Below, one piece after another: positions 1 through 64,000 of a stretch of 64,000 bases of DNA; within the stretch, counting starts at the first letter, position 1, and each line of letters opens with the position of its first letter. A program made the translations under genes and the position numbers. This DNA comes from Paenibacillus sp. FSL R7-0273 (GTDB lineage Bacteria > Bacillota > Bacilli > Paenibacillales > Paenibacillaceae): NCBI RefSeq assembly GCF_000758625.1, contig NZ_CP009283.1:6583501-6647500 (forward strand), given 5' to 3'. Below the pieces are notes generated by a model. That model was given only the letters and a program-made list of their open reading frames with translations, ran no database searches and was not told the origin of the DNA.

Positions 1-2
1 TC

Positions 3-194
3 GTTCTCCTTCATGCCAGTGATTCCTGCAAGCAGACCCATGAAGCCCTCCCCCGGATAATCGACAATCTACGCGCCCAGGGGTATGAGTTCGTCACTGT
101 ATCCGAGCTGATTAGCCAAAGCAGCGCCGAAGGCACCGAAGTCCGTGATTCCGCTTCACTGAATAAGGGGCTGGAAGACGCCGCAGGAATGTAG
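3..194 (+). CDS. pdaB: Polysaccharide deacetylase family protein, C-terminal end only (PdaB-like)
   Basis: Frame 3 is open from the window edge and encodes 63 residues ending at TAG. It contains the segment [19 protein letters not shown] followed by [11 protein letters not shown], typical of the last part of a NodB-type polysaccharide deacetylase domain. The N-terminal catalytic part lies outside the window. The name pdaB rests on context: in Bacillus subtilis the cwlD-salA-gerD-kbaA block is followed by pdaB, a spore cortex deacetylase homologue, and here it lies beyond kbaA in the matching orientation. Another deacetylase of the family is possible. Confidence 0.7.
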
Positions 195-238
195 TCCGTC
201 CTTACACCTGTCCGTACCGCAATGTCCGGCTTCTGCTG

Positions 239-1060
239 TCAGTGACGCGGGGAGATAAGCTCTGATATATCGGGCGTCGGAGTATCCAGCTTAGGATAGC
301 TCAGATCGAGACTCTCCAGTGTTTTGACTACAATCGACAAAGCCAGATAATTGCGGTACCACCGGTGATTGGCCGGAATCCAGTACCAGGGTGCCTGCTC
401 AGTGCCGGTCTCCCGGAAAACATCTTCATATGCCTTTTGATAATCATCCCAGTATTCCCGCTCCTGCAGGTCACTGGCATCGAACTTCCAGTGCTTCGTC
501 GGATCATGAAGCCGCTCCTGGATCTTTTCAAGCTGCTTTTCCTTCGAGATATGCAGGAACAGCTTAATCACCGTCGTACCCTCTTCCACCAGCATTTCCT
601 CAAACTGGCGGATGTAGCGGAAGCGTCGTTTCATATCTTTCTTTTTGAGGCTGCCATGCACCCGGGGTACAAGGACATCTTCATAATGGGAGCGGTTGAA
701 GGCTGCGATATAGCCCTTAGGCGGGGTCTTCATATGCACTCTCCACAGGAAATCGTGGGCCTCCTCCTCAAGAGACGGCTTTTTAAAGCTGGTAACGATA
801 AAGCCCTGAGGGTTAATGCCGGAAAAGATATGCTTCACTGTTCCGTCCTTCCCGCTTGAATCCATCCCCTGCAGAATGACGAGCAGCGAATGCTTTTTTT
901 GGGCGAAAAGGATATCCTGCAGCTCGGCTAGACGTTCCTTCAGCTTTTCCGTTTTGGCTACTGCTTCCTGTTTGGAGTCAATTTCACCGCGTTCCGACGG
1001 ATCGAGCCTGCTCAGAATGCTTTCACTTGTGTCTTTTATCATATAGCGCTTAATGTTCAT
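239..1060 (-). CDS. Polyphosphate kinase 2 family protein (polyphosphate:nucleotide phosphotransferase)
   Basis: A 273-residue PPK2-type P-loop kinase. PPK2 enzymes transfer phosphate between inorganic polyphosphate and nucleotides in the cytoplasm. Visible motifs: Walker A-like GMDSSGKDG (about residues 65-73), the NPQG-VTSFKKPS segment, HDFLWR, and FNRSHYEDVLVPRVH, all typical of the subfamily that uses AMP or ADP. The start MNIKRYM is preferred because AGGGAGGGG lies 6-7 nt upstream; a frame extension of 17 residues has no such site. It lies between kbaA and the pdaB-like end, where B. subtilis has no gene. Subclass (AMP or ADP preference) cannot be settled by eye. Confidence 0.88.
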   Translation of the reverse strand: MNIKRYMIKDTSESILSRLDPSERGEIDSKQEAVAKTEKLKERLAELQDILFAQKKHSLLVILQGMDSSGKDGTVKHIFSGINPQGFIVTSFKKPSLEEEAHDFLWRVHMKTPPKGYIAAFNRSHYEDVLVPRVHGSLKKKDMKRRFRYIRQFEEMLVEEGTTVIKLFLHISKEKQLEKIQERLHDPTKHWKFDASDLQEREYWDDYQKAYEDVFRETGTEQAPWYWIPANHRWYRNYLALSIVVKTLESLDLSYPKLDTPTPDISELISPRH

Positions 1061-1184
1061 ATATGCCCCTCCCTGCTTACTGATTTCAGTTGCGGCCGGC
1101 GGTACGGTCATTAGCTTGTTTATGTAAGCTGTTCTTTAAGATTAACCTTTCTGATTTCATTTTAATCGCGCTGGAATGAACAAG

Positions 1185-1220
1185 AAAACCCCGGGCTCTT
1201 TCTTTGAGCACTGGGGTTTT
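1185..1220 (-). terminator. Intrinsic terminator downstream of kbaA
   Basis: On the minus strand CCCC-AGT-GCTC, loop AAAGAAA, GAGC-CC-GGGG, then TTTTC. It lies 8 nt past the kbaA stop and separates kbaA from ppk2. Confidence 0.7.
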
Positions 1221-1228
1221 GGTGCGGA

Positions 1229-1834
1229 TTATTGAAATAACGGCTGCGGTTTAAGGATGCGGTGAAGTCTTAAAATCTGGAACGCATTACAGGCAATCAG
1301 CGGAAGAACAATAAATACAGTCGCATTGTCTACACCGATCTGAAGCACGCCTATCGTCTCCACAATGGTGATGGCTGTCATGAAGAAAAAGGTCGGGATT
1401 GCCGCGGCCGCCTTCGTGCTGCGCACCTTGAAATAGGTCACGATAACGGCTGCAGCGAATATTCCGCCGCCCAGAGCCAGATCAGCTCCGCCTGCTTCTG
1501 TTCCTCCGAGAAACGCCCGCAGGAAGACCAGCTCCAGCAGCGCCAGAACAGCCAGTACCAGCTGTATGTACTGCCATACTTTACGGGAAAACACGCCGCT
1601 GCCCATGTAGTTGAGAATCAGATAAGCGAAAAATCCCAGCTGTGCGTAAACGCTCACAAGCATTCCTGAGCCAAGCAGTATAAGAAGGTACAGAAGCAGA
1701 TCTGCCGTGCTTTTAAAGCTTATGCCGCCATTTACAGCCTGCAGTAAAAGTCCCGTCAATCCGGCTGCGGCAGCGCCTGTCAGAAGTGTCGTCCAGAACA
1801 GGTGATACCATTTCCTTATACTCAGCCAATCCAC
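1229..1834 (-). CDS. kbaA: KinB-signalling pathway activation protein KbaA
   Basis: About 201 residues and strongly hydrophobic, with roughly six predicted membrane segments (for example LFWTTLLTGAAAAGLTGLLL near the N-terminus and VFIVLPLIACNAFQIL near the C-terminus). In B. subtilis KbaA is a membrane protein needed for KinB input into the sporulation phosphorelay. Size, topology and position beside gerD and salA support the call. The start is uncertain: the GTG at 1834 falls inside the Shine-Dalgarno sequence GGGGAGGTG, and a CTG at 1825 would have ideal spacing; an in-frame TAA upstream excludes a longer protein. Confidence 0.82.
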   Translation of the reverse strand: MDWLSIRKWYHLFWTTLLTGAAAAGLTGLLLQAVNGGISFKSTADLLLYLLILLGSGMLVSVYAQLGFFAYLILNYMGSGVFSRKVWQYIQLVLAVLALLELVFLRAFLGGTEAGGADLALGGGIFAAAVIVTYFKVRSTKAAAAIPTFFFMTAITIVETIGVLQIGVDNATVFIVLPLIACNAFQILRLHRILKPQPLFQ

Positions 1835-1891
1835 CTCCCCTGTGTCAGATTTATTTTACCAAGCCTGCCGTCAAAAAACCATAAGCTCTGC

Positions 1892-1922
1892 GTTATAACC
1901 TGTGACTCCGTGCGGCATACTA
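1892..1922 (+). promoter_or_regulatory. Candidate sigma-G promoter of gerD
   Basis: -35-like GTTATA and -10 CATACTA are separated by 18 bp, close to the sigma-G/sigma-F consensus (GNATR, 18 bp, CATNMTA). gerD of B. subtilis is known to be forespore-expressed under sigma-G. The inferred start is about 30 nt upstream of the gerD ribosome binding site. Confidence 0.5.
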
Positions 1923-1955
1923 CCCTCAGGATTCCTATAAAGGAGGGCAGCGCCA

Positions 1956-2654
1956 ATGAAGTGGAGGAGTTTGTTGTCTGGAGGCCTGGTGTTAAGCCTG
2001 GTACTCACCTTAACCGCCTGCGGAGGAGAACAGAGCAGTTCTTCCAGCCAAATGGGATATAAGGAAATGAAGACGATGGTTGTCGATATATTAAAAAGCG
2101 ATGAGGGCAAAAAGGCTGTCGAGGAAGCCCTGACCTCTGGCTCCGGCTCTGAAGGCAGCAGTGTCAGCGGACTAAGCATGAAAATGATGCCGCTGCAGAC
2201 TACGGAACAGATCAGGATCGCGGTTAAGGATACCATCACAGCCCCGGAGTATCAGAAGGAAATCGAGAAGATTATGACCGACCCGACCTTTGCGGGCGAG
2301 TTCGCCAAAGCCATCAATACCCAGAGCAAGGAGCTGCACCTGCAGCTGATCAAGGACCCGACTTATCAGAAATCCGTCGAAGAGATCATGAAATCGCCTG
2401 AAATGATGAAAATGTTCCTGGATCTTACCAAGACTTCCGATTACCGAAAGCAGTCAATGACCATTATGCAGGAAGCAATGCAGAATCCGCTATTCCGTAT
2501 GGAGGTGCTGGGGCTGCTCAAGACAGTTGTCCAGGACGAGCTGCAGCCTAAGGTCCAGAAGAAGGGCGAGGAGAAAGAGGGCGGGTCCGGCGGCGATCAG
2601 GAAAGCGGCGGTGACAGCTCGAAGCAGGAGGGCGGAGACGATTCCGGCTCTTAA
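1956..2654 (+). CDS. gerD: Spore germination lipoprotein GerD
   Basis: A 232-residue lipoprotein precursor with signal peptide MKWRSLLSGGLVLSLVLTLT and lipobox L-T-A-C, lipidated Cys at residue 22. GerD forms a scaffold in the spore inner membrane that clusters germinant receptors. The middle part has the family repeats MGYKEMKTMVVDILKSDEGKK, PEYQKEIEKIMTDP and PTYQKSVEEIMKSPEM. The tail after about residue 200 is Gly/Ser/Glu/Lys rich and makes it longer than the roughly 185-residue B. subtilis protein. A good site AAGGAGG precedes ATG. It faces salA and kbaA, matching B. subtilis orientation. Confidence 0.93.
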   Translation: MKWRSLLSGGLVLSLVLTLTACGGEQSSSSSQMGYKEMKTMVVDILKSDEGKKAVEEALTSGSGSEGSSVSGLSMKMMPLQTTEQIRIAVKDTITAPEYQKEIEKIMTDPTFAGEFAKAINTQSKELHLQLIKDPTYQKSVEEIMKSPEMMKMFLDLTKTSDYRKQSMTIMQEAMQNPLFRMEVLGLLKTVVQDELQPKVQKKGEEKEGGSGGDQESGGDSSKQEGGDDSGS

Positions 2655-2656
2655 GC

Positions 2657-2697
2657 AAAAGAGGCTTATCCCTTTATTGTGGATAAGCCTCTTTTTT
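2657..2697. terminator. Bidirectional terminator between gerD and salA
   Basis: Perfect inverted repeat AAAAGAGGCTTATCC / GGATAAGCCTCTTTT with a 9-nt loop and T-runs on both strands, lying between the convergent gerD and salA genes. Confidence 0.9.
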
Positions 2698-2715
2698 GGG
2701 ATTCACTCGCCTTGC

Positions 2716-3825
2716 TTACTGTTCGTACTTGGCAATCAGCCTGTCCGCAACCTCTGCAAACAGCTGCGCGGTCTTGGTCTCCGTCTTGTATACTGACGGC
2801 GAAAAGTCCGGCTCCGAAATATGGTTATCCGGTGCGCCCAGCGGCACCTGGGCCAGCAGCTCCGTATGGAGTGTCTCGGCCAGCCTAGCACCGCCGCCGC
2901 GCCCGAAGATATACTCCTTCTGTCCGCAGGCGGAGCATTCATAATAGGCCATGTTCTCGATGACACCGAGCACCTCATGATTGGTCTGCAGTGCCATAGA
3001 GCCCGCTCTGGCCGCTACAAAGGCTGCTGTAGCATGAGGGGTGGTCACAATGATCTCCTTGCTGTGCGGAAGCATCTGGTGCACATCCAGCGCCACATCA
3101 CCTGTACCTGGAGGAAGATCCAGCAGCATATAATCAAGCTCTCCCCAGCCTACATCACTGAAGAACTGGCGGAGCATCTTGCCGAGCATCGGGCCCCGCC
3201 AGATCACCGGACTATTTTCACGGATGAAAAAGCCCATCGACATTACCTTTACTCCAAAGCGCTCCACCGGAATGATCGTTCCGTCCTCCACAACCGGCCC
3301 TTCCTCAATTCCCATCATATCCGGAATACTGAAGCCGTAGATATCGGCATCAATCAGTCCTACCTTTTTGCCCTTGCGTGCCAATGCCACCGCAAGATTG
3401 ACGGTCACAGTCGATTTGCCGACTCCTCCCTTGCCGCTGGCTACTGCTATGAACTTTACACCCGAGTTCTCATCCAGCAGCTCGTGGTCCTCAAGGCCCG
3501 CTGCGTGCCCTTTTAGCGCTGTTCCCTGTTCTTGCTCCTGCTTGTCCGCCGTGCTGTCTCCGCGAAGAATAGAGCGCTCATAATCGGTAGCATTGCGCAG
3601 CCTGATATGAATGTTCTGGACTCCTCCTTCGGTCAGCAAGTCACGTACCTGCTGCTCCAGCTCCATCCGGCTAGCATCCTCTTCCTCAAGACAGACGATC
3701 GATAACGAGATTCTGTCTTCTTTGACCATAATGTCCCGTATCAGCTGCAAATCAATAAGGCTTTTTCCGGATTCGGGGTCGGTAAGCGGCTGCAATAATT
3801 CCTGAATTTGTTCCCTGGTCTGCAT
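2716..3825 (-). CDS. salA: Mrp/NBP35-family P-loop ATPase SalA (iron-sulfur carrier family)
   Basis: 369 residues. N-terminal MIP18/DUF59-like domain (about 1-90), a linker, then an Mrp ATPase domain with deviant Walker A SGKGGVGKST, IDADIYGFSIPDMMG, and the C-terminal CxxC pair YYECSACGQ used for cluster binding or dimerisation. Family members carry Fe-S clusters; in B. subtilis SalA also affects the scoC regulon. Start chosen at MQTREQIQELL, with AGAGGTG 6 nt upstream, rather than a 24-residue extension without a site. It follows cwlD with a 90-nt gap, as in Bacillus. Confidence 0.88.
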   Translation of the reverse strand: MQTREQIQELLQPLTDPESGKSLIDLQLIRDIMVKEDRISLSIVCLEEEDASRMELEQQVRDLLTEGGVQNIHIRLRNATDYERSILRGDSTADKQEQEQGTALKGHAAGLEDHELLDENSGVKFIAVASGKGGVGKSTVTVNLAVALARKGKKVGLIDADIYGFSIPDMMGIEEGPVVEDGTIIPVERFGVKVMSMGFFIRENSPVIWRGPMLGKMLRQFFSDVGWGELDYMLLDLPPGTGDVALDVHQMLPHSKEIIVTTPHATAAFVAARAGSMALQTNHEVLGVIENMAYYECSACGQKEYIFGRGGGARLAETLHTELLAQVPLGAPDNHISEPDFSPSVYKTETKTAQLFAEVADRLIAKYEQ

Positions 3826-3915
3826 GGAAAGCACCTCTGTTTCTTTCCGGAAGGGTAAGGCTCCGGATTTTGGTCTTATTATAGCATTACCCTTCAACGG
3901 ATGAGTAGTCCCAGC

Positions 3916-4662
3916 TCACGGCTGCTCCGCTGCATAGGCCAGAATTCCCCGGTAAATGCTCGTAGCCACTTTCCGCTGGTACACATCATCCCCAAGCAGA
4001 ACTGACTCCTCAGGGTGTGAGAGAAAGCCTACCTCTACGAGCGCCGCCGGCATTTTCAGCATTTTCAGCAGATAGACTGTATTTACGGTTTTGGCGACAC
4101 GGCTCGTATTCTCCAGCGTATTCCGCAGCTCATCCTGAATGAAGCCGGCCAGCGCCTTGTTTCCATCGTTGGTCGGATAGAAGAATGTCTGCGCGCCGCT
4201 CCAGCGGTTTGATGGCACACTGTTCATATGTATGCTTATGAAAAGGTCTGCCCCATCCTCCTCGATATTTCTGACCCGCTGCTTCAGATCCTCAGTTTTC
4301 CGCTTGGAGTAGCCCTTTGTTGCTTCACCAGCCAGATCATAATCCCCCTCCCGGGTCATGACCACAATGGCTCCAGCCTGCTGCAGATAGTCACGCAGAT
4401 AAAGGGATACGGACAGGTTGATGTCCTTCTCGATCAGCCCGTTTTTGCTGACTGCCCCTCCGTCGGGCCCGCCGTGCCCGGCATCAATAGCGATGATTTT
4501 ACCGGAGAGCGGCAGGCTCCAGTAGTTCAGCGTCTTCGCAGTAGGCATATCATAAGCTATGATGCCGATCATCACTGCCAGCAGCAGCACTCCTAGCACA
4601 CTTTTTTTAATGCTGCTCCAGGCAATCCAGACTGAGACCTTTCCTTCCTTCCGGCCAGACAT
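3916..4662 (-). CDS. cwlD: N-acetylmuramoyl-L-alanine amidase CwlD (spore cortex)
   Basis: 248 residues with one N-terminal membrane or signal segment (about residues 19-36), then an Amidase_3 domain: zinc ligand region IDAGHGGPDGG, a Glu in KNGLIEKDINL, SIHMNSV, and VEVGFLSHPEE near the end. CwlD strips peptides from muramic acid so that PdaA can form the muramic-delta-lactam of spore cortex. The start MSGRKEGK follows GAGGGGGTC; an upstream ATG would place the site inside the gene. That ribosome site is inside a long hairpin (4671-4716). Flanked by salA downstream and sat upstream. Confidence 0.92.
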   Translation of the reverse strand: MSGRKEGKVSVWIAWSSIKKSVLGVLLLAVMIGIIAYDMPTAKTLNYWSLPLSGKIIAIDAGHGGPDGGAVSKNGLIEKDINLSVSLYLRDYLQQAGAIVVMTREGDYDLAGEATKGYSKRKTEDLKQRVRNIEEDGADLFISIHMNSVPSNRWSGAQTFFYPTNDGNKALAGFIQDELRNTLENTSRVAKTVNTVYLLKMLKMPAALVEVGFLSHPEESVLLGDDVYQRKVATSIYRGILAYAAEQP

Positions 4663-4670
4663 AACAAAGA

Positions 4671-4716
4671 CCCCCTCGTCCCGATAGATTCTACTCATCT
4701 ATATGGGACAAGAGGG
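4671..4716 (-). promoter_or_regulatory. Hairpin covering the cwlD ribosome binding site
   Basis: On the minus strand CCCTC-TT-GTCCC pairs with GGGAC-GAGGG, and the interior pairs ATAGAT with ATCTAT. The 3' arm contains the GAGGGGG translation site of cwlD. It could weaken read-through translation from the sat operon or act as a weak terminator, but no long T-run follows. Confidence 0.45.
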
Positions 4717-4727
4717 CCAAATAGTAC
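4697..4727 (-). promoter_or_regulatory. Candidate sporulation (sigma-E/G type) promoter of cwlD
   Basis: Minus strand -10-like CATATAGAT preceded at 14-16 nt by TACTATT. cwlD of B. subtilis is transcribed by mother-cell and forespore sigma factors. Transcription from here would start inside the 5' arm of the hairpin described at 4671-4716 and so free the ribosome site, an inference from positions only. Confidence 0.3.
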
Positions 4728-4738
4728 TGGCTCTTAAT

Positions 4739-5908
4739 TTAGACGTTAACCTGCTCAGACATTCCCTCAATCAGAATCTCTGCAACTTCAGGCCGGGTGA
4801 ACTCCGGAGGAGGGCACTTTCCTTCACGGAGCAGTCCGCGCACTTTGGTACCGGATAATGTCAGATGCTGTTCAGCCGGATGCGGGCAGGTTTTGCTGGA
4901 AGCCATATTTCCGCATTTTACGCAGAAAAAGCTGTGCTCGAAGAAGAGCGGTGTAATACCCAGATCCTCAGCCGTAAAGTTCGAGAAAATCTCCTGCGCT
5001 TCATAGGTGCCATAGTAATCGCCTACTCCGGCGTGGTCACGGCCGACAATAAAGTGTGTGCAGCCGTAATTTTTGCGGACCATCGCATGGAAAATCGCCT
5101 CTCTCGGGCCCGCATAACGCATTGCCGCCGGGAATACCCCCAGGAAGGTACGGTCCGCAGGATAGTAGTTCTCCAATAGCGCCAGGTAGCTCTTCATCCG
5201 TACATTGGCAGGCACGTCATCTGATTTGGTCTCACCTACCAGCGGATTGAGGAACAGGGCGTCTACAACCTCCATAGCACACTTCTGGATGTACTCATGG
5301 GCACGATGGACAGGATTGCGCGTCTGGAAGCCTACAACCGTTCTCCAGCCCTTCTCAGCAAAAATCCTGCGGGTATCGGCAGGGTTAAAATAAAACTCTC
5401 CGAACTTCTCCGGCTGCGGACGGTTCAGCACTCTGATTGGTCCCCCTACATAGGTTGACGGACGGGCCAGCAGTTTGCTTACACCAGGATGGGCAGGATC
5501 GGTTGTTTTGAATACATTCTGTGCCTCGACCTGCTGATCCACACTGTAGATACTCTCAATATCAAGCAGACCGTAAATGACGCCATCCTCTTCACCGATG
5601 AGAGAGACGGTATCCCCTACCGCGAGGCCGGATGCCGCTTCCTGCTGCACAGCAAGGGTAATGGGAATACTCCACACTGTGCCGTCGGATAGACGCATAT
5701 TGTTCACTACCGAGTGGTAATCTGCTTCATTCAGGAAGCCGGTAAGCGGGGAAAACGCACCTACACCAATCAGATCAAGATCGGATATCGTCCATGAATT
5801 AATTGCAATCGATTTGTTCTCTGAGGCTTGCTGCAGCAGCTCTTCTCTCTGCGCTCCCTCCACAATACGCTGAATCAGTGTTCCTCCGTGTGGAAGTATT
5901 GACGTCAT
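4739..5908 (-). CDS. sat: Sulfate adenylyltransferase (ATP sulfurylase)
   Basis: 389 residues, the homo-oligomeric Met3-type ATP sulfurylase that makes adenosine 5'-phosphosulfate from ATP and sulfate. Motifs: [17 protein letters not shown] (nucleotidyl-transferase HxGH-like region), [21 protein letters not shown], and [16 protein letters not shown]-terminal [15 protein letters not shown] segment is typical of bacterial members. It lies 45 nt downstream of cysH, so cysH-sat is a likely operon. No APS kinase gene is present, consistent with direct reduction of APS by the neighbouring CysH. Confidence 0.95.
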
Positions 5909-5953
5909 CTGGGAACTCTCCTCCTGTATGTTAACATTTATATGAGTGCCTAA

Positions 5954-6646
5954 TTATTTATGAAGTCCGCATTCTGTCTTCTCGTTACCTGACCATCTGC
6001 CGGCGCGCGGGTCTTCACCCGGCATAACAGCCCGTGTGCACTGCTCGCAGCCGATGCTCGGGAAGTTACGGTCATGCAGCGGGTTATACACGACATTGTT
6101 AGCCCGGATATAATTCCATACATCCTCAGATGTCCAGTCAGCGATCGGATTAAATTTCACAAGTCCGAACTTATAGTCGTACTCTACCTTTTTAGAATTG
6201 GCACGCGTAGGCGCCTGGTCACGGCGGATACCGGTAATCCATGCCTCATACTGTGACAAAATCCGGGTCAGAGGCTCCACCTTACGGATTGCGCAGCATT
6301 GGTTAGGATCAACACTCCAGAGATTATCGCCATATTGCTGAATCTGCTCATCGACGGAGATCTGCGGCGAGACCCTTACGAACTCCATCCCGTATTTATC
6401 AGCCATAACATCTCTTGTCTCATACGTTTCTTTGAAGTGGAAATCTGTATCCAGATAGAACACATCCGTCGACGGACTTACCTTTTGCAGCATATCGACA
6501 AGCACTACATCCTCAGCCCCGAAGCTGCAGGCAAAAGTGATATTCGGAAAAGTCTCTACCGCCCAGCGGATAATCTCCTCGGGTGAAGCATTCTCCAGTT
6601 CTTCAGCCTTAATCTTGATCAGATCCTCTTTCTCAAGCAGATTCAT
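5954..6646 (-). CDS. cysH: Assimilatory adenylyl-sulfate (APS) reductase CysH
   Basis: 230 residues, 3'-phosphoadenylylsulfate reductase fold. It contains SFGAEDVVLVDML (PP-loop type), YLDTDFHFKETYETRD, the paired cysteines QCCAIRKVEPL and GCEQCTR that bind a 4Fe-4S cluster, and the C-terminal redox motif ECGLH. The four cluster cysteines mark the form that accepts APS directly, as in B. subtilis CysH and plants, and produces sulfite with thioredoxin. Preceded by GGAGGAATACTAT-ATG. First gene of the operon with sat; a sigma-A promoter and a repressor-like palindrome lie upstream. Confidence 0.94.
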   Translation of the reverse strand: MNLLEKEDLIKIKAEELENASPEEIIRWAVETFPNITFACSFGAEDVVLVDMLQKVSPSTDVFYLDTDFHFKETYETRDVMADKYGMEFVRVSPQISVDEQIQQYGDNLWSVDPNQCCAIRKVEPLTRILSQYEAWITGIRRDQAPTRANSKKVEYDYKFGLVKFNPIADWTSEDVWNYIRANNVVYNPLHDRNFPSIGCEQCTRAVMPGEDPRAGRWSGNEKTECGLHK

Positions 6647-6689
6647 TATAGTATTCCTCCATCCTGATATCTAAAAAAGTGCCCGGTCC

Positions 6690-6745
6690 GTCAATTCCAA
6701 CTATTCTTATATGGAATAGTATAAGCGATCCACAGCCGAAGTCAA
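6690..6745 (-). promoter_or_regulatory. cysH promoter with overlapping palindromic operator (CymR-like candidate)
   Basis: Minus-strand sigma-A promoter TTGACT, 16 bp, TATACT (6740-6745 and 6718-6723). A perfect 7-bp inverted repeat ACTATTC-N7-GAATAGT (6700-6720) overlaps the -10 and runs to TTGGAATTGA. The ending GGAATT resembles the right half of the CymR (Rrf2 family) operator that represses sulfur genes in Bacillota. The promoter is clear; the regulator identity is an inference. Confidence 0.55.
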
Positions 6746-6805
6746 CACTTTTATCCATTTTGGGTTAAAGTGCTGTAATGGAATAAAACTTATCATTCAG
6801 GAGAA

Positions 6806-6842
6806 TATAAAAAGCCCCTGGCCCATAAGGGCCAGAGGCTTG
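6806..6842 (-). terminator. Intrinsic terminator downstream of rpsI
   Basis: Minus strand AAGCCTCTGGCCC-TTAT-GGGCCAGGGGCTT followed by TTTATA. It closes the rplM-rpsI transcript before cysH. Confidence 0.9.
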
Positions 6843-6862
6843 ATTCCTTGAGAAAAGGAATA

Positions 6863-7255
6863 TTAACGTTTCGAGAACTGTGGAGCGCGACGAGCAGCTT
6901 TGAGGCCGTATTTCTTACGTTCCTTCATACGTGGGTCACGAGTCAGGAAGCCGGCTTTCTTCAGCGTACCGCGGTATTCAGGGTCAACTTTGAGCAATGC
7001 ACGGGAGATCCCGTGACGGATTGCGCCAGCTTGACCGGAAATGCCGCCACCGTGTGCAAGTACGATTACATCGTAGCTGCCCAGTGTTTCAGTCAGGTTC
7101 AAAGGTTGTCTTACGATCATCTTCAATGTTTCAACACCGAAGTAATCATCCATCTCACGTTTGTTAATGACAATGCGTCCTTCACCCGGTACAAGGCGAA
7201 CACGTGCTACCGAATGTTTACGACGACCTGTCCCATAGTATTGTACTTGTGCCAT
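6863..7255 (-). CDS. rpsI: 30S ribosomal protein S9
   Basis: 130 residues with the S9 signature [20 protein letters not shown] and the basic tail ending FSKR, whose terminal Arg reaches the P-site tRNA. It follows rplM by 20 nt, the usual L13-S9 pair, and is the last gene before a strong terminator. Confidence 0.97.
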
Positions 7256-7275
7256 GAAACTGTCCTCCTCTATTC

Positions 7276-7713
7276 TTATCCGCGAAGTTCGTAAACTTCA
7301 GGTTTTTGTGCTGCATGTGGATGCTCAACGCCTGCATATACTTTAAGTCTCAGCTTCATGTGGTCACCTTGACGAGTCTTAGGAATCATACCGTGTACAG
7401 CAGATTCAATTACGCGCTCAGGCTTAGTCTTCAGCAGCTGATCAGCAGTTGTTACTTTCAAACCGCCTGGGTGCATCGAGTGACGGTAGTATTTCTTGTT
7501 CTGCAGCTTCTTGCCTGTCAGGTGAATCTTCTCAGCGTTGATTACAATAACGAAATCACCAGTATCAACGTGTGGAGTGAATTGCGGTTTGTGTTTGCCA
7601 CGGATCAGAGCAGCGGCTTCGCTAGCCAGACGACCAAGTGTTTTGCCTTCGGCATCAATGATGTGCCAATTGCGTTCAACTTCGTTCGGCTTCGCCATAT
7701 AGGTGGTACGCAT
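7276..7713 (-). CDS. rplM: 50S ribosomal protein L13
   Basis: 145 residues, the same length as in B. subtilis. It starts [16 protein letters not shown] and shows [28 protein letters not shown] and the end [16 protein letters not shown]13 is an early-assembly 23S rRNA binder. A separate sigma-A promoter and a hairpin leader lie upstream, so rplM-rpsI is transcribed apart from truA. Confidence 0.97.
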
Positions 7714-7816
7714 GAATGTTTCCTCCTTGTTCTCGTACGAAAATCATCTGTTTCGTATATCTAATTTCTCATTGGAATTACGATTAAGTTAGTTAAGTAA
7801 AGCTTGTTGGTTGGCA

Positions 7817-7854
7817 TTTTCCTGATCGGGGCTGTGGGATAGCCATCAAGAAAA
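7817..7854 (-). promoter_or_regulatory. Candidate L13 leader hairpin in the rplM 5' UTR
   Basis: Between the inferred rplM start (about 7858) and the gene the minus strand forms TTTTC-TTGAT-GGCT, loop, AGCC-ATCA-GAAAA with small interruptions. Bacillota carry an autoregulatory L13 leader RNA at this location. Structure and position fit; sequence match to the family model was not tested. Confidence 0.5.
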
Positions 7855-7864
7855 CACAACTTTT

Positions 7865-7893
7865 ATATTACAGCATAACCCTGATAAGTGCAA
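7865..7893 (-). promoter_or_regulatory. Sigma-A promoter of rplM-rpsI
   Basis: Minus strand TTGCAC, 17-bp spacer, TAATAT; start inferred near 7858, giving a leader of about 145 nt. Confidence 0.65.
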
Positions 7894-7949
7894 GTGATTT
7901 TTAGTCCGTATCTCATATATTTCTGTAAAAAACACATGGTCCGAATCGT

Positions 7950-8729
7950 CTATTCATTGTCCTCATCATATTCCACGCTCCAGAGCGCCAGTCCCTTGGC
8001 AACTGCTGTAGGACCTGCTGCAGCTCGATCGCATACCGCCAGAATATCTGCAACCTTGTCCGCATGGTACTTACGTTCGCCAACCTGAATCAGCGTTCCC
8101 ATAATAATACGGACCATATGCTGCAAAAAGCCGCTTCCGGTAATAAAAGTATGAATAACACCCTGGTCATCTGAGCCCGGCCGGCACATACTCCGGTCAA
8201 TCTCCATATGTGCTTCAAAGATCGTCCGCACATGAGAGGTCTTAGTAGACTTCCGCGAAGCAAACGAAGTGTAGTCATAGGTGCCCACAAGATGCGCCAG
8301 TCCCTCCTGCATAGCTGTTACATCAAGCTTCAAGGGGTGATGGTGCTGCCAGCGCCGCTGAAACGGGTCGGGAAACCGGTTCCCGTTAATCGTGTACCTG
8401 TAGGTTTTACGCTTAGCTCCTCTGCGTGAGTGGAACGATAGCGGAACCTCCTTCGCCTCAGTAACAACGATATCCTGCGGTAGTCTGGCGTTAAGCGCCA
8501 GACACCAGCGTCCCAGCGGTATTTGCGAGGAAGTCAGGAAGTTGAACGGCTGGCCGTAAGCATGGACTCCCGCATCTGTCCTTCCCGAGGCTGTGATCTT
8601 CAGCGCCTCGCCGGTCAGATGAAGAATTGCCTGTTCCAGCCTGTCCTGAATCGTATTGCCCTGAGGCTGGGTCTGAAAGCCATCATAATGGGTTCCGTCA
8701 TAATTGACCTTCATCAATAGATTGCGCAT
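7950..8729 (-). CDS. truA: tRNA pseudouridine(38-40) synthase TruA
   Basis: 259 residues. It has the catalytic SGRTDAGVHAYGQ with the nucleophilic Asp, an N-terminal KVNYDGTHYDGFQTQP, and FLQHMVRIIMGTLIQVGERK near the C-terminus. It modifies U38-U40 of tRNA anticodon arms. The start ATGCGCAAT has AAAGGA 8 nt upstream. In many Bacillota truA follows ecfA1-ecfA2-ecfT; here it follows rplQ after a 319-nt hairpin-rich gap, and precedes rplM as usual. Confidence 0.96.
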   Translation of the reverse strand: MRNLLMKVNYDGTHYDGFQTQPQGNTIQDRLEQAILHLTGEALKITASGRTDAGVHAYGQPFNFLTSSQIPLGRWCLALNARLPQDIVVTEAKEVPLSFHSRRGAKRKTYRYTINGNRFPDPFQRRWQHHHPLKLDVTAMQEGLAHLVGTYDYTSFASRKSTKTSHVRTIFEAHMEIDRSMCRPGSDDQGVIHTFITGSGFLQHMVRIIMGTLIQVGERKYHADKVADILAVCDRAAAGPTAVAKGLALWSVEYDEDNE

Positions 8730-8790
8730 TCCATTCTTCCTTTCAAGCTGCTGCTCAGCTCACTTAACCGTAATTCATTTTCACAAGTAG

Positions 8791-8828
8791 AAACGGCTCA
8801 GCCATCCTAAACAGGACGGTAGCCGTTT
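8791..8828. repeat. Inverted repeat in the rplQ-truA gap
   Basis: AAACGGCT...AGCCGTTT arms with an inner TCCT/AGGA pair, loop AAAC. No T-run follows on either strand, so it is probably an RNA processing or stability hairpin rather than a terminator. First of four hairpins in the 8730-9048 gap, which has no gene. Confidence 0.6.
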
Positions 8829-8838
8829 CTGCGAGAAA

Positions 8839-8873
8839 TATAAGGATGATTTACAGCGTAAAACATCCTTATA
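8839..8873. repeat. Second inverted repeat in the rplQ-truA gap
   Basis: Perfect 10-bp arms TATAAGGATG / CATCCTTATA around a 15-nt loop. On the minus strand it lies just past the rplQ terminator and before truA. Confidence 0.6.
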
Positions 8874-8875
8874 CT

Positions 8876-8904
8876 TAAAAAAAAGAGCCCCGGCGGGAGC
8901 TCCT
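8876..8904 (-). terminator. Terminator of the S10-spc-alpha cluster after rplQ
   Basis: Minus strand GAGCTCCCG-CC-GGGGCTC followed by eight T. It lies about 145 nt past the rplQ stop and likely ends the long ribosomal transcript. Confidence 0.85.
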
Positions 8905-8942
8905 TCTACTCTTTACAAGGTGATTCCCGCGGTTATTGATAC

Positions 8943-8975
8943 AGCAGGGCCTTATCGCCCCTGCAGTACAATAAC
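8943..8975. repeat. Inverted repeat downstream of rplQ
   Basis: GCAGGG-CCTTATCG-CCCCTGC pairing as GCAGGGGCGATAAGGCCCTGC on the minus strand, a compact GC-rich hairpin between rplQ and its terminator. Confidence 0.5.
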
Positions 8976-9048
8976 AATAATACTTACTGCTCAATCTCCG
9001 GAGATCATGAACTTAAAGAGTACAAATCGGAAATCATGACTTGTATTA

Positions 9049-9414
9049 CTACGCGCGGTCTACCAGTTCAAGATAAACCATAGGCGCAGCATCGCCACGG
9101 CGAGGTCCCAGCTTCAGGATACGAGTGTATCCGCCTGGACGCTCTGTGTAACGAGGAGCAATATCAGAGAACAACTTTTGGATTGCATCTTGCTCACCGT
9201 CTACAGTCTCACGACGAACAAATGCAGCTACTTGACGGCGAGCATGAAGATCGCCCTTCTTAGCTTTAGTGATCAGTTTCTCAGCGATGGAACGAACTTC
9301 CTTCGCTTTGGCTTCCGTTGTCTGGATGCGCTCGTATAGGAACAGATCCGTTACCATGTCACGGAACAATGCTTTACGCGCACTGGAATCACGGCCCAAT
9401 TTTTGGTATGCCAT
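9049..9414 (-). CDS. rplQ: 50S ribosomal protein L17
   Basis: 121 residues beginning [20 protein letters not shown], with [18 protein letters not shown] and [17 protein letters not shown]. The start ATG has AAGGAGGG 7 nt upstream. L17 lies near the peptide exit tunnel. It is the final gene of the rpoA-containing alpha operon, 42 nt after rpoA. Confidence 0.97.
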
Positions 9415-9456
9415 TTGTTTTCCCTCCTTCACTCAAGTACTCAAGCAATTGAATTA

Positions 9457-10401
9457 CTATTCTTCTGTACGAAGACCCAAACCAAGCTCTTCAAGCTTCT
9501 CTTGAACTTCTTCCAAAGATTTGCGGCCCAGGTTACGGACCTTCATCATATCTTCTTCAGTTTTCGTAGTCAGCTCTTGTACGGTATTAATACCGGCACG
9601 TTTGAGGCAGTTGTAGGAACGGACAGAAAGATCCAGCTCTTCGATTGTCATCTCAAGCACTTTTTCTTTTTTGTCTTCTTCTTTTTCAACCATAATTTCG
9701 GCGTCCTTCGCTTCATCCGTAAGACCTACGAATAAGACGAGGTGTTCGTTCAAAATTTTGGCTCCGAGGCTTACAGCCTCTTCCGGTCTGATACTTCCAT
9801 CTGACCAAACTTCCAGCGTCAGCTTGTCATAGTTAGTCACTTGTCCGACACGAGTGTTATCAATGACATAGTTTACGCGGGAAATTGGAGTGTAGATGGA
9901 GTCAACTGGAATTACACCAATTGGCTGATCGTCGCGTTTGTTCCGGTCTGCTTGGACATAGCCGCGACCACGGCCTGCAAAAATTCGCATGTGAAGTCTC
10001 GCGCCAGGTCCCAGCGTTGCAATATGAAGATCCGGATTTAGGATTTCAACATCGCTGTCCGCGCGGATATCACCGGCGGTAACAATGCCTTCACCTTCAG
10101 CATCAATCTCGAACACTTTTTCTTCGTCTGAATGAATCTTCAGAGAAAGAGCTTTAAGGTTCAGGATGATTTCCGTCACATCTTCCATTACGCCAGGAAT
10201 GGTCGAGAACTCATGCAGAACGCCGTCAATTTGGACCGAAGTCACTGCGGCTCCCGGCAGGGAGGACAGCAGAATCCGGCGAAGCGAGTTCCCCAGAGTC
10301 GTGCCATATCCACGTTCCAGCGGTTCAACTACGAATTTCCCATAGGTTCCTTCATCATTGGCTTCTACGGTCTCAATTTTCGGCTTTTCGATTTCTATCA
10401 C
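9457..10401 (-). CDS. rpoA: RNA polymerase alpha subunit
   Basis: 314 residues. The N-terminal dimerisation domain carries [20 protein letters not shown]; a short acidic linker ([13 protein letters not shown], near residue 240) leads to the C-terminal DNA/activator-binding domain with [20 protein letters not shown] and [16 protein letters not shown]. It reads from a GTG start after AAGGAGGGG. Its alpha-CTD is the contact expected for the FNR-type regulator encoded in the same window. Confidence 0.98.
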
Positions 10402-10532
10402 GAGTGTACCCCTCCTTCAAACGTCGCTCCTATATGAAACTGTCACCCCATCAGGTGCATCATGTAGTATGCCTAAACACCTATTATTAGCAGATGCGTC
10501 AGAATTATACCACAATCACAATTCTGATTTCA

Positions 10533-10928
10533 CTATACGCGACGACGTTTTGGCGGACGGCATCCATTGTGAGGAACCGGAGTTACGTCTTTAATGAGGT
10601 TTACTTCAAGACCAGCGGCCTGAAGGGAACGGATGGCAGCTTCGCGGCCCGCACCCGGTCCTTTAACCATAACTTCAACGGACTTCATGCCGTGTTCCAT
10701 AGCTGCTTTAGCAGCAGATTCGGCTGCCATTTGCGCTGCAAATGGAGTCGATTTACGGGAACCTCTGAATCCTTGACCACCGGAGCTTGCCCAGGAAATT
10801 GCATTTCCGTGAGGATCCGTGATCGTAACGATAGTGTTATTGAACGTGGAACGGATATGTGCCACGCCAGACTCGATATTTTTCCGGTCGCGACGTTTTG
10901 TACGTACGACTTTTTTCGGTTTAGCCAT
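10533..10928 (-). CDS. rpsK: 30S ribosomal protein S11
   Basis: 131 residues with the S11 signature GHMK-type segment [26 protein letters not shown] and the end [15 protein letters not shown]. Binds the 16S platform together with S6/S18. It lies 19 nt after rpsM; a 131-nt gap separates it from rpoA, in which I see no convincing promoter. Confidence 0.97.
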
Positions 10929-10947
10929 TGTCTCTTATCACCTCTTC

Positions 10948-11316
10948 TTATTTCTTTTTGTTTGCTACCGTACGGCGCGGGCCTTTACGGGTACGAGCAT
11001 TGGTTTTAGTACGTTGACCGCGAACAGGCAATCCACGACGGTGACGAACACCGCGGTAGCAGCCGATCTCAGTAAGACGCTTAATATTCAAGGAAATTTC
11101 ACGACGAAGGTCACCTTCAACCTTGACCGATTTGTCGATCGTTTCACGCAGTTTGCTGACTTCATCTTCCGTCAAATCACGGACACGTGTGTTAACGTCA
11201 ATGCCTGTTTCATTAAGAATTTTCTGGGAAGTCGTTTTACCGATTCCGAAAATATAAGTCAAGGCGATCTCAACGCGTTTGTCACGTGGCAAATCCACAC
11301 CAGCTATACGAGCCAT
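10948..11316 (-). CDS. rpsM: 30S ribosomal protein S13
   Basis: 122 residues: [22 protein letters not shown], helix-two-turn-helix region [12 protein letters not shown], and the basic tail [23 protein letters not shown] that contacts P-site tRNA. First gene after rpmJ in the alpha-operon portion. Confidence 0.97.
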
Positions 11317-11335
11317 TTTACGCTACACCCCCTTC

Positions 11336-11718
<383 letters not shown>

Positions 11719-11720
11719 AG

Positions 11721-12029
11721 TTAGTCTCCTTTCTCATGAGCACTTATTCCAGCTGGATCTCCATATTTCATCACTGCGAACCGCAGCTTTCCATTGGTTA
11801 CCCGGCCGGTTTCTTCCAAACTGTTCACAACCTCACTGCTTATGAAGGGTATGAGCTCCAAATGCTGAATATTCTTCTTCTTCGGCCCGTCAAACTTTCG
11901 TTTGTCCCCGTCAGCAATGAATACAAACCTGCTATCAACAACTGCGATAACAACGGCAGCCTCTCCGGCATCCTTGCCTTTGAGAATTCTCACGATCTGA
12001 CCAACCTGCGGGCTGCTCCCGGTATTCAC
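11721..12029 (-). CDS. KOW-domain RNA-binding protein (L14e/L6e/L27e-like)
   Basis: 102 residues starting at GTG ([13 protein letters not shown]), with AGGTGA 7 nt upstream inside the end of map. The N-terminal half is a KOW motif, [22 protein letters not shown], then a basic patch [17 protein letters not shown]. Such proteins occur between map and infA in many Bacillota and are assumed to bind RNA or the ribosome; the exact role is unknown. Confidence 0.85.
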
Positions 12030-12040
12030 GTGAAGATCAC

Positions 12041-12793
12041 CTACGCATTCAGTTTTGTGAAAATTTCCATGCCGTCCGGTGTAACTGCTACTGTATGCTC
12101 AAAATGAGCACAGAGTGAACCATCTACCGTAACGACCGTCCAGTTATCTTCCAGAGTTCTGACATATCTGTCCCCTGCGTTCACCATCGGCTCAATCGCG
12201 AGTACCATACCCGGCTTCAGACGTGGTCCGCGGTCCGCTATGCCATAGTTCGGAATTTGCGGTTCTTCATGCAGTTTTGCCCCGATGCCATGGCCAACAT
12301 ACTCGCGTACGACGGAGAATCCGGCGTCCTCGATATACTGCTGGATCGCATGGGAAATTGTAAACAAGCGCACATCCGGCTTAACTAACGCCAGTCCTGC
12401 GTACAAGGAGCCTTCAGTGACGTCCAGCAGACGCTGAGCCTCATCAGAAATGCTGCCTACTCCGTAGGTCCAAGCGGAATCACCGTGATAACCGCGGTAC
12501 TCAGCACCAATATCCAGCGTAACAATGTCGCCTTCGATTAGTTTGCGTTTGCCCGGAAATCCATGCACCAATTGTTCGTTAACTGAAGCGCAAATGCTGG
12601 CAGGAAAACCGTTGTAACCCTTGAAAGACGGCACTGCACCTTGACTGCGAATGTATTGATCGGCGATTCTGTCGAGCTCTCCGGTAGTGATTCCAGGCTC
12701 AATGGCCTGAGCAATCAGCCGGTGACTCTCGGCAACAATACGGCCAGCTTCCCTCATAAAGGCAAGTTCCTGTTCGGATTTACAAATGATCAT
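12041..12793 (-). CDS. map: Methionine aminopeptidase, type I
   Basis: 250 residues, pita-bread fold. Metal ligands can be seen in [17 protein letters not shown] (two Asp), [20 protein letters not shown] (His), the EPMV Glu and the late FEHTVAV Glu. Removes N-terminal Met from nascent proteins. Start [10 protein letters not shown] has GGGG 8 nt upstream; a nine-residue longer reading lacks a site. It begins 4 nt after adk, so the two are probably translationally coupled. Confidence 0.96.
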
Positions 12794-12797
12794 TACA

Positions 12798-13517
<720 letters not shown>

Positions 13518-13540
13518 TTAGCTTCGCCGGAACCTATCGC

Positions 13541-14839
13541 CTATTTGTTGATGAAGCCTTTGTAATGGCGTTTGATCAATTGGCTCTCGATCTGCTTCAT
13601 CGTATCCAGTGCTACACCGACTACGATCAGCAGTGCGGTACCGCCAATCTGTACTTCACGCGGCAACCCGGATAGTGAACCAAAGAGTACCGGCATTACA
13701 GAGATCACAGCCAGGAACAACGCACCGGACATAGTCAGACGCGACATCACTCTGGTCAGATATTTCTCAGTTGCTTTACCTGGACGAATACCCGGAATGT
13801 ATCCACCATTCTTTTTCATGTTGTCAGCCATTTGCTGCGGGTTCATCTGAACAAACGTGTAGAAGAACGTAAATCCGATGATCATGATCACATAAAGGAC
13901 CATGCCGAGCGGCTTGTCATGAGCAAGATTGTTGGTAATCCATTTGGCCCATTCATGGGTTGACCAGAAGCTTGATATTACAATTGGGAATTGAAGCAAT
14001 GATACAGCGAAGATTACCGGAATAACACCTGCCGCATTGATTTTAAGCGGAATATGTGTATTCTGTCCACCGTACATTTTGTTACCGACTACTCGTTTGG
14101 CGTATTGCACAGGAATCTTACGAATCCCTTGCTGTACGAAGATAACTCCGACAACAATTGCCACAAGCACAATCAGTACGATAACGACTTTAAGAATATT
14201 CAGGAACATCTGATCCGGCTGAATAAAGCTTGATTGCGCCGTAGTCGTGATATATCCCGGAATGGCGGCGACGATCCCCGCAAAAATCAGGATCGAAATC
14301 CCGTTTCCTATTCCCTTTTCAGTGATCTGCTCACCAAGCCACATCAGGAACGATGTACCTGCAGTCAGTATGATCGCAATCAGCAGGTAATCAGCAAAGG
14401 TCGCATTTGGAATCATCTCAGTGCCGTAAATCCGGTTAAACCCGATGGAGGTCGCAAACGCTTGAATCAGACCGAGTACAACCGTACCGTACCGGGTGAT
14501 TTGTGCCAGTTGTTTTTTCCCGTGCTCCCCTTGCTTAGCCCATTCGGCAAACTTGGGAACAACATCCATCGAGAGCAATTGCACGATGATGGATGCTGTA
14601 ATGTACGGGTAAATACTAATCGCAAAAATCGAGAAGTTTTTGAGCGCTCCGCCCGAGAAGGTGTTCAAAAGACCCATCAAAGCTTCGCCGCCTTGATTTG
14701 CTGTCTCCAGTACTTCTTTGTTCACACCGGGAACCGGTACAAACGAACCGATGCGGTAGATGATCAGAACGAACAGGGTAAACAGGATCTTTTTGCGCAA
14801 ATCTTCAACATGCCATATATTCTTAAACGTCTTGAACAT
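13541..14839 (-). CDS. secY: Protein translocase subunit SecY
   Basis: 432 residues with ten predicted membrane segments, beginning [21 protein letters not shown]. Plug and cytosolic-loop segments such as GEHGKKQLAQITRYGTVVLG and QQGIRKIPVQYAKRVVG are recognisable. Forms the SecYEG channel; secE is also in this window (44376-44567). Its ATG overlaps the rplO stop by one base (TAATG). Confidence 0.97.
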   Translation of the reverse strand: MFKTFKNIWHVEDLRKKILFTLFVLIIYRIGSFVPVPGVNKEVLETANQGGEALMGLLNTFSGGALKNFSIFAISIYPYITASIIVQLLSMDVVPKFAEWAKQGEHGKKQLAQITRYGTVVLGLIQAFATSIGFNRIYGTEMIPNATFADYLLIAIILTAGTSFLMWLGEQITEKGIGNGISILIFAGIVAAIPGYITTTAQSSFIQPDQMFLNILKVVIVLIVLVAIVVGVIFVQQGIRKIPVQYAKRVVGNKMYGGQNTHIPLKINAAGVIPVIFAVSLLQFPIVISSFWSTHEWAKWITNNLAHDKPLGMVLYVIMIIGFTFFYTFVQMNPQQMADNMKKNGGYIPGIRPGKATEKYLTRVMSRLTMSGALFLAVISVMPVLFGSLSGLPREVQIGGTALLIVVGVALDTMKQIESQLIKRHYKGFINK

Positions 14840-15279
14840 TAGATCACCTCGGTTTTACCGCCGGCAGCCTCGATTTTCTCTACCGCAGATTGAGAGAACT
14901 TATTTGCTTGTACAGTCAATTTAACGGCCAGTTCGCCATTACCGAGGATCTTGATGCCGCTCTTGGAATTCTTGACAACACCAGTTTCAATCAGCAACTG
15001 TGGAGTCACTTCTGTTCCTTCAGCAAAGCTGTTCAGATCTTCCAGGTTTACAATCGCATACTCTTTACGGGTAGGATTGATGAAACCACGTTTAGGCAGA
15101 CGACGATAGAGCGGGTTTTGACCACCCTCGAAGCCAGGACGAACACCACCGCCGGAACGGGAGTTCTGACCTTTGTGACCGCGTCCGGACGTTTTACCGT
15201 TACCGCTACTTGGTCCGCGACCAACGCGGTTGCGTTCTTTGCGGGATCCAGGAGCTGGAGCAAGTTCATGTAACTTCAT
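14839..15279 (-). CDS. rplO: 50S ribosomal protein L15
   Basis: 146 residues: [45 protein letters not shown] and the globular end [14 protein letters not shown]. The start after GGAGGTGC is preferred to a three-residue extension. L15 threads into 23S rRNA. Coupled to secY by a one-base overlap. Confidence 0.97.
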
Positions 15280-15319
15280 CGTTTGCACCTCCTTATGTTT
15301 GTTAATTTATGCGAGGCGT

Positions 15320-15505
15320 TTAGCCTTCAATTTCTGTAACGGACAGCAAGTGGCCCACTTTGTTGATCATTCCGCGAATTGCAGGAGTGTCATTGTGAAC
15401 CACGGTCGAGTTGGTTTTGCCCAGGCCGAGCGTCTTAACAGTAACACGTTGTGTCTGTGGACGACCGATTACACTGCGAACGAGGGTAATTTGCAATTTA
15501 GCCAT
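15320..15505 (-). CDS. rpmD: 50S ribosomal protein L30
   Basis: 61 residues, [20 protein letters not shown], then [23 protein letters not shown], the typical short bacterial L30. Lies between rpsE and rplO with short gaps. Confidence 0.96.
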
Positions 15506-15519
15506 TGACGTTCCCCTCC

Positions 15520-16017
15520 TTAACCGCGTAATTCTTCGACAGATTTGCCGCGAAGTTTCGCGACTTCTTCAATGCGCTTCAGACGGGAAAGACCCTCTAA
15601 AGTTGCATTGACCATGTTCATGGAATTCGAAGAACCCAGAGATTTTGTCAAAATGTCGCCAACGCCTGCCAATTCCAGTACCGCACGAACAGGACCGCCG
15701 GCGATAACGCCAGTACCTTCGGAAGCTGGTTTCAGCAGCACGCGTCCTGCGCCGAAATGTCCAGTAACGAGGTGAGGAATCGAAGTTCCTACGATTGGAA
15801 TGTGAATCAGGTTTTTCTTGGCGTCTTCAATGCCTTTACGGATGGCATCCGGAACTTCACCGGCTTTACCGATACCCGCACCGACATAACCGTTGCCGTC
15901 GCCCACAACAACAAGTGCACTAAAGCTGAAACGGCGTCCGCCTTTTACAACTTTTGCTACACGGTTAATGTGTACAACTCTTTCTGTCAGCTCTAAACTG
16001 TTCGGATCTACACGCAA
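15520..16017 (-). CDS. rpsE: 30S ribosomal protein S5
   Basis: 165 residues. Double-stranded RNA-binding region [28 protein letters not shown] and the S5 C-domain [30 protein letters not shown]. The start codon is TTG ([14 protein letters not shown]) after AGGAGGTTAACGAC. S5 works in decoding fidelity together with S4. Confidence 0.96.
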
Positions 16018-16043
16018 GTCGTTAACCTCCTTTTAGAAATATT

Positions 16044-16412
16044 CTAGAATTCAAGACCAGCTTCGCGAGCTGCATCAGCCAAAGCCTGAATCCGTCCGTG
16101 ATACAGGTATCCGCCGCGGTCAAATACAACCACTGCATAACCTTTTGCTTTAGCGCGCTCAGCGATCAGTTTACCCACTTTGCCTGCAGCTTCAACGCTG
16201 CCGCCATTGCCGATTGTTGCGCTCAGTTCTTTATCCTGAGTGGAGGCAGATACGATAGTAACGCCTGTCACGTCATCGATCAGTTGAGCATAGATGTGTT
16301 TCGAAGAACGGAACACGTTCAAACGTGGACGCTCAACAGTACCCTGGATCTTCTTACGAACACGCAGGTGTCTTTTGAGACGAGCCTTGTTTTTGTCCTC
16401 TTTTGTAATCAT
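16044..16412 (-). CDS. rplR: 50S ribosomal protein L18
   Basis: 122 residues beginning [21 protein letters not shown], matching the usual L18 N-terminus, with [20 protein letters not shown] and [28 protein letters not shown]. Binds 5S rRNA. A start three codons upstream (16421, MEVMITK) is closer to the AAGGGAG site and cannot be excluded. Confidence 0.95.
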
Positions 16413-16497
16413 GACTTCCATTTCACTCCCTTCAGTTTGCCGCATAGCAGCTTCACTTTACGATGCACGGGGTATCTTATGAAGAAGAGTAAGCCGA

Positions 16498-17040
16498 TTA
16501 TTTCTTCTTACCGGCTTTACCTTCCTTACGGATAATACGTTCGCCTTCGTACTTGATACCTTTACCTTTATACGGTTCTGGTTCACGTACGGAACGGATC
16601 TTAGCTGCATAAGCACCTACGCGTTCTTTATCGATACCTCTAACGATGATCTTCGTGTTCGCAGGAACCTCGAACTCGATACCAGCTTCCGGTGTAATTT
16701 CAACCGGGTGGGAGTAACCAACGTTCAGTACGATTTTATCTCCGGATTTGCTTGCACGATATCCGACCCCAACCAGCTCCAGAGATTTCGAGAAACCTTC
16801 AGTCACACCACTCACCATGTTGCTGACAACGGAGCGGGTTGTGCCGTGAAGTGAACGATGCAATTTGTTGTCCGACGGGCGAACAACGGTGATTTCGTTA
16901 TTTTCAACTGTAACCTTCATGTCTTTATGAAGTTCACGAGTCAAAGTGCCTTTAGGACCTTTTACTGTAATAACGGCGTTGTCCAAAGTGACATCTACAC
17001 CGCTAGGTACTGCGATTGGTTTGCGACCAATACGAGACAT
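16498..17040 (-). CDS. rplF: 50S ribosomal protein L6
   Basis: 180 residues: [20 protein letters not shown], two L6 repeats, and the C-terminal [27 protein letters not shown] signature region. GGAGGTGCAACAC precedes ATG. Binds 23S rRNA near the GTPase-associated centre. Confidence 0.97.
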
Positions 17041-17070
17041 GTGTTGCACCTCCTTATCTTGTGACGTTTA

Positions 17071-17469
17071 TTACCATACGTAGCAGACAACTTCTCCGCC
17101 GGATTTGGATTGACGAGCTTCTTTGTCGGTCATAACTCCCTTGGAAGTGGAGATAATCGCGATTCCCAGGCCACCAAGTACACGTGGTACTTCGTTGCTC
17201 TTCGTGTAAACACGAAGACCTGGCTTACTGATTCTCTTCAGACCAGAGATAACGCGCTCTTGGTTCGGGCCGTATTTCAAGAAGATACGGATAATCCCTT
17301 GTTTGCTGTCTTCAACGAATTCCGCATCACGGATGAAGCCTTCACGCTTCAGGATGTCCGCGATTTGTTTTTTCATAGTAGAAGCAGGCATTTCTACTGT
17401 CTCGTGACGCACAATGTTGGCGTTACGAATACGAGTAAGCATATCTGCAATAGGATCAGACATAGTCAT
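17071..17469 (-). CDS. rpsH: 30S ribosomal protein S8
   Basis: 132 residues, [20 protein letters not shown], and the C-terminal RNA-binding part [37 protein letters not shown] precedes the first ATG. In other bacteria S8 represses spc operon translation; I did not identify such a site here. Confidence 0.97.
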
Positions 17470-17501
17470 GTGTGTAAACCTCCTTCCCGGTTATAAACTT
17501 C

Positions 17502-17687
17502 TTACCAACTTGCTTTTTTCACGCCAGGGATCTGGCCTTTATAAGCTAACTCACGGAAACAAATTCTGCAAATTTTGAACTTTTGCAGCACTGAATGTGG
17601 ACGACCGCAACGCTCACAACGTGTATATGCACGTACTTTGAACTTAGGTTCGCGTTGTTGTTTAACTTTCATCGAAGTTTTTGCCAC
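17502..17687 (-). CDS. rpsN: 30S ribosomal protein S14 type Z (zinc-binding)
   Basis: 61 residues beginning [20 protein letters not shown] from a GTG codon, with AGGAGGTGTCAGGC upstream. Zinc ligands CERCGRPH and CRICFRE (two CxxC pairs) identify the short C+ form that is essential in Bacillus. The longer in-frame reading MFRRCQAK would start inside the ribosome site. Confidence 0.96.
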
Positions 17688-17733
17688 TTTAGCCTGACAC
17701 CTCCTAAACATTTTCGGAGAAAATGGATCTATA

Positions 17734-18276
17734 TTACTTAGCGAAAGGCATTCCCAGCTGATTCAGCAGCTCACGGGATTCCTCATCCGTCTTTGCAGTA
17801 GTTACGATAACGATGTCCATACCGCGCACCTTATCCACTTTGTCATACTCGATTTCCGGGAAGATCAGTTGTTCTTTAAGACCAAGCGTGTAGTTACCAC
17901 GGCCGTCGAAGGCTTTGGTGGATACACCGCGGAAGTCACGTACGCGTGGAAGCGTTACGTTGAACAATTTGTCCAGGAAGTAGTACATGCGCTCGCCGCG
18001 CAGTGTAACTTTAACCCCGATCGGCATGTTTTCGCGCAGTTTGAAACCGGCGATGGATTTCTTTGCTTTAGTGATTACTGGCTTTTGACCAGAGATCAAT
18101 TGCATGTCGTTAACTGCAGCATCCAGCACTTTGGAGTTTTGAACAGCGTCACCCACACCCATGTTGATGACAACCTTCTCGATCTTAGGTACTTGCATAA
18201 CAGTTGTATAGTTGAACTTCTGCATCAGAGCAGGTGTAATTTCATTCAAGAAACGTTCTTTCATTCTTGCTGCCAT
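17734..18276 (-). CDS. rplE: 50S ribosomal protein L5
   Basis: 180 residues: [40 protein letters not shown], the L5 signature and [29 protein letters not shown]. Forms the 5S rRNA complex with L18. Situated between rplX and rpsN. Confidence 0.97.
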
Positions 18277-18305
18277 GAAGATTTACCTCCTTTCTTTAGG
18301 ACTAA

Positions 18306-18659
18306 TTAGTCGATAATCTCTCCGGATCTCTTAGCTACCCGAACCTTCTTACCGTTATCGAGCACTTTGTAACCGATACGTGTTACTTTACCGCTCTTCG
18401 GATCGATGTGCATTACGTTGGACACATGGATCGAAGCTTCCTGCTCGATGATTCCGCCTTGCGGATTCAGCTGGTTAGGCTTCTGGTGTTTTTTCACCAT
18501 GTTTACACCTTCTACCAGAACGCGGTTTTCGCGAGGATAAGCAGCGATGACACGGCCTTTTTTACCTTTGTCTTTCCCGCTGATCACAAGCACCACATCA
18601 TCTTTTTTCACGTGCAGTTTATTGTTATGGGATTCCAGAACTTTTTTCACTCTAGGCAT
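18306..18659 (-). CDS. rplX: 50S ribosomal protein L24
   Basis: 117 residues with a KOW motif [23 protein letters not shown] and [24 protein letters not shown]. An assembly initiator of the 50S subunit. Preceded by TAGGAGGTGTAATC-A-ATG. Confidence 0.97.
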
Positions 18660-18717
18660 TGATTACACCTCCTATGACTAACCTTTTCAGTACTTCACGT
18701 TACTGTAGGGTAACTTA

Positions 18718-19086
18718 TTAGATTACTTCCGGTGCCAAGGAAACGATCTTCATGTAGTCCTTATCGCGAAGTTCGCGAGCAACTGGTCCGAAGATACGTG
18801 TTCCGCGCGGGCTTCTGTCGTCTTTAACAACAACAGCTGCGTTTTCGTCAAAAGAAATGTAAGATCCGTCTTTACGGCGTACAGTACGTTTAGTACGAAC
18901 AACTACCGCTTTAACAACATCACCTTTTTTGACAACGCCGCCTGGTGTTGCTTGTTTAACGGAACAAACAATCAGATCTCCGATTGCTGCTGTACGGCGT
19001 CCAGTACCACCCAGTACGCGGATACACATCAGTTCCTTCGCACCAGAGTTGTCAGCCACATGCAAACGTGTAAATGGTTGAATCAT
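18718..19086 (-). CDS. rplN: 50S ribosomal protein L14
   Basis: 122 residues: [27 protein letters not shown], the signature [16 protein letters not shown], and the end [15 protein letters not shown]. Lies at the subunit interface. Usual place between rpsQ and rplX. Confidence 0.98.
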
Positions 19087-19124
19087 TATTAATTTCCTCC
19101 TTCCGGAAAAACTCTCAGATTATC

Positions 19125-19391
19125 TTAGATGATAACCGCTGCTTCTACCACTTCAACAAGTCTCCAACGTTTGTCCTTGGACAATGGACGAGTTTCCATG
19201 ACTTTCACAACATCACCAATTTTCGCAACGTTACCTTCATCATGTGCCTTGAATTTCTTCGTGGACTTGATGCGTTTGTGGTACAGGTTGTGCTTTTTAT
19301 AGGTTTCAACAGCAATTACAATGGTTTTATCCATTTTGTCGCTGACTACTTTACCGATCAGCACTTTACGTGCGTTACGTTCTTCGCTCAT
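19125..19391 (-). CDS. rpsQ: 30S ribosomal protein S17
   Basis: 88 residues, OB fold: [22 protein letters not shown] and the signature [20 protein letters not shown]. Primary 16S binder. Follows rpmC by 44 nt. Confidence 0.97.
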
Positions 19392-19435
19392 AGTTAGCCT
19401 CCTTCCTGATTACGGATCTGGTGATCCGCCCTCAC

Positions 19436-19633
19436 TTAACTAATCCCAAGTACTCTTTGATGGATAACGGTTTTAGCACGAGCTATTTCCTTGCGCACAT
19501 CACGAATCCGAGTAGGGTTATCCAGCTGGCCAGTAGCCAATTGGAAACGGAGATTGAAAAGTTCTTCTTTGAAACCAGCGATCTTTTGTTCAATCTCGGC
19601 AGTGGTTAAGTTGCGAAGTTCATTAGCTTTCAT
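19436..19633 (-). CDS. rpmC: 50S ribosomal protein L29
   Basis: 65 residues beginning [20 protein letters not shown], with [26 protein letters not shown]. Its start lies 11 nt inside the end of rplP, which suggests coupled translation and makes the eight-residue longer reading unlikely. Near the tunnel exit with L23. Confidence 0.95.
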
Positions 19634-20057
19634 TTGCTTCACCACCCACTTCTTCACGTTTCACAAACTTAGTCTTTACAGGCAGCTTGTGAGCGGCAAG
19701 ACGCATCGCTTCACGAGCGATTTCTTCCGACACGCCTCCGAGTTCGAACATAATCTTACCCGGTTTAACTACTGCTACCCATTTCTCAACGTTACCTTTA
19801 CCACTACCCATACGAACCTCAAGAGGCTTCTGAGTAATTGGCTTATCCGGGAAAATCTTAATCCAGACCTGACCACCACGTTTGATGTAACGTGTCATTG
19901 CAATACGGGCAGCTTCGATCTGACGGTTAGTGATCCAAGATGGTTCCAGAGCTTGCAGGCCGAATTCGCCGAAGTTAAGTTCTGTACCGCCTTTAGCCAT
20001 ACCCTTCATGTGACCGCGTTGTTGCTTGCGGTGTTTAACGCGTTTTGGTACCAACAT
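19623..20057 (-). CDS. rplP: 50S ribosomal protein L16
   Basis: 144 residues: [24 protein letters not shown], the signatures [22 protein letters not shown] and [24 protein letters not shown]. Organises A-site and P-site tRNA. Starts only 2 nt after rpsC. Confidence 0.98.
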
Positions 20058-20059
20058 GA

Positions 20060-20725
20060 TTAGTTGCCTCCTTCCTGAGCAGCTTGTTTCTTAGCTGGGG
20101 GAAGAACTTCTCCACGGTAGATCCATACTTTTACACCGATACGGCCGTAAGTAGTATGTGCTTCAGCCGTTCCGTAGTCGATATCGGCACGAAGCGTATG
20201 AAGTGGAACTGTTCCTTCGCTATAACCTTCTGAACGGGCAATCTCAGCGCCGCCAAGACGTCCGCCAACTTGAGTTTTGATTCCTTTTGCACCGGAGCGC
20301 ATAGTTCTTTGAATCGCTTGTTTCAGAGCACGACGGAACGATACACGACGCTCCAGCTGTTGTGCAATGCTTTCAGCTACAAGAATAGCATCCAATTCAG
20401 GGTGCTTAATTTCGTTGATGTTAATGTGAACCTTTTTGCCACCGGCGATAGCTGTAACTGCGTTGCGAAGTACTTCTACTTCTGCTCCGCCTTTACCAAT
20501 TACCATACCTGGTTTAGCAGTGTGAATTGTAACATTCACTCGGCTTGCCGCTCTTTCGATCTCGATGCGGGAAACAGAGGAATCTTTCAATTTTCCTTTA
20601 AGGTATTCACGGATTTTGACGTCTTCCATTAAAAGAGTACCGAAATCTTTGCCTGCATACCATTTAGATTCCCAATCGCGAATGACACCGATTCGGAGTC
20701 CGACTGGATTTACCTTTTGACCCAC
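20060..20725 (-). CDS. rpsC: 30S ribosomal protein S3
   Basis: 221 residues, GTG start: [27 protein letters not shown] domain with [15 protein letters not shown], and [17 protein letters not shown]. Part of the mRNA entry site. The short C-terminal tail EAAQEGGN-type end is normal. Confidence 0.98.
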
Positions 20726-20738
20726 GTGTTATCCCTCC

Positions 20739-21071
20739 TTATTTCTCAGATACCACCAAAGTAATGTGGCTGGTACGTTTATTGATCCGGCTTGCACGGC
20801 CCATGGCGCGCGGACGGAAACGTTTCATAGTAGGACCCTGGTTAACGAAAATTTCGCTAACGAACAGACTGTTTACGTCCATGGAGTAGTTGTGCTCAGC
20901 ATTGGCAATCGCCGAGTTAAGCAGCTTTTCAACTACCGGAGAAGCGGATTTTGGAGTGTGGCGAAGAATTGCGATTGCTTCCCCCACTTGCTTGCCGCGA
21001 ATCAAGTCAACAACCAGTTTCGCTTTACGAGCAGAAATCCGCACCGATCTAGCATGTGCTTTTGCTTCCAT
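20739..21071 (-). CDS. rplV: 50S ribosomal protein L22
   Basis: 110 residues: [26 protein letters not shown] and the tunnel-loop [28 protein letters not shown]. The loop lines the exit tunnel and is the usual place of macrolide-resistance changes; here it looks wild type. Confidence 0.98.
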
Positions 21072-21104
21072 TTATTTTCCCTCCTCTCGAACGAAGACCT
21101 GTAA

Positions 21105-21383
21105 TTATCTTCTTGTTTTCTTATCGTCACCCGCATGGCCTTTGTAAGTACGTGTTGGCGCGAACTCGCCCAACTTGTGACCTACCATATCTTCCGTTAC
21201 GTATACTGGCACGTGCTTACGGCCGTCATATACACCAAACGTATGTCCGATAAACTGAGGGAAAATTGTTGAGCGACGGGACCAGGTTTTTACTACAACT
21301 TTCTTCTCTGATGCGTTCAGTTCCTCAACTTTTTTCAGCAGGTAGCCATCGATAAACGGCCCCTTTTTTAAACTGCGACCCAT
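21105..21383 (-). CDS. rpsS: 30S ribosomal protein S19
   Basis: 92 residues: [22 protein letters not shown], signature [29 protein letters not shown] and [19 protein letters not shown]. Located in the 30S head. Confidence 0.98.
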
Positions 21384-21458
21384 GTATGAATCCTCCCTTC
21401 ATCCGGTTCTTCAAACCGCGAATCGACGCTTCGCGCTTGTCTTAATGCCAGAAGCGTC

Positions 21459-22289
21459 TTATTTCGTGCGGCGGCGAACGATATATTTATCAGATGCCTT
21501 GTTTTTCTTACGCGTTTTGTAGCCAAGGGTTGGTTTGCCCCATGGAGACATAGGCGATTTCCGTCCGATTGGAGCGCGGCCTTCACCACCACCGTGTGGG
21601 TGATCGTTAGGGTTCATTACTACCCCGCGAACTTCAGGACGTTGGCCGAGCCAGCGACTGCGTCCGGCTTTACCGATTTTGATCAGCTCGTGATCTTCGT
21701 TACCTACGGATCCGATTGTTGCACGGCAAACGCTCAGAATTCTGCGAACTTCACCGGAGTTCAAACGAACGGATACGTATTTTTCTTCTTTACCGAGCAA
21801 TTGAGCTTCTGTACCAGCAGCACGAACCAACTGTCCGCCTTTGCCTGGTTTCAACTCAATGTTGTGGATAACTGTACCAACTGGAATGTTAGCCAGTGGG
21901 AGTGCGTTACCAACTTTGATATCCGCCGCAGGGCCGGATTCTACTTTATCCCCAACTTTTAGGCCTTTAGGAGCGATAATGTAACGTTTCTCTCCGTCAG
22001 CATAGTGGATCAAAGCAATGTTGGAAGTACGGTTCGGGTCATACTCGATTGTAGCAACGCTACCTGGTATGCCGTCTTTAGTCCGTTTGAAATCGATAAT
22101 ACGGTATTTACGTTTGTGTCCGCCGCCATGGTGACGAACCGTAATTTTACCTTGGTTGTTGCGGCCGGCTTTTTTGCTCAGCGGTGCAAGCAACGATTTC
22201 TCTGGCTGGTTTGTTGTGATTTCTTCAAACGTAGACACGGACATAGCGCGTCTTGCCGGAGAGGTCGGTTTGTACTTTTTGATTGGCAC
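21459..22289 (-). CDS. rplB: 50S ribosomal protein L2
   Basis: 276 residues from [29 protein letters not shown]-binding [17 protein letters not shown] and the conserved [25 protein letters not shown] with the histidine needed for peptidyl-transferase centre assembly. The longest r-protein of the S10 operon. Confidence 0.98.
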
Positions 22290-22316
22290 TGTAGTTTCCT
22301 CCTTACTTCAAGAGTA

Positions 22317-22610
22317 TTATTCTACCGCTTCAAAGAATTCAAGCGGTTTGCTGTCCGGGCTAAGTTTCACGATGGCTTTTTTCCACTCTGGAGTGTATCC
22401 GGAGTATTTGCCATAACGCTTCAATTTACCAGGTACGCGCATTGTGTTCACACTAACGACTTTCACTTTAAAAATAGCCTCGACAGCTTTTTTGATTTCG
22501 GTCTTGTTAGCACGGATATCCACTTCAAAAGCGTATTTCAATTCGCTCATGTATTCGGATGTGCGTTCCGTAATCACCGGACGTTTGATAATATCACGAG
22601 GATCTTTCAT
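22317..22610 (-). CDS. rplW: 50S ribosomal protein L23
   Basis: 97 residues: [21 protein letters not shown], the C-terminal motif [22 protein letters not shown]. Docking site for trigger factor and SRP at the exit tunnel. Its start overlaps the rplD stop by one base. Confidence 0.97.
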
Positions 22611-23233
22611 TACGCGAACACCTCCTCTACCTTCAGAACTGCTTCTTTAGTGATGATCAGTTTGTCGTACGTCAGTACGTCAAGAACATTAATGCCGTCA
22701 GCCGCTACGAATTTCACCCCAGGGATGTTACGAGCGGAAAGCGCTACGTTATCATCATAGCTTGGAGCTACGATCAACGCTTTGCTGTCTACCTTCAGGT
22801 TGTTCAGAATCGCCGCGAATTCTTTCGTCTTCGGAGCATTCAGTGTCAGGCTATCAAGTACGATAATGTCATTCCCGATAACTTTCGAGGACAATGCGGA
22901 TTTGATGGCCAAACGGCGAACTTTCTTAGGCAGTTTCCAGGAATAGCTGCGTGGAGTTGGTCCGAAGACTACGCCGCCGCCTTTCCATTGTGGAGAACGA
23001 ATGGAGCCTTGACGAGCGCGACCTGTACCTTTTTGTTTCCAAGGCTTACGTCCGCCGCCACGAACTTCAGAACGTCCTTTAACTTTGTGTGTACCACGAC
23101 GAAGGGAAGCTCTTTGCATAAGTGCAGCTTCGTGCAGGACATGCACGTTCGGCTCAATACCGAACACTGAATCACTCAGTTCAACTTCGCCAACTTCGTT
23201 ACCACTGATATTAAAAAGTGTTACTTTTGGCAT
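22610..23233 (-). CDS. rplD: 50S ribosomal protein L4
   Basis: 207 residues: [21 protein letters not shown], extended tunnel loop [33 protein letters not shown] region, and [27 protein letters not shown]4 loop has no obvious insertion. In E. coli L4 represses the S10 operon; in Bacillota this is not established. Confidence 0.97.
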
Positions 23234-23258
23234 TTCATGTTCCTCCTTTCTTCAATGA

Positions 23259-23882
23259 TTATTTCTTAACAGTTTCTTTAACTTTCACGAAGCTGTTCTT
23301 AGGTCCTGGAATTGCACCCTTAACCAGCAGCACGTTGCGTTCAACATCCACTTTAATGATTTCAAGCTTCTGAACCGTTACGGTTGTGTGACCCATGTGA
23401 CCTGGAAGGCGTTTGCCCTTAGGAACACGGTTAGCTTGAATGGAACCCATGGAACCAGGTCTTCTGTGGTAGCGCGAGCCGTGAGACATTGGTCCGCGGC
23501 TTTGACCCCAACGTTTGATGTTACCCTGGAATCCTTTACCTTTGCTAGTACCAGTTACGTCAACAAATTCGCCTTCAGTGAAGATATCAGCCTTCAGCTC
23601 TTGTCCAACCTCGAGTGCCCCGAGGTCAACACCGCGAATTTCGCGAACGTAGCGCTTAGGTGTAGCATTTGCCTTTTTGGCGTGACCCTGTTCAGGCTTG
23701 TTGGAGCGGCTTTCCTTCTTATCGGAAAAGCCCAACTGCACTGCTTCATATCCGTCGATATTCAGGTCTTTCTTTTGCAGTACCACACAAGGTCCAGCTT
23801 CGATAACCGATACTGCGATCACGTTACCTTCTGGAGTAAACACTTGAGTCATACCGAGTTTTTTTCCTAAGATACCTTTCAT
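23259..23882 (-). CDS. rplC: 50S ribosomal protein L3
   Basis: 207 residues: [21 protein letters not shown], the signature [21 protein letters not shown] and [21 protein letters not shown]. Assembly initiator that reaches the peptidyl-transferase centre. Confidence 0.98.
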
Positions 23883-23923
23883 GTTGACACCTCTTTTCTT
23901 TTCCTAATTACTTATTGTTGGAA

Positions 23924-24363
<440 letters not shown>

Positions 24364-24369
24364 TTTATT

Positions 24370-24398
24370 ATTATATATAATAGCCGCCTACTTTGCAA
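24370..24398 (-). promoter_or_regulatory. Sigma-A promoter of the S10 operon
   Basis: Minus strand TTGCAA, 17-bp spacer, TATAAT, in a very AT-rich tract. Start inferred near 24363. The rest of the 342-nt gap to 24574 holds only the terminator at 24482-24525. Confidence 0.8.
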
Positions 24399-24481
24399 GC
24401 GAAAATAGAAAACAACACGATTTTATTTTCAAAATGTAATTCAGCTATGTATTGTACGCTTTATAGTCCTTTACTTCTCGC

Positions 24482-24525
24482 AAAACCGGCTGTGCCATCC
24501 GATTCAGGACGCCGCAGCCGGTTCT
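24482..24525 (-). terminator. Terminator downstream of the HemAT-like gene
   Basis: Minus strand AGAACCGGCTG / CAGCCGGTTTT with an inner loop, then GCG. The T-run is short, so termination may be partial. It separates the chemoreceptor gene from the rpsJ promoter. Confidence 0.6.
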
Positions 24526-24574
24526 GTTTGCATACTGTTTTCTTCTATATAAATATGCATTACATTATGTTGGA

Positions 24575-25924
24575 TTAAAGATTATCGGTAGCCGACTTAA
24601 AATACTCCGCCGATGCGGCACTTTGCGCCGTTGTTGAGCCAATTCCTTCTATTGTCTGTATTAATACCTTGATCTCTTCTTCCACTACTACGATTTCCTG
24701 TGTGCTGGCCTGCATGGAATCAACAATTACACTGAACAATCTGCTGGTCTCGACAGACTGCTCTTTACCGCTCCTTGTCAGTTCCTGCACCTTACGGATC
24801 TCCTGAACTACCTGGCGGGTCAGCTCCGCTGATTGCTGTGTTAAGTCGCCTATCCGAACAACGGTGCTCTTGGTATCCTCAGCCAGCCGGCTGACTTCGC
24901 TCGCCACTACACTAAAGCCTCTGCCATGTTCGCCGGCGCGCGCTGCTTCTATTGTAGCGTTAAGTGAAAGAATTTTGGTCTGGTCGGCGATTTCCTGCAC
25001 CGCTGCCACAATCCGCTGGATCTGCCTGGAGGAGCTGCTTAGCTCATTTACAGAGCGTTCCATCTCATTAGTGCTCTCATAAATAAGGTTGATCTGGCCG
25101 CTTAGGCTGCCGAGCTGTCCTTGTCCATCCTTAGCCATCTCACGAGACTCTACAGCTGTAGAAGCCGTGCGGCGGAAGGTATTATTCACTTCATTGCTGC
25201 TGGCTACCAGCTGCTCTACAGCGGCGTTAGTATCCATGCTGAGATCAATCAGTTCTCCGCTGAATTCAGCAATCTTCTGCTTCAGTTCATTTTTTACAAT
25301 AAGGTATTGCTCTTCCTTCTCTCTGATGTTCTCTTTCTCATAGGCTTCAAGCACCAGCTGCTGCTCCAGATTGAGAAGCTTTGTTAGGGTCTGAACCACT
25401 TTCAGCCGCTCATTATCCTTAAGACTCTCACCATAGACTACTGTAATAAAAACATTCTGAAGATTCTGGAATGCCGACAGATACCATTTAGGCTCTAGTC
25501 CCACCCGCTTATGGATCTTGGCTATCGTCAGCCGCTTGGCAATATACTGTTCGTCCACATTTCCGTCGAATATCTCAATAATATGCAGCTTTAATGTTCT
25601 TTTCAGTCGCTCAATGCTGCTATGCTCAAGTATGATCCTCTCAAGCTTATCTACACCGAGTACAGTATTGTAGAACTGGTCGGTAATGTAGTCGATTTCA
25701 CGTTCCACCGTAGGCTTCATCAAGCGTAAAAGGTTTAAATCTTCCTCAGTAAGGTCAATCATTCGCATCTGTTCGTTCAGCTCATCATGCCCGTTCAGGG
25801 TATGAAAAGCTGTCGTGGCAATGGGTGCATTAAGCTCGCTGTCCTTGGAGTGCGCGTCGGGAGATTCCTCGTTAGTCTTGCGTAATTGAATGCCATGCAT
25901 AAATGAAAAAGGACACTTCCCCAT
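24575..25924 (-). CDS. hemAT: HemAT-type globin-coupled methyl-accepting chemotaxis protein
   Basis: 449 residues, no membrane segment, so a soluble sensor. Residues about 50-215 form a globin domain; [17 protein letters not shown] carries the expected proximal haem ligand His138. The C-terminal half is an MCP signalling coiled coil with the hairpin [34 protein letters not shown] (written in parts: [18 protein letters not shown], then [17 protein letters not shown]). HemAT binds oxygen and drives aerotaxis through CheA/CheW. The first 40 residues are a low-complexity extension with Cys4. It lies beside an FNR-type regulator. Ligand specificity cannot be read from sequence. Confidence 0.9.
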
Positions 25925-25974
25925 ACTTCCACTCTCCCTGAATTTCTAAAAATTAGCATTGCAAATATAGCAAT

Positions 25975-26004
25975 ATTCTAACCTACGAGAGAGATAATTG
26001 TAAA
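25975..26004 (-). promoter_or_regulatory. Candidate sigma-A promoter of hemAT-like gene
   Basis: Minus strand TTTACA, 18-bp spacer, TAGAAT; start inferred near 25968, about 45 nt from the ATG. No sigma-D type motility promoter was recognised. Confidence 0.45.
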
Positions 26005-26016
26005 GAATTTTAAGTA

Positions 26017-26087
26017 TTATTTTGTAGAATAATGTTGTATAAACCGCAGTATTGGATAGAATTGTGTCTTATTTTGTCGAATAAAGT
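26017..26087. repeat. Paired 19-bp near-identical elements upstream of hemAT-like gene
   Basis: TTATTTTGTAGAATAATGT (26017-26035) and TTATTTTGTCGAATAAAGT (26069-26087) differ at two positions. Each contains TTATT-N6-AATAA half-site symmetry, and their offset is 52 bp, about five helical turns. They lie just upstream of the -35, at about -58 and -110, like a cooperative activator or repressor pair. The cognate protein is unknown. Confidence 0.5.
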
Positions 26088-26143
26088 GTAGCATTGATTG
26101 ATCATAGTATATGGTCATCAAATCTCCAACAAGAACATATGTT

Positions 26144-26857
26144 CTAGCTGGTGATTTCAGCAATCTGCGATAGTGCTAATAGATCCAAAATGGTTACGCT
26201 CCGGTTGTTTACTTGAATTAGCTTCATCCGCTCGAGCTGGTTCAGCTTACGGCTGAGTGTTTCAGGCGTCGTACCGATCATCGCTGCGAACTCTTTTTTG
26301 GCAGCCGGCAGATGAAGCATTGGTTGCCCCTCTCCCCCGCCTGTCGACAGTGATTGTTTGGCATATAGATGCAGCAGCAGCCGGGCCAGCCGTTTTTCCG
26401 CCTCAAAAATATGCAGTGCTCCTGCCAGCTCATCGGCCTGCTGCAGCTGCTCACTAACGGACTTCAGGAAGCTGAAGGCCAGGCCGGCATTACTTGCTAT
26501 CAAAGGCATAAAATCTTCACGCCGCATCCGGCAAATATATCCGCTTTCCACCACTTCGGCTGTAGCGTAATGCTGTTTATTATGAAGCAGGGCAAACTGG
26601 CCAAAGTAATCTCCAGGAAAAAGAAAACGGAGTATATGCTGCTTCCCCTCTATGCTGGTCTGGGTTAGCTTTATCAGCCCATTATTGACAACAAATAAGG
26701 AGTCTGACTGCTCTCCTTCTCTGAACACCACGTTTCCTTTTCCATAGAACTCAGACTCAATGATCGACTCTACCTTATGCAGCTCCTGATCAGGCAAAGC
26801 AACAAAAACCGGTACCTGACGGACACAGGAGTCCTTATGGCATGTATTACATTTCAT
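26144..26857 (-). CDS. Crp/Fnr family transcriptional regulator with FNR-like cysteines
   Basis: 237 residues. N-terminal cysteines C3, C6, C11 (MKCNTCHKDSC) and a central C109 (SGYICRM) align with C20, C23, C29 and C122 of E. coli FNR, suggesting an oxygen-labile 4Fe-4S cluster. Then a cyclic-nucleotide-binding fold (FREGEQSDSLFVVNNGLIKL, PGDYFGQFALL) and a C-terminal HTH whose recognition helix PETLSRKL keeps the E-x2-S-R of FNR that reads TTGAT half-sites. B. subtilis Fnr carries its cluster at the C-terminus, so this is a different arrangement. A perfect FNR box lies 90 nt upstream. SD AGGAAGGAACG precedes ATG. Confidence 0.88.
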   Translation of the reverse strand: MKCNTCHKDSCVRQVPVFVALPDQELHKVESIIESEFYGKGNVVFREGEQSDSLFVVNNGLIKLTQTSIEGKQHILRFLFPGDYFGQFALLHNKQHYATAEVVESGYICRMRREDFMPLIASNAGLAFSFLKSVSEQLQQADELAGALHIFEAEKRLARLLLHLYAKQSLSTGGGEGQPMLHLPAAKKEFAAMIGTTPETLSRKLNQLERMKLIQVNNRSVTILDLLALSQIAEITS

Positions 26858-26882
26858 TATGCATCGTTCCTTCCTGACTGCC

Positions 26883-26911
26883 TTATGCCAACATATCAGG
26901 ATTATGCCAAC
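26883..26911. repeat. 10-bp exact direct repeats ahead of the FNR-type gene
   Basis: TTATGCCAAC occurs at 26883-26892 and 26902-26911, period 19 bp. On the minus strand each reads GTTGGCATAA, so the pair can serve as TTGGCA...CATAAG with 17-bp spacing, a weak promoter for the regulator gene, or as a binding-site pair. Confidence 0.4.
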
Positions 26912-26946
26912 TTCCCGGTGACCCCGCGCACAATAATCTTGAAAAC

Positions 26947-26960
26947 TTGATCTGTATCAA
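26947..26960. promoter_or_regulatory. FNR box (perfect palindrome TTGAT-N4-ATCAA)
   Basis: TTGATCTGTATCAA is an exact match to the FNR consensus. Its centre (26953.5) is 41.5 bp upstream of the inferred start at 26995 for the plus-strand operon, the class II activation geometry. It is also about 60 bp from a possible start of the divergent regulator gene, so autoregulation is plausible. Confidence 0.85.
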
Positions 26961-26982
26961 GGATTATGCCGTTCCTTCGCTT

Positions 26983-26988
26983 CATAAT
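26983..26988 (+). promoter_or_regulatory. -10 element of the V4R-cupin operon promoter
   Basis: CATAAT with no recognisable -35, as expected for a promoter that depends on an activator. Start inferred at 26995. A ribosome site GGAGATGGACAGCT precedes ATG at 27023. Confidence 0.6.
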
Positions 26989-27022
26989 AGAGGTAGAGAG
27001 ATGATAGAGGAGATGGACAGCT

Positions 27023-27472
27023 ATGCAGCAGTATACTTTTGGAGATATGCGGAAGATGGACAGAGCCAGGCTTGGCAATATGGTGCCGCTGGAGCTGTTC
27101 CGTACGATAAGACTGATTGGCATGAACCAGGGTCTACCTATGGGCGGTAAAGGTACAACGCTAACTGTAGGAAGAAAAATCGGTGAGAGCCTTCCGGTTA
27201 CTAGTGTGGATGAGCTGCTGGCACTTTTTGAGGAGCTGAAAATCGGTATTCCGCGGATTGTCTATTCGGATGAGCACAGGATGAATATTGCTGTTGAGGA
27301 TTGCTTCTGTAAAGGCCTGCCGACACTGGAAGAAGAGAAAATGATTTGTGATTTAGAAGGTGCCATCCTGGAGGGAGCGTTGACTAAACTGTTTGGCCGC
27401 AGGGTAAGCGTAAGAGAAATTAAGTGTAATGCCACCGGTGATGAGTATTGTGAGTATGAAGTAAAGCTGTAA
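27023..27472 (+). CDS. V4R-domain protein of unknown function
   Basis: 149 residues. The C-terminal half is a V4R (4-vinyl reductase) domain: EDCFCKGLP, MICDLEGAILEGALTKLFGRRVSVREI, and the closing KCNATGDEYCEYEV. All five cysteines (94, 96, 109, 135, 143) fall in this domain and could bind a metal. V4R domains are small-molecule or metal-binding modules related in fold to haem-NO-binding domains; none is catalytically defined alone. The N-terminal half (RARLGNMVPLELFRTIRLIGMNQGLP) resembles the part that precedes V4R in single-domain members. First gene of an FNR-box operon with a cupin, 37 nt apart. Confidence 0.8.
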   Translation: MQQYTFGDMRKMDRARLGNMVPLELFRTIRLIGMNQGLPMGGKGTTLTVGRKIGESLPVTSVDELLALFEELKIGIPRIVYSDEHRMNIAVEDCFCKGLPTLEEEKMICDLEGAILEGALTKLFGRRVSVREIKCNATGDEYCEYEVKL

Positions 27473-27509
27473 CCCTAAGGGGAAAATCAAGAGAAAGCAG
27501 GAGATTACT

Positions 27510-27851
27510 ATGGAAAAGAAAAATATTAGCGAAGCTATTCAACATCTGGAGGAGCGTTTTACGAAAAAGGTGCTGTTTCAAAAGGGAGACAGTATAGTGT
27601 TCGTGCTTAATTTTATGCCAGGTCAAAAGCTTCCGGCGCACACTCATCCCGGAGCAGATGTGTACATTTATGCTCTCCAAGGAAAGGGCACCATTACTGT
27701 AAATGATGCTGACGAGGAATTTGCTGAGGGTGAAGTTATCCACATTGCGGATGATGAGGTTTTTGCTTATCGTAACAGCGGAACCACTCCGGCCAGTCTC
27801 CATGTTGTAATATCAAAGCTTCCGAGCGCAGCATACGCTAAAGAAATTTAA
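27510..27851 (+). CDS. Cupin-2 domain protein of unknown function
   Basis: 113 residues, a single beta-barrel. Motif 1 is PGQKLPAHTHPGADVYIYALQGKG with H44 and H46 of the HxH pair and Asp50 in place of the usual Glu. Motif 2, GEVIHIADDEVFAYRNSG, has Phe where the third His is normal, so the metal site is atypical. Good site AAAGCAGGAGATTACT before ATG. Second gene of the V4R operon and followed by a terminator. Function unknown; could sense a ligand, act as a dioxygenase-like protein or simply be structural. Confidence 0.85.
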   Translation: MEKKNISEAIQHLEERFTKKVLFQKGDSIVFVLNFMPGQKLPAHTHPGADVYIYALQGKGTITVNDADEEFAEGEVIHIADDEVFAYRNSGTTPASLHVVISKLPSAAYAKEI

Positions 27852-27873
27852 ATATCGCTATAACCCGGATGTA

Positions 27874-27916
27874 AACTCTATCTGCAGGAGAACTCTCCTG
27901 TGGATAGGGTTTTTGT
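27874..27916 (+). terminator. Terminator of the V4R-cupin operon
   Basis: ACTCTATC-TG-CAGGAG, loop AACT, CTCCTG-TG-GATAGGGT followed by TTTTTG. Strong stem with one G-T pair. Confidence 0.9.
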
Positions 27917-27922
27917 TATGTA

Positions 27923-27960
27923 AAAAAGCAGGAGCTCTTCCGAAGAAGAACTCCTGCTCT
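27923..27960 (-). terminator. Terminator downstream of tuf
   Basis: Minus strand GAGCAGGAG-TTCTTC-TTCG-GAAGAG-CTCCTGC then six T. Lies back to back with the cupin terminator, insulating the island from the str operon. Confidence 0.9.
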
Positions 27961-27993
27961 TATAATCGAACTATCCTAATGGATAGTGCCGAA

Positions 27994-29184
27994 TTACTTA
28001 GTGATTGTAGCTACGCTACCTGCACCAACTGTACGTCCGCCTTCACGAATGGAGAATTTAGTACCTTCTTCAATCGCGATTGGGGAGATCAGTTGTACGG
28101 TTACAGTGATGTTATCACCAGGCATAACCATTTCAGTACCTTCTGGCAGGTTGATGATACCAGTTACGTCAGTTGTACGGAAGTAGAACTGTGGACGGTA
28201 ACCAGTGAAGAATGGTTTGTGACGTCCGCCTTCTTCTTTAGTCAGAACGTAGATCTGAGCACTGAACTCAGTGTGTGGCTTAACGGAGTTTGGCTTAGCC
28301 AATACTTGACCGCGCTCGATGTTGTTACGGTCAACACCACGCAGCAGTGCGCCGATGTTGTCGCCAGCTTGAGCGGAATCCAGCAATTTACGGAACATTT
28401 CTACGCCCGTTACTACTGATTTCTTAGTTTCTTCGTGAATACCAACGATTTCGATTTCTTCTCCGACTTTAACTGTTCCGCGTTCTACGCGGCCAGTTGC
28501 CACGGTACCGCGGCCAGTGATGGAGAATACGTCCTCGACAGGCATCAAGAAAGGCTTGTCAGTTGCACGTTCTGGAAGTGGGATGTAAGTGTCGATAGTT
28601 TCGAACATTTCAACAATCTTGTTAGCCCACTCACCTTCAGGGTTCTGCAGAGCTTCACGAGCAGAACCACGAACGATTGGAGTGTCATCGCCTGGGAAGT
28701 CGTATTCGCTCAGAAGGTCGCGAACTTCCATTTCAACCAGTTCCAAGAGCTCTTCGTCTTCAACCATGTCGCATTTGTTCAGGAATACAACAATGTAAGG
28801 AACGCCTACCTGACGGGAGAGCAGGATGTGCTCGCGAGTCTGTGGCATTGGGCCGTCAGCTGCGGATACAACCAGGATTGCTCCGTCCATCTGCGCTGCG
28901 CCAGTGATCATGTTTTTAACATAGTCGGCGTGTCCAGGGCAGTCTACGTGTGCGTAGTGACGGTTAGGAGTTTCATATTCAACGTGAGCTGTGGAGATAG
29001 TGATACCACGTTCGCGCTCTTCTGGAGCTTTATCGATTTGGTCGAAAGCTACAGCAGCACCGCCGTATTTTTTGGACAATACAATAGTGATTGCTGCAGT
29101 AAGAGTCGTTTTACCATGGTCGACGTGACCGATAGTACCGATGTTAACGTGTGGTTTGTTACGTTCAAACTTTGCCTTTGCCAT
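27994..29184 (-). CDS. tuf: Elongation factor Tu
   Basis: 396 residues. G1 GHVDHGKT, G2 RGITI, G3 DCPGH, G4 NKCD, G5 SAREAL region; C-terminal barrels end [11 protein letters not shown]. Delivers aminoacyl-tRNA to the ribosome. Last gene of the rplGB-rpsL-rpsG-fusA-tuf operon; AGGAGGAACTGTTCAA precedes ATG. Confidence 0.99.
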
Positions 29185-29224
29185 TTGAACAGTTCCTCCT
29201 TTAATGTGGGGTCCTTATATTTGA

Positions 29225-29277
29225 GCCGTCCGCCTATATGCAATTCTATGATGACTTAAGTGTAATATCCGGACGGC
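29225..29277. repeat. Inverted repeat between fusA and tuf
   Basis: Perfect 8-bp arms GCCGTCCG and CGGACGGC separated by 37 nt, in a 109-nt gap. No T-run follows. Possibly an mRNA processing or stabilising structure that raises tuf expression. Confidence 0.5.
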
Positions 29278-29293
29278 AAGTTAAAAATGGTGA

Positions 29294-31372
29294 CTATTCT
29301 CCACCCTTGTTCTTGGAAATGATTTCTTCAGCAATGGATTTAGGTACTTCCTCATAGTGAGAAAGCTCCATTGAGAATACGCCACGTCCTTGAGTACCGG
29401 AACGGAGAGTTGTGGAGTATCCGAACATTTCGGACAAAGGCACCTTAGCACGGATAATTTGAGCACCACCACGGGAATCCATACCTTCGATTCTGCCGCG
29501 ACGGGAGTTCAGCATACCCATAACATCGCCCATGTATTCCTCAGGAACAGTTACTTCCACTTTCATGATTGGCTCAAGCAGAGCAGGCTTACACTTGTCT
29601 TTAGCTGCTTTGAGCGCCATCGATCCGGCAATTTTAAATGCCATTTCGTTGGAGTCAACATCATGGTATGAACCATCAACGATGGTTGCCTTAACGTCCA
29701 CAAGCGGGAAGCCTGCGATAACGCCGTTTTTCATTTGCTCTTCAATACCGGCAAGTGCAGGAGCGATGTATTCTCTTGGTACAGAACCACCGACAACTTT
29801 ACTTTCGAATTGGCTGCCAGTACCCGGCTCGAGAGGTTCGAATTCAACCCATACGTGACCATACTGACCGCGACCGCCGGACTGGCGAACGAATTTACCT
29901 TCAACACGTGCTGGTGCTTTGAATGTTTCGCGGTAAGCAACCTGTGGTTTACCCACGTTGGTTTCTACTTTGAATTCGCGGCGCATACGGTCGATGATAA
30001 TGTCAAGGTGAAGCTCACCCATACCTGCCAGGATGGTTTGGCCAGTTTCTTCATCAGTATGCGCACGAAGAGTTGGATCCTCTTCAGTCAGCTTACCGAG
30101 AGCAACGCCCAATTTATCTTGGTCGGCTTTGGTTTTTGGTTCAACTGCGATTTCGATAACCGGATCAGGGAAGTTCATGGATTCCAGGATTACCGGGTGC
30201 TTCTCATCGCAAAGGGTATCGCCAGTACTTGTGTCCTTCAGACCAACAGCTGCTGCGATATCACCAGCGTAAACGATGGAGATTTCTTGACGGCTGTTAG
30301 CATGCATCTGCAGAATACGGCCGATACGCTCACGTTTGCCCTTAGTAGCGTTAACTACGTAAGAACCGGATTCCAGGACACCGGAGTATACACGGAAGAA
30401 CGTGAGTTTACCAACATAAGGGTCAGTCATGATTTTAAATGCCAGTGCTGAGAATGGTTCTTCGTCCGAAGAGTGACGAACCGCTTCAGTTCCGTCATCC
30501 AGATGACCTTGAATAGCCGGTACATCTACTGGGGATGGCAAGTAATCAACGACAGCGTCCATCATCAGCTGAACGCCCTTATTGCGGTAGGAGGATCCAA
30601 CGATTACAGGGAAGATTTTAACTTCTACTACGCCTTTGCGCAGAGCAGCTTTGATCTCTTCAACTGTAATTTCTTCACCTTCCAGGTACTTCATAGTCAG
30701 ATCTTCGTCAAGTTCTGCAACCTTTTCGATCAGCTCAAGACGCAGAGTCTCAACTTGTTCCAGATAGTCAGCCGGAATTTCCGTTACTTCGATGTTTTGG
30801 CCCAGATCATCTTTGAAGATGTGAGCTTTTTGCTCAACCAGGTCAATGATACCAACGAAGTCGTTCTCAGCGCCAATTGGCAGTTGAATTGCAACTGCAT
30901 TGGCTTGCAGGCGATCACGCATGCTCTCAACAACGTTAAGGAAGTCCGCACCGATGATATCCATTTTGTTTACATATGCGATACGAGGTACGCCGTACCG
31001 GTCAGCCTGTCTCCATACAGTTTCAGACTGAGGCTCAACGCCTTCTTTCGCACTGAAAACACCAACTGCTCCATCCAATACACGTAGGGAACGTTCAACT
31101 TCAACTGTGAAGTCAACGTGTCCTGGAGTATCAATGATATTGATGCGGTGACCCTTCCAAGAAGCAGTTGTAGCAGCGGAAGTAATCGTAATTCCGCGCT
31201 CTTGTTCTTGTTCCATCCAGTCCATTGTAGCTGCACCCTCGTGAACTTCACCGATTTTGTGCGTACGGCCTGTATAGAAAAGAATCCGCTCAGTGGTAGT
31301 AGTTTTACCAGCATCAATATGCGCCATGATCCCGATATTACGTGTATTTTTTAAGGAGAACTCTCTTGCCAT
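29294..31372 (-). CDS. fusA: Elongation factor G
   Basis: 692 residues: GTPase domain with [15 protein letters not shown], the [10 protein letters not shown] switch region, DTPGHVDF and NKMD, then domains II-V ending [11 protein letters not shown]. Drives translocation and, with RRF, ribosome recycling. Fusidic-acid site residues appear standard. Follows rpsG by 48 nt. Confidence 0.99.
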
Positions 31373-31420
31373 GGAATTGGGTCTCCCTTCAAAATATAAG
31401 TTATTTTAACAGCTATGATC

Positions 31421-31891
31421 CTACCAGCGGTAGTGAGCAAACGCTTTGTTCGCTTCAGCCATTTTGTGTGTATCTTCGCGTTTCTTAACAGAAGCGCCTG
31501 TGTTGTTGGAAGCATCGATAATCTCAGCCGCCAAACGCTCTTCCATAGTCTTCTCACCGCGGTTGCGTGAGTAGTTTACGAGCCAACGTAATCCCAGAGC
31601 AGTACGTCTCTCAGGTTTAACCTCGATAGGTACCTGGTAGTTAGCACCGCCGACACGGCGAGCCTTAACTTCCAGAACTGGCATGATATTCTTGATGGCA
31701 GCTTCGAAAACTTCCATCGGTTCTTTACCAGTACGTTCTTGGATCAATTTAAACGAATTGTACAGAATGCTTTGAGCGACACCTCTTTTACCACCCAGCA
31801 TAATGCGGTTGATCAAACGAGTAACCAACTTGCTATTATACAATGGATCTGGCAATACATCTCTCTTAGTAACTGGACCTTTGCGTGGCAT
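31421..31891 (-). CDS. rpsG: 30S ribosomal protein S7
   Basis: 156 residues: [37 protein letters not shown], signature region [15 protein letters not shown], end [10 protein letters not shown]. Head-domain assembly initiator that contacts E-site tRNA. Confidence 0.98.
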
Positions 31892-31936
31892 GGATATCCC
31901 CCTTTCTTAAATGTTTATTATTCAGGAATTGCAATC

Positions 31937-32356
31937 TTATTTCTTAACCTTAGGACGTTTCGCACCATACTTGGAGCGAGCCTGCATACGATTAGCTACG
32001 CCTGCTGTATCCAGAGCGCCGCGAACGATGTGATAACGAACTCCCGCAAGGTCCTTAACTTTACCTCCGCGCAGCAATACTACGCTGTGCTCTTGAAGGT
32101 TGTGTCCGATACCCGGAATGTAAGCAGTCACCTCAAGACGGTTCGTCAAACGAACACGGGCATACTTACGAAGTGCGGAGTTTGGTTTACGTGGTGTCAT
32201 TGTACCTACACGAGTGCAGACACCGCGTTTCTGCGGAGCGCTCAAATTTGTACTCTCACGCTTGAGGGCGTTGAACCCTTTTTGAAGAGCGGGAGACTTC
32301 GATTTCTCGATTTTGGCTTGACGGCCCTTACGAACCAGTTGATTGATAGTTGGCAT
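31937..32356 (-). CDS. rpsL: 30S ribosomal protein S12
   Basis: 139 residues from [29 protein letters not shown] precedes ATG, so the 12-residue longer reading is rejected. Decoding loops: [11 protein letters not shown] is wild type at the streptomycin Lys, but the second loop reads [13 protein letters not shown] where most bacteria have GGRVKDLPGVRYH, so a conserved Arg and Pro are Lys and Ala. The Asp that is often methylthiolated is kept. Confidence 0.97.
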
Positions 32357-32490
32357 TTGTTGTGCCACCCCCTTCCTGAAATAGTAATCCATTTACGAAC
32401 TTTAAGTCCACAGACCCAGGCGGTTCATAAAAAGACAAATGAAAAGTCTTTGCTGCCGAAGTACACCCCGGTACAAAAACATCTTTCGTG

Positions 32491-32742
32491 CTATTGTTTT
32501 AAGACGGCTGCCATAGCAGCACCAACTTCGATACCACAGGCCTTGCCCAAATTCAGCATTGTATCTACATAAGTGATCTTAACACCTTGTTTGTTGCAAA
32601 GCATAATAATTCTGGAAGTAATCCGTTGATCTCCGTCCTCTGCCACATAGACTTCTGCGGCCTGGCCCAATTCCACCGCTTTGACGGTTTGTTTGGTACC
32701 GATCTTGACCTGAGCATCTTGTAATCCTCTGTCATCAGTCAT
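32491..32742 (-). CDS. rplGB: Ribosomal L7Ae family K-turn-binding protein (RplGB/YbxF)
   Basis: 83 residues from MTDDRGLQDAQVKIGTKQTVKA with GGAGGT 9 nt upstream; the longer reading starting MALLFF is not supported. Contains the L7Ae core TKQTVKAVELGQAAEVYVAED and NLGKACGIEVGAAMAAVL. The B. subtilis homologue binds K-turn RNA. First gene of the str operon and behind its own promoter. Confidence 0.92.
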   Translation of the reverse strand: MTDDRGLQDAQVKIGTKQTVKAVELGQAAEVYVAEDGDQRITSRIIMLCNKQGVKITYVDTMLNLGKACGIEVGAAMAAVLKQ

Positions 32743-32796
32743 AATATCATTACCTCCAATGAAGAAGAATAACAAGGCCACTCACGCACCTTAGAC

Positions 32797-32825
32797 ATAT
32801 TAGCATTATCAGAAGATGAAGTCAA
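32797..32825 (-). promoter_or_regulatory. Sigma-A promoter of the rplGB-rpsL-rpsG-fusA-tuf operon
   Basis: Minus strand TTGACT, 17 bp, TAATAT; start inferred near 32790, about 50 nt ahead of rplGB. Confidence 0.75.
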
Positions 32826-32865
32826 GCAAATCAGTAATAATTTTATTGAATTTCACAACAGGCAG

Positions 32866-32897
32866 CCGCGCCGCGGATGATTAAGCCCGCGGCGCGG
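32866..32897. repeat. GC-rich palindrome between rpoC and rplGB
   Basis: Perfect 11-bp arms CCGCGCCGCGG / CCGCGGCGCGG around a 10-nt loop, 25 nt past the rpoC stop. A very stable hairpin with no T-run after it in either direction; likely protects the rpoBC mRNA 3' end or stalls polymerase. Confidence 0.65.
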
Positions 32898-32921
32898 AAT
32901 CTGCTTGCCATGATAATTTCA

Positions 32922-35900
32922 TTATTCGGCTGGAACCGCTTCTTGAGCTTCTTGCTCGCTCTCTTCATTCGGATCATTCAGCTTCACATTACGGTAACGG
33001 TTCATACCTGTTCCGGCAGGAATCAGCTTACCGATGATAACATTTTCTTTCAGTCCAAGAAGCTTATCCACTTTACCCTTAATTGCTGCATCGGTCAGGA
33101 CGCGGGTAGTTTCTTGGAAGGATGCTGCAGACAGGAAGGAATCCGTCTCCAGGGAAGCCTTGGTAATACCGAGCAATACCGGTTTGGCAACTGCCGGCTC
33201 CTTACCTGAAAGAATAGCTTCCTTGTTGGCTGCTTCAAATTCCTGAATATCCGCAAAGGCACCCGGAAGAAGAGTAGTCTCTCCGGCGTCGATAATACGG
33301 ATTTTGCGCAGCATCTGCTTAATCATAACTTCAATGTGCTTATCGTTAATTTCTACGCCCTGGTTACGATATACGCGTTGGACTTCCTGCAGAATGTAGT
33401 TCTGCACCCCGCGGATACCCTTAATGCGCAGCATTTCTTTAGGGTCAATAGAACCGTCAGTCAGCTCATCCCCGGCTTCAATCTCCTGGCCTTCGCTGAC
33501 ACGCAGACGTGAACCGTAAGTGATGGAATAAGTTTTGGATTCAGCTTCACCTTGAACCTCGATTTCACGGCGGTCCTTCGTTTCGCGGATTTCCTTAATT
33601 ACCCCGTCAATCTCACTGATTGTAGCCTGACCTTTAGGGTTACGGGCCTCAAAGAGCTCCTGGATACGCGGCAAACCTTGCGTGATGTCATCACCGGCAA
33701 CACCCCCGGTATGGAACGTACGCATGGTAAGCTGGGTTCCCGGCTCACCGATGGATTGTGCGGCAATAATACCTACAGCTTCACCGATTTCCACGAATTT
33801 ACCTGTTGCCAGGTTACGTCCGTAGCATTTTTTGCAGACCCCGTGACGGGCACGGCAGCTCAGTACAGAACGGATTTGCAGCTTGGTTACGCCTGCATTA
33901 ACAATCTCTTCAGCCTTATCAGAGTCAATCAGATCGTTACGGTGAACGATGATTTCCTTGGTTTCCGGATGACGGACTGTTTCGAAGGAATAACGGCCTT
34001 CAATACGGTCGTACAGATCCTCGATAACTTCCTTACCATCCTGGATACGGCTTACGGTGAAGCCTTTATCCGTACCGCAATCCTCTTCACGCACGATAAC
34101 GTCCTGGGCCACGTCTACGAGACGGCGGGTCAGGTAACCGGAATCCGCTGTACGCAGCGCTGTATCGGCCAGACCTTTACGCGCTCCGTGCGTCGAGATA
34201 AAGTACTCGAGGACGGTCAGACCTTCACGGAAGTTCGCTTTAATCGGCAATTCGAAGATACGGCCGGATGGTGTCGCCATCAGTCCGCGCATACCGCCCA
34301 GCTGGGTGATCTGCGATTTGTTACCGCGCGCCTTGGAATCAACCATGAGCATGATCGAGTTGAAACGGTCCATCGACTTCAGCAGGATGTTCGTAAGTTC
34401 ATCCTTAGTCTTCGACCAGATTTCAATAACACGGTCATAACGCTCGTCATTGGTGATCAGACCACGACGGTACTGGTTGGCAACCACATTAACCTTAGCA
34501 TCTGACTCTTCAAGGATCTTAGTCTTTTCATCAGGTACTACAACGTCTGATACGGCAACTGTTACACCGGAACGTGTGGAATACGTGAATCCCAGCTGTT
34601 TGATCTTGTCAAGAATCATAGATGTTTTGGTTGTGTGGTAGGTCTCGAAGCAGCGTGCAATAATCAGACCGAGATATTCTTTACCTACAGCACTTGCATC
34701 CTCAGCACTCATGATGCGTTCACGGATATCGGCGCCTTTTTCGTAGATGAAGTATTTCTCAGGTGTTCCCTGCAGCAGGTTCGCTTTGGTAGCTTCGTTG
34801 ATATATGGGAAACTGCTCGGATAAATTTCATTGAAGATAATTTTACCGATTGTTGTAATCAGCATTGCGTTTTGCTGCTCTTCTGTAAAGTTGGTTTTAC
34901 CCAGTGCTTTAACAGGAATAGCCACACGTGCATGCAGACCTGCTGTTCCGCGCTGATAAGCTGATACAGCCTCATTCACATTACGCAGGATCATACCTGT
35001 GCCTTTTTCTTCCTTGTTGTCCATAGTCAGGTAGAATGTACCCAAGACCATATCCTGGGAAGGAGTAACAACCGGCTTACCATCCTTAGGGTTAAGGATA
35101 TTACCGGATGCAAGCATCAGGAGACGTGCTTCAGCCTGGGCTTCAGCTGACAGAGGAACGTGCACCGCCATCTGGTCACCGTCAAAGTCGGCATTGTAAG
35201 CCGTACATACGAGCGGGTGAAGACGGATAGCATGGCCTTCTACCAGAATCGGTTCAAATGCCTGGATACCGAGTCTGTGCAGCGTAGGGGCACGGTTCAG
35301 AAGAACCGGATGCTCTCTGATTACTTCTTCAAGGACATCCCATACTTCAGGGCTTACGCGTTCAACCTTGCGCTTCGCACTCTTGATGTTATGGGCGAGA
35401 CCTTTGTTAACCAGTTCTTTCATTACGAACGGCTTGAAGAGCTCCAGAGCCATTTTCTTCGGAAGACCGCATTGGTACATCTTCAGATAAGGTCCTACAA
35501 CGATAACAGAACGTCCGGAGTAGTCAACACGCTTACCGAGCAAGTTCTGGCGGAAACGGCCCTGTTTACCTTTCAGCATATGGCTGAGCGATTTGAGCGG
35601 ACGGTTACCAGGACCTGTTACAGGACGGCCGCGGCGGCCGTTGTCGATCAGAGCATCGACAGCTTCCTGAAGCATCCGTTTCTCATTCTGCACGATGATA
35701 TCAGGAGCGCCGAGATCAAGCAGTCTCTTAAGACGGTTGTTGCGGTTGATTACGCGGCGGTACAGGTCATTAAGGTCAGACGTAGCAAAACGGCCGCCAT
35801 CCAGTTGAACCATCGGGCGAAGCTCCGGAGGAATAACCGGAAGCACATCCATGATCATCCAATCAGGTTTGTTGCCGGAGTTACGGAAGGCCTCAATAAC

Positions 35901-36533
35901 TTCTAGGCGTTTGATCGCCCGGTTGCGGCGCTGGCCTTGTGCCGTGCGCAGCTCTTCCTTGAGGAATTCCAATTCTTTATCGATATCGATATCCTGAAGA
36001 AGTTTTTTGACTGCTTCAGCACCCATGCCTGCCTGGAACCCGTAGCCGTATTTTTCACGGTAGCTGCGGTATTCTTTTTCGGACAGAAGCTGCTTCTTCT
36101 CCAGCGGTGTTTCACCCGGATCCGTTACAACATAGGACGCGAAGTAGATAATCTCTTCCAGAGATCTTGGGGACATGTCCAGAGCCAGACCCATACGGCT
36201 TGGAATACCTTTGAAGTACCAGATATGAGATACCGGAGCTGCCAGCTCGATATGGCCCATACGTTCGCGGCGCACTTTAGCGCGGGTAACTTCCACGCCG
36301 CAGCGGTCGCAGACAACGCCCTTATAACGGACGCGTTTGTATTTACCACAGTGACATTCCCAGTCTTTTTGCGGTCCAAAAATACGCTCGCAGAACAAGC
36401 CTTCTTTTTCCGGTTTTAGCGTACGGTAGTTGATGGTTTCCGGTTTTTTTACTTCTCCGCGGGACCAAGAACGAATTTTTTCCGGAGAAGCAAGCCCGAT
36501 TTTCATAAATTCAAAATTGTTAACGTCCAACAA
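32922..36533 (-). CDS. rpoC: RNA polymerase beta' subunit
   Basis: 1203 residues, read from TTG with AAGGAGG 8 nt upstream: [19 protein letters not shown]. Zinc-binding [20 protein letters not shown], the catalytic NADFDGDQM triad, and a second zinc site near CGTDKGF...[13 protein letters not shown]. The trigger loop follows [16 protein letters not shown]. Ends in an acidic [14 protein letters not shown] tail. Follows rpoB by 110 nt. Confidence 0.99.
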
Positions 36534-36643
36534 GGAGCAACCCTCCTTAACCTATATCCTGATTTAGTACCGTTGGCCCTCCCTTGACAGTTAAATCAAA
36601 AGAGGGCACGGTCCTTTTAATAAATGTATATCTTGACTACGGA

Positions 36644-39600
36644 TTAATCGGCGCCGACTTCTGCACCCTCCAAATTGAGGCTCAGCTTGTCGCCTGACGT
36701 CTCATCTTCATCATCCAGTTCCTTCATCTCGATCTCCTGCTCATCGCCGCTGAGGATTTTGACATCCATACCAAGCGACTGCAGCTCCTTGATGAGTACC
36801 TTGAACGATTCCGGAACACCCGGTTCTGGAACATTTTCACCTTTGACGATCGATTCGTATGTTTTCACACGGCCGACCACGTCATCGGACTTCACGGTTA
36901 AGATTTCCTGCAGTGTATATGCGGCACCGTATGCTTCAAGCGCCCATACTTCCATTTCCCCGAACCGCTGTCCGCCGAATTGCGCTTTACCGCCGAGCGG
37001 CTGCTGCGTAACGAGGGAGTAAGGTCCTGTGGAACGGGCATGGATTTTATCATCAACCATGTGCGCCAGCTTGATCATGTGCATGACGCCGACAGTAACT
37101 TCACGCTCAAAGCGCTCGCCTGTACGGCCGTCATATAGCACAGTCTTACCGTTGCGCTGCATGCCTGCTTCTTCCATAGTGTCAAACACGTCATTCTCGC
37201 GGGCACCGTCGAATACCGGCGTAGCTACGTGAATACCGAGCTGCAGTGCCGCCATACCGATATGAACCTCAAGCACCTGTCCGATGTTCATACGGGAAGG
37301 TACGCCCAGCGGGTTCAGTACTACCTGTACCGGAGTACCGTCCGGAAGGAACGGCATATCCTCTTCAGGCAGGATACGGGCAACGACACCCTTGTTACCG
37401 TGACGTCCCGCCATCTTGTCACCCTCAGAAATCTTACGCTTCTGGGCGATATAGACGCGGACCAGCTGATTCACGCCAGGAGGCAGCTCATCGCCGTTCT
37501 CACGGGTGAAGACCTTAACATCAACGATAATACCGTCACTGCCGTGAGGAACGCGCAGCGAGGTGTCACGCACTTCACGGGCCTTCTCACCGAAGATCGC
37601 ATGCAGCAGCCGCTCTTCAGCTGTCAGCTCTGTTACGCCCTTAGGAGTAACTTTACCAACGAGAATGTCACCGGCATTGATCTCGGCACCGATGCGGATA
37701 ATACCGCGCTCGTCGAGATTGCGCAGAGCCTCTTCACCCACGTTAGGAATATCACGGGTAATTTCTTCAGGTCCCAGCTTCGTGTCGCGGGCTTCGGATT
37801 CGTATTCCTCGATGTGAATCGAAGTATATACATCTTCCTTAACGAGCTTCTCACTCAGCAGGATCGCATCCTCGTAGTTATAACCTTCCCATGTCATGAA
37901 CGCAACAACTACGTTGCGGCCCAGGGCCAATTCACCCATTTCAGTGGAAGGACCGTCTGCCAGGATGTCACCCTTCTTAACAATGTCCCCTCTTTTAGCA
38001 AGCGGACGCTGATTAATGCAGGTACCTTGGTTCGAACGCATAAATTTGTGTAATTTATATTTAACGATATCGCCTTTAACTTCCTTGCCGTCAACAGCTT
38101 CTACACGGCGCAGCCAAATTTCATTAGCTGAGGAACGTTCAATGATACCGTCATACTTGGAAACAATACATACGCCTGAGTCTTTAGCGGATTTATGTTC
38201 CATCCCTGTACCTACAAGTGGTGCTTTCGGAATCAGAAGCGGAACGGCCTGGCGCTGCATGTTCGATCCCATCAGTGCGCGGTTGGAGTCATCGTTCTCT
38301 AGGAACGGAATGAGCGCCGTAGCGACCGATACAACCTGTTTTGGTGAAACGTCCATGTAGTCAACGCGATTACTAGGCATTGTAGTAATGTTGTCGGAGT
38401 CTTTGTTATAACGGACGATAACCATATCTTCCTTGAACGTACCGTCCTCATCGATCAGTACATTAGCCTGGGCTACGACATAGTTATCTTCTTCATCGGC
38501 AGTCAGATAATCAATCTGCTCGGTAACCTTGCCTGTCTTAGGATCCACCCAACGGTACGGAGCTTCAATGAAGCCATACTCATTGATGCGGGCAAAGGTA
38601 GACAAGGAGTTGATCAGACCGATATTCGGACCTTCCGGTGTTTCGATTGGACACATACGGCCATAGTGACTGTGGTGTACGTCGCGGACTTCAAAGCCAG
38701 CGCGTTCACGGGTCAGACCGCCGGGTCCGAGTGCCGATAGACGGCGTTTGTGCGTAAGCTCAGCAAGCGGGTTCGTCTGGTCCATAAACTGGGACAGCTG
38801 CGAACTTCCGAAGAACTCTTTAATGGACGCAATAACGGGACGTATGTTGATCAGAGCCTGCGGTGTAATCGCATTGGCATCCTGAATGGACATTCTCTCG
38901 CGCACTACGCGTTCCATACGGGACAGACCGATACGGAACTGGTTCTGCAGCAGTTCACCCACGGAGCGCAGACGACGGTTACCCAAGTGGTCGATATCAT
39001 CCGTGTTACCGATACCGTGCAGCAAATTAATAAAGTAGCTGATCGAGGAGATAATATCAGCCTGGGTAATATGCTTGACCGACTTGTCGATGTTGCCGTT
39101 GGCAATAAGCTTGATAACCCGGCCTTCTTCAATCGGCGAGAATACGTCGATCGTCTGTAGAGGAATATCCAAGCTGTCCATAACTCCGCCTGTTACACGG
39201 TAGTTCTTGGCAGCAACATTTTTTTCGAAATAAGGAATCAGCTCATCAAGCAGACGGCGGTCAACCATTTGACCGGATTCTGCCAGAATCTCGCCTGTAG
39301 CTTCATCAACGAGCGGCTGGGCCAGACGCTGATTGAACAGACGGTTCTTGATGTGCAGCTTTTTGTTGATTTTGTAGCGGCCGACATTGGCCAGATCATA
39401 GCGCTTTGGATCAAAGAAGCGTGCGACCAAAAGGCTCTTGGCATTGTCAAGTGTCGGAGGTTCGCCCGGACGGAGCCGCTCATAAATTTCGATAAGCGCT
39501 TTTTCCGTAGAGTCCGTGTTGTCTTTATCCAGCGTATTGCGAATATATTCATCATTACCAAGCAATTCCAGAATCTCGGCATCGCTACCGAAACCAAGAG

Positions 39601-40189
39601 CACGCAGAAGCACGGTAACCGGAATTTTGCGAGTACGGTCGATGCGGACATACATGATGTCTTTAGCATCCGTTTCAAGCTCCAGCCAGGCTCCGCGGTT
39701 AGGAATCACTGTGGCGGTGTAGGTTTTTTTGCCGTTTTTATCCACTTTTGTGCTGAAATAGACGCTAGGAGAGCGAACCAACTGGCTGACAATAACCCGT
39801 TCCGCACCATTGATAATAAAAGTGCCGGTCTCCGTCATCAGCGGGAAATCTCCCATGAACACTTCCTGCTCTTTGACCTCACCGGTCTCCTTATTAATGA
39901 GCCGTACCTTCACCCGCAGAGGAGCCGCATATGTTACGTCCCGCTCTTTAGCGTCGTCAACCGTATACTTCGGTTCACCCAGGCTGTAATCAATGAACTC
40001 CAGTACCAAATTACCCGTAAAATCCTGGATCGGCGAGATGTCCTGGAACATTTCCCGCAATCCTTCCTCCAAAAACCAATCATAAGATTTTTGTTGGATC
40101 TCGATCAGGTTCGGGACCTCGAGTACCTCGTTAATTCTCGCATAGCTCCGCCGAGTGCGTCGACCATACTGAACAAGATGTCCTGCCAA
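36644..40189 (-). CDS. rpoB: RNA polymerase beta subunit
   Basis: 1181 residues from TTG ([19 protein letters not shown]) after AGGGGTGA. Rifampicin region [31 protein letters not shown] ([11 protein letters not shown] and [10 protein letters not shown]) shows no known resistance change. C-terminal switch and clamp segments [23 protein letters not shown] are present, then an acidic tail. Transcribed both from the upstream rpl genes and probably from a promoter after rsmC. Confidence 0.99.
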
Positions 40190-40291
40190 CTTTACTCACC
40201 CCTCATGTCTACTCACTTAAAAATTGATTGCGAACCCTTGTTTGGACCCGTATAATGGAACCATAACACAAGGATTCGACCATAAATAAAG

Positions 40292-40325
40292 AAAAGCCCT
40301 TATCGAAATCTTTCGAAAAAAGAGC
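40292..40325 (-). promoter_or_regulatory. Terminator-like hairpin in the rpoB leader
   Basis: Minus strand GCTCTT...TCGAAA-GA-TTTCGA...AAGGGC then TTTTC. It lies 105 nt upstream of rpoB and 245 nt inside the leader made from the promoter at 40571. It could be an attenuator of rpoBC; no alternative pairing was worked out. Confidence 0.5.
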
Positions 40326-40570
40326 GCATCTATCCATGGCCAAAATACTCCTTATCCAGTAGATTTGCCCAAAACGTACATATTATACGTCACCAAGCAA
40401 CAGTTTATGCGCTATTACCTATTATCCCGGCGGACATCGCCGTGACAGTAACATAGAGAACTGAATTCGCACAAACTTGCCTAACGGCTTGCGCTTGCCG
40501 GGGACAATATATTACTTGACATTTCAGCAAACTAAAGACATGGAGCCTAGGTTAATACTGACATTTTATA

Positions 40571-40599
40571 ATAATACCACTATCAAAAGCGCATGTCAA
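40571..40599 (-). promoter_or_regulatory. Sigma-A promoter ahead of rpoB
   Basis: Minus strand TTGACA, 17 bp, TATTAT, immediately after the rsmC stop. The start near 40564 gives an unusually long leader of about 375 nt. The rest of the 413-nt gap holds the hairpin at 40292-40325 and weak TATAAT-like sites near 40380 and 40250. Confidence 0.75.
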
Positions 40600-40602
40600 C
40601 AT

Positions 40603-41208
40603 TTAATTGACAGTTTTCTGTGCTTTAATAATGCGGTAGCCTTTGTCTTTCCCCACTTCTTCAACATCCGTAAACAAGCTTTCCAGCTTAGCTGCCGCTG
40701 AAGGTGCACCCTGCTTCTTCTGAATCACAATCCACAGTGTCCCGCCCTCATTTAAATGCTCAAATGCCTGTTCAAAAATGTGATGCACTACCGCTTTGCC
40801 TGCCCGGATCGGAGGATTCGTCAGAATCACATCGAATTTCTGCCCCTGAACAGCAGACAGCACATCACTTTCTTTTACCGTAACGTTCTTCACCCCATTA
40901 TTAACAGCATTCTCACGGGCAAGCTCTACCGCACGGCTATTAATATCAATCATTGTGACATGACCTTTAGGAGCAAGAAGTGCTGCGCTGATTCCAATAG
41001 GGCCATATCCGCAGCCCACATCGAGAACTGCTGCCCCCTCTGCAATTTCCATTGCTTCAATCAGAACACGGCTTCCATGGTCGATATCTCCTTTGGAGAA
41101 AACACCGGCATCGCTGGTAAATCGGAGGTTTTTTCCCCTCAGCACCGTATTGATTGTCCGTCTGTCATGACGTGCATCCGGCTGCTGTGAGTAATAATGC
41201 TGCGACAT
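40603..41208 (-). CDS. RsmC-like class I SAM methyltransferase (YbxB)
   Basis: 201 residues. SAM-binding VLDVGCGYGPIGISAALLA, the catalytic NPPIRAGKAVVH typical of RsmC/RlmG N2-guanine methyltransferases, and ITIDINSRAVELAREN-like acidic loop (VTMIDINSRAVELA). Only the catalytic half of RsmC is present, as in B. subtilis YbxB. Lies between rplL and rpoB. Substrate presumed 16S rRNA, unproven. Confidence 0.9.
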   Translation of the reverse strand: MSQHYYSQQPDARHDRRTINTVLRGKNLRFTSDAGVFSKGDIDHGSRVLIEAMEIAEGAAVLDVGCGYGPIGISAALLAPKGHVTMIDINSRAVELARENAVNNGVKNVTVKESDVLSAVQGQKFDVILTNPPIRAGKAVVHHIFEQAFEHLNEGGTLWIVIQKKQGAPSAAAKLESLFTDVEEVGKDKGYRIIKAQKTVN

Positions 41209-41248
41209 AGGATCCTCCCTTTCAATTCCGTAAAGATGTCTTTATACA

Positions 41249-41280
41249 GCAACCCCCTTGAACAAGTTCAAGGGGGTTGC
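41249..41280. repeat. Perfect 15-bp hairpin between rplL and rsmC
   Basis: GCAACCCCCTTGAAC-AA-GTTCAAGGGGGTTGC. Downstream on the minus strand is TGTATAAAG, without a T-run. A very strong structure, suited to halting most transcription or protecting the rplJL mRNA so that L7/L12 exceeds downstream products. Confidence 0.75.
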
Positions 41281-41331
41281 ATAAACCGGGATGAATCGCT
41301 CCCTCCCGGGGCATTACCTTATGGAAGCGAA

Positions 41332-41691
41332 TTACTTCACTTCTACGCCAGCGCCTGCTTCTTCCAATTTTGCTTTGGTAGCATCGGCTTCTTCTTTGCT
41401 TACTTTTTCTTTGATTGGCTTAGGAGCGTTGTCTACCAGGTCTTTAGCTTCTTTCAAGCCCAGGCCTGTGATTTCGCGAACGATCTTGATAACGTTGATC
41501 TTGGAAGCGCCAGCGCTTGTCAGGATTACGTCGAATTCGGATTGCTCTTCTTCTACTGCTGCAGCTGCACCGCCAACAGCTACTGGAGCTGCTGCAGTTA
41601 CACCGAATTCTTCTTCGATTGCTTTAACCAGTTCGTTCAGTTCCAGTACGCTCATGCCTTTAATTTCTTCTAAGATTGTTTCTTTGCTCAT
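41332..41691 (-). CDS. rplL: 50S ribosomal protein L7/L12
   Basis: 119 residues: N-terminal dimer domain [21 protein letters not shown], Ala-rich hinge [18 protein letters not shown]-terminal GTPase-factor domain [24 protein letters not shown]. Stalk protein present in several copies per ribosome. Follows rplJ by 65 nt. Confidence 0.99.
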
Positions 41692-41756
41692 GATTGAACC
41701 TCCATTTTATATTTAAATTTGTTTGTGTTCTTGATTACGAGACTAGAATCAAAGGC

Positions 41757-42260
41757 TTACGCGCTTTGTTCTTCCTTCTCAGCAACAGCTTTAACTGCAA
41801 GCGCGAAGTTGCGCATTGGAGCTTGAAGCACGCTAAGCAGCATGGAGAGCAAACCTTCGCGGGAAGGAAGTTCTGCCAGTGCTTTCAGTTGGTCCGCATC
41901 GATAACTTTGCCTTCAACAACGCCGCCCTTCAGTTTCAGAGCATCATTCTTCTTAGCGAAGTCGTTCAAAATCTTGGCTGCTACTACCGCATCAGTTTCA
42001 CTGAATGCTACTGCTGTAGGGCCAGTTAGAACTGCATCCAGTTCAGTCAGCTCAGCAGCTGCAGTCGCACGACGCACCAATGAGTTTTTCAGAACTTGAA
42101 AGTCAACGCCAGCTTCACGAAGCTGCTTACGCAGTTCAGTTACCTGGGCAACGTTCAATCCGCGGTAGTCCGCAACAACAGTAGAGATACTGTTCTGCAG
42201 TTTGCCGGTAACAACATCAACCGCATCCTGTTTAGCTTGGATTACTTTTGCATTTGCCAA
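41757..42260 (-). CDS. rplJ: 50S ribosomal protein L10
   Basis: 167 residues from a TTG start ([15 protein letters not shown]) with AGGAGG 9 nt upstream. Contains [21 protein letters not shown] and the long C-terminal helix that binds L7/L12 dimers. L10 autoregulates its operon through the leader located directly upstream. Confidence 0.97.
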
Positions 42261-42288
42261 TTGTATACACCTCCTGAAAATTTATGTG

Positions 42289-42460
42289 ACGGCGTCTTTT
42301 CCGAAAAATCCCCGCCGTTCCTACGCAGGCATCAGAAAAGCCTCCGCAGAATCACGAAGGCTTGATAAAAGGAAGATAACTCAGGCAGCGCCCGGCACTT
42401 CTTATTTCTATCACAACACCTCGGTAGGGAATTAAGCCTTACGGCACCTACTGTCTACGG
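42289..42460 (-). promoter_or_regulatory. L10 leader RNA with terminator-like hairpins
   Basis: Minus strand GTAGACAGTAGGTGCC (42443-42458) and CCTACCGAGGTG (42417-42428) form the core seen in Bacillota L10 leaders. Downstream a hairpin AAGCCT...AGGCTTTTCT (42335-42364) looks like an intrinsic terminator, and ACGGCG/CGCCGT (42289-42318) another stem near the ribosome site. This suggests attenuation of rplJL by L10(L12)4. Confidence 0.75.
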
Positions 42461-42546
42461 TAAGCATATTCAAGTTCAAGAATGATCACCTTAAAGTTCA
42501 CAACTGTTATAGATTATCAAAGATGACTCGAAGAGTCAACCCCTAA

Positions 42547-43239
42547 TTATCTGAAAGCAGCTGCATTTACACGAGCGCTAGGTCCCATAGTGGACGAAAT
42601 TGCGATGCCTTTAAGGTATACACCTTTAGCAGCAGCTGGTTTCGCACGGTTCAGAGCGTCCATAAGAGCTTTAAGATTTTCGTTCAATTGTTCAGGAGCA
42701 AAGGACACTTTGCCGATAGGCGCGTGAATTTGACCTGCTTTATCGAGACGGTATTCGATTTTACCGGCTTTGATTTCTTGCACAGCCTTGGTAACGTCGA
42801 AAGTAACTGTACCTGCTTTAGGGTTAGGCATAAGGCCCTTACCACCGAGCAGACGACCCAGTTTACCGACTTCGCTCATCATATCAGGTGTAGCTACGCA
42901 GACATCGAATTCAAACCAGCCCTGTTGGATTTTGTTGATCATGTCCTGATCGCCAACATAATCCGCACCGGCAGCTTCCGCTTCCTTCGCTTTTTCACCT
43001 TTTGCAAATACAAGCACGCGCTGTGTTTTGCCTGTGCCGTGTGGCAGGACAACTACACCACGAACTGCTTGGTCTTGTTTACGCGGGTCTACACCCAGAC
43101 GAACTGCTGCTTCAACGGTTTCGTCGAATTTGGCAGTTGCCGCCTTTTTCACAAGCTCTACAGCTTCTGAAGGCTCGTAAGTTGCTTCGCTGTTGATCAG
43201 CTTAGCAGATTCCAGGTATTTCTTACCATGTTTAGCCAT
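42547..43239 (-). CDS. rplA: 50S ribosomal protein L1
   Basis: 230 residues from [21 protein letters not shown], with GGAGGAAC upstream; the 15-residue longer reading is not supported. Two-domain L1 with [19 protein letters not shown] and [14 protein letters not shown]. Forms the L1 stalk and may repress its own mRNA (see the site ahead of rplK). Confidence 0.97.
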
Positions 43240-43320
43240 GAAAATGTTCCTCCTTTGTGGTGTTAGCGGAAATTCCTCCCACATATTGCGGTCATGAATG
43301 ACCGGTTCATCGAATACATA

Positions 43321-43746
43321 TTAGTCTTCGATTGTGATACCCATCGAGCGGGCAGTACCTTCAACCATACGCATTGCAGCTTCAACAGATGCAGCGTTAA
43401 GGTCAGGCATTTTTGTTTCGGCGATTTCACGAACCGCTGCGCGGCCGAGCTTCGCTACTTTTTTCTTGTTTGGTTCACCGGATCCTTTTTCTACTTTAGC
43501 AGCAATGCGAAGCAGAACGGCAGCCGGAGGAGTTTTAGTGATGAAAGTAAAGGAACGGTCTTCAAACACTGTAATTTCAACCGGGATGATCAGACCAGCC
43601 TGGTCAGCAGTACGAGCGTTGAATTCCTTACAGAATGCCATGATGTTGACACCTGCTTGACCTAACGCCGGACCTACTGGAGGCGCTGGATTCGCTTTCC
43701 CTGCAGGAATCTGCAGTTTCACCATTTTAATAACTTTTTTAGCCAT
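43321..43746 (-). CDS. rplK: 50S ribosomal protein L11
   Basis: 141 residues: [30 protein letters not shown], then RNA-binding C-terminal domain. Part of the GTPase centre and of RelA activation. AAGGAGGTGTCACTC precedes ATG. Confidence 0.98.
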
Positions 43747-43770
43747 GAGTGACACCTCCTTGCAAAAATA

Positions 43771-43802
43771 GTGGTATTCGAACGCTTATCGCGTTCTCCC
43801 AC
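43771..43802 (-). promoter_or_regulatory. Candidate L1-binding autoregulatory element upstream of rplK
   Basis: Minus strand GTGG-GA-GAACGC-GATAA-GCGTTC-GAATA-CCAC: an outer 4-bp stem, an asymmetric internal loop and an inner 6-bp stem, 23-56 nt before the rplK start. It resembles the L1 target that mimics 23S rRNA in L11-L1 operons of other bacteria. Confidence 0.5.
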
Positions 43803-43820
43803 AAGAAACCCTTGACACTG

Positions 43821-44354
43821 TTATATTTTCTCCACTTGAGTGAAATCCAACTCCAGCGGGGTTTCCCGTCCAAACATGTTGACATGCACTTTGATCTTGC
43901 TCTTGTCGGCCAAAATTTCTTCCACAGAGCCCACGAAATTCGCAAAAGGCCCAACCATAATACGTACGGATTCCTTAATTTCGAAATCAATCTTCGCTTT
44001 AGGTTCAACCATGCCCATATGCTTCAGAATTTGTTCAACTTCTTCCGGAAGCAAAGCGGTAGGCTTGGAGCCGGAACCTGTCGAACCGACAAATCCGGTA
44101 ACGCCCGGCGTATTGCGGACAACATACCATGAATCATCAGTCTGAACCATTTCAACCAAAACATAACCGGGGTAAACTTTACGCATAACGGTTTTTTTCT
44201 TACCGTCTTTGTTTACCAATTCCTCTTCCATAGGAACAAGAACGCGGAATATTTTGTCTTCCATGCCCATGGACTCAACGCGTTTTTCCAAATTGGCCTT
44301 AACCTTATTCTCATACCCGGAATAGGTATGAACAACATACCATCTTTTTTCCAT
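43821..44354 (-). CDS. nusG: Transcription termination/antitermination factor NusG
   Basis: 177 residues. NGN domain EKRWYVVHTYSGYENKVKANLEKRV, linker, then C-terminal KOW SVRIMVGPFANFVGSVEEI. Couples RNA polymerase with Rho or S10. Lies between secE and rplK. Confidence 0.98.
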   Translation of the reverse strand: MEKRWYVVHTYSGYENKVKANLEKRVESMGMEDKIFRVLVPMEEELVNKDGKKKTVMRKVYPGYVLVEMVQTDDSWYVVRNTPGVTGFVGSTGSGSKPTALLPEEVEQILKHMGMVEPKAKIDFEIKESVRIMVGPFANFVGSVEEILADKSKIKVHVNMFGRETPLELDFTQVEKI

Positions 44355-44375
44355 ACCAAGCCACCTTGGACCTCT

Positions 44376-44567
44376 CTAAATAATCGCTTCAATTGCAGCG
44401 GAAATAATGATGTCCAGAACCCAGAAGTAAACAGCGACAACTACAATAGTACCGAGAACGATCATTGTATAGTTCTTCAGCTCTTTACGGCTAGGCCAGC
44501 GAACTTTTTTAAGTTCACTCCAGCTCTCAGTGAAAAAGGAAAACAGAGACTTGAAACTACGTTTCAC
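44376..44567 (-). CDS. secE: Protein translocase subunit SecE
   Basis: 63 residues from GTG: short amphipathic helix FTESWSELKKVRWPSRKELKNYT and one membrane segment (about residues 34-60). The minimal single-span SecE of Gram-positive bacteria, partner of SecY encoded at 13541-14839. Confidence 0.96.
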   Translation of the reverse strand: MKRSFKSLFSFFTESWSELKKVRWPSRKELKNYTMIVLGTIVVVAVYFWVLDIIISAAIEAII

Positions 44568-44587
44568 GCCGACTACACCTCCAAAGA

Positions 44588-44737
44588 CTATCTGGTTTCG
44601 CGATGAGGAGTTTGCTCGTTACAGAACTTGCAAAATTTCTTCATCTCCAAGCGGTCGGGGTGATTTCGCTTGTTTTTAGTTGTCGCATAGTTTCTTTGTT
44701 TGCAACTTGTACAAGCCAAAGTGATAATTACCCGCAT
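44588..44737 (-). CDS. rpmG: 50S ribosomal protein L33 (zinc-binding form)
   Basis: 49 residues read by eye: [40 protein letters not shown] and EQTPHRETR. Two CxxC pairs (CTSC, CKFC) mark the zinc form. GGGAGGTGCACATC precedes ATG. First gene of the rpmG-secE-nusG unit, 20 nt ahead of secE. Confidence 0.95.
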
Positions 44738-44833
44738 GATGTGCACCTCCCGAAGACGTACTTCTAACTGTTAAATTAGAAGACGCAAATATTGATCCTA
44801 AAAAAAACCCGCGAATTTAGGCCTACCTAAAAC

Positions 44834-44863
44834 ACTTTAGCATAATGTCAACGTCTGTGTCAA
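44834..44863 (-). promoter_or_regulatory. Sigma-A promoter of rpmG-secE-nusG
   Basis: Minus strand TTGACA, 18 bp, extended TGC-TAAAGT; start near 44827. The leader then contains TTTAGG-TAGG-CCTAAA and eight T a few bases later. The remainder of the 366-nt gap to sigH (44864-45060) shows no gene. Confidence 0.7.
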
Positions 44864-45060
44864 CGAAAGAATTGCCCTATCGCGCTGGGTAATTCCGGGT
44901 TTGTAATCGTGCGCCGCGTGTTGTCCTGGTTCTGCCTTTTTTCAAGCTGAACGCTGTTATTCCCTATACATTATGGAGCATTCCGACTGTGCGTAAACCT
45001 GTTATAACCGTCAGCGTCCAAATTCCCGTCAAATGAAGATACAGAAGCTATCAAAACACT

Positions 45061-45086
45061 AAAAAAAGACTCGATGTCCGAGCCTT
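45061..45086 (-). terminator. Terminator of sigH
   Basis: Minus strand GGCTCG-GACAT-CGAGTC followed by seven T, 18 nt past the sigH stop. Confidence 0.85.
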
Positions 45087-45103
45087 TCATTAACATTATA
45101 TCA

Positions 45104-45748
45104 TTAATTGTCACGCACTTCCAGATATCTTTCCAGCTTCCGCTTGACCCGCTGCAATGCGTTGTCAATAGACTTCACATGACGCTTCAGGTCCTCTGCA
45201 ATCTCCTGATAGGAGCGTCCGTCCAGATAAAGCATCAGCACCTTGCGCTCAAGATCGCTGAGAATTTCAGCCATCTTATCTTCCAGTCCGATAAATTCCT
45301 CCTGGTTGATAATCAGCTCTTCCGGATCCAGCACCTGGGTGCCGCAGATCACATCCATCAATGTCCGGTCGGAATCCTCATCGTAGATGGGCTTGTCCAA
45401 GGAAACGTAGGAGTTAAGCGGAATATGCTTCTGGCGGGTAGCTGTCTTAATCGCGGTTATAATCTGGCGGGTAATGCAAAGCTCGGCAAACGCCTTGAAT
45501 GAAGAGAGCTTGTCACCTTTGAAGTCACGGATTGCCTTATACAGGCCAATCATGCCTTCCTGCACAATATCTTCCCGGTCAGCACCGATCAAGAAATAAG
45601 AACGGGCTTTAGCGCGTACGAAATTACGGTACTTGTTAATTAAGTGTTCCAATGCGCCACTGTCGCCACCACGGAAGATCTCGACAATTTCTTCATCACT
45701 TATGAAATCATACTCGGAAAGCATTATTTCCTTGAGGTCGACACTCAC
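45104..45748 (-). CDS. sigH: RNA polymerase sigma factor SigH (sigma-30)
   Basis: 214 residues from GTG (MSVDLKEIMLSEYDF) with GGGGGGA 7 nt upstream. Region 2 NFVRAKARSYFLIGADREDIVQEGMIGLYKAIRDF is nearly identical to B. subtilis SigH; region 4 ERKVLMLYLDGRSYQEIAEDL. Directs early sporulation and transition-phase genes. Own sigma-A promoter 60 nt upstream. Confidence 0.97.
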   Translation of the reverse strand: MSVDLKEIMLSEYDFISDEEIVEIFRGGDSGALEHLINKYRNFVRAKARSYFLIGADREDIVQEGMIGLYKAIRDFKGDKLSSFKAFAELCITRQIITAIKTATRQKHIPLNSYVSLDKPIYDEDSDRTLMDVICGTQVLDPEELIINQEEFIGLEDKMAEILSDLERKVLMLYLDGRSYQEIAEDLKRHVKSIDNALQRVKRKLERYLEVRDN

Positions 45749-45806
45749 CAAGAATCCCCCCGGCTGCAACGCAAGACACATCGTTACTTCGCTAAAATAT
45801 AGGAAC

Positions 45807-45836
45807 AGTATATATTATGTTACCTTACAACGTCAA
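45807..45836 (-). promoter_or_regulatory. Promoter of sigH
   Basis: Minus strand TTGACG, 18 bp, TATACT; start near 45800. The AT-rich surroundings would fit AbrB control, which governs sigH in B. subtilis, but no site can be proven. Confidence 0.65.
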
Positions 45837-45904
45837 CCAGATATTGTCCAGAAAAAATCTTCTATAACAATTTTTGGGATTTCAGGCTTTGGGCTGCGTT
45901 ACAT

Positions 45905-46426
45905 TCACTGCCGGCGCCAGTCATCAAGCCGCTTGCGCATATCCGGCGGGAGTTTATCTTCCAGCGAATGGCGTCTGGAACTGATTCTTTCCGGTTCTAT
46001 CGCTTTTTTGACCAGCTTCTGGTTCTCTTCTATCTCCACCTTCAGTTCCCGGGCGGAAATGCGCAGTGCGCCTTGGGCAAAAATCACATGCTGCTCCACA
46101 AAATCGCTTGTCGCTACATAGATCTGCCGGCGCCGGTGGGTGAATTCGCCTACCAGCCGCTCGATGCATTCATCCGCTGTCTCCTTCTCCTTGGTGAAGA
46201 CCACCTGAACCTTCCCCTGTACAAAGGACCGTCCGAGTCCCGGAACACGGTAAGCATCGAACACGGCGATGACGCGCCGTCCGGTGAATGCCTGATAATC
46301 AGCCAGCATATCCAGAAGACGGTCACGCGCCTCCTGCATGCCGTTCAGCGAAAGAGCCGCAAGCTCAGGCCAGCCGCCTATCATATTGTAACCATCCACC
46401 AGCAGCACATCGCGCCAGTCAGCCAT
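45905..46426 (-). CDS. NYN-domain ribosome-associated endoribonuclease (Rae1/YacP)
   Basis: 173 residues. NYN/PIN nuclease fold: LLVDGYNMIGGWPEL, RRVIAVFDAYRVPG, VFTKEKETADECIERLVGE and YVATSDFVEQHVIF with the acidic catalytic residues. B. subtilis Rae1 cuts mRNA in the ribosomal A site. Starts 2 nt after rlmB, so coupled to it. Confidence 0.9.
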   Translation of the reverse strand: MADWRDVLLVDGYNMIGGWPELAALSLNGMQEARDRLLDMLADYQAFTGRRVIAVFDAYRVPGLGRSFVQGKVQVVFTKEKETADECIERLVGEFTHRRRQIYVATSDFVEQHVIFAQGALRISARELKVEIEENQKLVKKAIEPERISSRRHSLEDKLPPDMRKRLDDWRRQ

Positions 46427-46428
46427 AG

Positions 46429-47190
46429 CTATCCCTGCTGATGCCGGCGGCGCAGCACCTCATACATAATAACCCCGGCGGCAACCGATGCATTCAGGGA
46501 GTTGATCTTGCCGGCCATCGGAAGCTTGAGCAGCACATCGCATTTTTCGCGGATCAGCCGGCCTATGCCTTTATTCTCATTACCGATTACGACAGCTACG
46601 GGTCCTGTGAAAATATCCGATTCATACAGATTCTGATCGGTGGCGACATCAGTGCCAACCACCCAGACACCAAGCTCCTTAAGCCGGTCTATGGTCTGGC
46701 CGAGATTAGTGACCCGTGCAACCGGAACATATTCCACCGCACCCGCTGAGGTTTTGGAGACTGTTGCAGTAATTTGCGCAGACCGGCGCTTCGGAACAAT
46801 TACACCATGTACCCCGGTGCAGTCTGCTGTACGGAGAATAGAGCCCAGATTATGCGGGTCCTCAATTTCATCCAGCAAAATCAGAAACGGAGGCTCACCC
46901 TTGGCTGCGGCTGCAGCCAGTATATCTTCCACTTCGCTATAGGCAAAAGGTGCTGCCTGCGCCACAACCCCCTGATGCTGCACCCCGGGTGCAAGCTGAT
47001 CCAGCTTCCGCTTGTCCACATGCTGGATAACGATCCCCGCTTTACGCGCTTCCGCGATGATCGGCGCGGTCAAATGCTTCTGCGCCGTCTCAGCGACCCA
47101 GATTTTATTCAGTGTACGGCCAGCGCGCAGCGCTTCAAGCACCGAATGCTTGCCGGCCAGTATTTCCTCTTCCGTCCTTACTTCTTCCAT
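46429..47190 (-). CDS. rlmB: 23S rRNA (guanosine-2'-O-)-methyltransferase RlmB (TrmH family)
   Basis: 253 residues from MEEVRTEEEILAGKHSVLEAL with AGGAGG upstream; the longer reading is not used. L30e-like N-domain and SPOUT fold with knot motifs DPHNLGSILRTADC, VIGNENKGIGRLIREKCD and SLNASVAAGVIMYEVLR. Modifies the P-loop guanosine of 23S rRNA. Confidence 0.94.
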   Translation of the reverse strand: MEEVRTEEEILAGKHSVLEALRAGRTLNKIWVAETAQKHLTAPIIAEARKAGIVIQHVDKRKLDQLAPGVQHQGVVAQAAPFAYSEVEDILAAAAAKGEPPFLILLDEIEDPHNLGSILRTADCTGVHGVIVPKRRSAQITATVSKTSAGAVEYVPVARVTNLGQTIDRLKELGVWVVGTDVATDQNLYESDIFTGPVAVVIGNENKGIGRLIREKCDVLLKLPMAGKINSLNASVAAGVIMYEVLRRRHQQG

Positions 47191-47224
47191 GTTGTTGCCT
47201 CCTGTTTTATAGCTGTACACGGCC

Positions 47225-47662
47225 TCACTTGGACCGGTTCATCATGTACTCAATACTGCTATGGACCAGCTCCTGAATTCTTGTCTGCTGTCCCGTGTAA
47301 TATAAATGTCCAATCAGGCATTCAAAAGCTGTCGCATGGCGATATTCCAGCACATCGGCATTCTTGGGAATTGTACCTGATTTGGCGTTGCGCCCCTGGC
47401 GGGCAACATCCTTCTCCTCATCGGTCAGCTGCGGCTCCAGATAAGCAAGGATCGTACTCTGTGCTTTGGCGGAGACGAGCCCGGTGGCTGTGCGGTGCAG
47501 GTGATTCGGCCGCAGGTTCGGCAGAGAAATCAAATATTGCCGTACGGCGACTTCATAAATGGCATCACCGGCATAAGCAAGCACAATCGGCGAGAGCAGC
47601 CGGGCCGGCTGCGAAGGTGCATAAGGGAACCATGCCCCGTCTATATTAAACCCGCCGCTCAT
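47225..47662 (-). CDS. mrnC: Mini-ribonuclease III
   Basis: 145 residues: an RNase III catalytic domain without the dsRNA-binding domain. Signature LAYAGDAIYEVAVRQYL and catalytic late motif ATAFECLIGHLYYTG with Glu. Matures 23S rRNA ends in B. subtilis. Start at an ATGA overlap with the cysS stop; a GTG four codons upstream (47674) is an alternative. Confidence 0.93.
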   Translation of the reverse strand: MSGGFNIDGAWFPYAPSQPARLLSPIVLAYAGDAIYEVAVRQYLISLPNLRPNHLHRTATGLVSAKAQSTILAYLEPQLTDEEKDVARQGRNAKSGTIPKNADVLEYRHATAFECLIGHLYYTGQQTRIQELVHSSIEYMMNRSK

Positions 47663-49065
47663 TTGCGCCGCCACCGCATGCCCTGCGGAGTATCCTCCAG
47701 CAGGATGCCGAGACTGTTAAGCTCATCACGGATTTCATCGGACCGGCCCCAGTTCTTGTTCTTGCGGGCTTCTGCACGTTCGGCAATCAGGCGCTCAATT
47801 TCTTCGGTCGCAGCCTCGGCCTCAACCTCAGGTGTCAGGCGGAGTACAGCATTCATTTCGCCAAAAGTCTTCAGCAGCGCCGCAAAATCAGCAGAAGCGG
47901 CGTCGGTCTTGGCCAGCGTCTGATTCGCCAGGCTTACCCAGTCGAATACTGCAGTGATAGCATCCGGCGTGTTGAAGTCATCCTGCATTCTTGCATGGAA
48001 GCTGCTGATAATAGCGGCCAGCCGCTCAGCAACAGCTGCACTCGCTTCCCCATCTGCCCCTTCGGGAGCCAGCTCGAGACGGTGCTTCACATTGCTCTCG
48101 GCAAGAGCGATCCGTTCCGCACTCTTTTCAGCAGATAATAACGCCTCTTCTGTGAAGTTGAGCGGATTACGGTAATGGCTTGAGAGCATAAAGTAACGGA
48201 TTGCAGCCGCTTTGAAGCGTGCCCGGATGTCCTTCACAAGCAGACCGTTGCCCAGCGATTTCGACATTTTCTCCTCACCGATATTGAGGAAGCCGTTGTG
48301 CATCCAATAATTCGACAATGGCTTGCCGGTCAAGGCTTCCGTCTGTGCGCATTCGCATTCATGGTGCGGGAACTGCAGATCCTGCCCGCCTCCGTGGATA
48401 TCAATAGTCTCACCCAGGTATTCGCGCACCATAGCCGAGCACTCGATATGCCAGCCCGGACGCCCGTTGCCCCACGGACTGTGCCAATGCACTTCACCCG
48501 GCTTAGCTGCCTTCCAGAGTACAAAATCCTCCTGATTCTCTTTACGGGAATCCACTTCAATCCGGATGCCGAAATGCAGCTCCTCGAGATTCTGGCGGGA
48601 CAGCTTGCCGTAATCAGCAAACTTGCCGGTGCGGTAATACACATCTCCGCCGTTCTCATAGGCATAGCCCTTCTCTTCAAGCTCCTTAATGAACTCGATA
48701 ATCATGTCCATGCTTTCCGTAACACGCGGATTCATGGTTGCCGGCTTTACGCCAAGTCCGGTCAGATCCTCCTGATAAGCACTAATAAACATTTCTGCAA
48801 CTTCCGCTACAGTAATATTCATTTCCTCCGCTTTACGGATCATTTTGTCATCCACGTCGGTAAAGTTGGTCAGATAACGCACTTCATTACCGAGCGCCTC
48901 CAGATAGTTACGGACCATATCAAAAACAATAACCGGTCTGGCATTTCCGATATGCATATAACCGTAGACTGTGGGTCCGCATACGTACATTTTGACCTTA
49001 TCCGGCTCCTGCGGTACAAAGACCTCTTTAGCACGTGTCATAGTGTTGTAGATTTGCAAAGCCAT
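47659..49065 (-). CDS. cysS: Cysteinyl-tRNA synthetase
   Basis: 468 residues from [20 protein letters not shown]-like [10 protein letters not shown], Zn-associated [27 protein letters not shown] in [10 protein letters not shown], and a C-terminal DALR/anticodon part ending MRWRRK. A 17-residue longer reading lacks a site. Partner of cysE in a cysteine-linked operon behind a T-box. Confidence 0.97.
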
Positions 49066-49119
49066 TTCTGTTCCCAATCCTTTCTGTTGTCCCCGGTTTC
49101 GTTCGAACGCCGGCAATCT

Positions 49120-49812
49120 TTAAATTTCATAATCTCCGATATACTGCTGGCTTTCCAGCCTCCGCTGCTCCGCCTTCTGTTTATCCTCATTACCCATCTG
49201 CTCGCGGAGCTCCTCAATTTCCTTCTGCAGAAACCGCAGGGAATCAATGAGCGGATCGGGCATTTTGGTATGATCCAGCCGGTCGGATACCCGTTCCCCG
49301 TTACGCTTGACTACCCGTCCCGGATTGCCGACCACTGTACTGTTGTTGGGTACCTCCCGCAGTACGACCGCGTTAGAGCCTATATTGGAATTATCACCGA
49401 TCCGGAACGATCCCAGTACTTTTGCCCCGGAACCGATAACGACATTGTTGCCGACCGTCGGATGGCGTTTGCCTTTTTCCTTACCTGTTCCGCCAAGAGT
49501 CACCCCTTGATAGATGATAACATCATCACCGATCTCACAGGTTTCACCGATGACAATGCCCATCCCGTGGTCTATAAACAGCCTGCTGCCGATCCGGGCC
49601 CCGGGATGAATCTCCACACCGGTCATAAATCTGCTGATCTGCGAAACAATCCGGGCCAGTGTAAAGCACCGGCGTGTGTAAAAGGAGTGGGCTATTCTGT
49701 GAGCCCATATCGCGTGAAGTCCGGCATAGGTAAAAACAACCTCGAATTTGCTCCGCGCCGCGGGATCGTTGTCGAATACTGCCCGGATATCCGACTTTAT
49801 ATGCTTAAACAT
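49120..49812 (-). CDS. cysE: Serine O-acetyltransferase CysE
   Basis: 230 residues. N-terminal helical part FKHIKSDIRAVFDNDPAARSK and left-handed beta-helix hexapeptides: TGVEIHPGARIGSRLFIDHGMGIVIGETCEIGDDVIIYQGVTLGG (given as GVEIHPGARIG, DHGMGIVIGET, QGVTLGGTGKEKGKRHP). Makes O-acetylserine for cysteine synthesis. ATG at 49812 has GAGGGG 7 nt upstream; GTG three bases earlier is possible. Confidence 0.96.
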   Translation of the reverse strand: MFKHIKSDIRAVFDNDPAARSKFEVVFTYAGLHAIWAHRIAHSFYTRRCFTLARIVSQISRFMTGVEIHPGARIGSRLFIDHGMGIVIGETCEIGDDVIIYQGVTLGGTGKEKGKRHPTVGNNVVIGSGAKVLGSFRIGDNSNIGSNAVVLREVPNNSTVVGNPGRVVKRNGERVSDRLDHTKMPDPLIDSLRFLQKEIEELREQMGNEDKQKAEQRRLESQQYIGDYEI

Positions 49813-49933
49813 CACGTTTCCCCTCTTCTTGGCTCCGCCGCCTCCTGTTTACAGGTACGCCAGGCGAAGGTAGTATCCAACCAGCTTACTAATACACCAG
49901 CTGCAAGTGCACTGCATTCCCCTTATATTCCGA

Positions 49934-50247
49934 CAAAAAACGCCTCTGCAGCTCATAGCTGCAGAGGCGTCTAACCGCGGTTCCACTCTGCTCGGATTGT
50001 GCATCACCGTCTGCGCCCATTCCGGCCTGCGTCTGATGCTATCCCTCTTGCGTTAATAACGGCAACGTACCCGGCACAGCCTAACGCTCCTCTGATGGAA
50101 CCGCTCAGCCGCACAGCTCACAGGCGCATATTCTGCGGTTGACAAGTGAATAACTCCCAGCCACAAAGGAAATCTGCCCTTCGCGGTTATTCTCTCTGGT
50201 AATTGTCCTTACACGCATACTTTTCCTGATCACAGCTATTACAATAT
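49934..50247 (-). promoter_or_regulatory. T-box riboswitch ahead of cysE-cysS
   Basis: The minus strand contains the T-box AGAGTGGAACCGCGGT (49974-49989) followed by a terminator ACGCCTCTGCAGCT-ATG-AGCTGCAGAGGCGT then six T (49934-49970). Upstream are stem I features (AGAGAGA bulge, GACAA/TTGTC and GAATAAC/GTTATTC stems). Location matches the cysteine T-box of B. subtilis. A TGC triplet near 50126 is a possible specifier; this was not proven by folding. Confidence 0.88.
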
Positions 50248-50253
50248 GTCTCT

Positions 50254-50282
50254 ATCTTAGCGAAAAGAACCTGTACTGACAA
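50254..50282 (-). promoter_or_regulatory. Sigma-A promoter of the cysE T-box transcript
   Basis: Minus strand TTGTCA, 17 bp, TAAGAT; start near 50247. It lies just downstream of the gltX stop, so cysE can be transcribed independently of gltX. Confidence 0.75.
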
Positions 50283-50306
50283 GGGTTATACGCTGCTGTC
50301 TGCAGC

Positions 50307-51770
50307 CTAGGCCCCTTTAATTTGCGATTTCAGGCGCTCAATCACCCGGTTGCGTCCCAGCAGGGCGATGGTTACATTAAGATCGCGGCCATGCGTCTGG
50401 CCGGTCAGGGCGACACGGATCGGCATAAACAGCCCTTTGCCCTTATGTCCGGTTTCTTTCTGCACTTCCTTGATCAGCACAGCCATATTTGCAGCTGTGA
50501 ACTCATCCGTGCTCTCTACCTTCGCCAGGAATGCGGACAGCACCTCCGGCACCTGCGGTTCGGCAAGCACCTGGGCTGCTTCGTTCTCAAGCTCCAGATG
50601 ACTGCGGAAGAACAGCTCGGACAACGCTACAATATCCGATGCAGCCGTCATCTGCTCCTGGTACAGCGCTACAAGGCTTTCGGCCCATGCCTGCTGCTCT
50701 TCATTCAGCTCTGCAGGCAGCCTGCCTGCCTTCTGAAGATGCGGAATGGCAAGACGTGCAATCCGCTGCGGATCAGCATGCTTGATATAGTGGTTGTTGA
50801 GATGCGCCAGCTTGTTCTTGTCGAATACAGCCGGGCTCTTCGACAGACGGTCAGCTGTGAAGATAGAGATCAGCTGTTCCTGGCTGAAGATTTCCTCTTC
50901 CCCTTCCGGCGACCAGCCGAGCAGGGAGATATAATTGAACAGCGCCTCTGGCAGGTAGCCCAGCTGGTCATACTGCTCGATAAACTGAATAATCGATTCG
51001 TTACGCTTGCTCAGCTTCTTGTGGTCATCGCCGACAATCAGCGTCATATGGCCGAACAGCGGAGCTTCCCAGCCCAGTGCCTCGTAAATCATCAGCTGGC
51101 GCGGTGTGTTGGAGATATGGTCTTCCCCGCGCAGAACATGAGAGATTTCCATCAGATGGTCGTCAATTGCAACCGCAAAGTTATAGGTCGGAATTCCGTC
51201 CTTCTTCACGATGACAAAGTCACCCATTTCCTTGGTATTAAAGGAGATGCTGCCCTTAACAATATCGTTAAAGGTATAGGTACGGTCTTCCGGCACCAGG
51301 AAGCGGATACTGGCTACACGTCCCTCCGCCTCAAAGGCAAGGCGCTGCTCTTCCGTCAGATTGCGGTGCTTTCCGGAATAGCGCGGGGTTTCGCCGCGTG
51401 CAGTCTGTTCTTCGCGTTCTGCTTCCAGCTCCTCTTCCGTACAGTAGCAGCGGTAAGCAAGCCCCCGGTCAATCAGATCCTGCCAGTATATGCGGTACAG
51501 ATCAAGACGTTCCGTCTGGCGGTAAGGGCCGTATTTCCCGCCCACATCCACGCTTTCATCCCAGTTAATCCCCAGCCATTTCAAATATTTCAGCTGGCTT
51601 TCTTCGCCGCCGGCAACATTGCGCTTTACGTCCGTATCTTCGATCCGGATAATGAATTTTCCGCCCAGATTACGGGCAAACAGGTAGTTGAACAATGCCG
51701 TTCTGGCATTTCCGATATGTAAATGTCCCGTAGGGCTCGGTGCATAACGCACCCGGACTTGATCCGCCAC
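50307..51770 (-). CDS. gltX: Glutamyl-tRNA synthetase
   Basis: 487 residues from GTG ([24 protein letters not shown]). HIGH motif HIGN, RIEDTD, and KLSKRNE for KMSKS. The zinc region [13 protein letters not shown] keeps C-x-C. Charges tRNA-Glu and, in Bacillota without GlnS, also tRNA-Gln with later amidation. Confidence 0.97.
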
Positions 51771-51821
51771 TGTAAATCCCTCCGCTTCATAATGGTTAAA
51801 ATTAGGCCATGAACAGCCATC

Positions 51822-52310
51822 TCAAGATGATATCACATCTTGGAGCAGGCATACAATAGATTGTGCCGCAATTCCCTCGCCGCGTCCGGCAAAGCCGAGC
51901 TGCTCCGTCGTCGTTGCTTTTACATTAACCCTGGAAACCTCAGCTCCCAGCGCTTTGGCGATAATCTCAGTCATTTGCGGGATATAAGGAGCCATCTTCG
52001 GCTTCTGCGCAATAATAGTAGAATCAATATTCCCAAGCTTGTAGCCGCGTTCGCGGGCAAGCGCCCACACATGCTCCAGCAGCTTCAGGCTGTCCGCATC
52101 CTTAAAGGCCGGATCAGTATCGGGGAAATGCCGTCCGATATCGCCTAGCCCCAGTGCCCCCAGAATGGCATCGCTGACTGCATGCAGCAATACATCCGCA
52201 TCGGAGTGGCCCAGCAGCCCCTTTTCATAAGGAATGGTTACGCCGCCAATTATGCACGGTCTTCCCTCTACCAGCTGGTGTACATCAAAACCCTGTCCTA
52301 CCGCTATCAT
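51822..52310 (-). CDS. ispF: 2-C-methyl-D-erythritol 2,4-cyclodiphosphate synthase
   Basis: 162 residues. Metal ligands in [10 protein letters not shown] (Asp8, His10) and [34 protein letters not shown]-terminal motif. MEP pathway step making the cyclodiphosphate. Starts 3 nt after ispD. Confidence 0.97.
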
Positions 52311-52313
52311 CTT

Positions 52314-53006
52314 TTAACCCTCTCCCCTGATTCTTTGTGTAAACTCGGCGAAATCCAGATCCTCCGGTGTCGTCAGCTTGATATTGCTGTAGCTTCCCTC
52401 CACCACTGAGACTGTAATACCGCTGCGTTCTGCGAGGCTGGAATCATCAGTGCCCAGAAATCCGTCCCGCTCCGCTGCCTCATAGGAAGCCATCAGCTCA
52501 GACAGACGAAAAGTCTGCGGGGTCTGAATCGCCCACAGACTTCGCCGGTCAGGTGTAGACACCACTTGGCCTGCACCGTTCACCTGCTTAATTGTATCCT
52601 TAACCGGTACAGCCAGTACTGATGCCCCGGTCTGAACAGCCTTCCTGTGACAGGCACTGATCTCTGCTGCCTGCACAAACGGGCGGACGCCGTCATGAAC
52701 CATCACCCAGTCTGTCTCCAGCGTCTGCAACCCCTTGTACACAGAATGCTGGCGCTCCGCTCCTCCGGCAATTACAGCCTTCACTTTATCAAGCCTGTAG
52801 GCCTGTACCCACTCCCGGCAGCGGGCAATATCCGCTTCGCCGGTGACCAGCACAATCTCGGAGATAAGCTCATGCTGCTGGAATACCTCTAGCGTATGAA
52901 CGATAACCGGTTTATCCTGCAGCAGCAGATACTGCTTGCTCTCTGCGGTCCCCATTCTTGTCCCTTTGCCTGCCGCTACAATTACGGCGCCTACACTGTT
53001 TGACAT
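52314..53006 (-). CDS. ispD: 2-C-methyl-D-erythritol 4-phosphate cytidylyltransferase
   Basis: 230 residues. CTP-binding VIVAAGKGTRMGTAESKQYL, VMVHDGVRPFV and CHRKAVQTGASVLAVPVKDTIK. MEP pathway cytidylyltransferase. In operon with ispF, 95 nt after yacL. Confidence 0.97.
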   Translation of the reverse strand: MSNSVGAVIVAAGKGTRMGTAESKQYLLLQDKPVIVHTLEVFQQHELISEIVLVTGEADIARCREWVQAYRLDKVKAVIAGGAERQHSVYKGLQTLETDWVMVHDGVRPFVQAAEISACHRKAVQTGASVLAVPVKDTIKQVNGAGQVVSTPDRRSLWAIQTPQTFRLSELMASYEAAERDGFLGTDDSSLAERSGITVSVVEGSYSNIKLTTPEDLDFAEFTQRIRGEG

Positions 53007-53101
53007 GTTCTTAGGCTCCTGTCTTTCACGTATATCCCCATCATAACGTGTTTAGCGGGCATTTCCAACCCGTAAGACATATTATAGCCTGCGCCAAGCG
53101 C

Positions 53102-54190
53102 TTACTGCGCTTTTTCCAGCAGCTTTGGCTTAGCAAAAATCATTCTGCCCGCAGAGGTCTGAAGCACACTCGTCACCAGTACCTCCATCGTTGTACCAAT
53201 ATATTCGCGCCCGCCTTCAACGACAATCATGGTGCCGTCGTCCAGATAAGCTACCCCCTGGCCATGCTCCTTGCCGTCCTTGATCACCTGCACGATAATT
53301 TCCTCACCAGGCAGCACAACCGGTTTGACCGCATTGGCCAGATCATTGATATTAAGTACTGAAACACCCTGCAGCTCACAAACCTTATTCAGGTTAAAAT
53401 CATTCGTGACCACCTTGCCGCGCAGCACCTTCGCCAGCTTGACCAGCTTGCTGTCCACCTCGGAGATTTCCTCGAAATCCCCCTCATAGATAAGCACCTT
53501 CACATCCAGCTCTTTCTGGATTTTGTTGAGGATATCAAGCCCGCGCCGCCCGCGGTTACGCTTCAGCAGGTCAGAAGAATCGGCAATATGCTGCAGTTCC
53601 TCAAGCACGAATTCCGGAATGACAATCGTCCCTTCAATAAAGCCTGTCTTGCAGATGTCCGCGATCCGGCCGTCAATGATGACGCTGGTATCCAGAATCT
53701 TATGCTCCTCTAGACCGCGCCCTTCCGGCTCATCCGGCTGTCCCCAGCGTCCGGTTGCCCAGAGCGAGCCCAGCTCGTCTTTTTTCTCCAAACCGATCCG
53801 CAGGCCCATATAACCAAGCGTCAGTGTAGCCGCCACCTGCAGCAGATCCCCCGCTTTGCCAAGCCAGTCCATCGCCGGATGCAGCAGCAAAGACAGCAGA
53901 AGCCCTCCGGTAAGACCAGCGGCGCCTGCAGCCATTTCACTCATCGGTATACGCGAACAGTACATTACCGCCTCACGCAGCTTTGAACCTCCCCAGTCCG
54001 CGCATAAAGTCCCCGCAATCAAAAAAATAATGGCACCCAGCACCGTAAACAACATGCTTCCTTCCACAGGCAGACCCGCTGCCAGTCTATCCATGCCCTG
54101 CGGGAATCCTCTTTCTGCCGTATGGTATAGCGAATAACCGGACCAGGCTCCAAGCAGCCCGGCAAGCGTTAAAACAATCTTTTTCCACAT
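53102..54190 (-). CDS. PIN/TRAM-domain membrane protein YacL
   Basis: 362 residues from [17 protein letters not shown] (AGGAGGT 10 nt upstream). About four membrane segments in the first 160 residues, then a PIN nuclease-like domain [49 protein letters not shown], and a TRAM-like tail. Widely conserved between radA-disA and ispD in Bacillus; function not firmly known. Confidence 0.88.
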
Positions 54191-54338
54191 AACCCTACGC
54201 ACCTCCTTTTATTCATCCTGAAATGATCTATACCTCACCAGTATGTTCCAATTTCCGGGACGGTAATCGCAGGTACGCTTATTTTATGCAGAAAAAAGTT
54301 ACTCTTAATGTCAAGGCTGTCAGGAACTCTTATTCCCG

Positions 54339-54367
54339 TTGAAAACAAGGGGGTACTGGCATATAAT
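54339..54367 (+). promoter_or_regulatory. Sigma-A promoter of the 131-residue protein
   Basis: TTGAAA, 17 bp, TATAAT; start near 54374, 27 nt ahead of the ATG. A clear consensus match. Confidence 0.85.
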
Positions 54368-54400
54368 GAACTCAATCTAGAACCCAGGGGTGAATGGAAA

Positions 54401-54796
54401 ATGAGCGCACCAAGTTTACAGGCCTTTCAGGATCAAGTCTCCGAACTGCTGCTCCGTCACCGTAGTCTGCTGGATGTCATGTCCAAGAACGGCCAGAGCA
54501 GCGCTTCCGTCAACCGTGCTGTCGTCAAAGCCATAACGGAATGCGGTTGTATTCAGCTGCATGCCACCAAGCAGGTATTCGAACCGGCGCTTGGGCTTGA
54601 GCAAGCCAAGGAGCTGGCCGGCACTCATCTGGAAGGTGAGCTGTGCGAGAACTGCCGTGAGGTGGTAGCCTCTGAGCTGGGGCGCGAGCTGTTCTATATG
54701 TCTGCCCTCTGCAATCTGCTTAACATCAATATGGACGAGGTGGTCGCTAAGGAATCACAGAAATGCGCCACACTTGGACTGTTTAATCTATCCTGA
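54401..54796 (+). CDS. Conserved Cys-rich protein of unknown function
   Basis: 131 residues, MSAPSLQAFQDQVSELLLRH, with AGGGGTG 8 nt upstream; the longer reading ahead of it has no site. Cysteines 48, 50, 82, 85, 104 and 122 (TECGC, GELCENCRE) suggest a zinc site. The rest is helical: ASVNRAVVKAITECGC, ELGRELFYMSALCNLLNINMDEV. The phrase NLLNINMDEVVAKE resembles small MazG-like helical proteins but lacks the acidic motif. One of the few plus-strand genes, alone between its own promoter and terminator. I do not recognise a function. Confidence 0.85.
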   Translation: MSAPSLQAFQDQVSELLLRHRSLLDVMSKNGQSSASVNRAVVKAITECGCIQLHATKQVFEPALGLEQAKELAGTHLEGELCENCREVVASELGRELFYMSALCNLLNINMDEVVAKESQKCATLGLFNLS

Positions 54797-54828
54797 CTTT
54801 CCGTTTCTGTTTCCGGCGTAACAGCAGC

Positions 54829-54874
54829 AAAGGCTTTGCCGTTTCACTGGGATCAGTGAGGGCAAAGCCTTTTT
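54829..54874 (+). terminator. Terminator of the 131-residue protein gene
   Basis: AAAGGCTTTGCC...GGCAAAGCC with an inner ACTG/CAGT stem, followed by TTTTT. Confidence 0.9.
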
Positions 54875-54901
54875 GGGCATAGCTATAGGGTAATATTCCG
54901 G

Positions 54902-55639
54902 TTAGCCGTTCTTGGATTGATACACTTTGTCTTCCGAACGTCTTCTGCGGCGGTGGCGGCGGCGTGCCGTCAGCCGGGCAATATTATGCTTGAAGCCATA
55001 GAGCGCATATAGTGCCAGCAGTGCAAAGATCATTTTGGCAATCTGCTCCGGGAAAATCACAGCCACGGCTACTGCCACAATAATGACTACTGGTGCGATC
55101 AGCACAGCTTTTTTGGGCAGGCCGACTTTCTTGAAGTTTGGATATTTAACAGTGCTGACCATGAGATAGGATAAGAGCAAGGTAGCAACAATCATGAATG
55201 GAGCGGAGACATCTTTATGAAAAAGTGCCAGCGTGGCCAACACGCCACCTGCTGCAGGAATCGGCAATCCGATAAAATATCCGGGAATTCCCGGACGGAC
55301 ATTAAAGCGAGCCAGACGCAGTGCCCCGAATACCGGGAAGATTGCGGTGACCGTCCAGCCCAGTGCGGAGTTTAAATCCTGCAGGCTGGTGATATACATA
55401 ATCAGTGCCGGTGCTACCCCGAAGGAGACAACATCGGATAAAGAATCAAGCTCCTTGCCAAATTCACTTTCACATTTGAGCGCACGAGCAACCCGGCCAT
55501 CCAGTCCGTCTAAAAGCATAGCAATAATCACCATGATAGCGGCCATGCTGAGCCTGCCGTCTAACGCCATCATGATACCAAACATTCCAAGCATCAGGTT
55601 ACCAATGGTAAAAAGACTCGGAATTGATTTTTGTATCAT
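54902..55639 (-). CDS. pssA: CDP-diacylglycerol-serine O-phosphatidyltransferase
   Basis: 245 residues with about seven membrane segments. CDP-alcohol phosphotransferase motif LDGLDGRVARALKCESEFG and KELDSLSDVVSFG gives D-x2-DG-x2-AR-x8-G-x3-D-x3-D. Makes phosphatidylserine, precursor of phosphatidylethanolamine. The C-terminal ARRRHRRRRRSEDK tail is strikingly basic. Own promoter lies in the disA 3' end. Confidence 0.94.
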   Translation of the reverse strand: MIQKSIPSLFTIGNLMLGMFGIMMALDGRLSMAAIMVIIAMLLDGLDGRVARALKCESEFGKELDSLSDVVSFGVAPALIMYITSLQDLNSALGWTVTAIFPVFGALRLARFNVRPGIPGYFIGLPIPAAGGVLATLALFHKDVSAPFMIVATLLLSYLMVSTVKYPNFKKVGLPKKAVLIAPVVIIVAVAVAVIFPEQIAKMIFALLALYALYGFKHNIARLTARRRHRRRRRSEDKVYQSKNG

Positions 55640-55691
55640 TTCTTCACCTCTGTTTGCTTACTTTGAACCTTACGGTTTGCAATATTACGTG

Positions 55692-55720
55692 ATTGTATGT
55701 TATTTACATTTGCCTGTCAA
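55692..55720 (-). promoter_or_regulatory. Sigma-A promoter of pssA inside the disA end
   Basis: Minus strand TTGACA, 17 bp, TACAAT. The -35 overlaps the last codons of disA. Confidence 0.75.
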
Positions 55721-56774
55721 TAAGAACTTGCTTCTGCAGACGTTTCAATCCGTCCTGAATGTTACGTGCCCGCACCTCGCCGATTCCGTCCACTTCATCC
55801 AGCTCCGCGATGCTTGCCGTCATTAAATTAGGCAGCATTTCGAACCGTTCCACCAGGTTATGGATGATGACATTCGGCAGACGCGGAATTTTGTTCAGCA
55901 GGCGGTAGCCGCGCGGTGTGACAGCTTCCTCCGAGGCGATTGCCGTCGAAGAATAGCCCAGAAGACGGGCAATATGATTGTCATCCATCAGCTCATCATC
56001 ACTGCTGCGCTTAAGCCCGGCAATGATTTCACGGATTTTGTCCTCCTGCTCTTCTCTTGCATAGTCTCTGTACAGGAGCCATGCTTCTTCCTCTGTATTT
56101 CCCACCAGTTCTTCCATCTGCATGCTGATCAGGCGGCCTTCATTCCCCAGCTCATTAATGTAGCGCTTGATTTCCATCTTGATCCGCAGCACCATCTCTA
56201 CCCGCTGGATAACACCAACAACCTCAGCAACAGTCACAAGCCCTTCATATTCGGATGCTGAAAGGTTGGTCAGGCCTTGGGTCAGCACCGCTTTGTATTT
56301 CTCAAGCGTCTGGATCGCCTGATTAGCCTTGGCCAGAATGGCTCCGATTTCCTTGAGCGCATACCGGATAGATCCCTGATAAAGCGTAATGATATTCCGC
56401 CGCTGGGAGATGGATACAACCAGCTTGCCGGTCTGCTTGGCAACACGCTCCGCAGTACGGTGACGGATTCCCGTTTCGATTGAAGAGATGGACGGATCGG
56501 GAATCAGCTGGGTGTTGGCGTACAGAATCCGCTTGAGATCCTCGCTGAGAATAATCGCGCCATCCATCTTGGCCAGCTCATACAGGTAATTGGGCGAGAA
56601 ATCACAGTTGATGGAAAAGCCGCCGTCTACAACCTCCATCACTTCAGGACTGTATCCGACCACGATGAGTGCACCCGTCTTGGCCCGGAGCACATTCTCC
56701 AATCCTTCCCGGAAGGGCGTTCCCGGCGCTGCCATCCTCAGCAGATCGTTCATATTTTCTAATTGTTCTTTCAT
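55704..56774 (-). CDS. disA: DNA integrity scanning diadenylate cyclase DisA
   Basis: 356 residues. DAC domain with MDGAIIL (DGA motif) and [13 protein letters not shown] (RHR motif), a helical middle domain, and a helix-hairpin-helix DNA-binding end [19 protein letters not shown]. Makes c-di-AMP and pauses at branched DNA; checks DNA before sporulation. Follows radA by 15 nt, a known functional pair. Confidence 0.97.
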
Positions 56775-56789
56775 GTTCCTATTAGCCCC

Positions 56790-58157
56790 CTAATCTAACG
56801 CGACCTTTAGTGCATCTGCCACGGTGCTGACGCCAATGATCTGGATATCCTGCGGATGCTTCCAGCCTTTCATGCTCTTCTCAGGCATTATTACCCTCCG
56901 GAAGCCCAGCTTAGCCGCCTCCTTGACACGCGTTTCGGCGCGTGAGACACCTCTGACCTCGCCGGTGAGCCCGACCTCACCAAAGAAGACATCGTAGGGC
57001 TTGGTGGATATATCACGGAAGCTCGAGGCAATGCTGACTGCCACCGCCAAATCGATAGCCGGCTCATCCAGCTTTACGCCCCCGGCCACATTGAGGTAGG
57101 CATCCTGATTCTGCAGAAACATGCCCATCCGCTTCTCAAGAACTGCAATGATAAGCGCCATGCGCTGATGATCCATCCCGGTGCACATCCGCCGCGGCGA
57201 AGGGAAATGGGTCGCGGCAACCAGCGCCTGAAGCTCGACGAGCACCGGTCTGGTTCCCTCCATACTGGCTACAACGGCAGAGCCGGCGACACCCAGCGGA
57301 CGCTCCGACAGGAACAGCTCCGAGGGATTCTCCACCTCCGTAAGCCCGATCTCGCCCATCTCAAAAATACCGATCTCATTTGTGGAGCCAAAGCGGTTCT
57401 TCACCGCGCGAAGCAGCCGGTAGGTATGGTGACGCTCCCCCTCAAAATACAATACACAGTCCACCATATGCTCAAGCATTCTAGGGCCGGCAATAGCGCC
57501 TTCCTTGGTAACATGGCCTACCAGCACTGTTGCAATTCCGCGGATCTTGGCGATACGCATAAACCGTGTCGTACACTCCCGGACCTGCGTTACACTTCCG
57601 GGTGCACTCGTTACCTCCGGCATAAATACGGTCTGGATGGAGTCAATAACGAGGAACTGCGGCTGAATCTGCTCGATCGCCTCTTCGATGCTCTCCATGT
57701 TGGTCTCACACAGCACATACAGCTCTGCTGACAACGCCCCGAGGCGGTCAGCCCGCAGCTTGGTCTGGCGTACTGATTCTTCTCCCGAAATATAGAGAAC
57801 ACGGAGACCCTGGGTGGTCAGCGCGTGGGAGGTCTGCAGCAGAAGGGTTGATTTACCGATACCGGGATCGCCCCCGACAAGCACCAGAGAGCCTGGCACG
57901 ATGCCTCCGCCAAGCACCCGGTTAAGTTCGCCGATGCCTGTCAGGATGCGCGGTTCTTTGTCACTTTCTATATTTATGATCGATTGCGCCTTTTCTTTAC
58001 TCTGAAAAATAGGTGCATTCATTCCTTGGGTTTTGACTACGCTTTCCGTTTCCTCCACCATGGTGTTCCATGCCTGGCAGCCCGGGCATTTGCCGAACCA
58101 TTTCGGCGATTCGTAGCCGCAGTCGGTACAGAAAAATTTTGTTTTTGCTTTTGCCAT
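56790..58157 (-). CDS. radA: DNA repair protein RadA
   Basis: 455 residues. N-terminal zinc finger [18 protein letters not shown], RecA-like ATPase with Walker [11 protein letters not shown] and the RadA motif KNRFG, and a C-terminal Lon-protease-like domain. Branch-migration helicase in recombination; interacts with DisA. AAGGAGACCAC precedes ATG. The 227-nt gap upstream has no clear promoter. Confidence 0.97.
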
Positions 58158-58330
58158 GTGGTCTCCTTACGGTTGGGGTTACTTAAATTGCGGATAAATT
58201 ACGCTTACTCAAAGTTTACCATTTCTGTCCTCTGAACGGAAGGTTCCTGAGGCGTTAGTTTTTGCCTGCTTCTATAAGCTGCCTGAATGAGCTGCGCTTT
58301 AATCATCCCGGCAAGAATATCCAGTAAATC

Positions 58331-58369
58331 AAAAAAAGCCCCGCTCCTCTATACGGAGGAGCGGCAGCT
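58331..58369 (-). terminator. Terminator of the ctsR-mcsA-mcsB-clpC operon
   Basis: Minus strand GCTGCCGCTCCTC-CGTATA-GAGGAGCGGGGC then seven T, 15 nt past the clpC stop. radA therefore needs its own transcription or read-through. Confidence 0.9.
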
Positions 58370-58384
58370 TTGTTTCAGCGGTAC

Positions 58385-60856
58385 TTATTTATTGTCTGCT
58401 TCGGCTTCTTTCTCCAGCGCGGCTGCAGGTGCATCCACAGTGGTTACCACAAGCTCACCATTCACTTCATCGATCTTAAGTGAATCGCCTTTCTTAATGT
58501 TGCCTTTCAGCAGCTCTTCGGAGAGGCGGTCCTCAATATGCTTCTGAATCGCACGGCGCAGCGGACGGGCACCAAACGCCGGATCATATCCCTCTTTGGC
58601 GAGGAAGGCTTTACCGCCATCCGTAAGCTCGAAGTCCACATCGTATTCACGCAGCCGCTTGCGCAGCTCGTCGGACATGAGTGTAACAATTTCGGCGATA
58701 TGCTTCTCTTCCAGCGAGTGGAAGACAATGATTTCGTCGATACGGTTCAGGAACTCAGGACGGAAGCTCTTCTTCAGCTCTTCCATTACTTTGCCCTTCA
58801 TGTTGCTGTAATCCGCTCCGGCATCCTGTACAGCAGTGAAGCCGAGCGTTGAATTTCTCTTGATTGCCTGTGCCCCTACGTTAGAGGTGAGGATAATCAG
58901 CGTATTGCGGAAATCGACTACACGGCCCTTGGAATCGGTCAGCCGGCCGTCCTCCAGCACCTGCAGCAGAATGTTAAATACTTCAGGGTGAGCCTTCTCG
59001 ATTTCATCCAGCAGTACTACGGAATATGGCTTACGGCGTACCTTCTCGGTCAGCTGCCCGCCTTCTTCATAGCCTACATACCCCGGAGGCGCCCCTACTA
59101 GGCGGGACGTGGAGTGTTTCTCCATGTATTCCGACATGTCGATACGGATTACCGCATTCTCATCGCCGAACATCGCTTCGGCAAGTGCACGGGCCAGCTC
59201 GGTTTTACCTACCCCGGTTGGTCCAAGGAAAATGAAGGAGCCCATTGGACGTTTAGGATCCTTAAGACCCGCACGTGCCCGGCGCAGCGCCCGGCTGACA
59301 GCCTTCACAGCTTCATCCTGGCCGATTACACGTTCATGCAGCAGAGCCTCCATGTTGAGCAGACGGTCCGTCTCCTCTTCCTTCAGCTTGCTGACCGGAA
59401 TACCGGTCCAGCTGGCTACAACCTGTGCGATATCCTCAGGTGTAACCTGGGAATCGGTACGGCCCTGCTTCTCTTTCCACTGGTTCTTGGTTGTGTCGAG
59501 CTCTTCACGGATCTTCTGCTCAGTATCACGCAGCGCAGCCGCCTTTTCAAACTCCTGGCTCTGTACAGCCGAATCCTTTTCCTTGCGGATATCGTCCAGA
59601 CGCATTTCCAGTTCCTTGAGATTTGGCGGAATCGTGTAAGAGTTAAGCCTTACCTTGGAGCCCGCTTCATCGATCAGGTCAATCGCTTTGTCCGGCAGGA
59701 ACCGGTCCGGAATGTAGCGGTCGGACAGCTTCACAGCCTCCACAATCGCTTCATCGGTGATCTTCACCCGGTGATGGGCTTCGTAACGGTCACGCAGTCC
59801 GTAGAGGATCTGAACAGCTTCCTCAGGGGAAGGCTGATCCACCGTGATCGGCTGGAAGCGGCGCTCCAGGGCTGCGTCCTTTTCAATATATTTGCGGTAT
59901 TCGTCCAGGGTCGTTGCTCCAATGCACTGCAGCTCTCCGCGGGCCAGAGCCGGCTTAAGGATATTGGAGGCGTCAATCGCGCCTTCCGCACCGCCTGCTC
60001 CGATCAGGGTATGCAGCTCATCGATGAAGAGCACAATGTTGCCGGCCTGACGAATTTCGTCCATGATTTTTTTGAGGCGGTCTTCAAACTCACCGCGGTA
60101 TTTGGTTCCGGCTACAACCGAACCCATATCCAGCGTCATAACGCGTTTGTCACGCAGGGTTTCCGGAATTTCGTTGTTGATGATTTTCTGTGCGAGGCCT
60201 TCAGCGATTGCTGTTTTACCTACCCCCGGCTCACCAATCAGCACCGGGTTATTTTTGGTACGGCGGCTAAGCACCTGGATTACACGCTCGATCTCTTTGC
60301 TGCGGCCGATAACCGGATCAAGGTTTCCGTCCTTGGCATAAGCAGTCAGGTCACGTGCCAGACCATCCAGCGTCGGTGTGCTGACATTTGCCGGCGTTCC
60401 GCTGTGGCTTGAAGTAGCTTCACTACTGCCCAGAAGCTGCAGTACCTGCTGGCGTGCTTTGTTCAGGCTGATTCCAAGGTTGTTAAGTACACGGGCTGCG
60501 ACACCCTCGCCCTCACGGATCAGTCCGAGCAGAATATGCTCTGTGCCGACGTAAGTATGGCCAAGCTTACGGGCTTCATCCATCGACAATTCAATAACTT
60601 TTTTGGCTCGTGGAGTATACGCGATGTTGGTAGGCTGTTCCTGTCCTCTGCCGATCAGCGTCTCCACTTCATCCTGGATTTTCTCCAAGCCCAGACCCAG
60701 TCCAATCAGTGCCTTGGCGGCAATGCCGTCTCCCTCACGAATCAGTCCGAGCAAAATATGTTCTGTACCAATGTTATTATGTCCCAGTCGTACAGCTTCT
60801 TCCTGCGCCAGCGCCAGCACTTTTTGTGCGCGTTCCGTAAATCTTCCAAACATCAT
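58385..60856 (-). CDS. clpC: ClpC AAA+ protease ATPase
   Basis: 823 residues. N domain with two Clp repeats ([21 protein letters not shown]), AAA1 Walker [14 protein letters not shown], a middle UVR-like domain, AAA2 [16 protein letters not shown] and sensor. Works with ClpP and McsB to degrade arginine-phosphorylated proteins. Two adjacent ATGs are possible starts. Confidence 0.98.
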
Positions 60857-60892
60857 ATCTCCTGCACCTCCACGGATAATAAATATCTATAA

Positions 60893-61957
60893 TTAATGTT
60901 GTGTTCCCAGTGTTTCCCTGAGCAGCTTTGCCCGGTACATATCGCGTTCAGTGGCCGACAGCTCGTCACCGAACATTTTTTGCAGGAACCCCGGCTGTGT
61001 CTTGACATTCAGCTCATTCAGTACGGAAATGGAGGGGCCTTCGAGAATACCGAGGTCTACTCCCAGCCGCAGATCGGAGAGCCGCTGCGCTGATTCCTTG
61101 AGCTCCATTACAGCTGCGTATGCCAGAATACCGTAGGACCGCTTGATCCGGTCGGTAATCCGTAGTGCTGAATCGGTGAGCAGCCGTTCACGGGCATTGC
61201 GTTCATGCTCGATAATCTGTGTAACTACACTGTGAAGATTCTCGATTATTTCACTTTCGGTCTGCCCTAGTGTAATCTGGTTGGAAATCTGAAAGATGTT
61301 CCCTACTGCTTCGCTGCCTTCACCGTAAATTCCTCTTACCGTAAGGCCAACCTGATTAACAGCGGATAAAATCCGGTTAATCTGGTGAGTCATCACCAGC
61401 GCCGGCAGATGCAGCATCACCGAAGCCCTGAGGCCGGTGCCAACATTGGTAGGACAGCTGGTCAGAAACCCCCTCCTGTCATCGAACGCGTAATTGACGG
61501 AGGCTTCAAAAATATCGTCAATCGCCGTTGCCCGCTCCCAGGCTTCCTTGACCTGCAGGCCGGGGAACAGACACTGGATGCGCAGGTGGTCCTCTTCATT
61601 AATCATAATGCTGACCGACTCATCCTCATTCAGGATAACCGCCCCCCCGCGGGAGTCATTTGCCAGATTGGGACTGATCAGATGCTTCTCCACCAGCACC
61701 TTTTTGTCCAGCTCATCAAGGTCATCCAGCCGCAGCAGCTCGAAGCTGCCAAAGCCTTCCGCTGCCTCCCCCTGAAACACGGGTGCCAGCTGCTCCAGCG
61801 CTTCTTCCGCCTGCTCGGCTGAAGCCAGAAGCGGGAACGGCAGATGCTCCAGATTGCGGGCGATACGCATACGGCTGCTGATCACAATTTCAGAGTGGCT
61901 GCCGCCGCAGCGCATCCAGTTGCTAAGCGCTTGTTCGGTAAACCGGAGACTTGACAT
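60893..61957 (-). CDS. mcsB: Protein arginine kinase McsB
   Basis: 354 residues, phosphagen-kinase fold: VISSRMRIARNLEHLPFP, SCPTNVGTGLRASVMLHLP and IYGEGSEAVGNIFQISNQ. Phosphorylates arginine to mark proteins for ClpCP and inactivates CtsR on heat. Follows mcsA by 28 nt. Confidence 0.97.
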   Translation of the reverse strand: MSSLRFTEQALSNWMRCGGSHSEIVISSRMRIARNLEHLPFPLLASAEQAEEALEQLAPVFQGEAAEGFGSFELLRLDDLDELDKKVLVEKHLISPNLANDSRGGAVILNEDESVSIMINEEDHLRIQCLFPGLQVKEAWERATAIDDIFEASVNYAFDDRRGFLTSCPTNVGTGLRASVMLHLPALVMTHQINRILSAVNQVGLTVRGIYGEGSEAVGNIFQISNQITLGQTESEIIENLHSVVTQIIEHERNARERLLTDSALRITDRIKRSYGILAYAAVMELKESAQRLSDLRLGVDLGILEGPSISVLNELNVKTQPGFLQKMFGDELSATERDMYRAKLLRETLGTQH

Positions 61958-61985
61958 GTCGTATCCCCCCTATATATGAAAGACT

Positions 61986-62510
61986 TTACTCTTGTGCCAT
62001 TTCTTTTTCAAGCTTGCGGATTTTATCCCGCAGCTCCGCCGCAGTTTCAAACTCTTCCTGAACAATGCTTTCCTGCAGCTCCTGCTTCAATTCATTAATC
62101 TGACGCTTGCACATGATCTGCGCTCCGGCGCGTTTAGGAAGCTTGCCTACATGGGCCGTACTGCCGTGCACTCTTCTAAACAGCGGGTCCAGCGTACTGT
62201 CAAAGTATTTATAGCAGGAGCTGCAGCCGAAACGCCCGAGCTTGCTGAACTGGGAATAGGTCATGCCGCAGCTCTCACAGTGCAGACCCTGCACATTCTT
62301 GGTGGCTGCGGTCTTTTCCTTGCCTGCCCCTTCAAGGTCAAGCAGACCGGACAGCAGGCTGTGAATCGAGAAGCCACCAGCAGTACCGGGAATCAGCTCC
62401 CCTTTTTCACGGGCACAGCTTTCACAAATATGAAATTCCGTCTTCTCTCCACTCACAATCTTGGTGAAATGAAGAGTTGCCGGTTTGACGCCGCATTCCT
62501 GACACAGCAT
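61986..62510 (-). CDS. mcsA: McsA, activator of McsB
   Basis: 174 residues with four CxxC pairs (MLCQECG, CESCAREKG, HCESCGM, CSSCYKYF) that bind zinc, and a C-terminal UVR coiled coil LKQELQESIVQEEFETAAELRDKIR. Activates McsB and senses thiol stress. 25 nt after ctsR. Confidence 0.95.
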   Translation of the reverse strand: MLCQECGVKPATLHFTKIVSGEKTEFHICESCAREKGELIPGTAGGFSIHSLLSGLLDLEGAGKEKTAATKNVQGLHCESCGMTYSQFSKLGRFGCSSCYKYFDSTLDPLFRRVHGSTAHVGKLPKRAGAQIMCKRQINELKQELQESIVQEEFETAAELRDKIRKLEKEMAQE

Positions 62511-62535
62511 AGCGGAGTCCCTCCCTTGATGACCA

Positions 62536-62997
62536 TTATTTGCCCAACAAAGAGATTAGCATCGCCTTCATAATCTTGGCACGAATCTCATCCCGGTACG
62601 GCAGATTAACCGTCAGGCATTCCCGGGAAACAGCGGCGCGCATAAGACACGCTTCACGTTTGCTTAGGAAACGGGCCTCCTCAAGCTGATAAATCAGCCC
62701 TTCGGCGGAATTCTGATCAATATCATTTCCTATTGTAGATTTGAGATGAGCGTACAGCGCCACATTCTGGGGCAGCTCATAACGCTGAATCCGGATATAG
62801 CCTCCGCCGCCGCGCTTACTCTCTACCACATAGCCCTTCTCCAAGGTAAAACGTGTACTGATGACATAATTAATCTGTGACGGCACGCATGAGAACTGGT
62901 CCGCCAGGTCATTGCGCTGGATTTCCACCGTACCTTCGGGACTTTCATGCAAAATATTCTTCAGATATTGTTCGATAATATCAGAGATATTACGCAT
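62536..62997 (-). CDS. ctsR: Transcriptional repressor CtsR
   Basis: 153 residues: MRNISDIIEQYLKNILHESPEG, winged HTH DLADQFSCVPSQINYVISTRF and the glycine-rich wing SKRGGGGYIRIQ. Represses class III heat-shock genes. The start ATG has GGAGG 7 nt upstream; a GTG three bases earlier is possible. Confidence 0.97.
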   Translation of the reverse strand: MRNISDIIEQYLKNILHESPEGTVEIQRNDLADQFSCVPSQINYVISTRFTLEKGYVVESKRGGGGYIRIQRYELPQNVALYAHLKSTIGNDIDQNSAEGLIYQLEEARFLSKREACLMRAAVSRECLTVNLPYRDEIRAKIMKAMLISLLGK

Positions 62998-63197
62998 CAC
63001 TCATCCTCCAGTGCTTAAAGCGTAGTGTACGTCTTTGCTGTAAATCCGCCCGGAGCAACCTCTAAACAACTTAACCCAAGAGGGTATACACGAATCCAGG
63101 ACTGGCCGCCGCAAAAGCTGCCGTACCGGATTCTCTGCTCCAGACATTATTTCAGCGTTACATATGCCAAAATAAAGCTTCAACATCTTTCGTTGAC

Positions 63198-63214
63198 TTT
63201 GACTTTCTTTGACT
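63198..63214 (-). promoter_or_regulatory. CtsR operator
   Basis: Minus strand AGTCAAA-GAA-AGTCAAA, a perfect tandem heptad, with a further GTCAA directly after it. It overlaps the transcription start, so CtsR represses its own operon. Confidence 0.9.
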
Positions 63215-63222
63215 TTTTTCAT

Positions 63223-63250
63223 ATTATAACATATTCTCACTAAATGCCAA
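63223..63250 (-). promoter_or_regulatory. Sigma-A promoter of the ctsR operon
   Basis: Minus strand TTGGCA, 16 bp, TATAAT; start near 63216. The leader of about 215 nt up to ctsR shows no certain gene. Together with 63251-63325 this fills the gap. Confidence 0.7.
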
Positions 63251-63325
63251 GGGGTTACTCTTATTTTTCACTTAATACCGCCATTGTATTCGGCCTGTTC
63301 CCGGCACTCCGGGATTTTAATATGT

Positions 63326-63368
63326 AAAAAAAGAAGCTCTCCCTGCTGCGAAACAGCGGCAGAGCCTC
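63326..63368 (-). terminator. Terminator of the acetyltransferase gene
   Basis: Minus strand GGCTCTGCCGCTG-TTTCG-CAGCAGGGAGAGC, then TTCTTTTTTT. Confidence 0.85.
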
Positions 63369-63375
63369 CCCGTCA

Positions 63376-64000
63376 TTAGAAAAAGTCAAACAAAGCGGTC
63401 TCAGCATGCGGTATAGCCTCTTCCAGCCACTTCAGGCCTTCCGGACTGCCTGTCAGGCTTCCGTATCTGGCTAACTCCTGCGGACGTTTATATCCCATCA
63501 GCAGCACGGTCAGTGCTCCGATGCTACAGTTTAGATCCGTCTGTCCCTCTGCAGCCTCTGAGCGGACCAGCGAAGCTGTTCCATCCGCATTCACAGTCAG
63601 CTCCCAGCTTCCGTCGTTCCATGGAGCATGCTCATCTTTAATGGACAACGTATATTTCCGGGCTTCCGGCTGTTTATTGAAAATAAAGGAATCAATGAAG
63701 GCCTGTGCATTAACAATCCGCGCCATAAAATATGGATAATTCTCCTGGGGAATCCGCGGGTCCGGCAGCAGAAACGGCAGGATATCATCCGACGGCACCA
63801 GCTTCAGCAAAGCTCCGGTGACCATTGAATCGTGGTTGGCAAGGAACGTCCAGAGCCCGCGGCGCGCTTTTTCATTCAGATAGACGAATTCATCAATAAC
63901 GAGCTCCCTGTTCATCATCTTATACAGTACATAACCCTCCGGTTCGCCTGCTTCTGAGATAAACAAGCCGTGATGCATATCCTGATCCAGGACACTCTCC
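63376..64000 (-). CDS. GNAT/Eis-like acetyltransferase, 5' end outside the window
   Basis: The frame stays open to the window edge, so only the C-terminal 208 residues are seen. The start GYVLYKMMNRELVIDEFVYLNEKARRGLWTFLANHDSMV is the second GNAT-like lobe; the remainder NDGSWELTVNADGTASLVRSEA and DLNCSIGALTVLLMGYKRPQ forms the sterol-carrier-like lobe of Eis-type N-acetyltransferases. Such enzymes acetylate amines or lysines; the substrate is unknown. Confidence 0.8.
   Translation of the reverse strand, partial: ESVLDQDMHHGLFISEAGEPEGYVLYKMMNRELVIDEFVYLNEKARRGLWTFLANHDSMVTGALLKLVPSDDILPFLLPDPRIPQENYPYFMARIVNAQAFIDSFIFNKQPEARKYTLSIKDEHAPWNDGSWELTVNADGTASLVRSEAAEGQTDLNCSIGALTVLLMGYKRPQELARYGSLTGSPEGLKWLEEAIPHAETALFDFF

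Follow-up and report, generated by a model that had tools for sequence, protein, structure and literature searches.

A conserved class II FNR-type promoter precedes the V4R-cupin operon of Paenibacillus sp. FSL R7-0273 and, as a sequence feature, is close to certain. In the same 165-bp region, pointing the other way, lies a predicted second such promoter, that of the regulator gene fnr, and we regard as the better-supported reading a two-step cascade in which a general FNR would activate a dedicated FNR, which in turn would activate V4R-cupin, with the operator of the target having been swapped along the way. The analysis started from a 64,000-nucleotide stretch of DNA (the window) of this genome (7.29 Mb, single contig) and was extended to related genomes of the genus and family.

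Organization of the fnr–V4R locus

The initial annotation had placed an FNR-type regulator gene next to, and divergent from, the V4R-cupin operon, and fnr indeed lies there on the minus strand, separated from the V4R gene by 165 nt. The features of the locus are as follows.

26144..26857, minus strand: fnr, Crp/Fnr-family regulator of 237 aa with Cys 3, 6, 11 and 109 and recognition helix PETLSR
26890..26895, minus strand: -10 hexamer TATGTT of the predicted fnr promoter, with the predicted fnr +1 at 26883
26918..26931, minus strand: putative second operator GTGCGCGGGGTCAC, Bacillus-FNR type TGTGA-N6-TCACA, centred at 26924.5, which is -41.5 of the predicted fnr start
26947..26960, plus strand: FNR box TTGATCTGTATCAA, the putative operator of the V4R-cupin promoter, centred at 26953.5, which is -41.5 of the predicted +1
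26961..26962, plus strand: invariant GG abutting the box (-34, -33), in 42/42 genus loci and 11/11 other-genus loci with adjacent fnr
26983..26988, plus strand: -10 hexamer CATAAT of the V4R-cupin promoter, with a predicted +1 at 26995
27023..27472, plus strand: V4R-domain protein gene, 149 aa, Pfam PF02830, with invariant Cys 94, 96, 109, 135 and 143
27510..27851, plus strand: cupin gene, 113 aa, Pfam PF07883, second gene of the operon
27873..27912, plus strand: intrinsic-terminator-like hairpin at the operon end (terminator-like sites 2 vs 1.8 expected by chance)

The cupin gene lies 3' of the V4R gene in all 42 genus loci that carry fnr.

The V4R-cupin promoter

The reading of 26947-26960 as a full FNR palindrome was upheld, and this is the sole zero-mismatch TTGATNNNNATCAA in the window. 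Sites with up to two mismatches number 44 in the window vs 35.9 expected, so degenerate boxes carry no meaning. Genome-wide, the 12 perfect TTGATNNNNATCAA sites (2 in the reversed control) are near the ~7 expected from 4^10 for ten fixed bases, and it is thus the placement of the box, rather than the box by itself, that is notable; mononucleotide shuffling of the intergenic region produced a perfect box in 5 of 20,000 trials.

A gap of 22 nt separates the box from CATAAT, and the previously assigned -41.5 geometry holds if transcription starts at the predicted position 26995, which would leave a leader of 28 nt. The absence of a recognisable -35 element was likewise confirmed, TTGACA being matched at 1-3 of 6 positions there in all 42 loci. 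Conservation of the box in related genomes, which had been suggested as a check, extends to every genus locus with fnr (39 perfect boxes and three with one mismatch, hence all at least 9 of 10) and to 53/53 loci when 11 from another genus are added. The hexamer located 22 nt past the box fits NANNNT in 42/42 genus loci and in 10/11 loci of the other genus. Most of the bases that separate box and -10 are not conserved across the 42 genus loci, so the conservation of box, GG and -10 reflects more than mere relatedness.

The divergent regulator

With presence defined as a match at E <= 1e-40, fnr was found in 42 of 100 genus genomes. Its four cysteines are kept almost throughout the 42 proteins (C3 in 41/42; C6, C11 and C109 each in 42/42). 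The cluster of E. coli FNR is held by four cysteines, three N-terminal plus C122, and a recognition helix of the E-x-x-S-R type reads TTGAT half-sites; Fnr possesses both the four-cysteine set and the E-x-x-S-R helix. When the protein is aligned to its E. coli counterpart (NC_000913.3), C109 pairs with C122, and PETLSR with VETISR, the two helices sharing E-T-x-S-R. The N-terminal spacing is C-x2-C-x4-C here vs C-x2-C-x5-C in E. coli, and MAFFT, unlike the match made by eye, did not pair these cysteines one-to-one, so their equivalence is deduced from the pattern. Against the curated Fnr subfamily model (NF008365, PRK11161) the protein scores 82.6 bits vs a cut-off of 228, and it is therefore termed FNR-like, outside that subfamily. 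A search of the genome for Crp/Fnr paralogues returned six matches, the query included. The divergent Fnr likely uses the box at the V4R-cupin promoter.

A putative second operator and the predicted fnr promoter

The earlier interpretation of a class II FNR-type promoter with a divergent regulator stands but was incomplete, for it missed the apparent operator of fnr itself. In the window this second operator matches 7 of 8 core positions (GTGC for GTGA). Between box and fnr, a site of the GTGA-N6-TCAC type is present in 42/42 genus loci, at 8 of 8 positions in 19 and 7 of 8 in 23, and is followed by TANNNT exactly 22 nt further on in 41/42 (21 nt in L037). Shuffled versions of the same stretches score at least 7 of 8 in 200 of 8400 cases, and shuffling the window's intergenic region gave such a site together with TANNNT 22 nt away in 42 of 20,000 trials.

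The centres of the two operators are 28-32 bp apart (29 in 29/42); that this distance varies speaks against a joint complex of fixed geometry. Each operator is predicted at -41.5 of its own promoter and at -70.5 of the opposite one. The 165-bp region would hold a pair of class II Crp/Fnr promoters that point away from each other, a view that belongs to the two-step explanation and that we consider fairly probable. Since the second operator seems to control fnr, the oxygen signal probably enters through the cascade.

Operators across V4R loci

V4R matches were obtained in 60 of 100 genus genomes, and 56 of these matches span 127 or more of the 149 residues. At family level, a threshold of E <= 1e-20 gave matches in 80 of 295 genomes. 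The comparison set comprised 102 V4R loci (42 + 16 from the genus, 44 from other genera); two genus fragments (L074, L077) and partial other-genus matches (G350, G312, G305, G208, G319, G217) were omitted. Loci L075 and L076, with fnr and box but a broken V4R gene, were counted for the promoter only, and the search window of L076 was widened by hand because its V4R start is lost.

Where a divergent fnr adjoins V4R (53 loci), a TTGAT box (9-10 of 10) is accompanied without exception by a TGTGA box (7-8 of 8). In the other 49 loci, which lack an adjacent fnr, a TTGAT site falls within 260 nt in 10 and a TGTGA site within 450 nt in 40, and four loci (L070, L072, L145, L156) have neither within the searched range; L145 carries a TGTGA box at -503 and so was scored as a miss within the 40/49. 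The difference for TTGAT (53/53 vs 10/49) gives a Fisher p of 3e-19, in which related genomes are not independent. In random 300-nt windows from the fetched loci, 851 of 5000 reach at least 7 of 8 for TGTGA (238 of these 8 of 8), so that single fnr-less loci prove little; many of these loci also have a -10 element 21-22 nt past the TGTGA box. V4R genes without adjacent fnr thus mostly carry a TGTGA box, and fnr therefore looks as though it was inserted between a general anaerobic regulator and its old target, with the operator exchanged.

The arrangement recurs in g18, a group of 11 loci in one other genus, where Fnr is only 42-45% identical; box and GG are found in 11/11 and the 22-nt hexamer in 10/11, and in 10/11 fnr is preceded by a TGTGA site that has TANNNT 22 nt beyond it. 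Four g7 genomes have the TTGAT box with no adjacent fnr and encode elsewhere an Fnr that is 39-42% identical and has the PETLSR helix. No good TGTGA site was found upstream of these trans fnr genes in the four genomes, so activation of fnr through TGTGA would not be universal. The Fnr proteins of g7 and g18 have other N-terminal cysteine sets, some of them smaller. Three further loci (L154, L157, L164) have a TTGAT box without adjacent fnr, and the best Fnr match elsewhere is 30% identical with helix RETISR; L062 and L063 have 9-of-10 TTGAT sites without fnr.

In a tree of 98 distinct V4R proteins, the loci labelled as having a TTGAT box group into two clades with good support (99/95 and 100/99), with L139 apart, and the starred branches require at least 2-3 label changes. 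For this labelling, L070, L072, L145 and L156 were set to 'direct' despite having no box in range, as were L062 and L063 despite a distant TTGAT site, and L075 and L076 are absent. As the tree is unrooted, it would fit either two gains or ancestral presence followed by losses. Our tentative proposal, which we would put at somewhat below an even chance, is that two oxygen sensors differing in cluster architecture and DNA specificity are connected in series via mirror-image class II promoters, the V4R operator having changed from TGTGA to TTGAT upon insertion of the second FNR in two separate clades of the V4R tree.

The operator upstream of V4R in L139, TTGATCTCTATCAC, is a hybrid that joins an FNR-type half to a TGTGA-type half, and TATAAT follows it at 22 nt. 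If intercalation proceeded by operator swap, this hybrid is a possible intermediate.

Two variant arrangements were also observed. In L058, L060 and L061, a small ferredoxin-like gene (CxACG motif, by eye) precedes V4R, with an 8-of-8 TGTGA-type box before the pair; these are among the fnr-less loci in which a -10 element follows the box at 21-22 nt. In L075 (G001) and L076 (G048), stops break V4R; fnr, the FNR box, the TGTGA box and both -10 elements are still present.

The candidate reader of the TGTGA site and the proposed cascade

The pattern TGTGANNNNNNTCACA (TGTGA-N6-TCACA) is the Bacillus FNR consensus, as given in PMC8151001. In class II configuration it occurs in 28 rows in the genome (about 21 distinct places by count) vs 1 in the control. 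Six downstream products were tested, of which four match AdhE, NirB, a formate/nitrite transporter (fnt) and cytochrome bd subunit I (cydA), the adhE-like frame being truncated by the locus end and the cydA-like match lying under the family cut-off; the remaining two, a SagB-type protein and a dihydroorotate dehydrogenase electron-transfer subunit, are not obviously anaerobic.

The best candidate reader of the site, judged by motif, is P0004, a Crp/Fnr protein whose C-terminus, ICHCEMCPNEICRI, contains a cysteine cluster in the window genome. The ligand pattern of Bacillus Fnr is C-x2-C-x4-C, also in a C-terminal cluster (PMC3520743, in the part cited). P0004 has a match at E <= 1e-40 in 100/100 genus genomes, and its recognition helix is RESVNR, vs PETLSR in Fnr.

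In the first step of the mechanism that we propose, a drop in oxygen would lead P0004, or another TGTGA-reading Crp/Fnr protein, to bind 26918-26931 and activate fnr. In the second, for which conservation offers good support, Fnr with its N-terminal cysteine set would bind TTGAT-N4-ATCAA at -41.5 and activate V4R-cupin. The outcome would be a second oxygen checkpoint on V4R-cupin, either sharper or slower.

Alternative explanations

A simpler, though rather improbable, reading has a single step, with Fnr activating V4R-cupin and the TGTGA site being read by a protein not tied to oxygen, such as another Crp/Fnr paralogue, or serving only to fine-tune fnr. It draws on the same class II box evidence, and both the imperfect TGTGA site of the window (7 of 8) and the other Crp/Fnr paralogues of the genome suit it; however, the TGTGA motif agrees with the Bacillus FNR consensus and, in class II position, lies in front of genes of this genome that resemble adhE, nirB, fnt and cydA.

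The TGTGA site could instead be an operator of Rex, an NADH-sensing repressor, in which case a high NADH ratio would de-repress fnr. The sequence recognised by S. aureus Rex, TTGTGAAW4TTCACAA, includes TGTGA-N6-TCACA (PMC2883068, as excerpted), and some TGTGA matches in the genome, for example that before the adhE-like gene, carry the Rex-like A and T. At V4R loci, however, A and T occupy the first and last N in 0 of 93 scored boxes, on which ground Rex was rejected for these boxes, and a distance of exactly 22 nt to the -10 is what an activator calls for, whereas a repressor would not need it; we hold this reading to be very unlikely.

It is similarly hard to credit that the TTGAT box is read not by the adjacent fnr product but by another regulator, either P0004 or an L043-type paralogue. 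The three loci L154, L157 and L164, where the box occurs and a PETLSR-type Fnr was not found, would fit such a reader; against it stand the co-occurrence of box and adjacent fnr in 53/53 loci, the PETLSR Fnr encoded in trans in four g7 genomes, and the RESVNR helix of P0004. Finally, the sigma-70-like match TTGAAA-N17-GATTAT that spans the box in the window might make the box a repressor site, a geometry that was rejected as scarcely plausible because a similar promoter exists in 1/42 loci vs a class II -10 in 42/42.

The search for further Fnr targets

Under the favoured two-step cascade, Fnr looks dedicated to the V4R-cupin promoter, as other convincing targets were not found in the genome. 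The pattern TTGA-N6-TCAA with HANAAT 21-23 nt downstream has one match there, the V4R promoter itself (control 2). Across the genus it is present in 98/100 genomes, with 237 rows in the 42 fnr genomes (5.6 each) vs 374 in the 58 without fnr (6.4 each); such matches are no commoner where fnr is present, which fits a single target, beside which degenerate ones may exist. Of the 11 other perfect TTGATNNNNATCAA sites in the genome, none matches TATAAT at more than 3 of 6 positions 21-23 nt away on either strand, and eight sit in stop-to-stop frames of at least 110 codons.

A looser pattern, TTGAYNNNNRTCAA-N21-23-HANNAT, yielded six genome rows vs 0 in the control. The five besides the V4R promoter were rejected as Fnr targets, four lying inside long frames and one being the tip of a hairpin (L080) in a conserved, RNA-like intergenic stretch. 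Summed over the 42 fnr genomes, the looser pattern gives 200 rows vs 27 control rows, so further Fnr targets may exist. Among the rows listed (30 genomes fully and G085 partly, by eye), no other site recurs like the V4R site; the L080 hairpin recurs in about eight, and some other sites look coding.

Two further elements came to light in these searches. One is a palindrome, TTGACTTAAGTCAA, that recurs with TACAAT 22 nt beyond it in several genus genomes, with and without fnr (for example G006:C10:71899, G029:C2:492509, G014:C20:16988). The L080 stretch (L080:1975-2430, minus strand, corresponding to G000:C1 about 2957860-2958320, outside the window) is an intergenic region of ~450 nt and a candidate unlisted non-coding RNA that matches no Rfam family even at E <= 1. 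It is 88-89% identical over about 395 nt in L189, L195 and L197, and its end, on the minus strand, is a long hairpin, after which the sequence is rich in T.

Comparison with known systems

FNR-family cascades are already known, the ANR-DNR system of Pseudomonas being a like case. What would be new here, if the cascade reading, which we think moderately probable, is right, is the serial arrangement of two FNR architectures that each read a different operator, together with a dedicated second tier. In Dinoroseobacter shibae, the FnrL-Dnr cascade likewise has one FNR-family regulator turning on the gene of another, and the Fnr/Dnr site quoted in the part of PMC5398030 cited here is of the TTGAT-N4-ATCAA type, whereas in Paenibacillus each tier would read an operator of its own, and the lower one would have a dedicated target.

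The second tier resembles E. coli FNR at its class II promoters (narG, nirB, dmsA), with which it has in common TTGAT-N4-ATCAA, here at a predicted -41.5, a cysteine at the C122 position and the E-T-x-S-R helix; 19 of 23 directly activated E. coli FNR promoters with a known start have their site at -41.5 +/-4 (PMC3688515, as excerpted). Unlike E. coli FNR with its global regulon, Fnr here apparently has one target promoter and an N-terminal C-x2-C-x4-C, and it occurs in Paenibacillaceae, a family with a Bacillus-type general FNR. The first tier resembles Fnr of Bacillus subtilis and B. cereus, P0004 having a like C-terminal cysteine cluster (PMC3520743) and TGTGA-N6-TCACA, which the putative second operator fits at 7 of 8 core positions in the window, being their consensus (PMC8151001), as far as the cited parts of these sources extend; unlike in Bacillus, the general FNR would here stand above a second FNR of other architecture and DNA specificity. 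An fnr of Paenibacillus is 6.84-fold up in nitrogen-fixing culture without oxygen, the excerpted text leaving unnamed which fnr this is (PMC4774088). No paper on the fnr–V4R pair was found in the literature on Paenibacillus Fnr and V4R, with subscription journals mostly outside coverage.

If true, the proposal offers a compact and testable case in which a bacterial network has gained an additional oxygen sensor, placed between a global regulator and an old target, and an example from nature of regulatory intercalation through a swap of operators in two clades of the V4R tree. It would also provide an N-terminal-cysteine FNR devoted to one promoter in Gram-positives that already have a Bacillus-type FNR, and would tie an uncharacterised V4R protein to low oxygen.

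The probable V4R-cupin target and neighbouring genes

The five cysteines of the V4R protein (94, 96, 109, 135, 143) are invariant in 56/56 aligned genus proteins, from which we would guess that V4R-cupin possibly has a redox- or metal-linked role. A fold model of moderate quality (pLDDT 72, 10 sequences) matches MJ1460, YslB, the V4R domains of the phenol sensors PoxR and MopR, and TRAPP Bet3; assignment of a function from these matches was rejected, as the model is moderate and the matches do not decide function. MJ1460 is the sole PDB sequence match as well as the top fold match.

A V4R domain with conserved cysteines is shared with MJ1460 and with MsvR, a methanogen V4R regulator in which the V4R cysteines affect redox-dependent DNA binding, according to the portion of PMC3729527 cited. 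MsvR combines an N-terminal DNA-binding domain with V4R, whereas the protein described here has no DNA-binding domain, consists of V4R only in its 149 aa, and scores 51 bits against the MsvR cut-off of 220.

As regards the surroundings of the locus, the window block is flanked by an EF-Tu-like gene (27994-29184, by-eye reading) and an S10 gene. A protoglobin-MCP gene, encoding a HemAT-like oxygen chemoreceptor (24575-25924, minus strand), adjoins fnr, and the gene order globin receptor - fnr - V4R - cupin is found in 11/11 named Paenibacillus loci.
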